Position numbers and translations under genes: made by a program. From the NCBI GenBank assembly GCA_016192135.1, contig JACPUR010000041.1, positions 186,001 through 250,000 on the forward strand: a stretch of 64,000 nucleotides of DNA. The letters run 5' to 3'. Within the stretch, counting starts at the first letter, position 1, and each line of letters begins with the position of its first letter. This DNA comes from Candidatus Tectomicrobia bacterium (GTDB lineage Bacteria > UBA8248). Below are positions 1-64,000 of this stretch, one piece after another. Below the pieces are notes generated by a model, which ran no database searches, was not told the DNA's origin, and saw nothing but the letters and a program-made list of their open reading frames with translations.

Positions 1-155
1 CCCGGCGGCCCGGCCGGCTGAAGGCCACCGTGAAGATCAATCTGCCCCGGGAGGCCCGCCAGTGGAAGAACGCGGCGGCCGACCCGACCTTCAACCGGGC
101 GCGGGACGAGATTCTCGCAATGGTCCGCGAGGAGGTGCGCGATGGCGACGGCTAG
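1..155 (+). CDS. ABC transporter ATP-binding protein, C-terminal fragment
   Basis: Only the last 50 or so codons are inside the window; the frame runs from base 3 to the TAG at 153-155. The tail contains KINLPREARQW and ends REEVRDGDG, which resembles the C-termini of NitT/TauT/SsuB-type ATPases. No Walker or signature motif is visible because these lie beyond the left edge, so the assignment rests mainly on context. Its stop lies 14 bases inside the first permease gene, showing tight translational coupling. The presumed role is powering the importer formed with the next two genes. Confidence 0.6.
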   Translation, partial: RRPGRLKATVKINLPREARQWKNAAADPTFNRARDEILAMVREEVRDGDG

Positions 156-981
156 CGCCCCGGCCGCCTCCTCCCGCCAGGGGCCGAGGACGCTCCGCTT
201 CCCCCGCCTCCACCGCTTTTTACACAAGGGAGGCCTTGAGCTGGCCTGCGTCCTGCTGGGGGGGCTGGCCCTGTGGGCCCTGGTTTCCCACGTCATCCCC
301 CGCCCCGATCGCTACCTCCCCTCCCCCGGGACGGTGGTCTACTCCTCCTTCGATATGCTGTGGAAGGGGCTGTTGCCTGAGTTCATCTGGAACACCATCT
401 GGCGCCTCCTCATCGGAAGCGGCTTGGGCATCCTGGTCGGCATTCCGTTCGGCATCCTCCTGGGCCTGAACCGCATGGTGTCGGACATGTTCTACCCCAT
501 CCTGAACTTCTTCCAATCCATCGCGGGCATCGCGCTCCTCCCCGTCGTGATGATCTGGTGGGGGAGCAGCGAGCAGACCGTCATTTTCGTCATCCTCTAC
601 ACCTGCCTCTTCCCCATCGCGTTCAACGTCCTGGTCGGGGTGCGAAGCATCCCGCGCATCTATGTGAACGCCTTGCGCACCCTGGGAGCCTCCCGGCTGC
701 GCATCGTCCGGGACGTCATCCTTCCTGGGGCGCTGCCGTCCATCGCGACGGGGCTCCGCCTCGGCATCGGCTTCGCTTGGCGGGCGGTGATCGCGGGCGA
801 GATGCTGGCGGGACAGCAGGGGCTCGGCTGGATGATCTTCACGGCCCAGCAGGTGGACCTGACCGCGCAGGTCATCCTGGGGATGGCCATGATTGGCGTC
901 CTGTGGATCGTGCTGGATCGTTACCTCCTCCGCCCCCTGGAGGTGGACACCATCCAGCGCTGGGGGCTCGTGCAGCGATGA
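142..981 (+). CDS. ABC transporter permease, NitT/TauT (SsuC/TauC-like) type
   Basis: This 279-residue inner-membrane protein has about six hydrophobic segments and one BPD_transp_1 domain. The cytoplasmic coupling loop that contacts the ATPase is visible around residues 170-200: TLGASRLRIVRDVILPGALP, with the conserved glycine and the LP pair. Members of this family import taurine, alkanesulfonates, nitrate, cyanate, pyrimidine precursors or similar small molecules; the substrate cannot be read here. The ATG is preceded by GGAGGT at good spacing. It overlaps the ATPase gene by 14 bases and the second permease by 4 bases (ATGA), so the three are one operon. Confidence 0.88.
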   Translation: MATASAPAASSRQGPRTLRFPRLHRFLHKGGLELACVLLGGLALWALVSHVIPRPDRYLPSPGTVVYSSFDMLWKGLLPEFIWNTIWRLLIGSGLGILVGIPFGILLGLNRMVSDMFYPILNFFQSIAGIALLPVVMIWWGSSEQTVIFVILYTCLFPIAFNVLVGVRSIPRIYVNALRTLGASRLRIVRDVILPGALPSIATGLRLGIGFAWRAVIAGEMLAGQQGLGWMIFTAQQVDLTAQVILGMAMIGVLWIVLDRYLLRPLEVDTIQRWGLVQR

Positions 982-1838
982 ATGCAGCCGCATCCGCACT
1001 CGCGCTGGAGAGAGTGGGCCTCGACCGGAGGCGCCTGCGCAGGATTGGCCTGGGCGCCATTCCGTTCTTCCTGCTCTTGAGCCTGTGGCAGCTCAATACC
1101 TACATGGGATGGCTGAAACCCATCTACATCCCTCCCCTCGGATCCGTGGTGAGCGCCATCTTCACCCTCCAGGAAGGATGCCCCGGCCTCTGGGCTGTCC
1201 TCACGATGAATGAGAGCTGTCTTTTCACGAGCCACGTCCTCTCCAGCATGGGCCGGGTGGGGCTGGGCCTGGCGGTAGGGGTGCCTCTCGGGATCGGCCT
1301 GGGCCTGCTGGCGGGAATGAGCCGCCGCCTTGGCAATGCGATGGAACCTCTGGGCGTCTTCGCCAACGCCATCTCCGGCATCGCCTGGGTGCCCCTCGCC
1401 ATCGTCTGGTTCGGCGTCGGCTGGATGACCACGCTTTTCATCCTCCTGAACACTGTGTTCTGGCTGGTCTTCTTCAATACGCTGCTCGGGGTGCGGGGCG
1501 TCCCGCGCACCTTCGAGAACAGCGTCCTCACCCTGGGGGGTGGCCGCCGCCACGTCATCTTCCAGGTCTACCTTCCGGGCGCCCTGCCCAGCATCGTGAC
1601 GGGCGTGCGCATGAGCATGGGATTTGGCTGGCGGGCCCTCATCGCCGCCGAGATGATCGGCGGCAACAAGGGGCTGGGCTTCATGATCTTCGTGTCGGCG
1701 GGGGAATATAAGGTGGAGGAGGTCTTCCTTGGCGTCCTTTTCATCGGGATCATCTGGATGATCACCGACAGGACCATTCTGGTGCCGCTAGAGAAATGGA
1801 CGATCGAGAGGTGGGGCCTGGTTTGGAGGCCGTCGTGA
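978..1838 (+). CDS. Second ABC transporter permease, NitT/TauT type
   Basis: This 286-residue membrane protein is a paralogue of the preceding permease. Its coupling loop reads TLGGGRRHVIFQVYLPGALP, and it has about six hydrophobic segments. The open frame extends far upstream, but the ATG at 978 forms a 4-base ATGA overlap with the first permease and is the natural start. Two different permeases suggest a heterodimeric channel, whereas SsuC/TauC systems usually use one; paired permeases do occur in this family. No periplasmic binding protein gene is visible, so it probably lies left of the window. Between the first hydrophobic stretch and the core there is an insert of about 30 residues (QEGCPGLWAVLTMNESC). 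Confidence 0.87.
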   Translation: MNAAASALALERVGLDRRRLRRIGLGAIPFFLLLSLWQLNTYMGWLKPIYIPPLGSVVSAIFTLQEGCPGLWAVLTMNESCLFTSHVLSSMGRVGLGLAVGVPLGIGLGLLAGMSRRLGNAMEPLGVFANAISGIAWVPLAIVWFGVGWMTTLFILLNTVFWLVFFNTLLGVRGVPRTFENSVLTLGGGRRHVIFQVYLPGALPSIVTGVRMSMGFGWRALIAAEMIGGNKGLGFMIFVSAGEYKVEEVFLGVLFIGIIWMITDRTILVPLEKWTIERWGLVWRPS

Positions 1839-2203
1839 CCGGAGCAGTGGCGGGAGGGGCGAGCCTGAGCGGGCTGCGGCGGCATCCCACGGTCCGCTTC
1901 CTGTTCGTGTGCCTCGTGATTATCGCTCTCTACGTGGGCTACGGTTACGCCACCGCCTCGGGGCGCCTGACCTCCCGCCTCGGCGAGCGCCTCGCCCGCA
2001 ACCCGGCCACCCTGGACATCCTGGTCACCACCCCTTTTCCTCCCGAGGAGTTCCACATCCGCATCTATCAGAAGATCGGCAACATGCGGGGCGTCGAGGG
2101 CAACAGCGCCAAGCTCTACACCGTGAGCGCGTCGAACGTGCGCTACCTCTCCCGCTATTACTGGGTGCAGCGCTTGGACCTCATCCCCGAAGAGAAGCCG
2201 TAA
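1835..2203 (+). CDS. Small single-pass membrane protein of unknown function
   Basis: I do not recognise a family. The frame is open from 1796, but GTG at 1835 makes a GTGA overlap with the permease stop and is the likelier start, giving 122 residues. One transmembrane segment (VRFLFVCLVIIALYVGYGY) lies near residue 20. It is followed by a soluble part of about 80 residues with the stretch PEEFHIRIYQKIGNMRGVEG and a tyrosine-rich end (YLSRYYWVQRLDLIPEEKP). The topology suggests an anchored periplasmic domain. Its coupling to the importer genes suggests an accessory role in uptake, but this is inference only. Confidence 0.55.
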   Translation: MTGAVAGGASLSGLRRHPTVRFLFVCLVIIALYVGYGYATASGRLTSRLGERLARNPATLDILVTTPFPPEEFHIRIYQKIGNMRGVEGNSAKLYTVSASNVRYLSRYYWVQRLDLIPEEKP

Positions 2204-2342
2204 GTCCTTCTTCGATCATCCCGGGCCGCCCGGCCCGTTCCCGGCCGCGAGCGTACCCGCCGGCCGGGGAGACAAAAGTCCGCCCCTGGCCTAGGATGAT
2301 TCCGCCCTCCCCCCGGCACGAGTCTCCTCCGGAGGATTGGAC

Positions 2343-3104
2343 ATGAACCGGTTTGAGGGCCGCACCGTCATTGTCACGGGGGCCGGGGACGGCATCGGCC
2401 GCGCGACGTGCCTTCGTCTGGCCTCCGAGGGCGCTCGCGTCGTCTGCATGGACATCTCCGCCAGCCGGGAGGAGACGGCAAGCCTGGCCACCGGGAAAGG
2501 CGCCGTGTCGGGCGGGCGCGGCGCGGCGGCCCACCTCGACGTGACCGACCCGGAGGGGGTGAAACGGGCCATGCGGGAAGCCATCGCGGCCTTCGGTCCC
2601 GTCGACGGGCTCGTCAACTGTGTGGGTGGCGGGCTCCCGCTCAAGGCCCTGGAGATCGACGAAGCCGCCTTCGAGCGGATGTTCGACCTCAACGTGAAGA
2701 GCGTCTACCGGTGCTGCTGGGCTCTCCTGCCCCACATGATGGAGAGGCGCTCGGGCCGCATCGTGAACTTCTCCTCCGTGGCCGGCCGGTCGGCCAGCGT
2801 CCTCCAGGGTCCGCACTACAGTAGCTCGAAAGCGGCCGTCATCGGCCTCACCCGCCACCTGGCCCGGGAGTTCGGGCCCCACAACATCAACGTGAACGCG
2901 GTGGCGCCCGGCGTCATCCTCTCCCCGCGCATCGCGGCCCAGATGAGCACGGATCAGAGGCAGCGCGCCGAGGCCGCCACGCCGCTGAGGCGGCTGGGCG
3001 TCCCCGACGACGTGGCGGGCGTGGTCGCCTTCCTGCTCTCGGACGACGCGCGGCACGTGACGGGGGTGACGATCGACGTGAACGGAGGTTTTTTCCTGGG
3101 ATAA
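2343..3104 (+). CDS. SDR-family NAD(P)-dependent oxidoreductase
   Basis: This 253-residue protein is a classical short-chain dehydrogenase. The cofactor motif TGAGDGIG is near residue 12, and the catalytic serine (NFSSVAG) and YSSSK (Tyr/Lys pair) are near residues 137-158. The end, DVNGGFFLG, matches the classical SDR C-terminus. The usual NNAG is replaced by VNCVGGG. GGAGG ends 7 bases before the ATG at 2343, which favours this start over the in-frame TTG at 2337. It stands 139 bases after the importer operon, so it may have its own promoter. The substrate is unknown; the usual reaction is reversible oxidation of a hydroxyl or reduction of a keto group. Confidence 0.85.
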   Translation: MNRFEGRTVIVTGAGDGIGRATCLRLASEGARVVCMDISASREETASLATGKGAVSGGRGAAAHLDVTDPEGVKRAMREAIAAFGPVDGLVNCVGGGLPLKALEIDEAAFERMFDLNVKSVYRCCWALLPHMMERRSGRIVNFSSVAGRSASVLQGPHYSSSKAAVIGLTRHLAREFGPHNINVNAVAPGVILSPRIAAQMSTDQRQRAEAATPLRRLGVPDDVAGVVAFLLSDDARHVTGVTIDVNGGFFLG

Positions 3105-3119
3105 AGGCATTTGGCGCGC

Positions 3120-3147
3120 GGAGGGGAGGGCCAAAGCCCTCCCCTCC
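3120..3147. terminator. Bidirectional hairpin between convergent genes
   Basis: A perfect 12-bp inverted repeat (GGAGGGGAGGGC, loop CAAA, GCCCTCCCCTCC) sits between the convergent ends of the SDR gene (stop at 3104) and the TRAP permease gene (stop at 3170). There is no T-run on either side, so it is a strong hairpin but not a textbook intrinsic terminator. Confidence 0.55.
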
Positions 3148-3169
3148 CGCCGCACCGGCGAAATAGGCG

Positions 3170-5764
3170 CTACTTGGGGAGTTGCGCCGGGATCGGAGCC
3201 TTCTCCAGGAGCTTCCCGCTCTTGAAGTGGAAGAAGATGCCGACCCCCATCATGACGGCGCCGATCACGTTCAGGCCCAGGTGATGGACGTAGAGCAGCA
3301 CGCCCGCCGCCATGAAGTTGACGCGCTCCGTCCAGGACAGGTTCCGCCGCAGGAATCCCTCGAGCCCCGCCGAGAAGCTGTAGAGGCCCATGAAGCCCGT
3401 GATCCAAACCATGGCCACTTCGGCCCAGGACGAACCCGGGTCCATCAGAAGCGGCGAATAGGCCATCAAGAAGGGCACGGCATAAAGCGGATAGGCCATG
3501 CGCAGGGAGGAGAACCCGGTCCGCATGGGATCCGCGCCCGCGATCCCCGCCGCCACGAAGGCTCCCAGGGCGAAGGGAGGCGTCAGCGAGGCGTACTGGC
3601 ATTGCCAGAGGACGATCAGGTGGGCGTTGAGCTCCGGCACGCCCAGCTTCACCAGGGCGGGGACCACCAGGATGGAGAGAAAGACGTAGGCCGCCGTGAT
3701 CGTCATCCCCATGCCCAGGATGTAACTCGCCACGCCGGACATGATGATGACCATCGGCAGCTCGGTGCCTTGCCAGCCGAACCAGTCCACGAGCAGGCTG
3801 GAGTAGCCCAGGACCACCGACGAGAACTTAAGCGCCAAGCCGGGGAGGGAAACCCCCGCCAGAATCAAGCCCATGACACCCGCCGTCACGCCGATGGTGA
3901 GCGAATTGATCGCCGCGCTCTCGAGGCCCGCCATTACCTTGGGGGACGCGAAGAGGAACATGGCGGCCAGCGACCAGAACAGGACGTGACCGAAGGGCAA
4001 TTGAAGCGCCATCAAAACCACGAACAAGGCGGCCGCGATCCAGATCATCCAGTTCTCGCGAAGGATGCCCCACTGAGCGCCCACCCCTGCCGCGAACACC
4101 TTTTCCCTGGCCGCCTGGCCTTCCTCCTTGGTCCCCCCCGAGCGGATCGTGGAGAGCGAAGCCTGATCGGCCCGGACCTCCATCCAGTCATGGTCCGTCC
4201 CCCAATCGGGACGGCCCAGCCAGCGTGCGATTGCCGGGGGAAGGGCGACAAGGCGCGTGTCCTTCCGGAAGAAGCTCAGGAATATCGCCGTGCAGATGGC
4301 CCACAGCGCGGCGTCGAAGGGGGAGCGGCCGATCACGAGGCGGAAGATGAGGACGGGGATGGGGATGAGAAGGTAGCCCTCCTTCTTCATCAGCTCCCAC
4401 AGGTTGGGGATGTCCTTCTCCGCCATGCCGAAAATCCCCAACTTGCCGGATTGGTTATGGACCGAACTGTAGACGGCGTAGTAGTACATCAGCGCCGGGA
4501 CGAACGAGATGAGGGCGATGTAGTTGTAGGAAGTCTCCGTGAAGGCCGCGACAAGGAAGGCCGCCGAGCCCATGACGGGGGGCATCAGCTGCCCCCCCAG
4601 GGAGGCCACGGCCTCGACCGCGCCGGCGTAGTGGGCGGGGAAGCCGATCCGCTTCATCAGGGGGATGGTGAACGTCCCCGTGATGACGATGTTGGCCGCC
4701 CCGCTCCCGACCACGGTCCCCACCAAGCCGCTCGACACGACGGCCGCCTTCGCGGGCCCGCCCCGGAGCCGTCCCACCAGGGAAAAGGCGAGGTTGACGA
4801 AGACGTCCCCCACCTTCGTCATCTCCAAGATCACTCCGAAGAGGATGAACAGGAAGACGTAGCTCGCGTAGACGTTGGCGATGACGCCGAAGATGCCGTC
4901 GTTGCTGTAGGTGAAGGTCACGACCTCGTTGTAGGAGAAGCCCTTGTGCATGATCCGCTCGGGAAAGTAGTTCCCATACATGTCGTACAGGAAAAACATG
5001 ATCCCCAGGATCGGCAGGATCCACCCGAGTATCCGGCGGCACATCTCGATCGAGACCAGGACGGCCAGCGTGCCCATCACCACGTCGGGCCACTGGATGC
5101 TGCCCGCCCGATCGCCCCGGTCCCCGAAATTGACGATGTACTCTATCGTGAACACGAGCGTGACGATGCAGAGCGCGAGATCCACGTTCGAGGGGCGGTC
5201 CCGGGGGGAATTCTTGCGGGCCGGATAATAGACAAAGGCCAGGATGGCGGTGAAGAAGACGTATATGGGCAGGTAAAAATGAAACGCGTAGAACTTGACC
5301 ACGGGGAAGTGAACCGAGTCCCAGAGGAACGACATGGCCCGGATCGCGGAGGCCGGGAGCACGAGGCCAAGAGCCATTCCCAGGGGTTCCGCGAAACCGA
5401 GCAGGAAGTCCACCGGGGCGTCGTTCGCGGCCCCGTACAGGAAGTAGATGCCGAACATGAGGGCGCTGACGTAGATGGTGGCCCTCGGGAACAGGCAAAG
5501 GGCGCTGGCCACCAGGAACCCGCCCAGCCCCACCACGGGCCCGAGGAGGGGGAAAGTCACCTCCTGCCAAGCCCAGACATCGTCCGCCGGCAGGAAGAGG
5601 TTGAACGTCCCGCCGGCGAGGAGCGTCACGTACAGCAGGAGAAGAAAAGTCGCCGCGCCCCAGACCGGAAGGCTCTCCCGCTGGAGTCCCCGCGCCAGCT
5701 GGCGCCGGCCGAGGCTCTCGGGAGAGAAGATGACGAGCAGCCACTTCCACATCATGTCGCGCAC
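3170..5764 (-). CDS. TRAP transporter permease, fused small and large subunits (TAXI type)
   Basis: This 864-residue integral membrane protein imports a carboxylate-type solute using an ion gradient, working with a periplasmic TAXI binding protein. The N-terminal part (about residues 25-270) carries the four-helix DctQ-like region and extra helices. The rest is the DctM-like ion transporter with glycine-rich helices such as GSGAANIVITGTFTIPLM and SGVASYILGMGMTITAAYVF. Fusion of the two subunits is usual for TAXI systems. A cytoplasmic stretch around residues 510-560 contains DWMEVRADQASLSTIRSGG. GTG at 5764 is preferred over ATG at 5755 because AGGAGAGG precedes it at 5 bases. It is last in the uptake unit, behind its binding protein gene. 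Confidence 0.92.
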   Translation of the reverse strand: MRDMMWKWLLVIFSPESLGRRQLARGLQRESLPVWGAATFLLLLYVTLLAGGTFNLFLPADDVWAWQEVTFPLLGPVVGLGGFLVASALCLFPRATIYVSALMFGIYFLYGAANDAPVDFLLGFAEPLGMALGLVLPASAIRAMSFLWDSVHFPVVKFYAFHFYLPIYVFFTAILAFVYYPARKNSPRDRPSNVDLALCIVTLVFTIEYIVNFGDRGDRAGSIQWPDVVMGTLAVLVSIEMCRRILGWILPILGIMFFLYDMYGNYFPERIMHKGFSYNEVVTFTYSNDGIFGVIANVYASYVFLFILFGVILEMTKVGDVFVNLAFSLVGRLRGGPAKAAVVSSGLVGTVVGSGAANIVITGTFTIPLMKRIGFPAHYAGAVEAVASLGGQLMPPVMGSAAFLVAAFTETSYNYIALISFVPALMYYYAVYSSVHNQSGKLGIFGMAEKDIPNLWELMKKEGYLLIPIPVLIFRLVIGRSPFDAALWAICTAIFLSFFRKDTRLVALPPAIARWLGRPDWGTDHDWMEVRADQASLSTIRSGGTKEEGQAAREKVFAAGVGAQWGILRENWMIWIAAALFVVLMALQLPFGHVLFWSLAAMFLFASPKVMAGLESAAINSLTIGVTAGVMGLILAGVSLPGLALKFSSVVLGYSSLLVDWFGWQGTELPMVIIMSGVASYILGMGMTITAAYVFLSILVVPALVKLGVPELNAHLIVLWQCQYASLTPPFALGAFVAAGIAGADPMRTGFSSLRMAYPLYAVPFLMAYSPLLMDPGSSWAEVAMVWITGFMGLYSFSAGLEGFLRRNLSWTERVNFMAAGVLLYVHHLGLNVIGAVMMGVGIFFHFKSGKLLEKAPIPAQLPK

Positions 5765-5898
5765 GGGTTCCTCTCCTGCGGATGGGGCACCCCTTCTTGC
5801 GGCGCCATCAAGAAGCGGCGCTCCGGAGCCCGGCGAACCGGGCTCCGGAGCGCACGCTAGGGCTGCCGGGCCTTCTCGTCCGGCCCTTCAAATTCGCG

Positions 5899-6897
5899 CT
5901 AGTTCACGTTGAAATTCTTTTCCTTCCAATAGCGCGCGGCTCCCGGGTGAAGCTTCAGGCCGAAGGCCTTCATGTTGGCGAGGAACCTGTCGTTCTTGGC
6001 GTTGTCCAGCGCCTCCCGGAGCGGCTTGTACGCGTTCACGATGAAGTCGCGGTTCTTGGGGTCATAGAAATGCCTCGTCACCTCGTAGACGACCTCCGCG
6101 GGCACCTTGTCGTGCGCCGTCAAGAAGACGCCATAGGCCACCGTGGCGATCTTCTTCTTCTCCATGCCCTGATACACGCTTACGTCCACGGTGTCCTTGT
6201 AGTACCCCTTGCTGATCGAGATGAACTTGTTGATGACCTTATCCGGCAGGTCGAGAATCCGGACTGGCCGGCTTTGGGCCGCCTGGAGAATCGAGGGACT
6301 GGGAAGCGGATTCGGGATTCCGAAGGCGTCCAGCTTGCCGTCCACCACGTAGGTCGCCGCGTCATCCCACTTCAGATAGTCCTTCCGTACGCTTCCCAAT
6401 ATCCCCAGCGTCTCCAGGATGACCTCGGTCATGTAGACGGTATTGCTGCCCTTGGGGCCCATGCTGACGCGTTTGCCCTTCAAATCCATGTAGGACTTGA
6501 TGGGGCCGTCAGCGAGCACCGCCATCTGGAACCAGGAACTCGTCATGGGGCCGACACCGCGGAGATTGGTGGCCTCCTTGTCCTTGGCGAAGGGGGCGAT
6601 CTTCCGCTGGATGGAATCGACGAAGACCCCGTTCGTCAGGGCGAACTCCACCCGGCTATTGGCAAGCATCCGGGTGTTCGCCACGAAACCGGCGGTTTCC
6701 TGGTTGGTCATCTTGACTGCCTTGCTCTCCTTGTTCACCACCTCGGCGATGGCGCCCGCCTGGCGGAACGCCCCCGCCCCCTTGCCCGCCCCCACGATTG
6801 TCGCCTGGGTCATGGCGGCCTGGGCGCCCGGCCCCAAGACCATTCCCGCCAGGAGCGCAATGGCGGCCATGCTTGCACAACGCCGTACGGTTCGCAT
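5899..6897 (-). CDS. TAXI-family TRAP transporter solute-binding protein (copy 1)
   Basis: This 332-residue periplasmic binding protein delivers substrate to the TRAP permease 134 bases downstream. A signal peptide is evident (MRTVRRCASMAAIALLAGMV, cleavage probably after GAQA). The mature protein has the family hallmarks GAGKGAGAFRQAGAIAEVV, NLRGVG, MGPKGSNTVYM and DAFGIPNP. The frame is open further upstream, but AGGAGAAGG sits directly before the ATG at 6897, giving a normal signal peptide and the same 332-residue length as copy 2. The two copies look about two-thirds or more identical, so this is a duplication; the ligand-contact regions differ around TSSWFQ and PLPSPSI. Confidence 0.92.
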   Translation of the reverse strand: MRTVRRCASMAAIALLAGMVLGPGAQAAMTQATIVGAGKGAGAFRQAGAIAEVVNKESKAVKMTNQETAGFVANTRMLANSRVEFALTNGVFVDSIQRKIAPFAKDKEATNLRGVGPMTSSWFQMAVLADGPIKSYMDLKGKRVSMGPKGSNTVYMTEVILETLGILGSVRKDYLKWDDAATYVVDGKLDAFGIPNPLPSPSILQAAQSRPVRILDLPDKVINKFISISKGYYKDTVDVSVYQGMEKKKIATVAYGVFLTAHDKVPAEVVYEVTRHFYDPKNRDFIVNAYKPLREALDNAKNDRFLANMKAFGLKLHPGAARYWKEKNFNVN

Positions 6898-7229
6898 TTT
6901 CCTTCTCCTTTTCATGTTTGGCCGAGGCACTGCAGAGACGATGTATTCTTGGAGCAAAACAAAGGAAAGCGCAGAAAGATATAAAATCACCCTCCTTTGG
7001 AGAAAACTGGAGGCTGACCTGCCGCTGATTAGGATGCGTGGCCGAAAGCACTCTATCGGAAGGTATGGGGGCAGATCAAGACGTAATTTCGCGGATTTTC
7101 ATAGGCTTATCGGGACATGCCGGGGGCGGCTGGCACCAGGAAAACGGAGACCTTCCAGTGGCCGGCGAGAAGAAAAAAGAAAAAAAGAGGGGCCGCCGGC
7201 CCTGGGCGGCGGCCCCCCGGTTTGTCCGT
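6898..7229. other. Intergenic stretch between the two TAXI genes
   Basis: About 330 bases without a convincing gene. It holds the terminator of the copy-2 gene (7189-7216) with its A-rich flank (7172-7188) and the leader and presumed promoter of copy 1. A weak sigma-70-like pair can be drawn on the minus strand (TTTTCT at 7001-7006, TATATC at 6978-6983, spacer 17). AAAGGAGG at about 6991-6998 abuts a GTG but gives no useful start. Confidence 0.5.
7189..7216 (-). terminator. Rho-independent terminator of TAXI copy 2
   Basis: A perfect 10-bp stem (GGGGCCGCCG with CGGCGGCCCC, 8-base loop) lies 13 bases past the stop of the copy-2 gene. On the minus strand it is followed by a T-rich tail (7172-7188). 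This isolates the copy-2 gene from the copy-1/permease unit downstream. Confidence 0.8.
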
Positions 7230-8228
7230 TTAGTTGACGTTGTAGTTGCGCTCTTTCCAGTACCTCTGGGCCCCTGGATGAAGCTTCAGGTCGAAGGACT
7301 TCATCACGCCGATGAACTTATCGTTCTGAGCGGCGTCGAGCCCGTCCCTGAGCGGCCGGTAAACGTTCAGGATGAAGTCGCGGTTCTTGGGAGCGTAGAA
7401 ATGCTTGGCTACATCGTACACGACATCGGCGGGCACCTTGTCGTGGGCGAGCATGTACACGCTGTAGGCGATCGTCCGGATCTTCTTCCCTTCCATGCCC
7501 CGGTAGACGCTCATGTCCGCTTCGGTCTTGTAGTAAGCCTTGCTGATATTCATGAAGGCGTCCAGCGCCTTCTCCGGGATATCGAGCATTCGGATGGGGC
7601 GGCTCTGGGCGGCCTGGAGAAGCGCGGGACCGGGGATCGGGTTTGGGATGCCGAAGGAGTCCAGCTTCCCATCCACCATGTAGGTCGCCGCGTCCTCCCA
7701 CTTCAGGTAGTCCTTCCGCAGGGAATCATAGATTCCCATCGTCTTGAAGACGATCTCCTGCATGTAGACGGTGTTGCTGCCCTTCGGGCCCATGCTGATG
7801 CGCTTGCCCTTCAAGTCCTCCACCGTCTTGATTCCGCTGTCCTGCAAAACGGCGATCTGGAGCCATGCCCCCGCCACCGGCCCGACGCCGCGCAGGTTCT
7901 TGGCCGCCTGGCGCTCCTTGTCGTAGGGATGCTGCTTGCGCTGGATGGCATCGACGAACACGCCGTTGGTCAGCGCGAATTCGACGCGGCCGTTGGCGAG
8001 CATCCGGGTGTTCGCCACGAAGCCGCCCGTCTCCTGGTTGGTCATGTTGACCGTCTTGCTCTCCTTGTTCACCGCCTCGGCGATGGCGCCCGCCTGGCGG
8101 AACGCCCCCGCCCCCTTCCCGGCGCCGACGATCGTGACTCGAGTGGCGGCATCCGCCCCCGTCCACGCGAACCCGAGAACGGCCGCCGCGAGCGCGGCCC
8201 TTTTCACCCACCCTCCCAAAGAACCCAT
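7230..8228 (-). CDS. TAXI-family TRAP transporter solute-binding protein (copy 2)
   Basis: A second 332-residue TAXI binding protein, closely related to copy 1 over its whole length. The signal peptide runs MGSLGGWVKRAALAAAVLGF to about GADA. Hallmarks are the same: GAGKGAGAFRQAGAIAEAV, NLRGVG, MGPKGSNTVYM, DSFGIPNP. GGAGGAGAGAAGG precedes the ATG at 8228. It lies between the amidase operon and copy 1, has its own promoter (8329-8357) and terminator (7189-7216), and no second permease is present. It therefore probably feeds the same TRAP permease with a different or overlapping ligand range. Confidence 0.9.
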   Translation of the reverse strand: MGSLGGWVKRAALAAAVLGFAWTGADAATRVTIVGAGKGAGAFRQAGAIAEAVNKESKTVNMTNQETGGFVANTRMLANGRVEFALTNGVFVDAIQRKQHPYDKERQAAKNLRGVGPVAGAWLQIAVLQDSGIKTVEDLKGKRISMGPKGSNTVYMQEIVFKTMGIYDSLRKDYLKWEDAATYMVDGKLDSFGIPNPIPGPALLQAAQSRPIRMLDIPEKALDAFMNISKAYYKTEADMSVYRGMEGKKIRTIAYSVYMLAHDKVPADVVYDVAKHFYAPKNRDFILNVYRPLRDGLDAAQNDKFIGVMKSFDLKLHPGAQRYWKERNYNVN

Positions 8229-8328
8229 TGCCTTCTCTCCTCCGGTTGAGTGCTGGCACGAACCGGCTTTCCGCACAAAGTCCGACAGGCCGAAACTGGA
8301 TCGAACCCGCACGTGAGTATGATGCCTG

Positions 8329-8357
8329 ACTATATCGGAGGCAGTCCACGCAGGCAA
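8329..8357 (-). promoter_or_regulatory. Sigma-70-type promoter for TAXI copy 2
   Basis: On the minus strand, TTGCCT (8352-8357) and TATAGT (8329-8334) are separated by 17 bases, about 100 bases before the copy-2 start. The match is 4/6 and 5/6 to the consensus hexamers. It sits just before the end of the amidase gene. Confidence 0.55.
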
Positions 8358-8368
8358 GGAACCGGCGT

Positions 8369-9721
8369 CTAGGCGGGAGCGATTTCGGACCTCCACCCCA
8401 GCTCCGCCTCGCACCAGCGCGCGGCGCTCAAGAGGCCGGCCTCGCGCAGCCGGCCCGCCCCCAGCTGGATCCCTACGGGGAGGTTCCCCTCCCCCCGCCC
8501 CAACGGCAGGGCAATCGCGGGGAGCCCCGCCTGGGTGAGGGGTTCCTGGAAGAGCGCGTTGCCGGTGGATTTTTCCCGGATGGGAGGCGCCTCCACCATC
8601 GAGGGAAACATCACCAGGTCGCAGCGCCCGAGGAGGCGGCCCATCTCGCGGGCGAGACGGGCGCGCAGGCGCTGGGCCTGCACGTAGTGCACGGCCGGCA
8701 CCATCAGGCCGCTCGAGATGTTGTGCCTGATTTCCGGCGAATAGGCGTCCATGTTCTCCCGGAACATGCGGCCGTGGTAAGCCGCCGCCTCGACCCGCAT
8801 GATGATGCGGTGGGCCGCATGGAGCTGGTCGAAGTCCACCGGGAGCCTTCCCTCCTCCACCGCGACCCCCTTCTCCTTCAGCCGGGCCGCCCCCCGCTCC
8901 GTCCACTCCGCCACTTCCCGGCTGGAGCGCGGGAGAAAGTCCTCCTTGAGAAAGCACACCCGGCCCGGCTTCCGGGGCGCGGAGGCGGCGGCAAAGTCCT
9001 CCGCCGGCGCCTCGAGCGAGCCGTCGTCCTCCGCGTCCGGCCCCGCCAGCGCCGTGAGGAGGCGGGCGGCGTCTTCCGCGGCGCGGCAGATGATGCCGAC
9101 ATGGTCGAGCGACCAGGACACCGTCACCATTCCCGTCCGGGGGATGCGCCCGTAGGTGGGCTTGAAACCCACCACTCCGCAGAAGGTCGAGGGCCGGAGG
9201 ACCGAGCCGCCCGTCTGGCTCCCCAGCGCGGCGGGCGCCATGCCCGCCGCCACCGCGGCGGCCGAGCCGCTGCTCGATCCGCCCGGGCTGTGGACCGGGT
9301 TCCAGGGATTCCGCGTCTCGGCGGGGTCGGAGGTGGCGAACTGGGTGGTCACCGTCTTGCCCAGAAGGACGGCGCCGGCGGCCCGCAGGCGCGCGGCGGC
9401 CGCGGCGTCTTTCTTCGGGACGTAGCCCTTGTAGAGCGGGGAGTTGGCCTCCCGGAGCATACCCCGGACGTCGATGATGTCCTTGAAGGCCACGGGCGCC
9501 CCCGCCAGCGCGTGGGCGCCTCCCGCCTTGCGCCGCTCGTCCGCCGCCCGGGCTGCGGCGAGCGCGCCCTCGCGGTCCACCTGGACCCAGGCCTTGACCC
9601 GATCCTCGCAGGCCTCGATCCGCTCCAGGAGCGAGCGCGTCCACTCGGCCGCCGTGAGCGTCCCCTCATCCAGCCGCCGCAGGCCCTCGCTCAACGTCAG
9701 CCGCCATGCCTCTCCCGCCAC
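8369..9721 (-). CDS. Amidase-signature family hydrolase
   Basis: This 450-residue cytoplasmic enzyme hydrolyses a C-N amide (or carbamoyl/ureido) bond. The Ser-cisSer-Lys triad is recognisable: Lys80 in VAFKD, the cis-Ser in SPGGSSSGSA (about residue 149-150) and the nucleophile Ser173 in GSQTGGSVLRPS. Length is normal for the family. It is more like AtzE/AtzF-type small-molecule amidases than GatA, since no GatB or GatC gene is near. The GTG start at 9721 has GAGGTG upstream. It ends the catabolic operon, 30 bases after the small AllG-head-like gene, and the operon also encodes a possible AtzG-like partner (11479-11688). Confidence 0.88.
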   Translation of the reverse strand: MAGEAWRLTLSEGLRRLDEGTLTAAEWTRSLLERIEACEDRVKAWVQVDREGALAAARAADERRKAGGAHALAGAPVAFKDIIDVRGMLREANSPLYKGYVPKKDAAAAARLRAAGAVLLGKTVTTQFATSDPAETRNPWNPVHSPGGSSSGSAAAVAAGMAPAALGSQTGGSVLRPSTFCGVVGFKPTYGRIPRTGMVTVSWSLDHVGIICRAAEDAARLLTALAGPDAEDDGSLEAPAEDFAAASAPRKPGRVCFLKEDFLPRSSREVAEWTERGAARLKEKGVAVEEGRLPVDFDQLHAAHRIIMRVEAAAYHGRMFRENMDAYSPEIRHNISSGLMVPAVHYVQAQRLRARLAREMGRLLGRCDLVMFPSMVEAPPIREKSTGNALFQEPLTQAGLPAIALPLGRGEGNLPVGIQLGAGRLREAGLLSAARWCEAELGWRSEIAPA

Positions 9722-9751
9722 TTTTCACCTCCCGTCGTAGCGAACGAAGCC

Positions 9752-9940
9752 TCAATCCTCCCGCCGGTCCAGTTCCTCCAGGCCCTCCAGCAGCCGGGCC
9801 AGACGCGGATTCCCGCCCGCCGGGGGCCGCCAGTCCACATGGACCACCTCGGCTCCCTCCGCGCGCAGCTCTTCGGCGAAGAGCTCGAGCCCCAGGTTCA
9901 CCACCCGGAGCGGGCCGCCCATCAGGCTTTCCAGGCTCAC
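9752..9940 (-). CDS. Small FdrA-operon protein resembling the AllG/YlbE N-terminal segment
   Basis: A 62-residue protein containing LRVVNLGLELFAEELRAEG and VVHVDWRPPAGGN. This pattern is what I recall from stand-alone 'fdrA domain' proteins and the N-terminus of YlbE/AllG (DUF1116), a partner of FdrA. The GTG at 9940 forms a GTGA overlap with the fdrA stop and has GGAGGAGG 5 bases upstream, so it is translationally coupled; an internal ATG at 9922 is the alternative. The large DUF1116 body that normally follows is absent here: the next gene is the amidase. Likely a subunit or scaffold for FdrA. Confidence 0.65.
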   Translation of the reverse strand: MSLESLMGGPLRVVNLGLELFAEELRAEGAEVVHVDWRPPAGGNPRLARLLEGLEELDRRED

Positions 9941-11478
9941 GAGGCCTCCTCCGGCATTCGCCCGGCCAGCCCGGGCTTGAGGAGCAGCGCCAATAACCGG
10001 CAGGCCTCCGCGTTTGAGGGGAGCACCTCCACCCCCGCCTCCTCCAACCGCCGGATTTGGCCCGCCATCCCCTGTGGGTCGCGTTCGGTGCCCACCACCG
10101 ATGCCACCGCGTGCAGGACCCTTCCCCCTTTCGCGGCGTCGGCCCGGGCGGCGCGCACCGCCTCCGAGAGGGCCTTCGCGGGATCCGCATGGGCCGCCTT
10201 GCCCAGCACCAGGTCGAGGAGCAGCACCCCCGCCTCCCCGGCCCCGCCCGCCCGGCGCACCCATTCGGCCCGTGCCCCCGGGTCGAGCATGGGATGCGGT
10301 TTGCCGACGGTGTAGGCATCGTCCCCCAGGTCCACGATGCGGTGGGGGGAATCCCCTCGTTCTTCGTTGTACGGAATCCTCCCCAGGAGAGGTTCGAGGA
10401 GAAGGTGGGCCTCGTGGGCCAGCGTTCCGCCCGTGTAGAGACCCAGGAGGCTCCCGAGGCGGGCTCCGCCTTGCAGGCGCGCGAGGCGCGAACGGACATC
10501 CTCCGGGTCGGAGAAGGGCCGGGGCGCCCAAGGCGCCCTTTTCAGCAGCGCGGCGGCGGCCTGGGCGGCGTCCTCCAGGGTTTCCACCCACCGCGCTGTG
10601 CTCTTGGCCGGAGGCTTCGCGCCCAGGCAGCAGACAACGGCGGGCTTTCCCATCTCCGCCAGCGCCCGTTCGAGAGGGGCGAGCACTTCCGCCTCCGGGG
10701 GCTTCGAGATGAGCACAATGATCTCGGTCCTTGGATCGCGCTTGAGGAGATCCAGGACCAGGAAGGTCATCGCACCGCCCACCCTCGCCGTCAGGTCCCG
10801 GCCGCCGACCCCGATCCCGTGCGAGATGCCCTCCCCCAGCCCCGCCAGGCGGCATGCCACCGCCTGAAGGCCCGTGCCCGAGGCGGCCACGATGCCCACC
10901 CGGCCTCGGGGCACCACGTTGGCGAAACCGACGGGCGTCCCGTTCAGGTAGGCCGTCCCGCAGTCCGGGCCCATGCAGAGGAGCCCCCGTGCGAGGGCCT
11001 CGCGCTTGAGCTCCACCTCGGCCTCGACGGGCACGTTGTCGCTGAAGAGAAAGACGTTCAGCCCGCTCCGCAGGGCACGCATGGCCTCCCGCTTGGCGAA
11101 GGGGCCCGGGACGGAGATGGCGGCCAGGTTCGCTCCAGGCAGGAGCCGCAGGGCGGCGTCGAGGGACCGGGGGGAAGCGGCCGTCCCAGGGACCGCGGGA
11201 GCGCGGCGCCGGAAGAGAAGCTCCTGCGCCTCGGCCAGCGCCTCTTCCGCGATGGAACCACTGTCGGCCAGGACGGCCAGGATCAGATCATTGGGGCCCG
11301 CCTTTTCGATGACGACCGAGGCGAGACCGGCCTGCGCGAGGATGCCGTGGTTGGAGGGAGTGCCCATGAGGGCGGCCGCTTCCCGCACCCCCTCCCCACC
11401 CCGGAGGGCCTGGGCGACCCGCATGAGCGCCACCGAGTCCTGGTAGAACGATGGGAGGACGATGCTCCGGAGCGCCAC
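9937..11478 (-). CDS. fdrA: FdrA-like acyl-CoA synthetase / carbamoyltransferase subunit
   Basis: This 513-residue protein resembles FdrA (AllF), which has the fold of succinyl-CoA-synthetase-type ligases. Visible are LLCMGPDCGTAYLNG (about 168-180), the nucleotide-loop-like VGIVAASGTGLQ, GISHGIGVGGRDL and, near the C-terminus, LYTGGTLAHEAHLLL. In E. coli FdrA works with AllG and AllH in oxamate carbamoyltransfer during allantoin breakdown. Here neither a full AllG nor AllH nor carbamate kinase is present, so the same reaction should not be assumed. The GTG start follows the stop of the 69-residue gene directly, with a G-rich Shine-Dalgarno inside that gene. Confidence 0.85.
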   Translation of the reverse strand: MALRSIVLPSFYQDSVALMRVAQALRGGEGVREAAALMGTPSNHGILAQAGLASVVIEKAGPNDLILAVLADSGSIAEEALAEAQELLFRRRAPAVPGTAASPRSLDAALRLLPGANLAAISVPGPFAKREAMRALRSGLNVFLFSDNVPVEAEVELKREALARGLLCMGPDCGTAYLNGTPVGFANVVPRGRVGIVAASGTGLQAVACRLAGLGEGISHGIGVGGRDLTARVGGAMTFLVLDLLKRDPRTEIIVLISKPPEAEVLAPLERALAEMGKPAVVCCLGAKPPAKSTARWVETLEDAAQAAAALLKRAPWAPRPFSDPEDVRSRLARLQGGARLGSLLGLYTGGTLAHEAHLLLEPLLGRIPYNEERGDSPHRIVDLGDDAYTVGKPHPMLDPGARAEWVRRAGGAGEAGVLLLDLVLGKAAHADPAKALSEAVRAARADAAKGGRVLHAVASVVGTERDPQGMAGQIRRLEEAGVEVLPSNAEACRLLALLLKPGLAGRMPEEAS

Positions 11479-11688
11479 TCAGCGATCCCCCCCCTCCTTC
11501 TCCCGGCGGTAGGCGGGCATGATGGGCTCTTCCTCCTTGGCGAGTGCGGCGGCGTCGATCCGCGCCAGCATGCCCGCCATCTCCTGGGCGGCCTTCCGGG
11601 AGCGATCGTCCCGGGGCAGGCCGAAGACAGCCTGGGCCGCCGCCTCGATGCGCTCCGCCACCTCCCGCTCGCTCTCCTGCCGGTCCAT
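11479..11688 (-). CDS. Small helical protein, possibly AtzG-like amidase partner
   Basis: A 69-residue charged protein (MDRQESEREVAERIEAAAQ) with a predicted helix pair, a VFGLPRDDRSRKAAQEMAG segment and an acidic-proline end EEEPIMPAYRREKEGGDR. The spacing of a GLP turn, a helix and a final EP stretch recalls AtzG/DUF4089 proteins that bind AtzE-type amidases. The similarity is by pattern only. GAGGAGG precedes the ATG. It abuts fdrA with no gap, and an amidase is encoded two genes further on, which supports the idea. Alternatively it is an FdrA accessory subunit. Confidence 0.55.
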   Translation of the reverse strand: MDRQESEREVAERIEAAAQAVFGLPRDDRSRKAAQEMAGMLARIDAAALAKEEEPIMPAYRREKEGGDR

Positions 11689-11697
11689 GCGTCCTCC

Positions 11698-12312
11698 TCA
11701 GTTCGTCTCCGCCCGGCGCTCGGGCACCGCCCCGCCCCTGCGCTCGGGGAACTGGCCCTTCCAGCGCTCGAAGAGCTTCTGCTCGAGGCCCAGCGAATCC
11801 AAGGTCTTCCCCACCACGTGGTTCACCAAGTCGTCCAGCGTCTTCGGGCCGAAGTAAAAGCCCGGCGAGGCGGGCAGGATCATCACCCCTAGCCGGGAGA
11901 GCTTGAGCATGTTCTCCAGGTGGATGGCCGAGAGCGGCATCTCCCGCGGGACGAGCACGAGCCTGCGGCCCTCCTTCAGGATCACGTCCGCCGCCCGGCC
12001 CACGAGATTGTCTCCCGTCCCTGCGGCAATCTGGCCCAGCGTCTTCATGGAGCACGGGATGACGGCCATGGCGTCGAAGCCGGCGCTTCCGCTCGCGGGC
12101 CGCGCCCCGATGTCTCCCTCCGGGTGGACGACGCTCGCCCAGGCCCCCAGGTCCTTGAGGTCGAGGCCCGTCTCGTGCTGGAGCACCCGGAGGCCGGCCT
12201 TCGAGATCACCAGGTGGGTCTCCACGTCCGGGTAGGCCTCGCGGAGCACCTCCATGAAGCGGACCCCGTAGAGGGCCCCCGAGGCACCGGTAATCCCGAC
12301 CACGAGCTTCAT
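11698..12312 (-). CDS. ubiX: UbiX-family flavin prenyltransferase
   Basis: This 204-residue enzyme prenylates FMN to make prFMN, the cofactor of UbiD-type decarboxylases. Family motifs are clear: GITGASGALYG at the N-terminus (flavin binding), IPCSMKTLGQIAAG, LVLVPREMPLSAIHLENML and ILPASPGFYFGPKTLDDLV. Length is typical. No ubiD gene occurs anywhere in the window, so the decarboxylase it serves must be elsewhere, or another enzyme of this operon uses prFMN. It is 9 bases before the AtzG-like gene, clearly in the same operon. Confidence 0.92.
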   Translation of the reverse strand: MKLVVGITGASGALYGVRFMEVLREAYPDVETHLVISKAGLRVLQHETGLDLKDLGAWASVVHPEGDIGARPASGSAGFDAMAVIPCSMKTLGQIAAGTGDNLVGRAADVILKEGRRLVLVPREMPLSAIHLENMLKLSRLGVMILPASPGFYFGPKTLDDLVNHVVGKTLDSLGLEQKLFERWKGQFPERRGGAVPERRAETN

Positions 12313-12370
12313 GCGTCATTCCCTTATTGTAAAAGTGATGACTTATCTTACCTCGTCCCGCGGGCGGGGG

Positions 12371-13282
12371 CTAGGAGACCTTCAGCGCCCGGCGGGAGCG
12401 GTTCTTCCGGATTTTCTCGAAGTCCCGGTAGAGGAGCGAGTAGTCCTTCTCCAGCATCCCAAGCGCGGCGGCCTTCTGGAGGAAGTTGCGGGTCACGGTG
12501 CCGTAGGAGGTGTCCGCGCCCAGGCGCTTCCCCATGCCGACCGCCATCGTAAGGTCCTTGAGCAGGTTGTAGACTCGGGATTTCGCGTCCCACTTCTTGG
12601 AGAGGATGTGCCTGGGGAAGCGGAACTGGCTGGCGTAGCTGCGGGCGTTGGCCACGTTGAAGACCTCGATCACGTCCTGGAGCCGGATGCCCGACCGCTC
12701 GGCCATGCGGCACCCCTCGCAGGTGGCCATGAAGATGGAGTGGGTCACGAGGTTGTGGACGAGCTTGAGGGTGTGCCCCGAGCCTGCGGGGCCGAGGAGG
12801 AAGAGCTTGGAGGCGATGGGCGCGAGACGTTTCTCGATGCGGGCGAAGGCTTTCTTGTCGCCCCCCATCATCAGAGTCAGTGTGCCGGCCTCGGCGCCGG
12901 TGGCTCCCCCGCTCATGCCGGCGTCCAAATAGGCCATTCCCTTCTTCGCCGCCAGCCTGGCCAGCTTCAAAGTGGCGGCGGGGTCGGAGGTAGTGAAGTC
13001 GCAGAGGACGGTGCCGGGCTGGCCGTTCGCGAGGATGCCCTTCCCGCCCCGGAGGCACTGGGCCACCTCCTTGGAACTGGGGACGACGAAGATGATCAGG
13101 TCGCAGGCCTTGACCATCTCGCCCGGCGCCGCGACTTCGACCCCCTTCATCCCCTCGAACTTCCTGCGGGCGGCCGGGGAGATGTCCCACACCACGAGAG
13201 GGACCCGCGCCTTGGCGAAGTTGCGCGCGATCCCCCCGCCCATGTTCCCGAGGCCCACCACGCCTGTCTTCATGTTTTTCAT
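12371..13282 (-). CDS. 3-hydroxyisobutyrate-dehydrogenase-family oxidoreductase
   Basis: A 303-residue NAD(P)-dependent beta-hydroxyacid dehydrogenase. It has the Rossmann motif VGLGNMGGGIARN, the substrate loop DAGMSGGATGAEAGTLTLMM and the catalytic lysine in GSGHTLKLVHN. The C-terminal all-alpha domain is complete. Several ATGs are possible; ATG at 13282 is chosen because AGGTGGAG stands 6 bases before it. The family oxidises 3-hydroxyacids such as 3-hydroxyisobutyrate, tartronate semialdehyde or related compounds. The specific residues for these are not decisive here. It lies between the FAD oxidoreductase and ubiX. Confidence 0.87.
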   Translation of the reverse strand: MKNMKTGVVGLGNMGGGIARNFAKARVPLVVWDISPAARRKFEGMKGVEVAAPGEMVKACDLIIFVVPSSKEVAQCLRGGKGILANGQPGTVLCDFTTSDPAATLKLARLAAKKGMAYLDAGMSGGATGAEAGTLTLMMGGDKKAFARIEKRLAPIASKLFLLGPAGSGHTLKLVHNLVTHSIFMATCEGCRMAERSGIRLQDVIEVFNVANARSYASQFRFPRHILSKKWDAKSRVYNLLKDLTMAVGMGKRLGADTSYGTVTRNFLQKAAALGMLEKDYSLLYRDFEKIRKNRSRRALKVS

Positions 13283-13295
13283 TAGCATCTCCACC

Positions 13296-13311
13296 TAAAT
13301 AACTGAAATCA
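13296..13311. promoter_or_regulatory. Copy 1 of a shared 16-base AT-rich motif
   Basis: TAAATAACTGAAATCA, just before the hydroxyacid dehydrogenase start and overlapping the stop of the FAD oxidoreductase gene. It matches 15 of 16 bases with the motif at 17263-17278 ahead of the operon. In such GC-rich DNA this shared AT-rich string suggests a binding site for the same regulator. Confidence 0.4.
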
Positions 13312-15015
13312 GGCAATTGGTTGATGTTCTTTCACTGGCTCGGTCGAAAACCAGATCTCCCCGACCGGCCCCCGCTCCAGCCGGGTGACCACCCGCCAAC
13401 GCGCGTCGTCCCGCTCTGGGAAGTCGAGCCTGAAGTGGGCCCCCCGGCTTTCCTCCCTCCGCAGGGAGGCCGTGGCCAGGAGGCGCCCCAGGAGGGCCAA
13501 GTTCCGAACCGAGAGGGCGCTCTCCAGCTCCTGTCCCTGCGCCTTGTCGGAGGCATGGGCCTCATCCGCCAGGCGCATCCGGGGCATCTCCTCGCGCTCG
13601 ATGCGCTCATACTCCTCCAAGGCCTCGGCGCAGCCCCGGGCGTCCCGGATGGGCCCGAGCTTCTCGTGGGCCAGCATCCGGCAGCGCAGCCGGACATCCG
13701 CCTGGAGCGGACCCTCCCTCCGGTCGATCAGCTCCTCCACCCAGGCGCGCTCCGCCTCAGGGAGGGCGATCCTCCCCGGGGCCTTGCCGGCCCCGCTCCG
13801 GGCCGCCGCCGAGGCCGCCCGGCCCGCCCGGCGCCCGAACACGAGGGCGGCCGAGAGGGCGGAGCCTCCGATGCGGTTCCCGCCGTGGATGCCCCCCGCC
13901 GTCTCCCCCGCGGCCCAGAGACCGGGGACGGGGGTGCGGCCGTCCGCGTCGATCTGGAGCCCCCCCAGCCAGGTGTGGCTGCCCGGGGCGACTTCCAGGG
14001 GAGTCTTGGTGATGTCGATGCCGCGCGAGAGGCAGGTCTTGTAGACGTGGGGGATCTGCTTCTGGATGACCTCCATGGGCACGCGGGTGGCGTCCATGAA
14101 GATGCCCCCCGTCTTCCCGGCGCGGCCCGCGTGGATCTCCTGGGCCATGGCCAGGATGACCTCGCTACGGGTGCTCTGCTCGGCCGTCTCGGGGAAGTAG
14201 CGCTTGAGGAAGGCCTCCCCGTCCCGGTTGCGGAAGATGGCGCCCGCGTTGATGAACCCTGTCGGGTGCGGCGCGAAGCCGAAGAGCTCCTCCGGCGCGC
14301 AGCACATGGCCTGGAAGTCGATCAACTCGATGCCCAGGAGGGGCGCCCCCGCGCGGAAGCCCAGGACGTAGCCGTCCCCCGTCACCTGGGGCGGATTGTC
14401 GTTCACGAAAAAGAGCCCGCTTCCCCCACCCGTGCAGAGAATGATCTCGCGCGCCGCGTAGGTCACGAGCCGGCCCCGGGAGTAGTCCACCCCCCAGGCG
14501 CCCGCGATCCGCCCGCCCTCCGTCACGAGGTCCACGATGGCGGTGTGGGGGTGTTGCGCGATGCGGGCGTCCCCCCGGAGGCGCCGGGAGAGCACCTTCG
14601 TCACCATGTTTCCCGTCGTGTCGTAGTGGTGGAGGGCGCGGGGATGGCTGTGGGTCGGGAACATCTTGAGGTCGAGCCGCTCGTTTTCGTCCCGGATAAA
14701 CTCGGCGCCCCAGCTCGCCAGGTCGCGCACCACGTCGATGATGCCGTACACCCAGACGCGGGCCAGCCCGGGGTCGATCAGCTCGCCCCCGTGCTCGAGG
14801 ATCTCCTTGAGGTGCAGCTCCGGGCTGTCGCCGGGCGCCAGGGCGGCGGCGAAGCCCCCCCGGGCGACCGTGGTCGTCCCGCTGGTGGCGCGGCCCTTGG
14901 TGGCCTGGATGACGCGCACCCCCGCCTCGGCGCACTCGAAGGCGGCCAGGGTGCCCGCCGCCCCCCCGCCGGCGATGAGGACGTCCGTCTCGTGAAGCTC
15001 CACCGGTATGCTCAA
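13309..15015 (-). CDS. FAD-dependent oxidoreductase, fumarate reductase/succinate dehydrogenase flavoprotein type
   Basis: This 568-residue flavoprotein has the dinucleotide motif VLIAGGGAAGTLAAFECAEAG at the N-terminus, HYDTTGNMVTKVLSRRLRG in the substrate region and the C-terminal FAD contact WAAGETAGGIHGGNRIGGSA. It belongs with SdhA/FrdA, L-aspartate oxidase and AprA. No iron-sulfur or membrane-anchor subunit is encoded nearby, so it acts as a soluble oxidase or reductase, or with distant partners. The TTG start overlaps the upstream stop (TTGA) and is preceded by GGAGGAGAGGG. In this operon it probably dehydrogenates or reduces a dicarboxylate-like intermediate. Confidence 0.85.
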   Translation of the reverse strand: MSIPVELHETDVLIAGGGAAGTLAAFECAEAGVRVIQATKGRATSGTTTVARGGFAAALAPGDSPELHLKEILEHGGELIDPGLARVWVYGIIDVVRDLASWGAEFIRDENERLDLKMFPTHSHPRALHHYDTTGNMVTKVLSRRLRGDARIAQHPHTAIVDLVTEGGRIAGAWGVDYSRGRLVTYAAREIILCTGGGSGLFFVNDNPPQVTGDGYVLGFRAGAPLLGIELIDFQAMCCAPEELFGFAPHPTGFINAGAIFRNRDGEAFLKRYFPETAEQSTRSEVILAMAQEIHAGRAGKTGGIFMDATRVPMEVIQKQIPHVYKTCLSRGIDITKTPLEVAPGSHTWLGGLQIDADGRTPVPGLWAAGETAGGIHGGNRIGGSALSAALVFGRRAGRAASAAARSGAGKAPGRIALPEAERAWVEELIDRREGPLQADVRLRCRMLAHEKLGPIRDARGCAEALEEYERIEREEMPRMRLADEAHASDKAQGQELESALSVRNLALLGRLLATASLRREESRGAHFRLDFPERDDARWRVVTRLERGPVGEIWFSTEPVKEHQPIA

Positions 15016-16286
15016 CCGCCCTCTCCTCCGGCCGGGGCCCCCGCCCCTGCGCGCGCCATCTCCAGGAAGGCGTCGGCGCAGGCGTCCGCGAAGGCCGGGT
15101 CGTTGATGTGCAGGTCCAGCTCCTCGGCCCTTCCCCTCTTCAGGTGCGCCCGCAGGGAGCGGGCGAAGGCGGCGTCCGCCTCGGGCTGGAGCCAGGGGCC
15201 CACGGGCCGCCCCTCGAGGTCGTGGGCCGCGCGCTTCGTGTGCTCGCTGTAGCCCCGCTTGGGGATGAGAACCGCGAAGGGCCCCTTGGCCGCGTTCAGG
15301 CGCTCGGCCACCATCCGCCCCAGGGCCTCGAATTCCTCCTCATTGGTGCGCATCAGCAGGTTTTGCGGGTTATAGCGGAAGAAGGCCCGGCCCCGGTAGG
15401 CCTCGGGCACCTGGCCCGCCCAGAAGTTCGCGTGATCGAGCGCCCCCGGCACAACCACCTGGGGGATTCCCGCCTCCCCGGCCCCCCGCAGGCGGCCCTC
15501 GCCGGCGCTGTAGACGCCGCCCACCAGGAGGTCCGTCATCTCATGGGTGGTCACGTCCACCACCCCGGCCAGCTCGCCCAGCCGCGCGAGGGACTCCAGC
15601 GCCCGGCCCCCCGGGCCCGAGGCGTGAAACAGGATGACCTCGAAGCCCGCCTCCCGGAGCCTGGCCTCCACCCGGTTCACGCAGGCCGCCGTCCCCCCGA
15701 AGGAGGAGACGCCGACCAGCGGAATTTTCTTCTCCGCCGCGCCACTCCGAGTGGCCCACCCCCGGGCCATCGCGGCCGCCGCCAGGGAGGCGCTCCCGAT
15801 GATGGCCCGGGTGAACCGGTTGAGGGAGAAGTCCCCAATGGAGGGGAACATGGCGATGTCGCTCTCGGCCACGAACCACTGCACCGCCGCGGTGGCGGCC
15901 ACCGGGCTGACCATGACCTTGGGCAGGAGGGGGGGCAGCGCCCGCATGATGCCGCAGGCGATGTTGGCGCCATTCGCCCCGCCCAGCCCCAGGACCCCCG
16001 CCAGCTCCCCCTCCCGGAGCCAGGCGGAAAGCACCTTCCGCCCCCCGGCGACGATCACGTCGGCCGCGGCGCCGCGCTCCATCGGGGCCAGCTCCTCCCA
16101 GCGCCGGCCCGCCTCTTCGGCCAGCCGCCCGGCGGGGAGATAATCTCCCGGGGCGGCATGCGGCCGGCAAGAGGTGTCCACCAGGCGCGGAACGGCCCCG
16201 GCGCGCCGGAGCGCCTCGCAGGCGCACCGCGCTTCCTCCCCCTTGCTGTCCAAGGTGGCCAGGACGGTCACGATGGGATCGGGCAT
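15012..16286 (-). CDS. Tm-1-like ATP-binding domain protein (UPF0261)
   Basis: This 424-residue protein matches the Tm-1-like/UPF0261 family. It starts VTVLATLDSKGEEARCACEA and contains GVLGLGGANGANIACGIMRA, KVMVSPVAATAAVQWFV, PSIGDFSLNR and, in the second half, VGVSSFGGTAACVNR and EVILFHASGPGGRALESL. Bacterial members commonly sit beside, or are fused to, a TIM-barrel PEP-hydrolase-like domain, as here. The biochemical reaction of bacterial members is not established; the plant Tm-1 protein binds ATP and a viral replicase. Its gene overlaps the FAD oxidoreductase gene by 4 bases. Confidence 0.88.
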   Translation of the reverse strand: MPDPIVTVLATLDSKGEEARCACEALRRAGAVPRLVDTSCRPHAAPGDYLPAGRLAEEAGRRWEELAPMERGAAADVIVAGGRKVLSAWLREGELAGVLGLGGANGANIACGIMRALPPLLPKVMVSPVAATAAVQWFVAESDIAMFPSIGDFSLNRFTRAIIGSASLAAAAMARGWATRSGAAEKKIPLVGVSSFGGTAACVNRVEARLREAGFEVILFHASGPGGRALESLARLGELAGVVDVTTHEMTDLLVGGVYSAGEGRLRGAGEAGIPQVVVPGALDHANFWAGQVPEAYRGRAFFRYNPQNLLMRTNEEEFEALGRMVAERLNAAKGPFAVLIPKRGYSEHTKRAAHDLEGRPVGPWLQPEADAAFARSLRAHLKRGRAEELDLHINDPAFADACADAFLEMARAGAGAPAGGEGG

Positions 16287-16309
16287 GCGGGCGGTTCTCC
16301 GCCTGTGGA

Positions 16310-17170
16310 CTAGCGGGAGAGGACCCCCTCCCTCCGGGTCCGGATGGCCTTGAAGGCCTGGGTGGCCTTGGGGACGGCCTCCTCGATCGGGAAGCGCTCG
16401 GCGGAGGAGCCCCCGACGTAGCCGTCGAGCCTTCCTTCCAGCGCGAGCAACGCCTCGAAGTCGGCCGGGCGCTCCAGCGTCCCGCCGTGGCAGGTGACGA
16501 TGCGGTCCGCGTGCCGGGGAGCCAGGGCGTCGAGGAGGGACGCCGCCCGTTGGGCGGCAGGCTCCAGCCCCATGACGGTCTTCGATCCGATGGAGCCGCC
16601 GGAGCTATTCCCGAAGTGGACGATGATGTTGTCCACCCCGGCCTCGGCCATGGCGAGGGCTTCCTCGGGGGTGGTGCAGAAGGCCTTTGTGAAGAGCCCT
16701 CGGCGGTGGGCGTAGGCCAGGACCTCCACCTCCCTCGCGTAGCCCATCCCGGTTTCCTCGAGATCGCTGCGGAACTTGCCGTCGATGAGGGCGACCGTTG
16801 GACAGTTCATCACACCGTGGAAGCCCGCCCCGGCCAGCCGGTCCACGAAGCGCTCCATGTTCCGGGTCGGGTCGGCCCCCAGCACTCCGGCCACGACCGG
16901 GCACTCTTTCACCACGTTCAGGATGGAGCGCTCGCCCAGCTCGAGAGTGATGGCGTTGGCGTCCCCGATGGGGAGATAGCCCGCCATGGAGCTCAGACCC
17001 TGCATCCGGAAATAGGCGAGGTTGAAGGTGCTCACGAGATCGGCGCCGCCCCGGGCGGCGAACTTGGCCGTGATGCCGCTGCCGCAGAGGGCGTCGTAGA
17101 CGGCCCGCCCCGACCGCCGCTCCGCATGAAGCCGCGCGACCACCTCTTCCCGCGTGAAATTCCCCGCCAT
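16310..17170 (-). CDS. TIM-barrel phosphoenolpyruvate hydrolase-family protein
   Basis: A 286-residue predicted TIM barrel. Characteristic stretches are YDALCGSGITAKFAARGGAD, FNLAYFRMQGLSSMAGYLP, GVLGADPTRNM, GFHGVMNCPTVALIDG and IIVHFGNSSGGSIGSK. It belongs to the PEP-hydrolase / TIM-barrel signal transduction family, which pairs with Tm-1-like proteins. Strong GGGAGGGGGGAG precedes the ATG. It is the first gene of the nine-gene catabolic operon, 23 bases before the Tm-1-like gene. The hydrolase function is known for few members, so it should be read as a family name. Confidence 0.85.
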   Translation of the reverse strand: MAGNFTREEVVARLHAERRSGRAVYDALCGSGITAKFAARGGADLVSTFNLAYFRMQGLSSMAGYLPIGDANAITLELGERSILNVVKECPVVAGVLGADPTRNMERFVDRLAGAGFHGVMNCPTVALIDGKFRSDLEETGMGYAREVEVLAYAHRRGLFTKAFCTTPEEALAMAEAGVDNIIVHFGNSSGGSIGSKTVMGLEPAAQRAASLLDALAPRHADRIVTCHGGTLERPADFEALLALEGRLDGYVGGSSAERFPIEEAVPKATQAFKAIRTRREGVLSR

Positions 17171-17234
17171 GGCTCCCCCCTCCCGGATGGCTTCGCCCGA
17201 CCTTCACCAACGGCCCGGGCCGACGGAGCCGCAA

Positions 17235-17246
17235 CTGATACATCAG
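17235..17246. promoter_or_regulatory. Palindromic candidate operator CTGATACATCAG
   Basis: Inverted repeat CTGAT-AC-ATCAG, 65 bases upstream of the first gene of the catabolic operon, in the AT-rich leader. The size and position suit a small dimeric repressor such as a GntR- or TetR-type protein. Confidence 0.4.
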
Positions 17247-17262
17247 GTGAATATCAAGCATA

Positions 17263-17278
17263 TAAATAGCTGAAATCA
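17263..17278. promoter_or_regulatory. Copy 2 of the shared 16-base AT-rich motif
   Basis: TAAATAGCTGAAATCA, one base different from the string at 13296-13311 inside the same operon. It lies about 95 bases before the first gene, near the palindrome at 17235-17246. Confidence 0.4.
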
Positions 17279-17533
17279 TTTGGATTATTAGTAAAAACCT
17301 AAAGTTAATTCTAGCATGACCTTCCCACCGATACCCCCTTTGCGGGATGGAATAGTTGCAGGCAAGAGGGCCGTTATGGGAAAATTATCGTCTGCCTCTG
17401 CAACGAGGCTCGTTTCATTTCGCCGTATGTCATTCCTCTTGTGGCCCCGTTTCCGCCCGAGCCGCTCCGCCCTTCGCAGGGCGGGGCGGCACGGGGCCAC
17501 TCTCGTCTCCCCGGGCCGGCCCCTGGCTGCCGC

Positions 17534-18457
17534 CTAGGCGTCCTCGTCCGCCGGCGCTTCGGGCATCGGGGCCTCGGCGGCCGGAGCCTCGCCCTTCTCG
17601 GAGGCTTTTCTCCGGCTGCGCCGCCGGGCCGGAGACCGCTTGGCCGGTGCCGCAGGGGGAGGAGGGGCCTCCTCCCGGCCGGCCGCTCCGTGGCCGTTGG
17701 AGCGCGCGCCTCCCAGGCCCGTGACGACGTAGCTCCCGCTCCGCTCGTCCTTGCGCAGGGATACCAGGCCGTGGCGCTGGGCGTCCTCGAGCAGGTCGCT
17801 GAATGTCCGGTAGCCGTGGCTCCGCTCGGTGAAGGAGGGCCGCTTGCGCTTCATCGTCTCCTTGACCATGGAAGACCAGAGAATACCCACGTTCTCGCGC
17901 TGGAGGGCGTCCACCGAATCGAGCAGCAGCCCGAACGCCTCGCGCTTCTGCTTGGGCAAATCGGGGGAGATGCGGGGATGGGTCGCCTCCGGCGTCTCCA
18001 GGTGCTCATAGAAGATGAATTCGTCGCAATTCGAAACCAGGAGCTCCGAGGTCGAGTTCTTCATCCCGAGCCCGATGACGTGCTTGCCGTTCTCCTTGAG
18101 CTTCGAGACGAGGGGGGAGAAGTCGCTGTCGCCCGAGGCGATGACGAAGGTCCCGATGTGCTCCTTCGAGAAGCACAGGTCCATCGCGTCCACGACGAGC
18201 CGGATGTCGGCCGAGTTCTTGCCGGTCATGGACCGCCGGGGGATCTCCACCAGCTCGATTCCAGCCTCGTGGAGAGGCGCCTTGAACTTCGCGTAGCGGG
18301 ACCAGTCGCAGTAGGCCCGCTTCATCACCACCTTGCCCTTTTCCACGAGCCGGGCCAGCACCCGATCGATGTCGAACTCCTCCTGCGCCGTCCGAAAGCC
18401 ATGCGCGAGGTTCTCGAAATCGATGTAAAGGGCGATTTCCTCGCTCCGTTCCGCCAT
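17534..18457 (-). CDS. NYN-domain (LabA-like) nuclease with OST-HTH domain
   Basis: A 307-residue protein. The N-terminal NYN/PIN-like domain shows the acidic metal-binding residues in LYIDFENLAHG, SADIRLVVDAMDL and FVIASGDSDFSPLV, typical of LabA-like RNases. An OST-HTH/LOTUS-type winged helix follows (about 195-250: SMVKETMKRKRPSF, YRTFSDLLEDAQRHGLVSL), then a basic, alanine/proline-rich disordered tail of about 65 residues ending EAPADEDA. The ATG at 18457 has AAAGGAT 4 bases upstream. It is 92 bases after the last VWA gene, at the end of the large MoxR operon, and may be co-transcribed. Likely an RNA-processing or RNA-decay factor. Confidence 0.85.
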   Translation of the reverse strand: MAERSEEIALYIDFENLAHGFRTAQEEFDIDRVLARLVEKGKVVMKRAYCDWSRYAKFKAPLHEAGIELVEIPRRSMTGKNSADIRLVVDAMDLCFSKEHIGTFVIASGDSDFSPLVSKLKENGKHVIGLGMKNSTSELLVSNCDEFIFYEHLETPEATHPRISPDLPKQKREAFGLLLDSVDALQRENVGILWSSMVKETMKRKRPSFTERSHGYRTFSDLLEDAQRHGLVSLRKDERSGSYVVTGLGGARSNGHGAAGREEAPPPPAAPAKRSPARRRSRRKASEKGEAPAAEAPMPEAPADEDA

Positions 18458-18549
18458 TTTCATCCTTTCAGGCGCCCCCCGGGGCGGCCGGCCAGCGCGG
18501 CCGGGTTTCTTTATCCCTACCATACCGGAGGTAATCGGCGAAAGGGGAC

Positions 18550-20688
18550 CTAGCTGTGATCGGCCAGCCTCCCCTCCACCACCAGCAGGCCGGCGAGGAG
18601 GAGGAAGAGGAGCGGGCCCAGGTCGGTCCGCCCCTCGACCATGCGGGCCGGATTGCCCTCACCGGCGCGGATGGAGCTGAAGGCGATCCGGACTCCCGGG
18701 AGGCGCTCCCGAAGGGCGGACTCGCTGAGGGGATCCAGCTCCCCCTCGGAGGCGGGCGGATTCACGGCGATGATCTGAGGGGCCTCCCCGGCGAACAGGA
18801 CCTGGTAGAAGCCCGCCTGCTCGGTGCGCGTGAAGCTGCCCTGCCGGGCCGGCGGGGGGGAGGGCCGCTCCGGAGCGGCCGGGGGGCCGGGCCGCGCCGG
18901 CGCCCGGGGGGTCTCCAGCCGGAGGGCGATCTCCTCACCACGGGGGTTCCGGATCCGCACCGACTCCTCCTGCGCACCCGATGGCCGCACTTCCAGGGGC
19001 AGCCCCGCGTCCTGGAACGAGGAGCCCCTCCCCTTCGCGCGCCCCCCGAGGAAATCCACCAGCCCCCGGGCGAAGGGCACGAAGACCGGATGCACGGGGA
19101 GGTCGCCCCAGTCCCGGTCGCAGGTCGCGGCCCAGATGGCCGCCCGCCCGCTGCCCACGGGCCCGGCCACCAGGAGAGGGGTGCCGTCGGTCAGGGTGAG
19201 CAGGGGCACCGCCTGGCCCGAAGGCGACAAGGGGAGGATCTTGCCGATCCGCACCCGGGAGAAGAACCTCCCCGGATTCTGCCCCAGGGCCGCGAAAACG
19301 GGATGCTCCTGCAGGTTCACCGGGACCGCCGGATGCCCCGGCGGGCTCAGCGGGCGCGGCTGCCCCGCCACGGCCGGCAGCCATCCGCCACCCGGCAGGG
19401 AGCGCGCCGCGAGGTCCCCCCCCGCCATCAGAAAACCTCCACCGCTCTCGATGAAGCGCTGGAGCGAGGAGGCCGCCTCGGGAGGCCAGTTCCCCACGTT
19501 GCAGGAGGCGACGAAGTCGTAATCCTCCCACTTCACCTTCTCGATCTCATAATGGGCCACCACGTCCACCAGCATGGGGGAATCCCCGCCCGGCGGCGCC
19601 GCGCGCAGGGCGGAGGCCAGGTAGAACGTGTCGCTGTCGAGGAGCCCGCGCTGGGGGTCGCCGTCCACGAGCAGGACACGGAGCTGCTGCCCCATGGTCG
19701 CGGCGAAGTGATGCCGGTTGGTGGTTTCCAGGGCGTCCGGACCCAGCTCGACCCGGCCGAGCAGGACACCTTTCTCCGGCGCGCGCACGCGGAAGCTCGT
19801 GCCGCCGTCGCCCCCGGGCTGCAGGCTCAGCTCCGAGGAGGCGATTCGATCGTCCCCCAGGTAGAGTGAAACCGGCACCCTCTCCTTGGCCGCGCCGCCC
19901 CGGTTCACCACCCGGACCGATACGCTGAAGGGCGCGCCCGCGCGCGGAGGCCAGGGGCGCAGGGTGACACCCCCAATAAGAACGTCCTCGGTCCCCGCCT
20001 CGGGCGCCACCCGGACCATCTGGAGCTGGGTATGAGGCGTCAGCCGGCGCAGCCCCTGGACCCGCACCTTGTCCCAGTCGCCCCGGGCGAAGTCGCTGAA
20101 GACCATCACCGTCCGGCGGTCGGCCGGGATGCTCAGGCTCTCGAGCGCCCGCCGGATGGCCAGGGCGGTGTCGCCCGCCGCGTCCGTCTGGCCGATGGAG
20201 GCCAGGCGCGCGAGAGCCTGGTCCCGCAGGAGGGGCGGAGGCGGCCCTTCCCCCTGCTCGCCCACCGTCGCCAGGATCGTCACCCGATCCGAGGACGAGA
20301 GATCCCGGATCAACCCCTCGGCGGCCTTCCGGGCCACCTCCAGCCGGGTCCCGCTCGCCGTCCGGTAGGCCATGCTCCCGGAGTTGTCCAGCACGATGAC
20401 CAGGTGGAGCGGGGACCACGCGCTCCCGGACTCCCCGCCGGCCATCTGCAGGAGCGGCCTCGCCGAGAGGAGAACCACCACCGCCACCGCCGACACCCGC
20501 AGCGCAAGGAGAATCCAGTTGCGCAGCCGGCTCCGCGTCGTCATCCGGCGCTGGGTACGCAGGAGGAACTCGAACGTCGGCAGCTTGTGCCGGCGGACGA
20601 GCCGCCTACGCAGCAGATGGATGAGGATAGGCAGGAGCACCAGCCCCAAGCCCCATAGCAGCAGGCTGTGGAAGAACTGAAAGCCCAT
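18550..20688 (-). CDS. BatA-like membrane protein with von Willebrand A domain
   Basis: This 712-residue protein starts with the BatA N-terminal pair of membrane segments (LLLWGLGLVLLPILIHLL and WILLALRVSAVAVVVLLSA, separated by RRRLVRRHKLPTFEFLLR). A VWA domain follows with the MIDAS motif DNSGS near residue 95 and SDFARGDW further on. The central part has Ig-like and class-I glutamine-amidotransferase-like character (DYDFVASCNVGNWPPEA, LLVAGPVGSGRAAIWA). A C-terminal membrane helix (LGPLLFLLLAGLLVVEG) ends it. Such proteins are membrane-bound partners of MoxR AAA+ ATPases. It is 9 bases after the DUF58 gene. Confidence 0.83.
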   Translation of the reverse strand: MGFQFFHSLLLWGLGLVLLPILIHLLRRRLVRRHKLPTFEFLLRTQRRMTTRSRLRNWILLALRVSAVAVVVLLSARPLLQMAGGESGSAWSPLHLVIVLDNSGSMAYRTASGTRLEVARKAAEGLIRDLSSSDRVTILATVGEQGEGPPPPLLRDQALARLASIGQTDAAGDTALAIRRALESLSIPADRRTVMVFSDFARGDWDKVRVQGLRRLTPHTQLQMVRVAPEAGTEDVLIGGVTLRPWPPRAGAPFSVSVRVVNRGGAAKERVPVSLYLGDDRIASSELSLQPGGDGGTSFRVRAPEKGVLLGRVELGPDALETTNRHHFAATMGQQLRVLLVDGDPQRGLLDSDTFYLASALRAAPPGGDSPMLVDVVAHYEIEKVKWEDYDFVASCNVGNWPPEAASSLQRFIESGGGFLMAGGDLAARSLPGGGWLPAVAGQPRPLSPPGHPAVPVNLQEHPVFAALGQNPGRFFSRVRIGKILPLSPSGQAVPLLTLTDGTPLLVAGPVGSGRAAIWAATCDRDWGDLPVHPVFVPFARGLVDFLGGRAKGRGSSFQDAGLPLEVRPSGAQEESVRIRNPRGEEIALRLETPRAPARPGPPAAPERPSPPPARQGSFTRTEQAGFYQVLFAGEAPQIIAVNPPASEGELDPLSESALRERLPGVRIAFSSIRAGEGNPARMVEGRTDLGPLLFLLLAGLLVVEGRLADHS

Positions 20689-20697
20689 GGCCCTCCC

Positions 20698-21620
20698 CTA
20701 TCTCGCCTTGGCCCGCCAGGCCAGGAAGCGGACTAGACCCCGATCCAGCGGCTCTGCAGTGGAGAGAAGCACGTAGTCGATGCCCTGGGAGCGGCAGCGC
20801 TCCCGGGTCCCGTCCAGGAACTCCCGGAGGATGCCGAGATAGGGGTCCTTCACCACCTCGCACTCCACCGTGATGTTGCGATCCGTCTCCACGTCCTCCA
20901 TGCGGGCCAGCCCCTCGAAGGGAAACTCCAGCTCGGCCTCGTCCAGGATGTGGAAGATGATGACGTCGTTCCCCTTCAGCCGGAGCAGGCTCAGGCCCCG
21001 GGCCACCACCGCGGGATCGTCGAGCAGATCCGAGATGACGACGACCATGCCCCGCCGCCGGATACCCTCCGCCAGCCGCTCCAGGGAGCGGGCGATGCCC
21101 GTCCCTCCGGCGGGGCGCCCGGCATCCAGCCCCGCCAGGAGGCCGGAGAGGTGGCCCCGGACGGCTTTCGCCGGCAGCATCCGCTCCTCCTTCTCATGGC
21201 TCAGCATGAGTCCCACCGCGTCGGACTGCCGGAGCAGGAGGTGGGCCAGCGAGGCCGCGAGGGTGGCAGCGTAGCCCCACTTGGTCAGGGCGCCCTCGCC
21301 GTAGTCCATCGAGCCGCTGGCGTCCACCACCAGGTGGGCGCGGAGGTTGGTCTCGTCCTCGTACTGCTTGACGAGATAGCGGTCGAACTTGCCGAAGGCC
21401 TTCCAGTCGATGTGCCGGAGCTCGTCGCCCGGGGAGTAGGCCCGGTGCTCCTCGAACTCCACGCTGAAGCCGCGGGCGCGGCTGCGGTGGATGCCGCTCA
21501 TCAGGCCTTCCACCACGTGGCGCGCGCGCAGCTCCAAGCTCGAGATGCGCGCCACGACCGAGGGGTCGAAATAGGGGGAGACGCCCCCGCGGGTATCCTC
21601 CTTGGAGGAGAAGAACGCGC

Positions 21621-21624
<4 letters not shown>
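20698..21624 (-). CDS. DUF58 family protein (VWA-like, MoxR partner)
   Basis: A 308-residue cytoplasmic protein. The DUF58 signature is EEHRAYSPGDELRHIDWKAF and RYLVKQYEDETNLRAHLVVD, followed directly by the VWA-like DASGSMDYG. DUF58 proteins are nearly always encoded beside moxR and are thought to be substrates or adaptors of the MoxR ATPase. The GTG start overlaps the moxR stop (GTGA), showing translational coupling. Confidence 0.9.
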
Positions 21625-22667
<1,043 letters not shown>

Positions 22668-22679
22668 TCGCTCCACCTC

Positions 22680-24491
22680 TCAGCGTCCTCGAAGGGCCCG
22701 GAGCGCTTCGCGCTCGCGCTGGGCCTTTTGCCTGTCCCCGGCCTTCTCGTAGATCGCCGCCAGGCGCTCGTGGACCAGGGGAATGAACGGGTTGATGTGA
22801 AGAACCTCTTCCCATGCCCGGCGCGCTTCGGCCGGCTTGCCCGTCAGTTCGTAGGCCATTGCCTGGTGGATGTAGGAAGTGGCGTAGTCGGGGTCCACCT
22901 CTATCGCCCGCTGGACGTGGCGCAGGGCCTCCTCGGGCTGGCCGGCCTGGACCTGAAGCTGGGCGACCCGGTTGAGCAGCGCCTGGGAATAGGGTTCGTC
23001 CCGGAGGGCGCGCCTGTACTCGATGAGCGCGGCCTCCAGCCGGCCCGCCAGCGAGAGGCGGTCCCCCAGGCGCATCCGGCGCCGCGCGACGGCGCTCTTG
23101 AGGGCCTCCAGGTCGGCCGCGCTCTCGTCCACGGGGCCCGTCGGCTTGAGGCGGAAGCGCTGCACCTGGGCGCCCGGATGCGGACGAAGCGGCCGGCGCT
23201 TGAGATCGTCCTTCCATTTCTTCTCGAAGCCCGCCAGGTCCACCCCGAATACCTTCTGGAGCCCCGGCTCGGCGCTCTGGGGCGGCCCGGTGGATTCGAG
23301 CTCGACCAGGCTGGCCCGGCGCCGGGAGGGCGCCTCTTCCTGCGGCTTGGCCTCCGGCCCGTCCTCCTTCTTGGGAGGAGCGGGGGCTTGGGCCGCGTCC
23401 GGCACTTTCTCGGCCGTCTTGGGAGGCGCCTCCCCGGAGGCCTTCGCGGGGGCCGGAGCCCCCTTGGCCCCGCCGATAGCCCGGAGCATGTCCGCCATGC
23501 CCCGCTTGCCGCCCCGGCGCCGGATGAAGTCGGCGGCGGTCGCGGCCTCGGCGTAGGCGAGCTGCACGTCCTCGGGCGTGTCCAGGTAGATGAGGCTCGG
23601 CTCCATCCGCTGGAAGGGGACGAAGCCGTCGCTCTCCCGAGCCTTTGAGAGGAGCATCTCCTCGCCCGGGTTCAGGAAACCATCACCCAGCCCGCGCCAT
23701 CGCCTCTCGAGGTACTTGGCGATTCCCTCGTGGAGCCAGATCGGGGTGCGGTTCTTGGTGCCCAGCACGATGAGGTAGTGGACGTACTCGTGCGAGGCGG
23801 TGTCGAGCCAGCGATAGCCCCGGAGCAGGGCGCCGGGAGAGAGCATCATGATCTTGTTGAACTTGCAGATGCCCACCGCCCCCTTCGACTCGATCTCGGC
23901 CTGGGAGAGGGTCGAGGCCTTGTTGAAGCGGGCCGAGTCGGTGAATAGCTCGACCCGGACGGGGCGCTTCGGGTGCACCCCGAGCTCGTCCCCGAGGACC
24001 TTGTAAGAGATCTCAAGGGCCTCCCCCAGGTAGGGCATGAGGACGGCGTCGCCCGGGTCGTGCCAAATCTCGAAGTGGGCCGTCCGGTGGACCTTGAAGC
24101 CCTCGACCGCGGCCTGAGACTGGCGCACGTGGAAGCGGAGCTCAAGCCATTCGCTGTCGCCCGCGCGCTTGCGGAGGGCCGAGTCCAACCGCTCGATGGA
24201 TCTCGTGAAGTCCCCCTTCAGGTAGAAGATCGCGCCCTCGAGGCCTTCCCACTCGGGCAGGCCGGGTTTCTCCGCCTTGAGGCGCGCGAGGATTCGCCCG
24301 GCCTCTTCCAGGTTCCAGGCGCGGAGCTCGTCCACCACCTGGGCGTAACCCTCCGGGCGGGCGACCTCCTGGGAAGGCCGCACCGGCCGGGAGAGGGTAT
24401 GGGCGGCGGCAGGGGCGGCTCCCCACGCCGCAAAGCCGAGGGCAAGCGCGAGGGCCGCCGCCGCGAGGCGCCAGTTGCGGAATCTCGTCAT
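22680..24491 (-). CDS. Secreted HExxH (peptidase MA-like) metalloprotease with TPR repeats
   Basis: A 603-residue protein with a signal peptide (LAAAALALALGFAAWGAAPA). The catalytic gluzincin site is HEYVHYLIVLGTKNRTPIWL followed by HEG, i.e. HExxH plus a downstream glutamate, near residues 260-285. TPR-like helices occur before it (GYAQVVDELRAWNLEEAGRI) and after it (residues 490-600: EALRHVQRAIEVDPDYATSY and the next units). A charged, proline-rich linker lies around residues 355-400. It overlaps the DUF4175 gene by 4 bases (ATGA), so it belongs to the MoxR operon. Peptidase MA proteins act outside the membrane; a quality-control role for the complex is plausible but inferred. Confidence 0.82.
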   Translation of the reverse strand: MTRFRNWRLAAAALALALGFAAWGAAPAAAHTLSRPVRPSQEVARPEGYAQVVDELRAWNLEEAGRILARLKAEKPGLPEWEGLEGAIFYLKGDFTRSIERLDSALRKRAGDSEWLELRFHVRQSQAAVEGFKVHRTAHFEIWHDPGDAVLMPYLGEALEISYKVLGDELGVHPKRPVRVELFTDSARFNKASTLSQAEIESKGAVGICKFNKIMMLSPGALLRGYRWLDTASHEYVHYLIVLGTKNRTPIWLHEGIAKYLERRWRGLGDGFLNPGEEMLLSKARESDGFVPFQRMEPSLIYLDTPEDVQLAYAEAATAADFIRRRGGKRGMADMLRAIGGAKGAPAPAKASGEAPPKTAEKVPDAAQAPAPPKKEDGPEAKPQEEAPSRRRASLVELESTGPPQSAEPGLQKVFGVDLAGFEKKWKDDLKRRPLRPHPGAQVQRFRLKPTGPVDESAADLEALKSAVARRRMRLGDRLSLAGRLEAALIEYRRALRDEPYSQALLNRVAQLQVQAGQPEEALRHVQRAIEVDPDYATSYIHQAMAYELTGKPAEARRAWEEVLHINPFIPLVHERLAAIYEKAGDRQKAQREREALRALRGR

Positions 24492-27400
24492 TTGGTCAGC
24501 CTATCGAAATAGTCTTCAATCTCGCCGCGCAGCCCGCCCGGCATGCCGTCCTTCAGGGCTTCCATGACATCCTCGCGGAACTGCGGCGGCACGCGGTACT
24601 GGTCGCGGTCCGGGATGAGCACCTCGCTGAATTGGGTGCCGAGCTGGCCCTCCTCGCCTTCGCGTTGCTGCGGGCGGAAATCCTCCGCCCCCTGGACCTC
24701 GGGGTTGCGCGCCCACCACCCCGTGCCCGGGGAGCGGTACATGCCGAAGCCCTGGGGCGTCCCCATGCCCATGTTCCCGCGCTGGGCCATCTGTTGCATG
24801 GCTTGCTGCATCGCGTTCTGCCCTTGGGCCAGGCGCTGGATGGCCTCCTCCTCGGGGGGGACGGCCTGCGAAGGGCTCCGCTTCTCGAGCGAGGTCCCCG
24901 CCCGCTTCATGGCATCTCCCGCCTCCATGATGCGGCGGAGGATGGCGGGGTCGATAAACGGGAAGACCTGCATGAACTGGCGCAGCCGCTCCTCGAAGGT
25001 GGAGAGCCGTTTCCGCAGAATCTCCTGGCGGTGCCTCAGGCCCGCCATGCCGCCCCGTTCCTCGCCCGACATGCCGCGCTCGGCGCCCTGGAGGAGCGAC
25101 TCGATCTGCTTGCGGGCCTCTTCCCATTTCTCCTTGCGCTGGACGGCCATCTTGTCTTCGTCACACTCCGGCCCGCGCAGGGCGGCCCACCATTCGCTCA
25201 TGCGGTGGTAAATCCCGCCCCAGTCGCCGCGCTGGAGGAGCTGATCCATCTCCTCCATGGCCTGCTGGCGCGTCCGCCCCGCTTGCTCGATGGCCTTGGC
25301 CTTCTCCTCGTCGGCCTTGGCCTCGGCCTCGCCTTGGGGGGCCGCCGGCCCCGCGGCGGGCTTGGCCGGCCTGGGCTTGCCCTGGACGCAAAGGACGCCG
25401 CCCGCCTTCTCCGCGAGCGACTGCTCCTCCTTGCGCTCGCGGCCGAGCTGCTCGGCGAGGCCCTTGAGGCGGGGGGAGGCCGACTTCTTGAGCCGATCCA
25501 CCGCGTTGTCGAGGACGCTCACCGTCTCGCCGAGGATGGCCTGCTGCTCCTCCACGATGGCGGAGAGCTCGTTCTGCTGGTTGCGCATTGGGCCGCCGCC
25601 GCGCTGGGCCATCATCTGCTGCTGCTGCATCCCCCGGAGAGCCGCCCGCATCCGCTGCATCTGGCCCATCATCTGCCGGAGCGCCTCAAGCGCCCCGCGC
25701 ATGTCGCCCTTGCGCATCATGTCGCGGATGCGGTCGAAGCCCTTCATCATGTCCTGCATGGGCAGGTTGCGCATGCCCCGCTGGTTCATGAACTCGGCCG
25801 GCATGCGCTGGGCGAGGCCCGCGAGCTCCTGCATCAGCTTGCTCATCTCCTTCTGGAGCTCGGCCATCTCCTGCTCCAGGCGCCGCCGGGCCTCATCGCT
25901 CATGCTCCCGTCCTGGCGGAGCTTCTCCATGGCGCGCTCGAGAGCCTGCTGGCGCTGGAACAGGGAATCCGCCGAGCGGCCCACGCGGTCCATGCGGACG
26001 TTGCGCTGGATGTCCTCACCCATGGAGGCGAGCCGCTCGAGGGTCTCGGTGGCCTCCTCCTGGCGGGAGGCGAGGTCCTCCTCCCGGCGCTGCCGCTGCT
26101 CGGGAGTTTCGCCCCGCGGAGCGGCCGGCTGCTCGGAGGGCCTCAAGAAGCGGTCCAGCGTGTCCTGGAGCTGCCGCTGGAGGGCGTCCAGATCCATGTT
26201 GGCCAGGGACTCGCGCGGGTTCTGGGGGCGGAGCTGGGTGCGGGCCCTCTGGACGGCCTCCAGGATGCGCTCCGCCTTCCGGGTCATGGACTCCTCCGGC
26301 CGGCGCGCCTGGCGGGCCTCCTCGCGGCGCCGCTGGCCCTCCTTCGCCTGGGGCTCCTTCCCTCCCTCCTTGCCCTTCTGGGCCTGCTGCTTGCCGGCCG
26401 GCTTCTTCTCCTTCTCCTCCTCCTCGCGGCCGGTCCTCTCAAGGAAGTCCCCCAGGAGGTCCAGGATCTGGGAAGAGATCTTGCCCAGGTCCTCGTCGAG
26501 CTTGGCGATCGCCGCCTCGCGGTCGCGGATGCGGATGGTGTAGGAGGCGCTGAAGCCCTTCTTGGGGCCGCTGACCGTGTCGGTGTCCTCGGCGATGAAC
26601 CGGTAGGTGAGGACGCTGCCGGGCCGGAGGCCCATGGTGCGCATGTCGAACACATGGCTCCCGTCCACGGCCTTCTGGGGCGCCTCGCCCCCCCAGACGC
26701 GGACCTGGCGGGGAGGCGAATTCCCCGCCCGCACCTCCAGCATCACGCCGCGGACGCCGAAGTCGTCCGACGCGCGGAAGCGCACGCCCACCTGCTCGTC
26801 CGCCTCCACGGTGAGGTCCTTGCCCGGCTCCGTCACCTCGACCTGGGGCGGGGCGTCCTGGATGATGTCGATCCGGTAGCGCGAGGGCGCCGAGTTCGCG
26901 AAGCCGTTGGTGTCCTTGAGCCGCACCTGGTAGGAGCCCGGGCCAGACAGGAGGAGCACGCCCTCCAGGGCGCCGTCCGGGGCCTGCTTCAGGGGCACCC
27001 GCCACCCGTCCGCCATGGCGAGGACGGCTTCGGTCAGCGGCCGGTCGGCGCGGATGCGGACTTGCACCGACGACCCCAGGTAGCCGCGGATGTGGCCCCC
27101 GTCCTCGCCCCGGCTGGGCTTCAGGCCGGTGTACTCGGGCGGGAAGAGGACCACGTCCACCGACTCCACCTGGGGCGGCTGGATCACCTTCACTTCGACC
27201 GGCACCGACCGGAAGCGCCCCGCCCAGGCCGTCACCCACACGTCGCTTTCCCCGCCCGCCCAGGTGGCGCGGTAGCGATCTTCCTCCGCCTTCTCCATCG
27301 GCAGGCGCCCGGCGGAATTCCGGCCCCCGCCCGGCGGGGTGAACTCGAGCGTCACCTCGCCCGGCCGGCGGCCCTCGGTGCGGACCTCGAACGCGACCGG

Positions 27401-28033
27401 GGAGCCCGGCAGCACGCGGCCAGCCGACGCGGTGAGGTACACATGAGTGATGCGGGATGGCATCAGGTCGAAGGCGTTGGCCAGCAGGAAACCGGCTCGC
27501 GGGTAGAGGCCCGGCCACAGCAGGGCGCACGCCACGGCGGCCGCGGCAAGCCAGCCCCCCAGGCGCCCCATCCCGCGCGGCGCCTCGTAGGAGATGAAGG
27601 TTTCAGGACGGAGGTTCCTGACCTGGGCGCTCGTCTCCTCCACCAGGGCATCGATCAGCTCGGGCGAGGTGGGGTCGTCGGCCCCGAGCCTTCCCTTGCG
27701 CGGGAAGAGCTGGAGCGAGCTGATGAGGTTGCTGCCCAGGTCCGGGCGCTCCCCCTCGATCTCCAGGGCCAGGCTCTCGCGCCCGACGCGCCGGCGCAGC
27801 CGGATGAAGGCCCACGCGATCCCGCCTCCGAGCAGGGCCACGCTCAGGACCAGGTACAGGAGGGCCGCGTAGCCGAACAGGGGCTGCAGGGCGACGGCCG
27901 CGGGAGCCAGCAGCAAAATCCCCAGCAGCGAGAGGACGAGGCCGAGAACCGCCTCCAGCCGGCGGACCTTCAGGCGTCCTTCGAGCACCCGCCCGAGGAA
28001 ATCCAGGATTCTTTGGTAGGAGATATCCGCCAT
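24488..28033 (-). CDS. DUF4175-like giant membrane-anchored coiled-coil protein
   Basis: A 1181-residue protein that resembles DUF4175 (TIGR02302-like) proteins. Membrane segments lie at the N-terminus (VLGLVLSLLGILLLAPAAVA, YLVLSVALLGGGIAWAFI) and near residue 160 (LGGWLAAAAVACALLWPG). Beta-rich periplasmic domains cover about residues 190-510. The C-terminal half is extremely rich in Glu, Arg, Gln and Met with long coiled coils (LEQEMAELQKEMSKLMQELA, RGMQQQQMMAQRGGGPMRN). Such proteins occur in MoxR-DUF58-DUF4159 operons; their function is unknown. GAGG precedes the ATG. It is probably the scaffold of the complex. Confidence 0.8.
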   Translation of the reverse strand: MADISYQRILDFLGRVLEGRLKVRRLEAVLGLVLSLLGILLLAPAAVALQPLFGYAALLYLVLSVALLGGGIAWAFIRLRRRVGRESLALEIEGERPDLGSNLISSLQLFPRKGRLGADDPTSPELIDALVEETSAQVRNLRPETFISYEAPRGMGRLGGWLAAAAVACALLWPGLYPRAGFLLANAFDLMPSRITHVYLTASAGRVLPGSPVAFEVRTEGRRPGEVTLEFTPPGGGRNSAGRLPMEKAEEDRYRATWAGGESDVWVTAWAGRFRSVPVEVKVIQPPQVESVDVVLFPPEYTGLKPSRGEDGGHIRGYLGSSVQVRIRADRPLTEAVLAMADGWRVPLKQAPDGALEGVLLLSGPGSYQVRLKDTNGFANSAPSRYRIDIIQDAPPQVEVTEPGKDLTVEADEQVGVRFRASDDFGVRGVMLEVRAGNSPPRQVRVWGGEAPQKAVDGSHVFDMRTMGLRPGSVLTYRFIAEDTDTVSGPKKGFSASYTIRIRDREAAIAKLDEDLGKISSQILDLLGDFLERTGREEEEKEKKPAGKQQAQKGKEGGKEPQAKEGQRRREEARQARRPEESMTRKAERILEAVQRARTQLRPQNPRESLANMDLDALQRQLQDTLDRFLRPSEQPAAPRGETPEQRQRREEDLASRQEEATETLERLASMGEDIQRNVRMDRVGRSADSLFQRQQALERAMEKLRQDGSMSDEARRRLEQEMAELQKEMSKLMQELAGLAQRMPAEFMNQRGMRNLPMQDMMKGFDRIRDMMRKGDMRGALEALRQMMGQMQRMRAALRGMQQQQMMAQRGGGPMRNQQNELSAIVEEQQAILGETVSVLDNAVDRLKKSASPRLKGLAEQLGRERKEEQSLAEKAGGVLCVQGKPRPAKPAAGPAAPQGEAEAKADEEKAKAIEQAGRTRQQAMEEMDQLLQRGDWGGIYHRMSEWWAALRGPECDEDKMAVQRKEKWEEARKQIESLLQGAERGMSGEERGGMAGLRHRQEILRKRLSTFEERLRQFMQVFPFIDPAILRRIMEAGDAMKRAGTSLEKRSPSQAVPPEEEAIQRLAQGQNAMQQAMQQMAQRGNMGMGTPQGFGMYRSPGTGWWARNPEVQGAEDFRPQQREGEEGQLGTQFSEVLIPDRDQYRVPPQFREDVMEALKDGMPGGLRGEIEDYFDRLTK

Positions 28034-28093
28034 CTGAGCCTCGCCCGCTACGGGGGAAAAAGGCCGAGGGACCGCCCCTCGCCTCGCTCTGCC

Positions 28094-28906
28094 TTACTCG
28101 ATGCGCTTGCGCCCTATCACCACCACCCTCGTCGGCCGGGGGAGCTTCTCCGCGGTCACGAACAGCTCGCCCTCTTCCATCCGGCGCACGTCCCGCGCAC
28201 CGCTCAGGAAGCGGTTGAGGCGCTCTTCATCGTCCCAGTAGTGCATGGGGATGGCGATGTTGGGCCGGAGCTGGCGCACGATTTCGAGCGCGCCCTTCCC
28301 GTCCACCGTGAAGGTTCCACCGATGGGAACCATGGCGACGTGGACCTTTCCCAGGCGGCGCAACTGCGAAGGGGTGAAGGGCTCGGCAACGTCTCCCAGA
28401 TGGGCGACGCACAGCCCCCCCATCTCGAAGACGAAAGCGGACCCTTTGGTGCGCACCTCGAAGGTGCGCTGGGTCACGGGGACATTGTAAATCAAAACAT
28501 CCCCCACGGTCTTGCGCACTTCCGCCCACTCCATCCCGTCCTCGCGCAGGCCCCGGATAACCTGCGGCTTCCCCTGGAGGGTCCAGGCCGAGTTGTGGTG
28601 CGGATGCTCCCGCCCGATGGTCACGGCATGGGGCCGGGCCGGTGGAATGGGCAGCCCGAGCCCCGGCCCGAAGGGGTCCGTGAATATCCGGGTGCCGCCC
28701 GGCGAGATGATCTGGAAGGCCGAATGGCCGTACCACTCGACGGCTAGGGGGCGCGGCTTCTTCTTCCCAACCGCGAGAAGCGAAACCAGGCGGACCCCTC
28801 GGCCGCCCCGCACCACCTCTGGATTGCACCGCCCCTCGGCCCTCCCCGGCCAGGTCCACGCCGCCGCCAGCGCCAGGAGGCAGAGCAGCAGGCGCGCGAG
28901 GATCAT
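28094..28906 (-). CDS. Metallo-beta-lactamase-fold protein, UlaG-like (paralogue 1), secreted
   Basis: A 270-residue protein with a signal peptide (MILARLLLCLLALAAAWTWP). The fold is recognised from WYGHSAFQIISPGG, IFTDPFGPG, CVAHLGDVAEPF and IAIPMHYWDDE, in the order seen in UlaG-like lactonases. The canonical HxHxDH is replaced by EHPHHNS, losing the aspartate and last histidine, whereas HLGD and MHYW are kept, so metal binding may be altered. ATG at 28906 overlaps the upstream VWA stop (ATGA). A paralogue is encoded at 32030-32965. Both flank the VWA/DUF4159 pair, suggesting a structural or sensing part in the envelope complex. Confidence 0.78.
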   Translation of the reverse strand: MILARLLLCLLALAAAWTWPGRAEGRCNPEVVRGGRGVRLVSLLAVGKKKPRPLAVEWYGHSAFQIISPGGTRIFTDPFGPGLGLPIPPARPHAVTIGREHPHHNSAWTLQGKPQVIRGLREDGMEWAEVRKTVGDVLIYNVPVTQRTFEVRTKGSAFVFEMGGLCVAHLGDVAEPFTPSQLRRLGKVHVAMVPIGGTFTVDGKGALEIVRQLRPNIAIPMHYWDDEERLNRFLSGARDVRRMEEGELFVTAEKLPRPTRVVVIGRKRIE

Positions 28907-31233
28907 GCCAGCCCCCACAGCCGCCTGAGCGTCCATTCGCAGGCCGGTAGCAGGATCAGCACGAAACCCACCCAGGGAATGCTCCAGAGGCGGACGTCGC
29001 GGATCTCGAGGATCTTGGAGGGCACCTTCCCCTGGAGGGCGTCCAGCACCCTCTTCTCCAGCCTCCGGGAGTCCTCCTCCCCCGCCTCGAGGAAGACGCC
29101 GCCCGTCGTCGCGGAGAGCCCGCGCAGGCGGTCCCACCGCGGGCTGACGTCGGTCCACTCCGCCCCGCCCGCGCCGCCGCCCACGCTCAGCGTCCGCACG
29201 GCCCGGCCCAGGTGCCGCTGGCCCAGCATGGCGTTCACCTCGGCGCGGTAGCCGCCCCGCCCGCTGGGGCGGAAGCGGGCCTCGAACTCACCCGTGTCGG
29301 GCCGGTACTCCGCCGTGAGGGTCTGGACCGCGCCGTAGGGATCCCGGAGGGTCACCCGAACGGCGGCCCCCTGGGCGGGCTTGTAGTCGTCGTCGAGCAC
29401 CTGGACCCGCGCGACGTAGAGGCCGTCCCGGCCCGGCTCGGCGTCCGGGAGGATCTGGACCTGGGAGCTGGCCGCGTCGCCCGAGAGCCAGCGGGTCATC
29501 TGGGCGATGAGCTGGGTGTAGAGCTGGTTGCTCTTCTCTGCCGCCACCATCCCGAAATTCCACCGCCAGATGTCGTCGCTGAGCACGGAGAGAATCCTGC
29601 CCTCGCCCATCCGCCGCGCCGCGATGAGGGGAACCCCTCCCGACGGCCCCTCCGCGGCGAGGAGGGTCTGGCCGTCCTCGCTCGGAGCGGTGAGGTTCAG
29701 CCGCCGGAGGGGGGGGAGGCTCTCCCACATCCGGGCGTTCGTCTCGGCGTCGGGGGAGAGGCGGGTGACCGGATGGCGCGCTCCCGCCTCGGTCAGCCGG
29801 CTCGGCGCGCGGACGGACCCGGCGTAGTCGCTGCTCGTGGAGATGCGGACGGGCAACAGCTCCTCGATGGGGGAGCGGGCGTAGCCGCCCGCGCCGAACG
29901 AGCCGCGCCCGCCGAAGATCCAGAAGGCGCCGCCCTTGCGGACGTAGTCCTTCACCCGCTCCAGGTAGTAGTTGCTGAAGTATTCCTGGGCCGAGAAGTT
30001 GTCGAAGACGACGATCTCGAAATTCTTGAGCTCCTCCAGGAACAGCCGGTCCACCGGGAAGGGAACGAGGCTCAGCTCCTGCGTGGGGACGCCCGGGTCG
30101 TCCTCGGAGGTGCGCAGGAAGACGAAGGAGACGAGATCGATGGCCGGGTCGCGCTTCAGGGCGGCCCGCAGGAAGCTGTAGTTCCAGGAGGGCGCGCCGG
30201 AGATGGTAAGGACGCGGATCTTGTCCCGGCGCACCTCGAGGGGGATCTCCACCCGATTGTTCGATTCCACCAGCTCCCCGCGCTGGACCGGCGTCTCGAT
30301 GGAGAGGCGGAGGCTGCCCACTTCGCTGGGTGTGAAGCGGAACTCGATCTTCTGGGCCGCCGGATCGCCCTGGATGTCCACGGTCTGCGTCCGCACCACC
30401 CGGCCCTCCCGCGTGAGCGCCACCGGGAGCCTTACCCCGGAGTACCCGCGCACGGAGAGGGTGGCCTCGAGCTGCACCTCCTTGTCCTGGAAGGCGATGC
30501 GCGGAGCCCGCACCTCGTGCAGCGACACGTCGCGGAAGTCCCGGGGGTTCCCGAAGCCGACCGAGACGACAGGCGGGAAGTTGCGGGCGTCCACGGGCGG
30601 CCAGGCGCCATCGGTGGTGTCGCCCCCGTCCGAGAGGAGGAGGATGCCCGCCGGCCGGTCGTCGCGCAGGACCATCCTGCCAGCGGCGGCCACGCCCGCC
30701 TTCCCGGGCTCGCCGGAGACGGCGCGGATGGTGCGCAGGGGATCGCTCCCCAGGCCCTTCGCCTCCAGGCCGTAGAGCGCCTCGCGCGAGAGCAGCGATG
30801 AGGCGGCGTCATAGGACATGAGCTGGACGTCATAGGACTGATACAGCCGGTCCAGGAAGGCCTGGGGGGCTTCCCCCCCCGGCTTGGGCCGCGCCGAAAG
30901 CTTCCCGAGGAGGAACTCCACCGCCTGCCCGAGACGGGTGGCGCCCTTCGCGCCGTCCTTCACGCCCATGCTCGCCGAGCCGTCCACCAGGACGAGGAGC
31001 CGCGGCGGGAGGTTCCGCTCTGTCCGCTGGATCAGCGTGGGTCCCGAGAGGAAGAAGACGATGGCGGCGTAGAGCAGGCCGCGCAGGGCGGTGAGGACGT
31101 TCACGCGCAGGGGGGAGAGCCGCTCGAGCAGCGCGCGCCGGCGCCGGCGGAGGGAATCCGCGAGGAGCAAGGCCACCGGCACGAGCACCCACCAGGGGGC
31201 CCCGCCCGGCCAATGCAGGCTGCTCCAGTCCAT
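28903..31233 (-). CDS. Large VWA / glutamine-amidotransferase-like membrane protein
   Basis: A 776-residue protein. N-terminal membrane segments (WWVLVPVALLLADSL and LRGLLYAAIVFFLSGPTLI) are followed by a VWA domain with the MIDAS motif DGSASMGVKDG (about residue 85) and LLLSDGGDTTDG. Ig-like domains come next. A class-I glutamine amidotransferase-like domain follows (NFEIVVFDNFSAQEYF, GGAFWIFGGRGSFGAGGY). The C-terminus has a last helix (PWVGFVLILLPACEWTLRRL). This is the standard large partner in MoxR-DUF58-DUF4159 operons, although no role is established. It starts 3 bases after the DUF4159 gene. Confidence 0.82.
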   Translation of the reverse strand: MDWSSLHWPGGAPWWVLVPVALLLADSLRRRRRALLERLSPLRVNVLTALRGLLYAAIVFFLSGPTLIQRTERNLPPRLLVLVDGSASMGVKDGAKGATRLGQAVEFLLGKLSARPKPGGEAPQAFLDRLYQSYDVQLMSYDAASSLLSREALYGLEAKGLGSDPLRTIRAVSGEPGKAGVAAAGRMVLRDDRPAGILLLSDGGDTTDGAWPPVDARNFPPVVSVGFGNPRDFRDVSLHEVRAPRIAFQDKEVQLEATLSVRGYSGVRLPVALTREGRVVRTQTVDIQGDPAAQKIEFRFTPSEVGSLRLSIETPVQRGELVESNNRVEIPLEVRRDKIRVLTISGAPSWNYSFLRAALKRDPAIDLVSFVFLRTSEDDPGVPTQELSLVPFPVDRLFLEELKNFEIVVFDNFSAQEYFSNYYLERVKDYVRKGGAFWIFGGRGSFGAGGYARSPIEELLPVRISTSSDYAGSVRAPSRLTEAGARHPVTRLSPDAETNARMWESLPPLRRLNLTAPSEDGQTLLAAEGPSGGVPLIAARRMGEGRILSVLSDDIWRWNFGMVAAEKSNQLYTQLIAQMTRWLSGDAASSQVQILPDAEPGRDGLYVARVQVLDDDYKPAQGAAVRVTLRDPYGAVQTLTAEYRPDTGEFEARFRPSGRGGYRAEVNAMLGQRHLGRAVRTLSVGGGAGGAEWTDVSPRWDRLRGLSATTGGVFLEAGEEDSRRLEKRVLDALQGKVPSKILEIRDVRLWSIPWVGFVLILLPACEWTLRRLWGLA

Positions 31234-31236
31234 CGC

Positions 31237-32046
31237 TCAGCTCTGGTTCAGGCGGCGTTGAATGAAGGGATGGTGAATCAGGTCCTGCTTGTAGTTCCCG
31301 GTCATGGAATACAGGGCGATGTTGACGCCCAGCTGGAACGCGCTGCGACGCTGGGGCTCCCCGCCCGGCCAGCACTCCTCCACCCAACCCCCGTCCGGGC
31401 GGACGGCCCAGGCGCCGCCCAGGTCGTTCCGGCAGTAGACGACGGGCGTGAAGATGCCCATCTGGATCCCCTCGATGTCCTGGCTCACCGCCTGCCGGCC
31501 CCCGACCGACCGGATCAGGTAGTAGCTCCGGAAGACGGGGTGTTCCCGGGAGAGCGGCTCCAGCGGATGACGCGGGAAGAGCCGCTCGATCAGGGCGCGG
31601 GCCACGCGCCCGAAGCCGTCCTCGTTCGAGCCCAGCCCGTCGTCGATCAGCATGAAGCCGCCGTAGGTCAGGTGGCGCCTCAGCCGCTCGATCGCGGGGG
31701 GCGGGGGCATCTCGAACTCGTACCGGCCCGAGAGGTAGAGGAAGGGGTGCTCGAATATCTGGTCCGAGGCGAGATCCACGGTCTGCCCGTCCTGGGCCCC
31801 CTCGATGCTCGTGCGCTTGCGCACCTCATCCAGGAGGGAAGAAAGAGCGGTGGGGTATTCCTGCCAGCGCCCGCCCGCGTAGCGGAGGTGCCCTGGTGTG
31901 AAATCGGGAGGCGCCGCCGGGCCGTCCGGAGGCGGCCCCTGGGCCCGGGCGCCCGCCGCCGCGCCGAGGACGCTCGCCGCCGCCGCGCCGGCCGTCCAGC
32001 GCAGCAAGGCACGCCGGCTCAGGGTGCTCTTAGGGGATTTCTTCAC
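31237..32046 (-). CDS. DUF4159 domain protein with Tat-like signal
   Basis: A 269-residue protein. The N-terminus SRRALLRWTAGAAAASVLG has the twin-arginine signature and ends AGARA, implying export of a folded protein. The DUF4159 domain reads FTPGHLRYAGGRWQEYPTAL, HPFLYLSGRYEFEMP, YGGFMLIDDGLGSNEDGF and EGIQMGIFTPVVYCRNDLGG. In other bacteria this domain is often fused to a BatA-like protein; here it is separate. The GTG start lies 17 bases inside the preceding metallo-beta-lactamase-fold gene. Probably an extracytoplasmic member of the complex. Confidence 0.82.
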   Translation of the reverse strand: MKKSPKSTLSRRALLRWTAGAAAASVLGAAAGARAQGPPPDGPAAPPDFTPGHLRYAGGRWQEYPTALSSLLDEVRKRTSIEGAQDGQTVDLASDQIFEHPFLYLSGRYEFEMPPPPAIERLRRHLTYGGFMLIDDGLGSNEDGFGRVARALIERLFPRHPLEPLSREHPVFRSYYLIRSVGGRQAVSQDIEGIQMGIFTPVVYCRNDLGGAWAVRPDGGWVEECWPGGEPQRRSAFQLGVNIALYSMTGNYKQDLIHHPFIQRRLNQS

Positions 32047-32965
32047 TGGGCATCACCATGTAAACCGTGGGGGCCGGCATCCGGCGCGCCGAAAGCTCGA
32101 TTTCGGCCGAGGGCGCCCGCTCCATCCGCGTGATGCCCTCGATCCGCAGGGCCTCGGCGAACTGCATGAGCAGCTCCGGCCCGAAATAGTGCATGGGGAT
32201 GACGATGTTCGGCCCCAGGCGCTTCACGATCTGGGCCGCAATCTCATGGGGCACGTTTCCCATCCCGTCTATAGGGAGCAGGAGGACGTGCACCTTCCCC
32301 AGGGAGGCGAACTGCTGCGGCGAGGGGCCGAAGCGCGTGTTGCCGAAGTGCGCGATGCAGACACCCTCCACCTGGAAGACGAACAGTGTGTTGACGACGG
32401 CGGAGGTCCCGTCCGGCACCTGGGCGAAATTGGTGACCCGGATGTCCCGGATCATGCGGTCGAGGACGGTGGGCCTCCCGTCGTGCGTCAGCCCGTAGAG
32501 GATGGTGGTCTTTCCCTCGTAGGGGCCCGTCACCGAGTGCGTCACGTGGAAATTGCTCACCGTCACGGCGTCCGGCACCGGCACGATGGGCGGGTTCGCG
32601 TAGGGATCGGTCAAAACCCTCGCCCCCGAGGGCGAGGTGATGAGGAAGCTCGAGTGGGCGACGTAGCGCAGCCGGACCGCCCGGCCGGACGGCGCCCCGC
32701 CCTGAGCCAGGGGGGAAGCCCAGGCGACAGGGGTGACGCTCCCGTCCCGGTGCACCATGCCGGGCCTGCACAGGGTGGAGGCGGCTTTCGCGGCGAATGG
32801 GACCCAGAGGAAAGCGAAGAGGAAAAACAGAAAAAAAGCCGGCGCCAAACGCAATTCCCCCCTCGTCCGCCAGGGGGGCGCGGCTTCGATCACGGCCGGC
32901 TTCGGGAAGCGCGGTGGCTGCCGCACAACGGACCCCATGATTTGGCGGCTTTCGAGGGCGCCCAT
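32030..32965 (-). CDS. Metallo-beta-lactamase-fold protein (paralogue 2), probably secreted
   Basis: About 311 residues, clearly homologous to the protein at 28094-28906: YVAHSSFLITSPSG, VLTDPYANPP, CIAHFGNTRFGPSP, IVIPMHYFGPE. The HxHxDH element is replaced by FHVTHSV, and the usual D of HxGD has become N (HFGN), so the dinuclear metal site looks degenerate. A hydrophobic segment (APAFFLFFLFAFLWVPFAAKA) follows a basic leader, consistent with a signal peptide or anchor. The start is uncertain: ATG at 32965, 32938 or further upstream are possible. It overlaps the DUF4159 gene by 17 bases. Confidence 0.75.
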   Translation of the reverse strand: MGALESRQIMGSVVRQPPRFPKPAVIEAAPPWRTRGELRLAPAFFLFFLFAFLWVPFAAKAASTLCRPGMVHRDGSVTPVAWASPLAQGGAPSGRAVRLRYVAHSSFLITSPSGARVLTDPYANPPIVPVPDAVTVSNFHVTHSVTGPYEGKTTILYGLTHDGRPTVLDRMIRDIRVTNFAQVPDGTSAVVNTLFVFQVEGVCIAHFGNTRFGPSPQQFASLGKVHVLLLPIDGMGNVPHEIAAQIVKRLGPNIVIPMHYFGPELLMQFAEALRIEGITRMERAPSAEIELSARRMPAPTVYMVMPSEEIP

Positions 32966-33044
32966 TCTACCCCGGAGAGCCGCGCCGGGAAACCATGCTC
33001 CCATTGGGTTCAAACAAGACCATTCACCTTTTCGTTCCTTGCCC

Positions 33045-33608
33045 TCATGCCGAAATTCCGATGGGACTCTCTCTTTTCCGGCTCATCCAGATCCCCGCGG
33101 CGAGCAGCGCCGCCTTGACCAGATCCGTCACAGAGAAGGCCGCGTGCAGAAGCCCGAACCGCCGGAGCGCCGCCTCCTCCCGCGCCCGGTCCAGCTCAAG
33201 CCCCAGCCGCTCGATCTCGGGGGAGAGCCAGAGGGCCTGGAGGGCCGCCGTAAGGGCCAGGAGGGCCAGGCAAATCCGAAGCCCCGTCCCTCCTCCCGCG
33301 AGCCGGGGCGCCGCCCATGCGGCGGCGAGTGCGAGAGCGGCCAGGACCGCCTGGGCCCGCGCCCATCCCCGGAACATGCGGCGGTTCACCTCCCCGGCCG
33401 CGAAGCGGAGGAAGGCCTCCCGCCGGGCGGGCTCGAGGGGCGCGAGCCGCTGGGCAAGCCCGGGGTTGCGCGCGGGCGAGAGCGCCTGGAAGGTTCCGGC
33501 GGCCGACCACCAGACCATCACCGTCGCGCCCAGCCAGGCCGCGAGCAGGGCCGCGAGTAGCGCCCCGGCCGGCACGGCCCAGGCGGGAGCGGAAGGACGA
33601 ACCGGCAT
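33045..33608 (-). CDS. Four-helix membrane protein, DUF4149-like
   Basis: A 187-residue protein with about four transmembrane segments (AVPAGALLAALLAAWLGATV, AVLAALALAAAWAAP, ICLALLALTAALQALWL and DLVKAALLAAGIWM) and the central motif NRRMFRGWARAQ. The layout resembles DUF4149 proteins, but this is by pattern only. GGGAGG stands 7 bases before the ATG at 33608; the frame is open further upstream without a ribosome-binding site. It is the first gene of the long minus-strand operon, 79 bases before the second metallo-beta-lactamase-fold gene. Confidence 0.65.
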   Translation of the reverse strand: MPVRPSAPAWAVPAGALLAALLAAWLGATVMVWWSAAGTFQALSPARNPGLAQRLAPLEPARREAFLRFAAGEVNRRMFRGWARAQAVLAALALAAAWAAPRLAGGGTGLRICLALLALTAALQALWLSPEIERLGLELDRAREEAALRRFGLLHAAFSVTDLVKAALLAAGIWMSRKRESPIGISA

Positions 33609-33900
33609 CAGAAAACCTCCCAAAATGGCTCCCGCGCCGCGGGAAAAGACGAAATTCCCACGGATTTTAGCCGAAACGGGTTTCCGGATGGTTACGGCGG
33701 CGGCTCCGGGGACCGGCCCCCCGGCGGGAGTCAATGTAATGCCATAACCGACGGCGCTCATTGCACCAATTTCACGCACTTTCATGGCAGGGTGATTTTT
33801 TCCGATTTCTCCGAGGAAATCGAAGGGAAAGGGAGCGATATTGGAGAAAAGATGAAGAAGAGGCTATCCTGCTCTCCCCGTCCCCTCGCCGGAGGCCGCG
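33609..33900. other. Divergent intergenic region upstream of the MoxR operon
   Basis: About 290 bases between divergently read genes, with a relatively AT-rich stretch from 33735 to 33870. It must hold the promoter of the large minus-strand operon and of the small plus-strand gene. An inverted repeat CGATTTC-6-GAAATCG lies at 33803-33822. I could not place unambiguous -35/-10 pairs. Confidence 0.45.
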
Positions 33901-34203
33901 ATGGCCGTGAGCGTCCAGTTCGGCCCCTCCCTGTCCATCGGGGGGACTCTGCCCCCCTCCTTCGGTGGGCGCCCGGCCCCCCCGCCGAGCGTGGAGCGCG
34001 CCAGCGCCCAGCCGCGCCCCCTCCCCGCGCCAAGCGTCACGGGCGACGGCAGCTTCCGCTTCCCCCATCCGGCCGGGCTGGGCCTCTTCCGGCCCCCCCT
34101 CATCCAGCTCTCGCTGCCGCCCAGCAACTTCATCGATCAGGCGGAAAGAGAAACCCCCGCCGTCATCGCCCTGCGGGGGCAGAACGTCAACGTGACAGCC
34201 TGA
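33901..34203 (+). CDS. Small protein of unknown function
   Basis: A 100-residue frame with a well-placed ribosome-binding site (GGAGG, 5 bases before the ATG). No family is recognised. The sequence is rich in proline, serine and leucine (MAVSVQFGPSLSIGGTLPPS, FRFPHPAGLGLFRPPLIQLS) and ends AVIALRGQNVNVTA, with no transmembrane helix or signal peptide. It stands alone on the plus strand, divergent from the MoxR operon and tail-to-tail with the EamA relic. Coding is plausible but not proven. Confidence 0.45.
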   Translation: MAVSVQFGPSLSIGGTLPPSFGGRPAPPPSVERASAQPRPLPAPSVTGDGSFRFPHPAGLGLFRPPLIQLSLPPSNFIDQAERETPAVIALRGQNVNVTA

Positions 34204-34207
34204 TCCC

Positions 34208-34333
34208 TCACCGCAGCAAGGTGATCATCACCCCGCCCGCCACGATCATCCCCGCCGCCAGGACCACGAGCGTCACCGAGTAAGCGGCCGATGAAATCAG
34301 CGCGAACAGCTCGGGCCAGCCGACGGCGCTCAC
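34208..34333 (-). pseudogene. EamA transporter relic with internal deletion (41 codons)
   Basis: A short frame directly after the EamA gene at 34341-35240. Its first half (PELFALISSAAYSVTLV) matches the N-terminus of the broken EamA copy (GELFAIGTSLTYSGTLI) at about 9 of 17 positions. Its second half (VLAAGMIVAGGVMITLLR) matches the EamA C-terminus (VFSAALVVAGGVLVSALR) at about half. It thus looks like an EamA gene whose middle of about 260 codons was deleted in frame. GTG starts at 34333 or 34336 follow the previous stop by a few bases. It could still be translated as a one-helix peptide. Confidence 0.5.
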
Positions 34334-34340
34334 CACTCCC

Positions 34341-35240
34341 TCACCGGAGGGCCGAAACCAGCACGCCCCCCGCCACCACCAGGGCGGCCGAGAAGACGAC
34401 GCGCCAGGTGAGGCGCTCGAGGTGGCCCAGGAAGAAGTAGCTCAGCACCACCACCCACAGGGGCGCGAGGCGGCTCAGGGGGAGCACCAAGGAGACGTCG
34501 GCGAAGGTGAGCGCCGTCCAGAAGAGACTTGCCGCCAGGATGTTGGTCACCGAGGCGGCGAGGAAGATGCCCATCGCCCTCCGGTCGGCTTGGATGCGGC
34601 CCCCGCCCGGCACGAGGGGCCTCCCGGCCAGGACCACGAGGGTCCCGGCGAGGTAGGCGCAGCCGATCCCCAGGAAGGGCGTCTTCTGGATGGCGAAGCC
34701 CTGCTTCATGAAAATGGGCATCAGAGCGTAGAGAACGCTCGAGAGGACCGGGTAGAGCAGCACGCCGCGCCCCCCGCCCCCGGGACGGCCCCGCTCCTTC
34801 ACCTCGGCCAGCGAGAGGAGGGAGACGCCGAACACGATCAGCAGCGTCCCCGCCCATACCGCGAGGGTGGGCCGCTCCATCAGGAAGAGGACGGCGAAGA
34901 GCGCCGCCCAGATGGGGGTCGAGGACTGGATCGGGGTAGCCCGGCTCACCCCCATGCGCTCGATGCCCATGTAGAAGGCGAGCTGGCCCATCCCCTGCGC
35001 CACCGCCCCGGCCGCCATGAAGTAGAGAGGGGCCTCCCACGTCGTGGCGGAGAGCGTCCCCCGCAGCCAGGCGACCGTGAAACCCATCGCCGATGTAATC
35101 AGGTTGAGGGTGACGACCCCGGCCAGGGGCGTGCCGGAGCGCATGCCCTGGCGCATGCACACCAGGGTGCAGGCATAGGCCATGGAGGTGAAGATGGGGA
35201 GGACGATCCCCCATCCGAGGGGGGTGAGGAGGCCGCTCAT
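34341..35240 (-). CDS. EamA/DMT-family transporter (copy A)
   Basis: A 299-residue protein with about ten transmembrane helices arranged as two EamA repeats. Motifs include YACTLVCMRQGMRSGTPLAG, GMGQLAFYMGIERMGVSRAT, STPIWAALFAVLFLMERPTL and RLTWRVVFSAALVVAGGVLV. DMT proteins move metabolites such as amino acids or nucleosides across the inner membrane; the substrate is unknown. It is highly similar to copy B at 35404-36303 over its whole length, and the short upstream sequence is conserved as well, so this is a tandem duplication. No Shine-Dalgarno precedes the ATG; a TATAGT box ends 8 bases before it. Confidence 0.9.
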   Translation of the reverse strand: MSGLLTPLGWGIVLPIFTSMAYACTLVCMRQGMRSGTPLAGVVTLNLITSAMGFTVAWLRGTLSATTWEAPLYFMAAGAVAQGMGQLAFYMGIERMGVSRATPIQSSTPIWAALFAVLFLMERPTLAVWAGTLLIVFGVSLLSLAEVKERGRPGGGGRGVLLYPVLSSVLYALMPIFMKQGFAIQKTPFLGIGCAYLAGTLVVLAGRPLVPGGGRIQADRRAMGIFLAASVTNILAASLFWTALTFADVSLVLPLSRLAPLWVVVLSYFFLGHLERLTWRVVFSAALVVAGGVLVSALR

Positions 35241-35248
35241 CGGCCGGG

Positions 35249-35254
35249 ACTATA
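35249..35254 (-). promoter_or_regulatory. TATAGT -10 box of EamA copy A (leaderless)
   Basis: TATAGT on the minus strand, 8 bases before the ATG. The same box is kept at 6-8 bases in all three long EamA copies, and none has a ribosome-binding site, so transcription probably starts at or next to the ATG. The -35 region is not recognisable. Confidence 0.45.
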
Positions 35255-35318
35255 GCCCCTCACCGGGAAGGGTGGGAAGGACGGGAGGGGGACCGCCGCT
35301 GCGGTCCGATTCTCCGTA

Positions 35319-35382
35319 GGGGCGACCGGCCTTCAGTCGGCCGAAGCCGACTTTCGTCCGGCGAAGGCCGGCCGGTCGCCCC
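35319..35382. repeat. Family A palindromic repeat (GGGGCGACCGGCC)
   Basis: Arms GGGGCGACCGGCC and GGCCGGTCGCCCC (13 bp, perfect) flank a second smaller inverted repeat. It lies between EamA copies A and B. Other TAGGGGC-type hairpins of this family are at 36371-36394, 51441-51470 and 57098-57124. Confidence 0.7.
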
Positions 35383-35403
35383 CGCCAAGGCGCATGGCGC
35401 GCC

Positions 35404-36303
35404 CTACCGGAACGCCGACACCAGCACTCCCCCGGCCACCACCAGGGCCGCCGAGAAGACGACGCGCCAGGTGAGGCGCTCGAGGTGGCCCAGGAAGAAG
35501 TAGCTCAGCACCACCACCCAGAGGGGCACCAGGCGGCTCAGGGGCAACACCAAGGAGACGTCGGCGAAGGTGAGGGCCGTCCAGAAGCCGAACGCCGCCA
35601 GGGTGTTCGCGAAGGCGGCGACGAGGAGGAAACCCAGCGCCCGCCCGTCCGCCCGGATGGGGCCCCCGCCCGGCAGGATCGACCGCCCGGCGAGGACGAC
35701 CAGCGTCCCCATCAGGAAGGCGCAGCCGATCCCCAGGAAGGGCGTCTTCTGGATGGCGAAGCCCTGCTTCATGAAGATGGGCACCAGGGCGTAGAGAACG
35801 CTTGAGAGGACCGGATAGACGAGGGCGCCGCGCCCCCCGCCTCCGGGGCGGCTCCGCTCCTTCACCTCGGCCAGCGAGAGGAGGGAGACGCCGAACACGA
35901 TCAGCAGCGTGCCCGCCCACACCGCGAGGGTCGGCCGCTCCGCCAGGAAGACCGCGGCGAAGAGCGCCGCCCAGATGGGGGTCGAGGACTGGATCGGGGT
36001 GGCCCGGCTCACCCCCATGCGCTCGATGCCGAGGTAGAAGGCGATCTGGCCCAGGCCCTGGCCCATCGCCCCCGCGGCCATGAAGTAGAGCGGGGCCTCC
36101 CACGTCGTGGTGAGGTGCGTCCCCCGTAGGAAGGAGATCGCGAAGCCCGCCGCCGCGATGATCAGGTTGAGGACGACCAGCCCGGCCACGGGCGTTCCGG
36201 AGCGCAGAGCCTGGCGCATGCACACCAGGGTGCAGGCATAGGCCATGGAGGTGAAGATGGGGAGGACGATTCCCCATCCGAGGGGGGAGAGGAGGCCGCT
36301 CAT
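35404..36303 (-). CDS. EamA/DMT-family transporter (copy B)
   Basis: A 299-residue paralogue of copy A, differing mainly in the helices around VVLNLIIAAAGFAISFLRGT and FLLVAAFANTLAAFGFWTAL. The twin EamA repeats and motifs (GVSRATPIQSSTPIWAALFA, RLTWRVVFSAALVVAGGVLV) are intact, so the protein is probably functional. The conserved leader GGCTATAGTCCCGGCCG precedes the ATG without a ribosome-binding site. Divergence between copies while both stay intact suggests selection for two substrate ranges or simple recent duplication. Confidence 0.9.
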   Translation of the reverse strand: MSGLLSPLGWGIVLPIFTSMAYACTLVCMRQALRSGTPVAGLVVLNLIIAAAGFAISFLRGTHLTTTWEAPLYFMAAGAMGQGLGQIAFYLGIERMGVSRATPIQSSTPIWAALFAAVFLAERPTLAVWAGTLLIVFGVSLLSLAEVKERSRPGGGGRGALVYPVLSSVLYALVPIFMKQGFAIQKTPFLGIGCAFLMGTLVVLAGRSILPGGGPIRADGRALGFLLVAAFANTLAAFGFWTALTFADVSLVLPLSRLVPLWVVVLSYFFLGHLERLTWRVVFSAALVVAGGVLVSAFR

Positions 36304-36311
36304 CGGCCGGG

Positions 36312-36317
36312 ACTATA
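36312..36317 (-). promoter_or_regulatory. TATAGT -10 box of EamA copy B (leaderless)
   Basis: TATAGT on the minus strand, 8 bases before the ATG at 36303, in a leader that is base-for-base the same as that of copy A between box and start codon. Confidence 0.45.
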
Positions 36318-36370
36318 GCCCCGGCCGGGAAGGTAAGAAAGAGCCGGAGGCTCCTCCCCGGAATCCGGTT

Positions 36371-36394
36371 AGGGGCGGCCCGCCGGCCGCCCCT
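36371..36394. repeat. Family A hairpin (AGGGGCGGCC)
   Basis: Perfect 10-bp stem AGGGGCGGCC / GGCCGCCCCT with loop CGCC, between EamA copy B and the broken copy. Same family as the TAGGGGC hairpins elsewhere in the window. Confidence 0.65.
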
Positions 36395-36420
36395 GTCAAG
36401 GCAGAGGACGTATCCTGGAC

Positions 36421-36452
36421 GTCATTCGGAGCGCAGCGAAGAATCTGCTTTT
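36421..36452. repeat. Family B half-element (GTCATTCGGAGCGCAGCGAA)
   Basis: One arm of the 'TCATTCTGAGCGAAGCGAAGAATCT'-type repeat, followed by AATCTGCTTTT. The matching opposite arm is not seen nearby. Full elements are at 38691-38811, 40303-40387 and 51494-51594. Confidence 0.55.
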
Positions 36453-36503
36453 GCACCACCCGTAGATTCCCCGGGCCTTCATAGAGAAATGACAGTGCCG
36501 AAT

Positions 36504-37386
36504 CTACCGGAACGCCGTCACCAGCACGCCCCCGCCCACCACCAGGGCGGCCGCCAGCACCACCCGCCAAGTGACGCGCTCGAGCGTCCCCAGGAAGAGA
36601 TAGATCCAGACCACCACCCAGACCGGGGTGAGCCGACTCAGCGGCAGCACCCTGCTGATCTCCCCGAGGAGGAAGGAATTCCAGATGCAGATCGAGACCA
36701 GGAGGTTGAAGGCGGCCGCCGCCAGGAACCAGCCCAGCGCCCGGCGGTCGAGGGAGAGCCTTCCCGAGACGCCGAGCAGGGGCCGGCCGGCGAGGATGGT
36801 CACCGTCCCCGCGGCGAAGGCCACCGCCATCGCGGTCATCGCGTGGGGATGGTGCGCGTAGTCCCACTTCGCCAGGATGGGGGAGAAGGCCAGGATGAAG
36901 GAGGCCGAGAGAGGAAAGACGAGCGCACCCGGGAACCAGTTCTCCCGCGCGCGCTCCTCCCGGGCCAGGGAGAGGAGCGCCACGCCCGCCACGATGAGCA
37001 CCGTCCCCCCGATGACGGGCGGCCCCGGCCGCTCGCCGAGGAAGGTCACGGCGAAGACGGCGCCCCAGAGCGGAGTCCGCCACCGGGGTGGCGCGGCTCA
37101 CCCCCATCCGCTGGACGCCCATGAAGGCCAACAGATTGCCCATCCCCATCCCCAGGGTGCCCGTCGCGACGAACCAGAGGAACGCCTTCCAGGAGAGGTT
37201 CCAGAGGTGGCCCTGGAGGGCCGAGGCGGCGAGGCCGGCGGCGGAGACCACCACCCCGATCACGAGGAGCCCGGCGGCCGGGGTGGCGTTCCGCATCCCC
37301 TGCCGGACGCAGATGAGGGTGCCCGAGTAGGTCAGGGACGTGCCGATGGCGAACAGCTCGCCGGGGCCGAGGGAGGACAAAATCAT
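36504..37386 (-). pseudogene. EamA/DMT transporter (copy C), broken by a frameshift
   Basis: The N-terminal part (MILSSLGPGELFAIGTSLTY through GVQRMGVSRATPVADS) and the C-terminal part (TFLGERPGPPVIGGTVLIVA to VVGGGVLVTAFR) together cover a complete EamA protein of about 295 residues, but lie in different frames. The break is near 37068-37078. Comparison with copies A and B (STPIWAALFA) suggests a 5-base loss in this stretch. The leader carries a TATAGT box 6 bases before the ATG. The sequence is more distant from copies A and B than these are from each other. A sequencing or assembly error is the alternative. Confidence 0.75.
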
Positions 37387-37392
37387 CCGGGC

Positions 37393-37398
37393 ACTATA
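37393..37398 (-). promoter_or_regulatory. TATAGT -10 box of broken EamA copy C
   Basis: TATAGT on the minus strand, 6 bases before the ATG at 37386, in the same position as in copies A and B and again without a ribosome-binding site. Confidence 0.4.
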
Positions 37399-37438
37399 CA
37401 ACAACGGGAGGGCGAACAGACCGCCGAGGAGGAACCCC

Positions 37439-38683
37439 ATGCCCCCGACCTTCGAGAAGGCCACCTTTCCCGGCTCCCAGGGAGCCCAGCTCGCGGGGCG
37501 GCTCGAGCTGCCCGGCGGCCCTCCCCTCGCCCACGTCCTCTTCGCCCACTGCTTCACCTGCTCCAAGCAGTCCCTGGCCGCCGCCCGGCTGAGCCGCGCC
37601 CTGGCCGCCCGGGGGTTCGCCGTCCTGCGCTTCGACTTCACCGGCTTGGGGGAGAGCGGGGGGGACTTCGCCCACACCGATTTCTCCTCGAACATCGAGG
37701 ACCTCGTCGCCGCGGCGGCCTGGCTGCGCGGGCGCGGCGCCGCCCCTTCTCTCCTCGTGGGGCACAGCCTGGGAGGGGCGGCCGTGCTGGCCGCGGCGGG
37801 GCGCATCCCCGAGGTGAAGGCCGTCGCGGCCATCGCCGCCCCGGCCGAGCCCGCCTTCGTGCGCGGAGCCCTGGAGGGGGACCTCGCGGAGGTCGAGCGG
37901 AGGGGCGAGACCGAGGTCAGCATCGCAGGCCAGCCCTTCCGCGTCCGGCGGGAATTCCTCGAGGACATCGCCTCCCACCGGCTGGAGGAGGCCATCCGCA
38001 GGCTGGCCGCGGCCCTGCTCGTCCTCCACTCCCCCCAGGACGACGTGGTGCCCATCGAGCACGCCGGGCGCATCTTCGCCGCCGCCCGGCACCCCAAGAG
38101 CTTCGTCTCCCTGGACGGGGCGGACCACCTCCTCCTCCGGCGCGAGGACGCGGACTACGCCGCCTCGGTCCTGGCCGCCTGGGCGGGGCGCTTCGTGGGC
38201 GGCAGGAAAGAAATTCCCGAGGAGGAGGCCCCGCCCGCCGGGGAGGGCGTCGTCATCGTGGCCGAGACCGGGGAGGGGAAGTTCACCCAGAGCGTGCGCG
38301 CGGGGAAGCACTCCCTCCGGGCGGACGAGCCCCGCTCCTCGGGCGGGGACGACGCGGGCCCCTCGCCCTACGACTTCCTCCTCGCGGGGCTGGGCGCCTG
38401 CACCTCGATGACCATCCGCATGTACGCCGATCGGAAGAAGTGGCCTCTCGAAGGGGTGCGGGTGGTCCTGCGGCACGCCAAGATCCACGCCGAGGACTGC
38501 GAGACGTGCGAGACGAAGGAGGGGAAGGTGGACCGCATCGAGCGCGAGATCGCCCTCTCCGGCGATCTCGACGGCGAGCAGCGCAAGCGCCTCATCGAGA
38601 TCGCCGAAAAGTGCCCCGTCCACCGGACCCTGGAGAGCGAGATCAGCATCGTGACGAGGGAGGGGGAGGCGGAGCCATCGTGA
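37439..38683 (+). CDS. Alpha/beta hydrolase - OsmC fusion protein
   Basis: A 414-residue two-domain protein. Residues 1 to about 255 form an alpha/beta hydrolase with the nucleophile elbow VGHSLGGAA and catalytic Asp/His candidates in HSPQDDVVP and DGADHLLL. The rest is an OsmC domain with its two redox cysteines in GLGACTSMTIRMY and EKCPVHRTLES. OsmC proteins reduce organic hydroperoxides; the fused hydrolase may supply or cleave an ester substrate. This domain pair is known in other bacteria. GAGGAGG precedes the ATG at 37439. It is divergent from broken EamA copy C and appears monocistronic. Confidence 0.88.
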   Translation: MPPTFEKATFPGSQGAQLAGRLELPGGPPLAHVLFAHCFTCSKQSLAAARLSRALAARGFAVLRFDFTGLGESGGDFAHTDFSSNIEDLVAAAAWLRGRGAAPSLLVGHSLGGAAVLAAAGRIPEVKAVAAIAAPAEPAFVRGALEGDLAEVERRGETEVSIAGQPFRVRREFLEDIASHRLEEAIRRLAAALLVLHSPQDDVVPIEHAGRIFAAARHPKSFVSLDGADHLLLRREDADYAASVLAAWAGRFVGGRKEIPEEEAPPAGEGVVIVAETGEGKFTQSVRAGKHSLRADEPRSSGGDDAGPSPYDFLLAGLGACTSMTIRMYADRKKWPLEGVRVVLRHAKIHAEDCETCETKEGKVDRIEREIALSGDLDGEQRKRLIEIAEKCPVHRTLESEISIVTREGEAEPS

Positions 38684-38690
38684 TTGGCCG

Positions 38691-38811
38691 TCATTCTGAG
38701 GGAGCCCGTCCAGGTGGCTTGCCGCCTGAGGACCCTGAAAGAGGGCGACCGAAGAATCTGCTTCTCGTTGGAAAAAATAAAAAGCAGATTCTTCGCTTCG
38801 CTCAGAATGAC
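38691..38811. repeat. Family B palindromic repeat
   Basis: Arms TCATTCTGAG...GAAGAATCTGCTT and AAGCAGATTCTTCGCTTCGC TCAGAATGA form a long imperfect inverted repeat, placed between convergent genes. Such TCATTCTGAGCGAAGCGAAGAATCT-like repeats are widespread in bacterial intergenic regions. Confidence 0.75.
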
Positions 38812-38861
38812 GGCAAAGAATAGGCGTATCGAAATAGCCCCGGAAACAATCCCTTCTCCCC

Positions 38862-40160
38862 CTATCTCCTCTCCTCGGCCATCACCCGGATGATCTCGAG
38901 CACCCAGTCCCGGCCCTGGATTAGAGAGCGCCAGTCCAGGCGCTCGGCGGTGGTGTGGATACCGTGGAGGTTGGCGGCCCCGATAAGCAGCGGCAGGAGG
39001 GTCTCGCCCTTCGCGTTCTTCTTGCTGGCGAAGACGTTGGACTCGGCCCCCGCGTGCATGGAGATGGGGCGGACTTCCTTCGCGCCCACCCGCTCGCCCG
39101 CCTTCTGGACCCACCGGATGAGCGGCGAGTCCGTGGCCGCCTTCCAGGGAGGCAGGAAGGAATCCGCCTTCACCTCGGCGCGGAAGTCCGGCTGGAGGGC
39201 TTGATGCTTTTTCTCCGCCGCCGCGGCGATGGCCCGGATGCGCTCGATGAGCCGCTTCTCCGCCTCGGGGTCGGTGCTGCGCAGGAGGTAGGTGACCCTG
39301 GCCTCGGAGGCGATGGCGTTCCGGGCCGTGCCGCCCTCGATGAGCCCCGCGTTGATGGAGAGGACGACGCCCCGTTCGTTTTTCTCGACCACCCCCTGGG
39401 GAATCTCCCGGTCGATCTCGGTCAGCGCCTTGATGGCGTTCACGTTGTCGGGGCGGTGGATGTCGAGGCCTGAGTGCCCTCCCCTCGCCCCGTGGGCGCG
39501 GATGACGACCTCCGCGCCCCCCGCCAGCTCCCACACCACCTCGTAGAGGTTCTCCCCGTCGATCACCAGGGCGAACTTCGCCTGGAACTCCTCGGTGCGC
39601 AGGGAGTACGCCCCGCGCATGGAGGTCTCCTCCTCCACCGTGATGGCGATCTCGACCGGGCCGTGGGGGACGGGCGCGCCCCGCTTGCCCATGAGCCGGG
39701 CCGCCACATCCAGGATGACGGCCACGCCCGCCTTGTCGTCCGCCCCGAGGGTGGTCGTGCCGTCCGTGGCGATCCACTCCTTGCCGCCGATCATGGCGGC
39801 GCGGGGGCGCACCGGCCGCAGGGGCTCCTTCTTGTCCCCCGGCACCATGTCCATGTGGGCGGTCATCAGGAGGGCGGGGACGCTCTCCATCCCCGGGCTG
39901 GCGGGGATGCGGGCCGTGACGTTGCCCGCCTCGTCCCTCCGGGCCTCGAGCCCCAGGGCGCGGAGCCTGGAGAGGATGAGCTCCCCGATTTTCTCCTCCT
40001 GCCCCGAGGGGCTGGGGACGGCGATGAGCTCGAGCATGGCGGCGAGCAGGGGGTCCGCCCGCCCGATGCGCGCGAGGGCGTCCTCCCCGCCCTCCTGCGC
40101 CCCCTCGGCGGCGAGGGCCGAGGCGAGGAGGAGGCCGGCGAGGGCGAGGAGCTCTTTCAT
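38862..40160 (-). CDS. Secreted M20-family peptidase (PepT/PepD-like)
   Basis: A 432-residue zinc aminoacylase/peptidase. A signal peptide is visible (MKELLALAGLLLASALAAEG). Metal ligands and catalytic residues appear in the family order: TAHMDMVPG, TTLGADDKAGVA, the general-base EEET, the glutamate/aspartate in DGENLY and the last histidine in LHGIHTTAE. The dimerisation domain contains HGARGGHSGLDIHR. The frame extends upstream, but ATG at 40160 begins the signal peptide. Periplasmic location fits breakdown of small peptides. It is flanked by repeat families B and C on both sides. Confidence 0.87.
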   Translation of the reverse strand: MKELLALAGLLLASALAAEGAQEGGEDALARIGRADPLLAAMLELIAVPSPSGQEEKIGELILSRLRALGLEARRDEAGNVTARIPASPGMESVPALLMTAHMDMVPGDKKEPLRPVRPRAAMIGGKEWIATDGTTTLGADDKAGVAVILDVAARLMGKRGAPVPHGPVEIAITVEEETSMRGAYSLRTEEFQAKFALVIDGENLYEVVWELAGGAEVVIRAHGARGGHSGLDIHRPDNVNAIKALTEIDREIPQGVVEKNERGVVLSINAGLIEGGTARNAIASEARVTYLLRSTDPEAEKRLIERIRAIAAAAEKKHQALQPDFRAEVKADSFLPPWKAATDSPLIRWVQKAGERVGAKEVRPISMHAGAESNVFASKKNAKGETLLPLLIGAANLHGIHTTAERLDWRSLIQGRDWVLEIIRVMAEERR

Positions 40161-40235
40161 GGCCAGCGCTCCCAATCCAAAGTGAGCCGGAAGACCAAAG
40201 GATTCATGCCTCCCGCCTCCGAGGAATCGCTCGAT

Positions 40236-40270
40236 GCTCCCTCTCCCCCTGGGGGAGGGCTGGGGTGAGG
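40236..40270. repeat. Family C hairpin (CCCTCTCCCCCTGGGGGAGGG)
   Basis: A compact hairpin followed by CTGGGGTGAGG, similar to the larger element at 53922-54035. This CTCCCTCTCCC...GGGGTGAGG type is a common dispersed repeat in Proteobacteria. Confidence 0.6.
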
Positions 40271-40302
40271 ATGAGCCAAATCCCCCGGACATGGTTCGCG
40301 CT

Positions 40303-40387
40303 GTCATTCCGAAGGAGCATAGCGACTGAGGAATCTGCTTCGAATTTTCAAAAATAAAAGCAGATTCCTCGCTTCGCTCGGAATGAC
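40303..40387. repeat. Family B palindromic repeat
   Basis: Arms GTCATTCCGAAGGAGC...GAGGAATCTGCTT and AAGCAGATTCCTCGCTTCGC TCGGAATGAC with an AT-rich loop, between the M20 peptidase and the FrsA-like hydrolase genes. Confidence 0.75.
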
Positions 40388-40400
40388 ACCTTCCCTCCCC

Positions 40401-41579
40401 CTACGCCCCCAGCTTCTCGGCCATCCAGTCCGTCATGTGGGGGATGACCGGGGAAAGGTAGTCCATGTGGCAGTGCTGGGCACCGCCGTCTTTTCCGGTG
40501 TAGACGCGAAGGGCCTTGTCCTTCGAGCCCGCCGCCTTGTAGAGCTTCTTGGCGTCCGAGAGGGGGATCTGCTGGTCGTCCTCTCCGTGCACGATGAGGA
40601 AGGGGCACTTCATCTTCTGCACCACCCCGTCGAGGCGGAAGCCCTCGAGCTTCTTCAGGCCCTGCTCGGCGGTCTTGACACCAAAGCTCCAGGCCAGGTG
40701 GTGGCCCGGCGAGGGGAGCGCGATCCGGAAGGCCGCCTCGATGCGCCGCTTCCAGATGGCGTAGTAGTCCCACTGCGCCCCCCAGGCGACGCAGGCCTTG
40801 ATGCGCGGCTCCATGCTGGCCGAGCGCGGGGCGTAGTAGCCGCCCAGGCTCGACGCCAGAAGGCCGACTCTCTTGGCGTCCACATCCTTGCGCTTCTCGA
40901 GCCAGTCGATGATGGCCGTGGCGGCCACTTCGTAGTCGTGCCGCAGGTGGATGCCCCGGAAGCGGATGGATTCCCCCACCCCCGGGCAATCAGGCACGAC
41001 CACGCTCATCCCCCGCTGGGCGAGGGCGATGCCCGAGAGGAGGAAGGAGGTCTCCTTCGTCCCGTCGAAGCCGGTGTAGGAGAGCGCGACCGGCGGCTTG
41101 GCCTTCTTCGTGTTCATGGCCGGGATGAAGTAGGCGGGCAGCGATTTCCCCTTCTCGAAGGGGATCTCGACCCGCTCGACCCGGGGCCAGTCCGTGAACT
41201 TCAGATAGCGGCCAAAGCTGTCGATGGACTTCTTGTAGTAGGCCTTGGAGGCCGCCGTCTTCGGGAAGTCGAAGCGGTCCGCCATCTGGAGGTAGTGGGT
41301 GGCGCGGTTGTAGTGGCCCGAGGCCGAGAGCTTGTGGCAGGCGCGCTCCTCGGCCTGGCCCATGGCGTAGACCCGCTCTCCCATGGCCTTCCACTCACGC
41401 GTCCACGCCTTGTCGTCCCCCACGCTCTTCTCCAGGCGGCTGCACACCTCCCAGATCTCGGCCGGATCCGCCGCCCCCATCAATGTGCGCCGGAAGGCGA
41501 TCGAGACGATGAAGGACCAGCGGTAGTCGTTCGGGAACATGGCGAACCAGGGGCGCTTGCGGATTGCCTTGACGGCCAT
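40401..41579 (-). CDS. FrsA-like alpha/beta hydrolase
   Basis: A 392-residue hydrolase with a helical N-terminal cap of about 130 residues (FAMFPNDYRWSFIVSIAFRR). The core shows the nucleophile elbow ASSLGGYYAPR, the acid in HGEDDQQIPL and the histidine in GGAQHCHMDYL. It resembles the FrsA / 2,6-dihydroxypseudooxynicotine-hydrolase group, which cleaves C-C or ester bonds. No signal peptide. GGAGG precedes the ATG at 41579; an upstream in-frame start has no ribosome-binding site. No neighbour clarifies its substrate. Confidence 0.82.
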   Translation of the reverse strand: MAVKAIRKRPWFAMFPNDYRWSFIVSIAFRRTLMGAADPAEIWEVCSRLEKSVGDDKAWTREWKAMGERVYAMGQAEERACHKLSASGHYNRATHYLQMADRFDFPKTAASKAYYKKSIDSFGRYLKFTDWPRVERVEIPFEKGKSLPAYFIPAMNTKKAKPPVALSYTGFDGTKETSFLLSGIALAQRGMSVVVPDCPGVGESIRFRGIHLRHDYEVAATAIIDWLEKRKDVDAKRVGLLASSLGGYYAPRSASMEPRIKACVAWGAQWDYYAIWKRRIEAAFRIALPSPGHHLAWSFGVKTAEQGLKKLEGFRLDGVVQKMKCPFLIVHGEDDQQIPLSDAKKLYKAAGSKDKALRVYTGKDGGAQHCHMDYLSPVIPHMTDWMAEKLGA

Positions 41580-41875
41580 GGGTGCCTCCAAGCGGAATGA
41601 GGACATATGGGACTGCGAGGCGCCAGCATATCAGAAGGATGAAGCGCGGTCCCGCCGATCGGCCCTCCGTCCGGCAGGGCTCAGACACTCGGCGTGAAAG
41701 CGGCGCACCACGCGGGAGAGAAGGCGCGCGGGGCTTCCTTGAAGCGCATCCGGCGCGGCAGCTCGATGTGCGGGGCGGCCTGGCGCAGCCTCGCCTCGGG
41801 ACGGTTTCCACCGCCCCTACCGCTCCAATCCGGCGGGCCGGGAGGCCCGCACCGGTTTTATGTGCCGGATGCCGC
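41580..41875. other. Intergenic stretch upstream of the FrsA-like gene
   Basis: About 295 bases between two minus-strand genes. Open frames here have no coding signs. It presumably carries the FrsA-like promoter, but no clear hexamers or palindromes are visible. Confidence 0.4.
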
Positions 41876-43732
41876 TTAACGGGCGCCGTTGGCGCCGGCC
41901 TTCGCCGCCACGTCTTCCAATCCCAGCCGCTTAAGGGCGGCCGCCGTGGGCACGCCCTCCGGGCTCCAGCCCCGCAGCCGGTAGTACTCGTCCTTCATGG
42001 CCTCGAGCTCGGCCGGCGGGCAGTGCATCCCCTTGTGGGGGCCCTCCGGGATGGGCTCGTGCATGACGCGGTGGGGCAGCATGTCGCGCGAGCGGTCCAC
42101 TCCCTCGCGCACCTGGAAGGCCCGCTCGAGGTTGACGATGCGCTCGCCTGTCCGCTCCAGCTCCTCGGCCGTGGTGTCCCAGCCGGTGATCATGTTGAGC
42201 ATCTCGGCGTACTTCTCGTTGATCATCGCGCCGTAGCCGCGCTCGGCGGTGAAGCGGCACTGGGTGATGGAGTCGCCCATCGCGGTGAAGTTCTGGGTCT
42301 TGATGGCGAAGAGAGGCTTGCCCTCGGGGCTGGTGTTGTCGTGGTCGGCGGCGTACTGGAGGGTAGGCCGGGTGTCGTGGTGGCTGCCGCCCCGGGTGCC
42401 AGTCGCGTAGCCGATGGACATGCCCTTGAGCGCCCGGGCGCTGTGCGCCGGGAGCTCGAGCCCGCGCGCCGCGTAGAGGAACTTGGGGGCGTCCCCCCCG
42501 ATCTCCTCGGCGAGACGCTGCCCGCCCTCGGCCAGCCGGGCGCCGAAGCCGCGCCGGTGGGCCATGTCCTCGAGGAGCTGGAGCATGGTCTTGGCGTCGC
42601 CCCAGCGCAGCTCGACGCCCGTGTCGGACTTCTTGAGGAGGCCCCGCTCGTAGCACTCGAAGGCGAGCGAGAGGGTGACGCCCGCCGAGACGGTGTCGAG
42701 GCCCAGCTCGTCGCAGAGCATGTTGCCGCGCATCAGGGCGCCGGCGTCCCCGACGCCGAGCATGGTGCCCAGGGCGAAGATGCTCTCGTACTCGGGCATC
42801 TTCCACTTCAGGCCGTCGAACTCCCCGCCCTTCATCAGGTAGTCCTTGCCGCAGGCGACGGGGCACTTGAGGCAGGTGGTGTCCTTGTCCAGGTAGTGCT
42901 CGAGCATGTACTCGCCGCTGATGGGCTCGCAGCTCTCGAACACCTCGGTCATCAAGTTCCGGGTGCCCAGGGCGCCCATCTTGTTGATCATGTTGACGAG
43001 GATGGGGGTGCCGTACTTGTTCAGCGCCGCCGTGCCCTTGCGGACCCCCTCGGCCGTGGCGTTGACGTAATCGCGCAGCGCCTTGGCGTCGGCCACCTCC
43101 GTCTTGGCCTTGCCCTTCACGGCGATGGCCTTGACGTTCTTGCTCCCGAGGACGGCGGCCATGCCGCCCCGCCCGCTGATGCCGTCGCGGCTCTTGCGCC
43201 AGGTGTGGGTCATGGCGGCGAAACGGACACGATTCTCCCCCGCCGGCCCGATGGCGATGACGTCGGCGCCCCCCTCGCGCGAGGAGACGGTCTCGCAGGT
43301 CTCGCGGATCCACTTTCCCTTGAGGCCCGAGGCGTCCCGGAAGACCGCCCCCTCCTCGGAGATCACGAGATAGACCGGCCCGCTGGCCGTGCCGTGCAGG
43401 ACAATGGCGTCGTGGCCCGTGCGCTTGAGGGTGGTGGGCCAGGCGCCGCCGAAGGTACTGTCGAAGAAGAGGCCGGTGAGGGGGCTCTTGGCCGCGATGC
43501 AGGCCCGGCTCGCGCTGGGGACGGCCGTGTCGGTATAGGGACCCACGGCGAAGGCGATGACGTTCTCGGAGGAGAGGGGGTCCACCCCCGGGCGCAGGAG
43601 GTCGAAGAGGAGGCGCGCGCCGAAGCCGTTGCCGCCCAGGTAGTTCCGGGCGAAGGCCTCGCCGAATTCCTCGGCGCGGGCTGTCCGGGCCGCCAGGTCG
43701 ATGTGCAGAATCTTGCCTTGGTATCCGAGCAT
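41876..43732 (-). CDS. Aldehyde:ferredoxin oxidoreductase, tungsten pterin type
   Basis: A 618-residue protein of the AOR family, which oxidises aldehydes to acids with ferredoxin using tungstopterin and a [4Fe-4S] cluster. Cluster ligands are Cys287, Cys290, Cys294 (TTCLKCPVACGK) and Cys492 (SITQCRF), nearly the same numbering as the Pyrococcus enzyme (288, 291, 295, 494). Pterin-binding regions include YLGGNGFGARLL, SPLTGLFFDSTFGGAW and KGMSIGYATGTRGGSHHD. AGGGAG precedes the ATG. The gene stands alone; no small ferredoxin-like subunit is adjacent. AOR implies low-potential electron flow, so at least partly anaerobic metabolism. Confidence 0.93.
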   Translation of the reverse strand: MLGYQGKILHIDLAARTARAEEFGEAFARNYLGGNGFGARLLFDLLRPGVDPLSSENVIAFAVGPYTDTAVPSASRACIAAKSPLTGLFFDSTFGGAWPTTLKRTGHDAIVLHGTASGPVYLVISEEGAVFRDASGLKGKWIRETCETVSSREGGADVIAIGPAGENRVRFAAMTHTWRKSRDGISGRGGMAAVLGSKNVKAIAVKGKAKTEVADAKALRDYVNATAEGVRKGTAALNKYGTPILVNMINKMGALGTRNLMTEVFESCEPISGEYMLEHYLDKDTTCLKCPVACGKDYLMKGGEFDGLKWKMPEYESIFALGTMLGVGDAGALMRGNMLCDELGLDTVSAGVTLSLAFECYERGLLKKSDTGVELRWGDAKTMLQLLEDMAHRRGFGARLAEGGQRLAEEIGGDAPKFLYAARGLELPAHSARALKGMSIGYATGTRGGSHHDTRPTLQYAADHDNTSPEGKPLFAIKTQNFTAMGDSITQCRFTAERGYGAMINEKYAEMLNMITGWDTTAEELERTGERIVNLERAFQVREGVDRSRDMLPHRVMHEPIPEGPHKGMHCPPAELEAMKDEYYRLRGWSPEGVPTAAALKRLGLEDVAAKAGANGAR

Positions 43733-43793
43733 GGGTGCTCCCTATCCATCGCGATGAGAAAAGAGACGAGCCAGTCCGCTGCGATTATATCGG

Positions 43794-43799
43794 ATTCGG
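43794..43799 (-). promoter_or_regulatory. TATAAT -10 box upstream of the AOR gene
   Basis: A consensus TATAAT on the minus strand, 61 bases before the ATG. The best upstream -35 is poor (TTTTCA, spacer 16), so the assignment rests on the -10 only. Confidence 0.4.
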
Positions 43800-43866
43800 C
43801 GGCCTTGAAAAGGCGCTCAGGCCTGGCCCGAAAGGCCTCGGCGGGCAGGCCTTTGCGGGGCGGGGA

Positions 43867-44577
43867 CTAGCCCGGCACTTCCAGCCGCCGGTAGGACTCG
43901 GCGCATTCTAGGCCGCTTCCCTCGGCCATCCGCTTGCTCCAGTCGCGCATGTGGGAGATGAGCTCCTCGACGTCCCCGATCTGGCTCTTGTGGCAGGCGA
44001 GAGCGCGCATCTTGATCTCGAAGACGGGGGCGATGTCCACCCAAACGTCCGGCTTGGCGGGATGGCTGAAGTAGACTTCCTTGGGGTGGTGGGGCTCCAG
44101 CCCCTCGGCCAAGAGCTCGGGGAAGAAGTTGGGGTTCCCCACCGCCGGGTAGAGGGCGTCGAAGATGGCCTGGTTCGCACTGCGGTGGTCGCGGTGGTAG
44201 CCGTAGAAGCTGTCGAAGGAGGCCATGGCGGGGTCGCCGCTCACCACGAGGTCGGGCTTCACCCGGCGCATCATCCTCACCAGATCGCGGCGGAGGTCGG
44301 GAGTGTTCTCCAGCTCCCCGTCGGGATGGCGGAGGAAATGCACGTCCGCCACCCCGAGCACCTCGGCGGCGGCCCGCTGCTCGGCCTCTCGGATGGTCCA
44401 GCGCTCCTCGAGGGAGAGCCCGCGGGAGCCGTTCCCGTTGAAGCCTTTTTCGCCGCTGGTGCAGAGGCAGTACTCCACGCGGCGCCCCTGGCCCGCCCAG
44501 ACGGCGGCGGAGCCCGCGCTGCGGAACTCGAGGTCGTCGGGATGGGCGGCGATGAAGAGGATCGTCCGGTGCTCCAT
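43867..44577 (-). CDS. PIG-L family deacetylase
   Basis: A 236-residue zinc-dependent de-N-acetylase of the PIG-L/BshB/MshB family. The zinc and catalytic motif AAHPDDLEF is at the N-terminus and the distal histidine motif GYHRDHRSAN near residue 135. Further matches are HFLRHPDGELENT and YFSHPAKPDVWVDI. Typical substrates are N-acetylglucosaminyl conjugates, including bacillithiol or mycothiol precursors, but no other thiol-biosynthesis gene is near. It is divergent from the D-2-hydroxyacid dehydrogenase gene; the 284 bases between them carry a TATAAA (44627-44632, minus) as the only promoter-like sign. Confidence 0.87.
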   Translation of the reverse strand: MEHRTILFIAAHPDDLEFRSAGSAAVWAGQGRRVEYCLCTSGEKGFNGNGSRGLSLEERWTIREAEQRAAAEVLGVADVHFLRHPDGELENTPDLRRDLVRMMRRVKPDLVVSGDPAMASFDSFYGYHRDHRSANQAIFDALYPAVGNPNFFPELLAEGLEPHHPKEVYFSHPAKPDVWVDIAPVFEIKMRALACHKSQIGDVEELISHMRDWSKRMAEGSGLECAESYRRLEVPG

Positions 44578-44861
44578 GGGGGCTCGGCGCTCTCAAGACG
44601 GAAGAGGAGGGTAGGCGGACCCCCGATTTATAGCAGGGCGGAGGTCCGCGCGCCAAGGGGGGCGGAGGGGCGCGCGCCCAGGACATTGAAAACGCTGCGC
44701 TCCCGGCGCGCACTCTCATCCTGACACTCGTCTCGGCGGATTAGAGGCTCTTGCCTTCGCCCGTCCCGCACGCTTCGCTGTGGCGGAGGGGAGGCTTTGA
44801 TGATAATTTCAAGCACCCCGTGAGCATCCCATCGGCTCGACTTCACAGCGGAGGACCCGAG

Positions 44862-45857
44862 ATGACGGCCAAGCCCCGCGTCTTTCTCTGCAGCCGGATT
44901 CCGGACGAGGCGGAGCGCTACCTCCGCGCCCGCACCCGGCTGGAGGTGTATCCCGGGGAGGACCTCATCAGCCGCGAGGAGCTGCTGCGGGCCGTGCGGG
45001 AGGTGGATGGCCTCATCCCCACCGTCACGGAGCGGATCGACGCCGAGGTGATGGACGCCGCCCCGAATCTCCGGGTCATCGCCAACTACGGGGTGGGCTA
45101 CAACAACATCGACGTCGAGGCGGCGACCGGACGCGGCCTCCCCGTGACCAACACGCCCGAGGTGCTCACCGAGGCGACGGCCGATCTGGCCTTTTCGCTC
45201 ATCCTCGCGGCGAGCCGCCGCCTGGGCGAAGGGGAGCGCTATGTGCGGGCCGGCCGGTGGACGGGGTGGAAGCCCACCCAACTCCTGGGCTGGGACGTGT
45301 ACGGCAAGACGCTCGGCATCATCGGCTTGGGCCGCATCGGACAGGCCGTCGCCCGGCGCGCGCGCGGCTTCTCCATGAAAGCCCTCTACACCGATGCGCG
45401 GCGCGCCCCAGCCAGGCTCGAGCGCGAGCTGGGAGTGAGGTACGTGCCCATGGCGTCCCTGCTCCGGCAGGCGGACATCGTCACCGTGCACGCCCCCCTC
45501 ATGCCGGAGACCCATCACCTCATCAACGCCTCGGTGCTGCGGCGGATGAAGCGGACGGCCATCCTGGTGAACGCGGCCCGGGGCCCGATCGTGGACGAGA
45601 AAGCCCTGGCGGCCGCCCTGCGCTCGGGCCAGATCGCGGCGGCGGGGCTGGACGTCCACGAGAAGGAGCCCTCGGTGCATCCCGATCTCCTCGAGCTCGA
45701 GAACGTGGTGCTGCTGCCCCACTTGGGGAGCGCCACCCTCGAGACGCGGACGGCCATGGGCCTGCTCGCGGCGAAGAACTGCCTCGCCGCCCTGGCGGGC
45801 AAGAGGCCCCCCTGCCTCGTGAACCCCGAGGCCTGGCGGAGCCGCAGGCGGGGGTGA
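44862..45857 (+). CDS. D-2-hydroxyacid dehydrogenase (glyoxylate/hydroxypyruvate reductase type)
   Basis: A 331-residue NAD(P)-dependent enzyme. The nucleotide motif is LGIIGLGRIGQAVARRA; the catalytic Arg, Glu and His are in NAARGPIVDE, LDVHEKEPS and LLPHLGSAT. The substrate-side loop NYGVGYNNIDVEAATGRG matches glyoxylate reductases (GyaR). GGAGGACCCGAG precedes the ATG at 44862; upstream in-frame codons lack a ribosome-binding site. A GATAAT at 44802-44807 could be the -10. The downstream cupin gene follows by 4 bases, and an SDR and a PilZ gene come after it in the same direction. Confidence 0.9.
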   Translation: MTAKPRVFLCSRIPDEAERYLRARTRLEVYPGEDLISREELLRAVREVDGLIPTVTERIDAEVMDAAPNLRVIANYGVGYNNIDVEAATGRGLPVTNTPEVLTEATADLAFSLILAASRRLGEGERYVRAGRWTGWKPTQLLGWDVYGKTLGIIGLGRIGQAVARRARGFSMKALYTDARRAPARLERELGVRYVPMASLLRQADIVTVHAPLMPETHHLINASVLRRMKRTAILVNAARGPIVDEKALAAALRSGQIAAAGLDVHEKEPSVHPDLLELENVVLLPHLGSATLETRTAMGLLAAKNCLAALAGKRPPCLVNPEAWRSRRRG

Positions 45858-45861
45858 GGCC

Positions 45862-46215
45862 ATGGGCGCGAAAGGAGCCCCGGAGGGAAGACGCGCCCTC
45901 GCCGTGAATCTCGGCGAGATGATCCATCTCATTCCGGGAGGCATCTCCAGCCGGACCGTCTTCAAGGACGAGCGCGGCCAGGCCATCCTGTTCTGCATGG
46001 CGCCGGGGGAGGAGCTCCTCGAACACACGGCGGCCCATCCGGCCGCGGTGCACATCCTCGAAGGCTCCGGCACGTTCGAGATGGAGGGCGGGGTCCATCC
46101 CGCCGCGCCCGGCGCCCTATTCCACATGCCGGCCCGCCTGCCCCACGCCGTCCGGGCCGAGCCGGGGGGGAAGGGACTCGTGTTCCTTCTCACCATGTTC
46201 TTCGAGCCGAAATGA
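45862..46215 (+). CDS. Small cupin-domain protein
   Basis: A 117-residue single-domain cupin. The two cupin motifs are seen as GEELLEHTAAHPAAVHILEG and PGALFHMPARLPHAVRA. Possible metal ligands are His (EHTAAH) and the later His (LPHAV). It begins 4 bases after the hydroxyacid dehydrogenase gene, so it is co-transcribed. Small cupins of this kind bind metals or sense small molecules; the function here is not known. Confidence 0.8.
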   Translation: MGAKGAPEGRRALAVNLGEMIHLIPGGISSRTVFKDERGQAILFCMAPGEELLEHTAAHPAAVHILEGSGTFEMEGGVHPAAPGALFHMPARLPHAVRAEPGGKGLVFLLTMFFEPK

Positions 46216-46275
46216 AAGGCCGGGACTCTCGGCGGTTCGTGAGGCGGCCCCGTTTGGCTCGGATGAGGGGATGAA

Positions 46276-47070
46276 ATGGATCTGGGAATCCGGGGGCGGA
46301 CGGCACTCGTGACGGGCGGCAGCCGGGGGATCGGGCGGATGACCGCCCTGCGCTTCATGGAAGAGGGCGCCCGGGTGGCCATCTGCGGCCGGACGAAGGA
46401 GACCATCGAAGAGGCCCGGGAGGACCTGGCGAAGCGCACGGGGGGCGAGGTGCTGGCCGTCCAGGCGGACACGTCGCGGCCGGAGGACATCCCCCGGCTC
46501 GTCCGGGGCGTCGTGGAGCGCTTCGGGGGGCTGGACATCCTGGTGAACAACGCAGGCACCATGAGCTCGGGCCGCTTCAATGCCTTGACGGACGAGGCCC
46601 TCCAGCTCCAGCTCGACACCAAGCTCTTCGGCTTCCTGCGCCTCATCCGGGAGGCGGTCCCCCACATGCGGGCCAAGGGGTGGGGGCGCATCGTCAACAT
46701 CATCGGCGGGGCCGGAAAGGAGCCCGACCCCTACATGTTCGGGAGCGGGATGACGAACAGCGCCCTTCTGAACCTGACGAAGTCCCTCTCGGCCGAGTTC
46801 GGGGAGGAAGGCATCCACGTCAACGCCGTCTGCCCGGGCTGGGTGGACACCGCCCTCTGGCGCCGGAACGCCCGGGGCCTCGCCGCCGAGCTCGGGGCCC
46901 AGAGCGAGGATGAGGCGCGCCGCCTGGCCGCCCGCCGGAACGCCCTCAACCGCTTTGGGAGGCCCGAGGAGCTGGCGGACGCCATCGTCTTCCTGTGCTC
47001 CGAGCGCGCGAGCTACATCACGGGCGTTTCCCTCAACCTCGACGGGGGCAGGCTCAAAGCGCTCTGGTAG
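46276..47070 (+). CDS. SDR-family protein lacking the usual catalytic residues
   Basis: A 264-residue protein of short-chain dehydrogenase fold. The cofactor motif TGGSRGIGR and NNAG (DILVNNAGTM) are normal, and the C-terminus SLNLDGGRL is typical. The catalytic region is atypical: the expected SS is replaced by IIGGAG, and where YxxxK should be the sequence reads SGMTNSALL, so Tyr and Lys are missing. Such GMTN/NAAL-type SDRs form a known divergent branch. It may bind NAD(P)H without classical catalysis, or use other residues. GAGGGGATGAA precedes the ATG. Confidence 0.85.
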   Translation: MDLGIRGRTALVTGGSRGIGRMTALRFMEEGARVAICGRTKETIEEAREDLAKRTGGEVLAVQADTSRPEDIPRLVRGVVERFGGLDILVNNAGTMSSGRFNALTDEALQLQLDTKLFGFLRLIREAVPHMRAKGWGRIVNIIGGAGKEPDPYMFGSGMTNSALLNLTKSLSAEFGEEGIHVNAVCPGWVDTALWRRNARGLAAELGAQSEDEARRLAARRNALNRFGRPEELADAIVFLCSERASYITGVSLNLDGGRLKALW

Positions 47071-47149
47071 GCATTCCCGCGCGCCTCCAGGGCTTCTTCC
47101 CATCCTGGCGCCGAGGGAACCGCCGGGAACGGGCGATGATGAGGGGATC

Positions 47150-47500
47150 ATGGAAGAGAAGCGGCAGGACCCGCGCCACCACAAGCGGACGGCTTCCTCC
47201 GTTTTCATCATTGCGCCCGAATTATCGGAGGGTCCCATCGAGCCGGTGGATTTCAGCTCGGGCGGTTTCGGGCTCAAGCTGTCCCGGTGCCCCCTCCTGG
47301 GCACCACGGTTTCGTGCACCCTCCACATCGGGGGCGTCACCCTGAGCGGCATCTCGGCGCGGGTGGCCTGGACGCGCGAGGAGGCGAGCCCACCCCGCAC
47401 ATGGGCCGCCGGCTTGGCCATCCAATTCGAGGAGGGCGAGCGGGACGAGCTGCTGATCGCCCTGAGCGGGCTTTTGGCCGAGATCGCGGCGGGTTCCTGA
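47150..47500 (+). CDS. PilZ-domain protein (c-di-GMP receptor candidate)
   Basis: A 116-residue protein consisting of a single PilZ domain. The c-di-GMP-binding arginines are in EKRQDPRHHKR (RxxxR-like) and the second motif in VDFSSGGFGLKL ([D/N]xSxxG). Beta-strand pattern and C-terminal helix (ERDELLIALSGLLAEIA) fit. ATG at 47150 is preceded by GAGGGG. PilZ proteins adjust motility or polysaccharide production; the flagellar hook gene is two genes away, separated by the thioredoxin/NHL gene, so a motility link is possible but unproven. Confidence 0.82.
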   Translation: MEEKRQDPRHHKRTASSVFIIAPELSEGPIEPVDFSSGGFGLKLSRCPLLGTTVSCTLHIGGVTLSGISARVAWTREEASPPRTWAAGLAIQFEEGERDELLIALSGLLAEIAAGS

Positions 47501-47550
47501 GCGTCTTCTCTCCGTGAGGCGGCGCCGTCCCGGCGCCTGGGAGGGCCCGC

Positions 47551-49023
47551 ATGGAAAAACAGGTGCGCGCCCCCGATGTCGCCCATCCGGGGCTCCGGTG
47601 GTTCAACGTGCCGGCCCCGCTCTCCCTGCGCGATCTCGCGGGGCGGCTGGTGATCCTGGACTTCTGGACCTTCTGCTGCATCAACTGCATGCACATCCTG
47701 CCCATCCTCCGGCGGGTGGAGGAAGCCTTCCCGCGCGAGGTGGCGGTCATCGGCGTCCACTCGCCCAAATTCGCGGCCGAGAAGGACCCGGACAACGTGG
47801 CCCGGGCCATCGCCCGCTACGGCATCGTCCATCCGGTGGTGCACGACCCCGAGTGCCGCATCTGGCGGAGCTACGCCGTGCGCGCCTGGCCCACCCTTGT
47901 GTTCGTCTCGCCGGACGGCTACGTCCTGGGCGCCCACTCGGGCGAACCCGACCCGGACGCCCTCCTGCGGGGGCTTTCCCAGGTGGTGGACCAGATGCGG
48001 AGCGCGGGGCACGCCGCGCCCGGCGCGCTCCCGCTCGCGCCGGTCCCCCCGGCCGGGGGGAGGTTCGCCTTCCCCGGCAAGCTCAGGCCCCTGCGCGGGG
48101 GTGAGAAGGCCTGGGCCCTCTGCGACTCGGGCCATCACCAGATCGCCGTCCTCGACGACGCCGGCCGCGACCGGGGCCGCGCCGGCAGCGGCGAGCCGGG
48201 CTGGCGGGACGGGGAGATGGGGGAGGCGCGGTTCCAGAGCCCCCAGGGCCTCGCGGCGGATGACGCCGCGATCTACGTCGCCGACACCTGGAACCACCGC
48301 ATCCGCCGCATCGACCGGGAGAGCGGCCGGGTCACCACCCTGGCGGGGACGGGCGCCCGCGGCCTCGCGCTCGGCGGCCCCGCGCCCGGCCTCCAGACCG
48401 CGCTCGCCTCCCCCTGGGACCTCGAAGTGCGCGGGACACGGCTCTTCTTCGCCAACGCGGGCACCCACCAGCTCGGCGTCGTGGACCTCGCCCGGGGGAC
48501 GGCGGAGCGGCTGGCCGGCTCGGGGGCGGAGGCCCTGGTGGACGGTCCGGCCGCCGAGGCCGCGCTGGCCCAGCCGAGCGGCCTGGCGCTGGACCCGCAC
48601 GGGGAGAGGCTCTACTTCGTGGACAGCGAGACCTCCTCCGTCCGCTATGTCTCCCTGAACGGGAGGCCCGAGGTGCATACCCTGGCGGGGAAGGGCCTCT
48701 TCGACTTCGGCCACGAGAACGGCCCGCTCGACCGGGCGCTCTTCCAGCACCCTCTGGGGATCGCCTGGCTCGAGGGCGGGGGCGGACGGCTCCTCGTCGC
48801 GGACAGCTATAACGGCGCGCTGCGCGTCGTGGACCTGCGGCGGCAGTGGGCGAGCGACCTGGACGACGGCTTCGACTGCGCCGACCCCGTCTGCCTCCCG
48901 GCGGGGGAGCCCGCGGGGGCGGCCGTGGACACTCCGGAGCGCGTCTTCATGGTGGACACGAACAACCACCGCATCCTCGAGTACCTCGTCAGGGAGCGCA
49001 CTTACCGGACCTGGAGCCAATGA
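47551..49023 (+). CDS. Thioredoxin-like/NHL-repeat protein (NHLRC2-like)
   Basis: A 490-residue protein with an N-terminal thioredoxin-like domain (about 1-150) and NHL beta-propeller repeats (about 165-490). The redox motif is [12 protein letters not shown], in which CxxC is C-I-N-C preceded by an extra cysteine, as in NHLRC2. NHL units include [40 protein letters not shown] and [16 protein letters not shown]. No signal peptide. The known relatives in animals and plants have poorly defined roles. It follows the PilZ gene by 50 bases and may share its transcript. Confidence 0.85.
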
Positions 49024-49208
49024 AGCGCCTCCCGGCGCGCCTCCTCACCCTCCCTTTCCTCACGGCGCCCGGCCTCGCCCGCCCCGGTTCTTGTTTCCCC
49101 GTCTTCCGGGAAATTTCTTCCCCCGTCCCCGGTCCGAAGTCACCTCGGGCGAAGCGATCTTTCTGATAAGTCAATATAATTCAACGCGGTAGGCGGAACG
49201 TCCCGCAT

Positions 49209-49224
49209 CGGCACGGAGCTTGCT
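49209..49224 (+). promoter_or_regulatory. Sigma-54-type promoter upstream of the hook gene
   Basis: CGGCACGGAGCTTGCT matches the sigma-54 consensus TGGCACG-N4-TTGCW at all but its first base, with the invariant GG (49210-49211) and GC (49222-49223) 12 bases apart. It lies about 70 bases before the flgE ATG. Hook genes are under sigma-54 in many flagellated bacteria, which supports the call. A TATAAT at 49175-49180 lacks a -35. Confidence 0.75.
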
Positions 49225-49292
49225 TCGATCCTTTCGGGCGCTGCCCATCCGGGCGGCGGGGCAATGCCGGCCTCTTTGGCGAGGAGCGCATC

Positions 49293-51401
49293 ATGAGCGT
49301 ATTCCCGGGGCTTTCGATCGGCGCCTCCTCCATGGAGAACGCGGCGAACGCGCTCCAGATCGTCGGGAACAACCTCGCCAACCTGAGCACGTCCGGCTTC
49401 AAGCGGAGCCGCGGAGTGCAGTCCACCGCGTTCTCTTCTCTCCTGACGGGCGGCTCTCCCGGGAACCAGATCGGCCACGGCGCCCTGGGCATCCAGTCCC
49501 AGCGGATCACCTCCCAGGGCGCGAACGAGCGGACCGGCATCGACACCGACGTGGCCGTTGACGGGAACGGCTGGTTCATCGTCAAGGCCCCCGCCAGCAC
49601 CGAGCTCCTCTACACCCGGGCGGGCAACTTCCGCCTCGACGAGAACCGCTTCCTGGTGGAGCCCGACGGGAAACGGGTCCAGGGTTTCGCCGTCACCAAT
49701 GGCGTGACCGGCAATGCCCTGGGCGACATCGCAGTGACCTCGCTGAGCTCGCTCGGGGCGCCCACCACTCTCGTGCAGCTCAAGGGGAACCTCAATTCCT
49801 CGGCCTCGGTCCTGGGCGTCCCGCCCGCCTTCACATCGGCGGCCAAGATGGACGAGTTCACCGTCGTCCAGGGCGTCAACGATCAGATCGTCTTCGAGAT
49901 GAACCAGAACGGAACGGCCATCACCGCGAGCCTCGTGACGGACGGCGGCCTCGTCTCGGGCGCGCCGGCCACCGGAGCCGCCCTCGCGGCCGCCCTCAAG
50001 CAGGCCTTGGAAACCCAGAACGGCACGGGCGACACCTACGGCGTCGCCTACGATCAGGCCACGGATCTCTTCAGCATCACGAACCTGCAATCCAACACGA
50101 ACACCATCGCCTTCCGGCACGGCGACGCGGCCTCGACGGCATCCGCCCTGCTCGGCTTCGCCGCCTCGAACTCAGAGCCCATCGCCCCGAACAGCCGGGA
50201 GGAGAGCGACCTCGGGGTGGCCTTCAACGTGGTCGCGGGCGTGAACGACACCCTCTCCGTCCTCATCGACGGGGCGGCGACGAGCGTCACCATCGCCGCC
50301 GACAACTACACGGGCCAGGAGCTGGCTTTCGCGATGGAGGCCGCCCTGCGGGCCGCCTCGGCGCAGAACGTGGGTATTCAGGTCACGTACAGCGTGGGCA
50401 ACGCTTTCAACCAGTTCGTCATCAAGGGGCCGGTCACCGGCGGCGCGCACACCATCAACCAGCCCTCGAACACGGCGAATCCGTCCATCTCCGTCGCCGC
50501 CGCCCAGATCTCCGTGACCGGCGGCACCCTCGCCCAGACGACGGGCCTGGCCGCCGGCACGGCCGCGGACGGGACCGGCTTCTTCGACATCGCCGATCCC
50601 TTCGCGACCAGCTCTTCCAGCACGGTGGTGCAGATCGTGGACAGGCTGGGCAACCAGCACCCCCTCACCATCTTCATCCGCAAGATCGGCGACAACGCCT
50701 GGGACTGGCACGCGGCCTTGAAGGGGGAGAGCCTGACGGGGCCCACGCCGGACGGCTTCTTCGAGCAGGTGGCCAGCGGCCGCGTCCGCTTCGACACGCT
50801 GGGAAAGCTCCTCAGCGAAACCATCACCCCGGGCGCGGGCGTATTCAATTTCGGCGCCGTGAGCGGAGGGGCGGTCCCGGCGCCCAACCAGCTCATCACC
50901 TTCGATTTCGGCGACGCCATCCAGGCGGGCGGGACGGGCCTGGCCGGCATCTCCCAGTATGAATCCTCCATCCTCCCTGCCTCCCAGGGGGGGCGGGGCG
51001 CGAACGTCCTCACCCTGACCACCGTCATCTCCGACGGAGAACCCGGCGGCTCCTTCACCGGCTTCCGGATCGGCGACGACGGGTTCATCCGGGTGGATTT
51101 CTCCAACGGGCGCGACGAGGCCATCGCCCTGCTGCCGCTCGCCCTCTTCCCGGCCGAGGACGAACTCACCGCCATCTCGAACAACCTCTTCCGGCGCACG
51201 GACGCGGCCGGGACGGCCGTCGTCACCGCCCCTCTCGTGAACGGGGCGGGCCGCCTCCTGGCGAGGAGCCTCGAGCGCTCCAACGTCGAGAGCGCCGAGC
51301 AGTTCGGCGAGATGATCTTCCAGCAGCAGATCTTCCAGGCGAACTCCCGCGTCATCACGGCCGCGAACGACGTGCTGGAGTCGCTGATCAACATCGTCTA
51401 G
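49293..51401 (+). CDS. flgE: Flagellar hook protein FlgE, long form
   Basis: A 702-residue hook protein. The N-terminal rod/hook segment reads ANALQIVGNNLANLSTSGFK, the D0/D1 hook motif is DVAVDGNGWFIVKAPAS...YTRAGNFRLDENRFLVEPDG, and the C-terminus SNVESAEQFGEMIFQQQIFQ...LESLINIV is the standard flagellar basal-body C-domain. The central region is large and includes two related modules (FTVVQGVNDQIVFEMNQNG and FNVVAGVNDTLSVLIDGAA, each followed by an AL-rich helix) like flagellin-type inserts. AGGAG precedes the ATG. No other flagellar gene is present around it. It is driven by the sigma-54 promoter at 49209-49224. Confidence 0.93.
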   Translation: MSVFPGLSIGASSMENAANALQIVGNNLANLSTSGFKRSRGVQSTAFSSLLTGGSPGNQIGHGALGIQSQRITSQGANERTGIDTDVAVDGNGWFIVKAPASTELLYTRAGNFRLDENRFLVEPDGKRVQGFAVTNGVTGNALGDIAVTSLSSLGAPTTLVQLKGNLNSSASVLGVPPAFTSAAKMDEFTVVQGVNDQIVFEMNQNGTAITASLVTDGGLVSGAPATGAALAAALKQALETQNGTGDTYGVAYDQATDLFSITNLQSNTNTIAFRHGDAASTASALLGFAASNSEPIAPNSREESDLGVAFNVVAGVNDTLSVLIDGAATSVTIAADNYTGQELAFAMEAALRAASAQNVGIQVTYSVGNAFNQFVIKGPVTGGAHTINQPSNTANPSISVAAAQISVTGGTLAQTTGLAAGTAADGTGFFDIADPFATSSSSTVVQIVDRLGNQHPLTIFIRKIGDNAWDWHAALKGESLTGPTPDGFFEQVASGRVRFDTLGKLLSETITPGAGVFNFGAVSGGAVPAPNQLITFDFGDAIQAGGTGLAGISQYESSILPASQGGRGANVLTLTTVISDGEPGGSFTGFRIGDDGFIRVDFSNGRDEAIALLPLALFPAEDELTAISNNLFRRTDAAGTAVVTAPLVNGAGRLLARSLERSNVESAEQFGEMIFQQQIFQANSRVITAANDVLESLINIV

Positions 51402-51440
51402 CGGCGGCAGCCACCTGTGAATAGCCGCGCCTCATGCACT

Positions 51441-51470
51441 TGTAGGGGCGTACGGCCGCACGCCCCTACA
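51441..51470. repeat. Family A hairpin after flgE (TGTAGGGGCGT)
   Basis: Perfect 11-bp stem TGTAGGGGCGT / ACGCCCCTACA, 40 bases after the flgE stop. It may also stop transcription, although no T-run follows. Confidence 0.7.
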
Positions 51471-51493
51471 CATAACAATCCGGTGCAAAAGAT

Positions 51494-51594
51494 GTCATTC
51501 TGAGCGGAACGAAGTGAAGCGAGGAATCTCGGTTCTAACCACCGATATCCTTCGCGGAGCCTGTCCTGAGCGAAAGCGAAGGGCTCAGGATGAC
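51494..51594. repeat. Family B element (TGTCATTCTGAGCG...)
   Basis: Starts GTCATTCTGAGCGGAACGAA and ends GAAGGGCTCAGGATGAC, with internal GAGGAATCTCGG. It fills most of the space between flgE and the convergent acyl-CoA dehydrogenase gene. Confidence 0.7.
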
Positions 51595-51623
51595 AATTCC
51601 GGAACCAGATGGTGCATGCGAGC

Positions 51624-52781
51624 TCACTCCGCCGGGTACTTCTCCACCAGCCGGCGGGCGATCACGATGCGCTGGATGTCGTTCGTGCCCTCCCCCACCT
51701 GGAGCACGGGCGCGTCGCGGTAGTAGCGCTCGACGGGCAGCTCCTTGATGTAGCCATAGCCCCCGTGGATGTGGATGGCCGCCTCCGTGGCGCGCTGGGC
51801 GGCGTCGGAGGCGAAGAGCTTGGCCATCCCCGCCTCAAGGTCGCAGCGCCGGCCGGCGTCCTTGAGGCGCGCCGCGTGGTAGGTGAGCTGGCGGGCCGCC
51901 TCGAGCGAGGTGGCCATGTCGGCGAGCTTGATCTGGATGGCCTGGTGCTCGGCGATGGGCTTGCCCATCGTGCGCCGCTGCTGGGCGTAGCGGAGGGAGT
52001 CCTCCAGGCAGGCCCGGTGGATGCCCAGTGCCCGGGCCGCCACCTGGATGCGCCCCAGCTCGAGCCCCGCCATGAGCTGCTGGAACCCCCGGTTCTCCTC
52101 CCCGATGAGGCAGGCCGCGGGCACCCGGCACTCCTCGAAGACGAGCTCCCCCGTGCGGATCCCCCGGTAGCCCATCTTGTCCAGGTGGCGGCTCACCCGG
52201 AAGCCCGGCAGGTCGCGGTTCATCAGCAGGCAGCTGATGCCCCGGTGGGGCTTGTCGGCCGCGGGGTTGGTGCGGACCATCACGCCGAAGTGGGTGCCCC
52301 GCTCGCTGTTGGTGATGAACATCTTGGAGCCGTTGACGATGTAGTCCGTCCCCTCGCGGCGGGCCGAGGTGCGCAGGGCCGCCACGTCCGAGCCCCCGTC
52401 CGCCTCGGTGATGCCGATTCCGCAGCGCACCTCCCCGCGCGCCATCCGGGGGAGCCACTCCCGCCGCTGCTCCTCCGTGCCGTAGCGGTGGATCATCCAC
52501 GCGACCATCGAGTGGCCGCCGAGCGTCCCGGTCAGGCTCATCCAGCCCCGCGCCAGCTCCTCGGTGAGGACGACGAAGCTCACCGCGTCCATCCCGGCCC
52601 CGCCGTACGCCTCGGGGATGACCGCGCCGAAGTAGCCGAGCTCCTTCATCCGGTCCACGAGGGGCTGGGGGTACTCGTCCGCGTGGTCGTAGCGGCTGGC
52701 GGCGGGAATGACCTCCTGCTGCACGAACTGGCGCACCCCGGCCTGGAGCGCCCGCTGGAACTCGGTGAGCTGACCGTCCAT
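51624..52781 (-). CDS. Acyl-CoA dehydrogenase
   Basis: A 385-residue FAD-dependent dehydrogenase that introduces the alpha-beta double bond into an acyl-CoA. The family blocks are intact: EAYGGAGMDAVSFVVLTEEL, GIGITEADGGSDVAALRTSA (FAD/substrate), VNGSKMFITNSERG, the C-domain IHIHGGYGYIKELPVERYYR and the catalytic glutamate in LQVGEGTNDIQR. The length is typical. GGAGGAGCGGGA precedes the ATG. The chain-length preference cannot be told. No electron-transfer flavoprotein genes are adjacent. Confidence 0.92.
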   Translation of the reverse strand: MDGQLTEFQRALQAGVRQFVQQEVIPAASRYDHADEYPQPLVDRMKELGYFGAVIPEAYGGAGMDAVSFVVLTEELARGWMSLTGTLGGHSMVAWMIHRYGTEEQRREWLPRMARGEVRCGIGITEADGGSDVAALRTSARREGTDYIVNGSKMFITNSERGTHFGVMVRTNPAADKPHRGISCLLMNRDLPGFRVSRHLDKMGYRGIRTGELVFEECRVPAACLIGEENRGFQQLMAGLELGRIQVAARALGIHRACLEDSLRYAQQRRTMGKPIAEHQAIQIKLADMATSLEAARQLTYHAARLKDAGRRCDLEAGMAKLFASDAAQRATEAAIHIHGGYGYIKELPVERYYRDAPVLQVGEGTNDIQRIVIARRLVEKYPAE

Positions 52782-52809
52782 TCCCGCTCCTCCTCCGCCT
52801 CCGGGCCGC

Positions 52810-53427
52810 CTACGCCGGGCGTGCCATCCCCCGGTACATCTCCCCCACCAGCCGGGGGACGCCCTCCAGCCGGAAGCGCTCGAGGCGCACCAAGTCCAGC
52901 CCCGCCTGGAGGATGAGCTCGTCGATCCGGCGGTTCAGGTTGCACCCGCGCCCGACGCGGTTCTGCAGCGGGTTCAGGCGGTCCTGCCAGCGGCTGACGC
53001 CCGGGTGGCCGCTCCGGCCGTGCTCGAGGAAGAAGAAGCCGCCCCCCGGCCGCAGCACCCGGGCGATCTCGCGCAGGGCGGCCAGCGGATCGAAAACCGT
53101 GCACAGAGTCCAGGTGGAGACCGCGCAGTCGAAGCGCCCGTCCCCGAACGGGAGCGCCTCGGCCACGCAGAGCACCCGCCTCACCTCGGCCCGGGAGGCC
53201 GCCACGCGCCGGGCCACCCGCCGCGGGAGCATCCGGACGGGGTCGGCCGCCGTGATCGTGCGGACGGCGGGAGGGTAGTGGGCGAGGTTCAGGCCGGTTC
53301 CGAAGCCCAACTCGAGGACATCCCCCTCCGCCTCGGCGAGGGCCGCCTCGCGCTCCCGCTGGAACTTCTTCCCCCTCACCGACCAGTCCATCAGCCAGGG
53401 GAACAGGCAGTCTCCGTAAATCCCCAA
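52810..53427 (-). CDS. SAM-dependent methyltransferase, class I
   Basis: A 205-residue methyltransferase. The SAM-binding motif I is VLELGFGTGLNLAHYP, followed by acidic-loop TAADPVRM, and FDCAVSTWTLCTVFDPLAAL as motif IV-like. RVLRPGGGFFFLEHGR is the post-motif typical of UbiE/Erg6-like enzymes. The start is TTG at 53427 with GGGAGCGGGGACC upstream; the next ATG (53391) would remove some of the N-terminal helix. The methyl acceptor is unknown. It begins 23 bases after the [2Fe-2S] ferredoxin gene and ends 28 bases before the acyl-CoA dehydrogenase gene. Confidence 0.85.
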   Translation of the reverse strand: MGIYGDCLFPWLMDWSVRGKKFQREREAALAEAEGDVLELGFGTGLNLAHYPPAVRTITAADPVRMLPRRVARRVAASRAEVRRVLCVAEALPFGDGRFDCAVSTWTLCTVFDPLAALREIARVLRPGGGFFFLEHGRSGHPGVSRWQDRLNPLQNRVGRGCNLNRRIDELILQAGLDLVRLERFRLEGVPRLVGEMYRGMARPA

Positions 53428-53450
53428 GGTCCCCGCTCCCAGGCGGCGCG

Positions 53451-53789
53451 CTACATCAGCGAGAGCCCCTTCGGCGCCTCGGGGATGAGAAGCCGCTTCA
53501 CGGGCTTCCCCGCCGCCAAGTGCGACTCCACGATCTCATCCGCGTCCTCGGGCCGCACGCCCCCGTACCAGACGTTATCCGGCATGACGCACACGGCGGC
53601 GCCGTGCTCGCAGACGTCCAGGCAGGTGGTGCCCAGCACCCGCGACCTCCCCTTCAGGCCCTTCTCCTCGACGAGCGCCTTGAGCCGCTCCCGGAGCTCC
53701 TCGGAGCCGCAGTCCGAGCAGCATCCCTTCGGGTGGCCGGGCTCCCGCCGGTTCTGGCACACGAGCAGGTAGCGTTTCTTCCGGAACAT
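53451..53789 (-). CDS. Thioredoxin-like [2Fe-2S] ferredoxin
   Basis: A 112-residue protein of the (2Fe-2S) ferredoxin-like/NuoE-type thioredoxin fold. The four cluster cysteines are probably Cys in LLVCQNRREPGHPKGCCSDC and TTCLDVCEHGAAVCV. Strand-helix layout ends with LIPEAPKGLSLM. GGGAG stands about 7 bases before the ATG. It may serve as electron carrier for the LutABC enzymes encoded divergently, or for an unlinked reductase; this is inference. Confidence 0.8.
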   Translation of the reverse strand: MFRKKRYLLVCQNRREPGHPKGCCSDCGSEELRERLKALVEEKGLKGRSRVLGTTCLDVCEHGAAVCVMPDNVWYGGVRPEDADEIVESHLAAGKPVKRLLIPEAPKGLSLM

Positions 53790-54149
53790 GCTGGGGCTCC
53801 CTTCCCAAAATGAAGACAATGGAAACGGACAGGAGCGAGGCTAGCACATCGCCCGGGGGCCGCAAACCTGGCGGATGGTGGGCCAGTTTGATGATTCTGC
53901 CTTCATTCCGAACGCGGCGTTCCCTCACCCCCATCCCCTTTCCCAAGGGGAGAGGGGCGCGGAGCCGCGAGAACCTTTGTCTTGGATGAATGGGGCGCTT
54001 CTCCCTCTCCCTTTGGGAGAGGGCCGGGGTGAGGGGGAGTATCGGCACCCGTTACCACAAACTGACCCACTACCACCTTGGTGCAGCACGGTCCACCCTT
54101 CCGTCCCGCAAATGATAAGATGCCGCAGGCCCATTGAACAGGAGATCGC
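53790..54149. other. Divergent intergenic region between ferredoxin and LutA genes
   Basis: About 360 bases without a gene. It contains the family C repeat (53922-54035) and the leaders of two divergent genes. A GATAAG at 54114-54119 is the nearest promoter-like sign before lutA; nothing is convincing. Confidence 0.45.
53922..54035. repeat. Family C palindromic repeat
   Basis: CCCTCACCCCCATCCCCTTT ... CCCTTTGGGAGAGGGCCGGG GTGAGGG: outer arms CCCTCACCCC and GGGGTGAGGG enclose two small hairpins (CCCAAGGGGAGAGG and CTCCCTTTGGGAG). Shares its right end with 40236-40270. Confidence 0.7.
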
Positions 54150-54935
54150 ATGAGGGATTCCGCCCCGCCTTCCAGCGGCCCCGCGCCGCGCCGCGTCATC
54201 CTCTTCGCCACCTGCCTCGTGGACCACTTCTTCCCGGAGGTGGGCGAGGCGGCGGTGCACCTCCTGGAGCGCTCCGGCGCCGAGGTGGACTTCCCCGAGG
54301 GCCTCACCTGCTGCGGCCTCCCTCACTTCAATAACGGCTTCCGCGAAGAGGCCCGCAAGGTGCTCGAGCCCCAGCTCAGGCTGCTGGAAGGGGACGCCCC
54401 CATCGTCGTCCCCTCCGGCTCCTGCGGCTGGATGCTCAAGTGCGTCCTCCCCACCCTCTTCCCGGACGACCCTTGGAAGCGCGAGCGGGCCGAGGCTGTC
54501 TCCTCGCGCGTCCTGGAGCTCTCCCAGTACCTCGGCAGGCATGCTCCCGCGGCGCAAAACCCCGTCCTGCCCGGCAAGACCGTCTATCACGACTCCTGCC
54601 ATCTGCTCCGGGGCCTCGGCGAGCGGGAGGCGCCCCGCCGCCTCCTGGACCAGGCCGCAGGGCGGCGCGAGGAGCTGCCCGGCTGCGACCGCTGCTGCGG
54701 CTTCGGGGGCTCCTTCGCGGTCAAGTTCCCCGAGGTCTCCTGCGCCATGCTGGAGCAGAAGCTCGACGCCGCCGAGGGCGCGGAGGCGGACTGGCTCGTC
54801 GCGGCGGACGCGGGCTGCATGCTCCAGATCGGGGGCGGGCTCGCCCGCCGGGGCTCGCGGGTGCGGCTCCTGCACCTGGCCCAGGCCCTCGCCGGGCCGG
54901 GAGCCCCCGGCTGGCCCGAGGAGGCCAAGGCGTGA
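54150..54935 (+). CDS. lutA: LutA-type lactate-utilisation iron-sulfur protein (CCG domains)
   Basis: A 261-residue protein with two cysteine-rich CCG domains: EGLTCCGLPHFNNG in the first half and RCCGFGGSFAVKFP in the second, the signature of LutA/GlpC-type heterodisulfide-reductase-like proteins. LutA works with LutB and LutC to oxidise L-lactate to pyruvate. AGGAG precedes the ATG at 54150. It overlaps the LutB-LutC gene by 4 bases (GTGA), so expression is coupled. No lactate permease or LutR regulator is seen in the window. Confidence 0.88.
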   Translation: MRDSAPPSSGPAPRRVILFATCLVDHFFPEVGEAAVHLLERSGAEVDFPEGLTCCGLPHFNNGFREEARKVLEPQLRLLEGDAPIVVPSGSCGWMLKCVLPTLFPDDPWKRERAEAVSSRVLELSQYLGRHAPAAQNPVLPGKTVYHDSCHLLRGLGEREAPRRLLDQAAGRREELPGCDRCCGFGGSFAVKFPEVSCAMLEQKLDAAEGAEADWLVAADAGCMLQIGGGLARRGSRVRLLHLAQALAGPGAPGWPEEAKA

Positions 54936-57037
54936 AATCCCCCTTCAACCGCCGGGCCGGCCTCGCCCTGGCCGACCCCCAGCTCCGGCAGGCCCTGCGA
55001 ACGGGCACGGGCCGCATGGGGGAGATGCGTCTCAAGGCCTTCGAGTCGGCGGCCGCGCCCCTCGCCCTGCGCGCCCGGGCGCGGGAGATCCGCCGCCGCA
55101 CCTTCGACGACCTCGGCCGCCACCTGGAGACCCTCCTGGCGAGCCTTCGCCGCGCGGGGGTCGAGGTGCACGCCGCGCCCGACGCCGGGGCGGCGCACCG
55201 CGTCATCCTGGACATCGCCCGGCGCCGCGGGGCCACCCTCGCGGTCAAGAGCAAATCCATGGCCTCGGAGGAGATCCACCTGAACGCGGCGCTCGAGCGG
55301 GCGGGGGTGCGCCCGGTCGAGACCGACCTGGGGGAGTGGATCCTCCAGCTCGCCGAGGAGACGCCGAGCCACCTCGTGGCCCCGGCCCTCCACAAGACGC
55401 TGGAACAGGTGGTAGACCTCTTCCGCCGCAAGGTGGACCCGGGCGCCCCCTCCGACCCGGAGGCCCTCACCGCCCTCGCGCGCAAGGCGCTGCGCCGGGA
55501 GTTCCTCGCCGCCGGCATCGGGATCAGCGGGGTGAACTTCGCCATCGCCGAGACGGGCACCCTCTGCCTCGTGACGAACGAGGGGAACGGCCGGCTCGTC
55601 ACCGCGCTCCCCAAGGTGCACATCGCCCTCATGGGCTTCGAGAAGGTGGTGCCGACGGTGGAGGAGGCCCTGACCCTGCTCGCCGTCCTCCCCCGCAGCG
55701 CCACGGGCCAGAAGCTCACCACCTACTTCACCATGCTGACCGGCCCCCGGCGGCCCGGGGAGGCGGACGGCCCCGACGAGGTGCACCTCGTGCTCCTCGA
55801 CAACGGGCGCTCGCGCCACCTCGGGGGGCCCTTCCAGGAAGCCTTCCACTGCATCCGCTGCGGGGCTTGCCAGAACGCCTGCCCGGTCTTCCAGACGGTC
55901 GGGGGCCACACCTACGACTCTGTCTACGGCGGGCCCATCGGGTCCATCCTGAGCCCCATGTTCCGGGGGCTCGAGGCCTCGGGCGAGCTGGCCGCCGCCT
56001 CGAGCCTGTGCGGGGCCTGCCAGGAGGCCTGCCCCGTGCTGGTGGACATTCCCCGGATGCTCATCGAGATGCGCGGGGCGCGGGTGGCCCAGCGGAACAT
56101 CTCGCGGACGGAGCGGCTCCTCTTCCGCGCGGCGGCCTGGGCCATGCGCCGGCCGGCCGCCTGGGCGCTCTCCTTCCGGGGGCTCTCCCTGCTGGGGCGG
56201 GTCCTTGGCCCGCGCCTCAAGGCGGGGTGGCTGCCCGGGGCGGCCGGGGCCTGGGCGAGGGGGCGGGAGCTGCCCTTCCCGGCCCGCCGGAGCTTCCGCG
56301 ACCGCTGGCGCGAGCGCCAGCGCGGGGCCGGCAAGGCCCTCTCCGCCGTCCCCCCGGCCGCGTCCCAGGAGCGGACGCCCGAGGGGATGCTGGACCACAT
56401 CAGGCGCCAGGCGGCGCTCGGCGAGGGGCTGGCGCACGGCCACGTCCCATCGCCCTCGGGCGCCCTGCCCGAGGTGGAGATTCCCGATCCGGCGGAGCGC
56501 TTCCGGCGGGAGTTCGAGGCGGTGGGAGGAGGCTTCTTCCGGGCCGCCTCCATCGAGGAGGCCAAGGCGCGGCTCCTGGAGCTGGCCTCGCGCTGGAAGG
56601 ACCGCCCCGTGGCGGTGAGCGGGGGTCTCCCCCTGCCCGCCGCCGGGTGGCTGCGGGAGGCGGGGCACGAGGTGCTGGAATCCGCCGAAGGGGACGACCG
56701 CGGGCGCCTCGATGCCGCGGGGCTCGGGGTGACGGGCTGCGCCTGGGCCGTGGCCGAGACGGGCACCCTCGTCCTGCCGAGCGGCGCGGGCCGCCCCCGC
56801 CTGCATTCGCTCCTGCCGGAGGCCCACCTGGCCCTCGTCCGCGAGGAAGACATCGTCCCCCACCTCTCGGCGCTCGGGCCGCGCATCCAGGGAGCCATCG
56901 TGGGGGGCGCCGGGGCGAGCTGCGTCTCCCTCATCACCGGGCCCAGCCGCTCGGCCGACATCGCCCTCACCCTTATCCGGGGCGTCCACGGCCCCCGGGA
57001 GGTCTACGCCATCCTGCTGCCGCGGGGCGTGGCATAG
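54932..57037 (+). CDS. LutB-LutC fusion, lactate-utilisation iron-sulfur protein
   Basis: A 701-residue protein joining two normally separate subunits. Residues 1 to about 460 are LutB: an LUD domain (AETGTLCLVTNEGNGRLVTA) and two [4Fe-4S] motifs, CIRCGACQNACP (307-318) and CGACQEACP (360-368). Residues from about 470 are LutC, a second LUD domain (AETGTLVLPSGAGRPRLHSL, GGAGASCVSLITGPSRSADI). GTG at 54932 overlaps the lutA stop. Sequence around residue 400-450 is a basic, arginine-rich linker. The fusion fixes a 1:1 ratio of the two electron-transfer subunits. Confidence 0.88.
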   Translation: MKSPFNRRAGLALADPQLRQALRTGTGRMGEMRLKAFESAAAPLALRARAREIRRRTFDDLGRHLETLLASLRRAGVEVHAAPDAGAAHRVILDIARRRGATLAVKSKSMASEEIHLNAALERAGVRPVETDLGEWILQLAEETPSHLVAPALHKTLEQVVDLFRRKVDPGAPSDPEALTALARKALRREFLAAGIGISGVNFAIAETGTLCLVTNEGNGRLVTALPKVHIALMGFEKVVPTVEEALTLLAVLPRSATGQKLTTYFTMLTGPRRPGEADGPDEVHLVLLDNGRSRHLGGPFQEAFHCIRCGACQNACPVFQTVGGHTYDSVYGGPIGSILSPMFRGLEASGELAAASSLCGACQEACPVLVDIPRMLIEMRGARVAQRNISRTERLLFRAAAWAMRRPAAWALSFRGLSLLGRVLGPRLKAGWLPGAAGAWARGRELPFPARRSFRDRWRERQRGAGKALSAVPPAASQERTPEGMLDHIRRQAALGEGLAHGHVPSPSGALPEVEIPDPAERFRREFEAVGGGFFRAASIEEAKARLLELASRWKDRPVAVSGGLPLPAAGWLREAGHEVLESAEGDDRGRLDAAGLGVTGCAWAVAETGTLVLPSGAGRPRLHSLLPEAHLALVREEDIVPHLSALGPRIQGAIVGGAGASCVSLITGPSRSADIALTLIRGVHGPREVYAILLPRGVA

Positions 57038-57097
57038 AAAAACGGCTAGACTAAATCCTTAGGGGCGGGATGTACGCCACCTGTGCCGCGTGCATCC

Positions 57098-57124
57098 GTA
57101 GGGGCGGTTTAGACCCGCCCCTAC
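57098..57124. repeat. Family A hairpin (GTAGGGGCGG)
   Basis: Perfect 10-bp stem GTAGGGGCGG / CCGCCCCTAC, loop TTTAGAC, between the convergent LutB-LutC and glnA genes. A second left arm (TTAGGGGCGGG) stands at about 57059. Confidence 0.75.
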
Positions 57125-57200
57125 AGACGTGGCCGGCCAGAGATATGCACAGAGGCGTTCAATTGAATGCCCCTGCATGAGATTCTTGCCAATCCCCCAC

Positions 57201-57235
57201 AAAAAAAGCGCCCCCGGGCCTGAGCCCGGGGGCGC
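57201..57235 (-). terminator. Rho-independent terminator of glnA
   Basis: A perfect 12-bp stem GCGCCCCCGGGC / GCCCGGGGGCGC (57208-57219 and 57224-57235, loop CTGA) is followed on the minus strand by seven T residues (57201-57207). It lies 21 bases past the glnA stop. Confidence 0.92.
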
Positions 57236-57255
57236 CGCTTCCGCTCGGCGGAAGG

Positions 57256-58725
<1,470 letters not shown>

Positions 58726-58790
58726 GTTGCTGCCCCCCTGGAAAAAATGCCTTTCGGCCCGCTTGAAATGGAAACCGCGCCGCGGCCCTC

Positions 58791-61523
58791 TCAGGCCACG
58801 GCCGCCCGTGAGCGATCCTCGCTCAGGAGCGAGGTGAGCAAATCGCAAAGCTCCCGAAGCCGCTCCGTGTCCTCGACCTTGCGCCCCTCGGCGTCGGTGA
58901 CGTAGAAGGCGTCCACCGCGCGCGGGCCCTCCGTCGAGATCTTCGCCCGCGAGATCGACACCCCCTCGGCGGCGAGCAGGCGCGCGATCCGCGCCAGCAG
59001 CCCGTGCCGGTCCGGCGTGATGACCTCGAGCACGGTGGCGTCCTCGCTGGCCATGAGGTCGAAGCCGACGACGGTGGGCAGGTCGAAGTGGACGCGCTGC
59101 TTGAGCCGCAGGAAGCGGCGGTTCTTGTCCAGCACCTCGTCCAGCGTCGTGCGGCCCGCCAGCAGGTCATCCATCACCTCGCCGAAGCGCTGCCAAAGGG
59201 CCGGATCCGCCACCACCTTCCCCTCCGCGTCCACCACCTGGAAGCTGTCCACCACGAGGCCGTCCGCCCGGGTGTAAACCTTAGCGTCGAGGATGCTCAG
59301 GTCGAAGCCGGCCAGGGTGCCCGCGATCATGGCGAAGAGCCCCAGCCGGTCGCGGCAGACGATGGTGAGCAGGGTGTTCCCCAGGCGGCGGCGGTGGGTG
59401 ACGTCCACCACGCACGAGACGGCCTCGCTCCCCAGCCGCTGGGCGAGCTGGATGTGGCGGAGGATCTCCTGCGGGGGCGTGCCCGCGCGGTAGCGCTCGG
59501 GCATCCCCTCCACGTGCTGGCGGATGACGGCCGGCGCCACCCGGATGGCCGCCGCCCGCGCCTCGAGCACCACCTGCTCGCCCACCTCGTCGGCCTGGCG
59601 CTTGCGGTGAAGCTCCTCGCCCGACTCCAGCAGCCGGAGCGTCTTGCGGTAGAGGTCGTGGTGGAGCGTGCCCCGCCACTCGTTCCAGATGCCCGGCGCC
59701 ACCGAGGACACGTCGGCGTAGGTGAGCAGGTAGAGCATCCGGAGCTGCTCGACGGTCCCCATCTTCTCGGCGAAGCGCTGAATCAGGGCGGGGTCCTCGA
59801 TGTCCCGGCGCTCCGCCGTGTAGCACATCTCCATGTGGTTGACCACAAGGAACTCGATGACCCTTCCCTCGTCGGCCGGGATCCCCAGCCGGGGGATGAT
59901 CTCGGGCAGCGCCGCGGCGCTCTTGTGGACGTGACGCGGGCCCCGGGCCTTGCCGATGTCGTGGAAGAGGAGCGCGAGCCGCAGGATGTGCGTGCGCTCC
60001 ATCTCGCGGTGGATGTGCGCCAGGTTCTGGAGCGGAAGCTCCTTGGTGTAGGCGAGGCCGTCGAGGTTGGCCAGCGTGAGCAGCGTATGCTCGTCGGCGG
60101 TGTAGCGGTGGTAGTGGTCGTACTGGACGAAGCAGGTCAGGGGCTCGAACTCCGGGATGTAGCGCCCGAGGAAGCCCAGGGCGTGCATCTCGTGGACGAC
60201 GCGGGCCACGCCCGCCTTGCCGTCCAGGATACGGAAGAAGCTCTCGCGCACCTCGGGGGAGGTACGGAAGCGCTCGTCCACCGTGTCCAGATTTCGCCGC
60301 ACGAAGGCCCGCAGCTCGGGCGAGAGGCGGCAGCCGAAGCGGTACTGGGCTTCGAACACCCCCATGAGCCCCTGGGGCCGGGCGAGCACGTCCTTGCCGC
60401 CGTTCTGGAGCACCAGGGTATGGTACTCCTGGAGGGCGAGCCCGCCCTCGATGGGCTCGATCCGGGGGCGGCGGTTCACCCAGCGGCGCTGGCGGATCTG
60501 CTCCTCGAGCACCTCGAAGAAGTCCCGGCAGAAGGTGTGCAGGGCGCGGGCGCGCATGAAATAGTCGCGCATGAGGCTCTCCCCCGCCATCGCGCTCTCG
60601 GTGTCCTCGTACCCCAGCGCCGGCGCGGCCTCGGTCTGCGCGGCGAAGGTGAGCATGTCGTTCTTCGATCCGGCCTGGATATGGAGCTGGGCGCGCAGCC
60701 GGAGGAGGAAATCGTAGGCGTCGCGGGCCGACCTGCACTCCTCCTCGGGGATCCAGCCGCGCTCCCGGAGTTCGCCGAAGCCCTTCGCCCCGAAGACCCG
60801 GCTCAGCCACAGGACGGCGTGGAAGTCCCGCAGCCCCCCCGCGTTCTCCTTCACGTTGGGCTCCTGGACGTAGACGGAAGGGTCCCAGGAGCGGTAGCGC
60901 TCCGTCCGCTCGACCAACCGGCGCTTGAGGTGGGAGGTCTTCCCCACCCGCTCGAGATGGGAGGCGAAGCGGCGCGAGAAATCCGCGTGGACGGCCTCGC
61001 TCCCCGCGACGAGCCTGTGCTCGAGCATCGACGTCTCGCTCTGGTAGTCGTCCCGGGCGATGCGCAGGCACTCGGCGATGGTCCGGGCGCTGTGGCCGAT
61101 GATCAGGCCGGCGTCCCACAGCAGGTACAGCACCGCGCGCACGAACCGGCTCACCCCGGCCGACCGCTTCGGCAGGACGAACAAAAGGTCGATGTCGGAG
61201 GCGGGGGACAGCTCCGCCCGCCCGTAGCCGCCGATGGCGAGCAGGGCGCACGAGGGCCCCTCGCCCCCCGCGGAGGGAGCCTCCGCCCGGACGGCGTGCT
61301 CCCATACCTGCTTGAGAATGGCGTCCATCAAGGAAGCGCGCGCGGCGCACAGGGAGAGCCCGCCCGCCCCCTCGCGGTGGGACTGGACGATGAGGGAGTT
61401 CCCCGCCGCGTGCTGGTCCTTCAGCTGGCGGAGGAAGGCCCCCCGCTCCCACCGGCCCACCGCAGGCACCGTCTCGTGCAGATCGCGGGTCAACTGACCA
61501 AGGAGATGAAGAGATTGAGTCAT
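58791..61523 (-). CDS. glnD: PII uridylyltransferase / uridylyl-removing enzyme
   Basis: A 910-residue bifunctional nitrogen sensor. The nucleotidyltransferase site reads [20 protein letters not shown] (about 98-117). The HD domain has [10 protein letters not shown] and later AERRDIEDP. Two C-terminal ACT domains ([40 protein letters not shown]) sense glutamine. Length and order match GlnD. It modifies the PII protein encoded 11 bases upstream, at the tyrosine present there. In turn PII controls glutamine synthetase through adenylylation and the NtrB-NtrC system. Confidence 0.96.
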
Positions 61524-61534
61524 CGGAAAAGCAG

Positions 61535-62179
<645 letters not shown>

Positions 62180-62509
62180 ATGCGATGCACCATCCTGGGA
62201 TCACCGATCGATTGCCACTTCGCCTTCAAGTTGGGGAACGGCAAAGCCGGCCAGAACGGCTGCGGCTACAACGACTCGAGTTGCGTCTCCGTGGTGGACG
62301 AGTGCCTGAACGGGGACGACGGCAAGGCCTGCACCCATATCATCGAGATGCCGAAGGGCAAGTTCTGCGGCAAGTTCCCCAACCCGGCGAGCCGCTGGGA
62401 GCGGGGCCGCTGCCCCCTGGCCACCCACCTGAAGGTGGACTTCGAGGCGCCCCTCGAGAAGAAGCTCAACCCGCTCAAGGCCTCGAAGCGCGCCGCCCGC
62501 GGCGGCTGA
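62180..62509 (+). CDS. PxxKW-like cysteine-rich small protein
   Basis: A 109-residue cysteine-rich protein (8 Cys). It starts MRCTILGSPIDCHFAFKLG and has CGYNDSSC, DECLNGDDGKACTH, KFCGKFPNPASRW and GRCPLATHLKVDF, ending LNPLKASKRAARGG. The order, the P-x-x-[K/R]-W element (here PASRW) and the final NPLKASKR match what I remember of PxxKW cysteine-rich proteins found in deltaproteobacteria. Its cysteines suggest metal binding, but no function is known. Ribosome-binding is weak (GAGG, 11 bases away). A terminator follows at 62532. Confidence 0.7.
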   Translation: MRCTILGSPIDCHFAFKLGNGKAGQNGCGYNDSSCVSVVDECLNGDDGKACTHIIEMPKGKFCGKFPNPASRWERGRCPLATHLKVDFEAPLEKKLNPLKASKRAARGG

Positions 62510-62531
62510 TCCCCCAGTTCCAAAAACGAGA

Positions 62532-62558
62532 GGCCCGGGGGTTTCCCCGGGCCTTTTT
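62532..62558 (+). terminator. Rho-independent terminator after the PxxKW-like gene
   Basis: A perfect 9-bp stem GGCCCGGGG / CCCCGGGCC with loop GTTT is followed by five T residues. It sits between convergent genes and may also slow transcription from the right. Confidence 0.85.
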
Positions 62559-62571
62559 CATTTCCGCCCCG

Positions 62572-64000
62572 CTACCAGGCGATCGCGAGGGCCAGTAGTC
62601 CCGCCAGGACCAGGTGGAGGTCCACCGCCGCCTCGGTCAGGCCCCCGTGCCCGAGGATCCGCCGCTTGAAGAGCCACAGGGAGAGCCCCGAGTAGGCCAC
62701 CGGGGCCAGCATGGCCCACCCGACGGGCGCCGCGACGTGCCCGTTCGCCGCCCCCGCCCACAGCAGCACGGCCAGCGCCGCGCAGACGGCCCCCAAGAAA
62801 GCCTCGGTCTGCTCCTTGCCCAGCACGATGGGGAGGGTGCGCTTGCCGACGATGCGGTCCCCCTGGATGTCGCGCAGCTCGACCAGCCCGGCGCGGAAGA
62901 GGACGAGGCCGAACACGAACAGCGCCGCCACCGCCGCGCCGGGGCCCGCCCGGTCCGGGAAGGCGGCGGCGGGCAGGAGCGCCAGCGTCACCGTCCAGCC
63001 GGCCGTCACCACCATCGTCTTCGAGGCCGGGAAGTTCAGCACCCGGCCCATCTTGAGCGCCCGGGGCTCGAGGCGGAGGCTGAAGAAGAGACCCAGCACG
63101 AGCCCCGCCGCCAGGAGCGCCGCCGCCGGCGGGGAGACCCACGCCGCCAGCCCCAGGGCCGCCGCGCCCGCCAGGGCGCTGGCCCCGATCAGGAGCCCGC
63201 GGTGGCGCTCGTAGAACATGGACCGGTTGGGCTCGTTGTAGCGGTCCGCCTCGTAGCTCGTGCAGCGGTTCAGGGTGTGCAGGCAGAAGAGATAGAGCGC
63301 GGCCACCGCCACCAGGGCGCCGCTCCGCGGGAAGCCGCCGAGCGCCTGGGCCGCGACCGCCCCCAGCCCCGCCGTCAGCATGAGCAGCACGTTCGCGCGA
63401 GAGAGGACCTTGAGCCCCTGGGAGAGCCGGTCCCGCAGGCTCGCGCGCGGGTCGGGGATCGCCTCGATGCGGTTCACCACCCGGCGGATCATCCAGTCCG
63501 GCGTCGAGGCCCCCGCCGTCACCCCGATGCGCTTGAAGCGCTGGATGAAGCCGGGGTCGATCTCCGCCTCGGTCTCGATCAGGACCGCCTCCGCCCCCGC
63601 CTCGCGGGCCACCTCGGCCAGCCGGTTGGTGTTGCCGCTGTTTCGCCCGCCGACCACCACCATGAGGTCCACATCGGGGGCCAGCTTGCGCACCTCCTCC
63701 TGGCGCACCTCGGTGGCATCGCAGATGGTGTTGAACATCTGGGCCTGGGGGTACTTCGCCTGAATGGCGTCCACCACGTGGCCCCACTCGCCCATGTTGA
63801 TCGTGGTCTGGGCGACGACCACCACCTCCCCGCCGAAGGGCGGGAGCTCCTCCACGTCCTCCAGGCAGGTCACCAGGCGGCTCCCCGCCTCGGCGTAGCC
63901 CGTGTGGCCCTCGACCTCGGGATGGCCCCTCTCGCCGATGATGACCGTGAAGGCGCCCTGGCGGGAGTGCTTCCGGATGATGCCGTGCACCTTGGCCACC
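62572..64000 (-). CDS. IspH-UbiA fusion (HMBPP reductase plus prenyltransferase), 5' end cut off
   Basis: The N-terminal part is IspH (LytB), the last step of the MEP isoprenoid pathway: GHPEVEG, TTINMGEW, ICDATEVRQEE (cluster cysteine), GRNSGNTNRLAE and GVTAGASTPD. From about residue 190 the frame continues without stop into a polytopic UbiA-type prenyltransferase with about eight helices and the motif ELRDIQGDRIVGKRTLP (DxxGD); the first Asp-rich motif is degenerate (NRCTSYEADRYNEPN). The first two IspH cluster cysteines and the start lie beyond the right edge. The product could make isoprenoid precursor and use a prenyl chain in one polypeptide. Confidence 0.85.
   Translation of the reverse strand, partial: VAKVHGIIRKHSRQGAFTVIIGERGHPEVEGHTGYAEAGSRLVTCLEDVEELPPFGGEVVVVAQTTINMGEWGHVVDAIQAKYPQAQMFNTICDATEVRQEEVRKLAPDVDLMVVVGGRNSGNTNRLAEVAREAGAEAVLIETEAEIDPGFIQRFKRIGVTAGASTPDWMIRRVVNRIEAIPDPRASLRDRLSQGLKVLSRANVLLMLTAGLGAVAAQALGGFPRSGALVAVAALYLFCLHTLNRCTSYEADRYNEPNRSMFYERHRGLLIGASALAGAAALGLAAWVSPPAAALLAAGLVLGLFFSLRLEPRALKMGRVLNFPASKTMVVTAGWTVTLALLPAAAFPDRAGPGAAVAALFVFGLVLFRAGLVELRDIQGDRIVGKRTLPIVLGKEQTEAFLGAVCAALAVLLWAGAANGHVAAPVGWAMLAPVAYSGLSLWLFKRRILGHGGLTEAAVDLHLVLAGLLALAIAW

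Follow-up and report, generated by a model that had tools for sequence, protein, structure and literature searches.

A solitary second hook-type gene behind a conserved sigma-54 promoter in a Candidatus Tectomicrobia genome

Introduction

What does a flagellar hook gene do alone among housekeeping genes, and is the string in front of it a promoter or an accident of sequence? This question is raised by one locus in the window, the whole stretch of 64,000 nucleotides of a Candidatus Tectomicrobia genome (3.92 Mb, 41 contigs) that we analysed. A preliminary description had taken the gene for a solitary flgE behind a near-perfect sigma-54 promoter, regulated with the flagellar cascade. We followed the locus through this genome and through its family, 18 Tectomicrobia/Nitrospinota MAGs in which this genome is G000. 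NCBI taxonomy places Tectomicrobia and Nitrospinota within the Nitrospinota/Tectimicrobiota group, and the aldehyde ferredoxin oxidoreductase (AOR) protein of a groundwater Candidatus Tectomicrobia MAG is 91% identical to that of the window.

Two hook genes are known from C. jejuni, FlgE2 (Cj1729c) and FlgE (Cj0043), the long one being RpoN-dependent, adjacent to metB and outside the flagellar operons (PMC5069557, PMC11187230, PMC4626219). In purified C. jejuni hooks, the solitary copy was the only protein found (PMC5069557, PMC11187230). A survey of sigma-54 across many phyla lists FlgE (COG1749) among the targets (PMC12316311). Degenerative flagellar evolution has been described in Actinobacteria (PMC10746217), and flagellar loss with possible remnants has been discussed for Pseudomonadota (PMC13063649). 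None of the titles and abstracts listed by our literature search described a pair of flgE genes in Tectomicrobia or Nitrospinota.

Results

The flgE-type gene occupies 49293..51401 on the forward strand (702 codons) and was assigned as a second hook-type paralogue from its open reading frame, Pfam and NCBIfam searches, its orthologues and a tree. A ribosome-binding site, GAGGAG, was read upstream of the ATG at 49281-49286 on the same strand. The upstream neighbour is an NHL/thioredoxin-type gene (47551-49023, forward strand), the downstream neighbour an acyl-CoA dehydrogenase gene (51624-52781, reverse strand), and the contig, C41, carries the gene among housekeeping genes. Searches of the genome with FlhA, FliF, flagellin, FliD and a ten-protein set turned up no further flagellar gene on C41, in agreement with the preliminary description. 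The flagellar probe matches of this genome lay on C37, C32 or C33, and generic ATPase or sigma-factor matches on C19, C17 and C37.

The encoded protein contains Flg_bb_rod, FlgE/F/G D1, FlgE_D2 and Flg_bbr_C, all exceeding the Pfam cut-offs, and scored 204.9 bits against TIGR03506 (cut-off 70.25 bits). By this domain content (D0 ends, D1 and FlgE D2), it belongs to the FlgE/F/G hook-rod protein superfamily. Both terminal polymerisation segments are kept, and an obvious signal peptide is absent. The AlphaFold2 model, made from a nine-row alignment, was poor (mean pLDDT 49, pTM 0.29).

A search for a second flgE, which the preliminary description had itself suggested, overturned the view that the solitary gene is the only hook gene: a canonical flgE of 841 aa lies at C37:33908-36433, adjoining flgD in the main flagellar cluster. 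Of 17 foreign FlgE ORFs, 16 matched the main copy better than the window protein, and the best solved-structure match likewise favoured the main copy (150.4 versus 91.5 bits). Against the structure 5jxl, which we take to be C. jejuni FlgE, the scores were 150.4 bits for the main copy and 82.6 bits for the window protein. Judged by sequence, the flgD-linked copy is the more canonical FlgE of the two. The NCBIfam equivalog cut-off for FlgE (400 bits) was reached by neither, the best model giving 321.5 bits for the main copy and 216.8 bits for the window protein, and the latter was therefore filed as an FlgE-type paralogue, not as an FlgE orthologue. It also lies outside the epsilon FlgE family TIGR02489 (139.6 of 412.85 bits).

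The sigma-54 (-24/-12) promoter CGGCACGGAGCTTGCT was found at 49209..49224 on the forward strand, just as claimed beforehand, and its first base is the sole mismatch to TGGCACGN4TTGCW. Its GG (49210-49211) and GC (49222-49223) are 12 nt apart. Counting from the -12 GC, a sigma-54 start is predicted near 49235, with a predicted 5' leader at 49235..49292 (forward strand). The pattern with at most one mismatch occurs 17 times in the 3.92-Mb genome versus 21 times for a reversed control, and with at most two mismatches twice in the window versus 6.3 expected. Counts within one genome thus leave CGGCACGGAGCTTGCT at chance level, and it is the comparison of sequences across relatives that makes the promoter secure.

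All eight syntenic orthologues with upstream DNA carry CGGCAC-N5-TTGC[TC], 84-159 nt before the ATG; the ninth orthologue (G001) was left uncounted, as its sequence begins inside the gene. When the same eight windows (at most 420 nt, one strand) were dinucleotide-shuffled 2000 times, the mean was 0.004 and the maximum one of eight, for a pattern that had been chosen after the sites were seen. CGGCAC and TTGC were invariant in the upstream alignment, where mean column identity was 52%. A further comparison covered 15 named loci around AOR in GTDB genomes. The CGGCAC site was present in the four with flgE and the core was absent from all 11 without it, one of which (L122) ends 189 nt past AOR and counts for little. 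That CGGCACGGAGCTTGCT is a chance match is a negligible prospect: its frequency in one genome, no higher than that of the reversed control, would allow it, but the site is carried by every orthologue that could be read and is missing where AOR stands without flgE.

Upstream of the promoter, where activator sites would be expected, the only feature noted by eye was an A+T-rich patch (49160..49186, forward strand). The patch may be a bend or an IHF-type site, and the corresponding place in relatives is also A+T-rich in the alignment by eye. As putative sites, AATCAATATATTA in G007 and AATCAATAACTTA in G002 presumably fit the IHF consensus; the window patch gave no exact fit. The 5' leaders of the orthologues align poorly, and a search for a structured leader with Rfam, covering the window and eight related loci, gave no match at the gathering score.

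RpoN is present in the genome (PF04552 at C38:39416-39886). The search for RpoN and FlrC/FlbD-type activators that had been recommended also yielded, with PF00158, two sigma-54 activator genes, both near flgB: activator 1 (C37:51557-52948) and activator 2 (C37:47812-49182), whose best model is FlbD, below cut-off (447 of 750 bits). They flank a TPR gene next to flgB, and the order atpB-activator-TPR-activator-flgB is kept in G002, G007 and G014. The full flagellar cluster spans C37:518-52948 and comprises fliC, fliW, csrA, flgL, flgK, flgI, flgH, flgA, flgG, flgF, fliA, flhG, flhF, flhA, flhB, fliR, fliQ, fliP, fliN, fliM, fliL, flgE, flgD, fliI, fliG, fliF, fliE, flgC, flgB and others, the names being given from sequence and order and several confirmed by the FlhA, FliF, flagellin and PF00158 searches. 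FliD is encoded on C33, and a short lone flagellin on C32. The preliminary description had made its case depend on the presence of rpoN and of other flagellar genes, and the genome has both.

Sigma-54-like sites were also found on C37 upstream of flgF, fliO, fliL, the first activator and a TPR gene. By the gene calls made in this analysis, pattern matches on C37 were intergenic in five of six cases in the first 54 kb versus one of eight in the remainder. Counterparts in relatives were found for the sites of flgF, fliO and flgB. At flgF, G000, G002 and G014 share an identical site, TGGCACATCTCTTGCT (flgF being assigned by position, where automatic labels named paralogues), and sigma-54-type sites precede flgB in G002, G007 and G014. 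At the level of sequence, the claimed regulation with the flagellar cascade thus held, given a sigma-54 promoter, RpoN, two activators and similar sites in the cluster; the claim that this is the hook gene of the cascade did not.

The solitary gene has orthologues in nine of the 18 family genomes, this one included (G000-G004, G007, G008, G012 and G014). FlhA was found in five (G000, G001, G002, G007 and G014), all of which have the solitary gene, as do four of the 13 genomes lacking FlhA (G003, G004, G008 and G012), indicating that the gene does not always go together with the export gate. Wherever contigs reach far enough, the neighbourhood is the same. The AOR gene lies directly upstream in at least seven genomes (G002, G003, G004, G007, G008, G012 and G014), and the acyl-CoA dehydrogenase gene comes next, or after one small gene, in at least seven (G000, G001, G002, G007, G008, G012 and G014). 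Downstream, G003 passes straight to a ferredoxin gene found further on, and the contig of G004 ends.

Relative to G007, the window has the segment running from AOR to a PilZ-like gene (about 41.9-47.5 kb; region 41876-49023) inverted, and G002, of the same genus as the window, has AOR directly upstream of flgE. By this gene order, one end of an inversion lies near the flgE promoter in the window lineage. Because the promoter stayed with flgE after the inversion, upstream control still in use would lie at about 49024-49208, or else in the promoter itself or beyond it.

We built a tree of 23 proteins, which took six of the nine known solitary copies and three main copies, broken and short ones being excluded. 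The results showed that the solitary forms make one clade and the main forms another, each with 100/100 support, indicating that the duplication is at least older than the divergence of the family. Together they join the single, cluster-borne FlgE of G048 (support 99/96), from which their split is weakly supported (86/69). Between G000 and G002, the solitary copy evolves about three times faster in the tree than the main copy (0.33 versus 0.10), for which weaker constraint could account. The solitary copy of G014 has 838 codons (L078:4340-6853), with an internal domain of about 129 residues present an extra time; this domain also matches two places in the main FlgE.

Pairwise dN/dS was calculated by NG86 only, after columns with less than 30% local identity had been dropped. 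For the solitary gene it was about 0.35 in the flagellated pair G000-G002, 0.38 and 0.31 for two parts of the gene in G004-G012, and 0.42 and 0.63 in pairs with G001. The whole range was 0.11 to 0.63, the lowest values coming from distant, saturated pairs. The AOR neighbour gave 0.18 (140 codons) in G000-G002 and 0.12 in G004-G012. The similar values in the two pairs suggest that the solitary gene stayed under constraint through most of the time since G004 and G012 diverged, a pattern compatible both with flagellar losses that were recent or separate and with continued use.

With generic matches and the solitary FlgE set aside, the ten-protein probe found no FlgI, FlgG, FlhB, FliP, FliM, FliG or FlgC in G003, G004 and G012, and in G008 it found only fliG. 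G003 and G004 carry truncated fliC and broken activators. On ungapped DNA, one G003 contig has, in order, activator 1 (in two frames), the TPR gene, activator 2 as far as residue 322 (of 456), and fliC from residue 36, a junction whose sequence marks it as two cluster ends joined by deletion. Activator 1 of G004 stands beside atpB in several frames. A binning gap is an unlikely reason for the missing cluster in G003, where this junction is readable, and in G004, given the multi-frame activator by atpB. G012 also lacks AtpB, and its missing cluster may be an assembly gap. A single absent marker is weak evidence in any case, as G007 has FlhA and gave no FliF match.

G008 retains fliC, fliG, a piece of fliD and short flagellins. 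Its fliG (L109:3158-4159, on G008:C53) lies on an 11.8-kb contig with no match to any other C37 protein, in a genome without FlhA or FliF matches. Its fliD (L119:1-770, on C58) is cut by the contig start and lies beside atpB, the place of activator 1 in flagellated relatives, with a TGGCATGAATGTTGCT string upstream.

Among the genomes without FlhA, the solitary gene is open as far as the available sequence reaches in G003 (683 codons, counted from the aligned ATG) and in G004 (592 codons to the contig end, the remainder likely being on C19), and lies in two frames in G008 and G012. A programmed frameshift was rejected for the latter two, as the breaks differ (about residue 331 and residues 532-535 of the window protein). 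Both may be assembly errors; flagellated G007 likewise shows its second activator in two frames.

Discussion

We found a conserved paralogue of flgE standing alone behind its own conserved promoter, in a genome with RpoN, two sigma-54 activators and a complete flagellar cluster. The solitary gene is probably a sigma-54-controlled second hook subunit (flgE2) that serves the flagellum. On this proposal, built from sequence comparison, flgE would have been duplicated before the family diversified and one copy placed alone at an old housekeeping locus. That copy would be transcribed alone from its sigma-54 promoter, timed with the sigma-54-dependent genes of the flagellar cluster and driven by RpoN and the activators on C37. 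Its product would exit through the flagellar export gate and join the hook or form part of it. In a lineage that loses the cluster, the distant solitary gene would be left behind for a time.

The closest precedent, by analogy, is the RpoN-dependent FlgE2 of C. jejuni, which the window gene resembles in being solitary, in having an RpoN-type promoter and in the presence of a second flgE beside flgD. This likeness raises the reading that the solitary gene supplies the main hook protein and that the minor one comes from the flgD-linked copy, as reported for C. jejuni FlgE2/FlgE, where the hook is built from the solitary, RpoN-dependent copy only (PMC5069557, PMC11187230). The gene arrangement is similar, but in the window genome, unlike C. 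jejuni, it is the flgD-linked copy that is canonical by sequence, and it is also the slower-evolving one; we consider this reading unlikely, though worth keeping. In the tree, which is without C. jejuni, the nearest relative of the window gene is its own main copy.

The persistence of gene and promoter in four genomes without FlhA (G003, G004, G008 and G012) could also mean that the gene has a role independent of the flagellar export apparatus and outlasts the cluster for that reason. This is improbable, as is its fuller form, a hook-type protein acting outside the flagellum, perhaps with the leftover flagellins, and without the export gate or by another exit. We know of no way out of the cell for an FlgE-type protein without that gate. 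Two of the four copies (G008 and G012) are frameshifted, and the cluster of G012 may merely be absent from the assembly. Other flagellar leftovers persist in the same genomes, the truncated fliC and broken activators of G003 and G004 and the fliC, fliD and fliG of G008 among them. Rates point in both directions: dN/dS in G004-G012 (0.31-0.38) is about that of the flagellated pair, and the G004 branch is not longer than the flagellated G014 branch (0.31 and 0.30), but relative to AOR the solitary gene is about threefold higher in G004-G012 and twofold in G000-G002, a hint of weaker constraint.

We regard it as very improbable that the gene is a duplicate in decay, functionless even where a flagellum is present, a reading to which its fast evolution and scattered single-genome frameshifts lend themselves: the gene is open in the four flagellated genomes that have it complete (G000, G002, G007 and G014), its dN/dS is well below 1, its promoter core is invariant, and it keeps the same place across the family.

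With the solitary gene read as a second hook subunit under sigma-54, the window genome resembles FlbD/FlrC/FlgR-type cascades in its -24/-12 promoter, RpoN and activators beside flagellar genes. At the first position of the -24 box, all eight orthologues have C, versus T in the consensus of the sigma-54 survey (PMC12316311). The case shows how a real sigma-54 promoter may be told from a chance string in the genome of an uncultured bacterium, and it extends the two-hook-gene arrangement of Campylobacter to the Tectomicrobia/Nitrospinota lineage. As with flagellar remnants after motility loss, isolated flagellar genes outlive the cluster in this family. Unlike the described remnants, the leftover here is a distant paralogue with its own promoter, and the cluster deletion junction is readable in G003. 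Flagellar loss appears to have been caught in progress, with the hook paralogue and its promoter remaining after the cluster was deleted. Should the leftover gene prove useful without a flagellum, this would be new biology.

Minor features were also noted. A short flagellin-like gene of about 263 aa stands alone far from the cluster (L101:9380-10171, on G000:C32), and similar short flagellin_N matches occur in seven further genomes (G003, G004, G007, G008, G010, G012 and G014), some without FlhA; no sigma-54-type core was seen at the short lone flagellin loci examined. Behind the solitary flgE, a clear intrinsic terminator is absent, no T run following a 28-nt inverted repeat at 51442..51469, about 40 nt past the stop, which equals its own reverse complement with two mismatches. 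A GAGCGGAACGAAGTGAAGCGAGGAATCTC string lies just past flgE at 51502-51530. This string and the 28-nt palindrome each occur once in the window, and we take both to resemble dispersed intergenic repeats.
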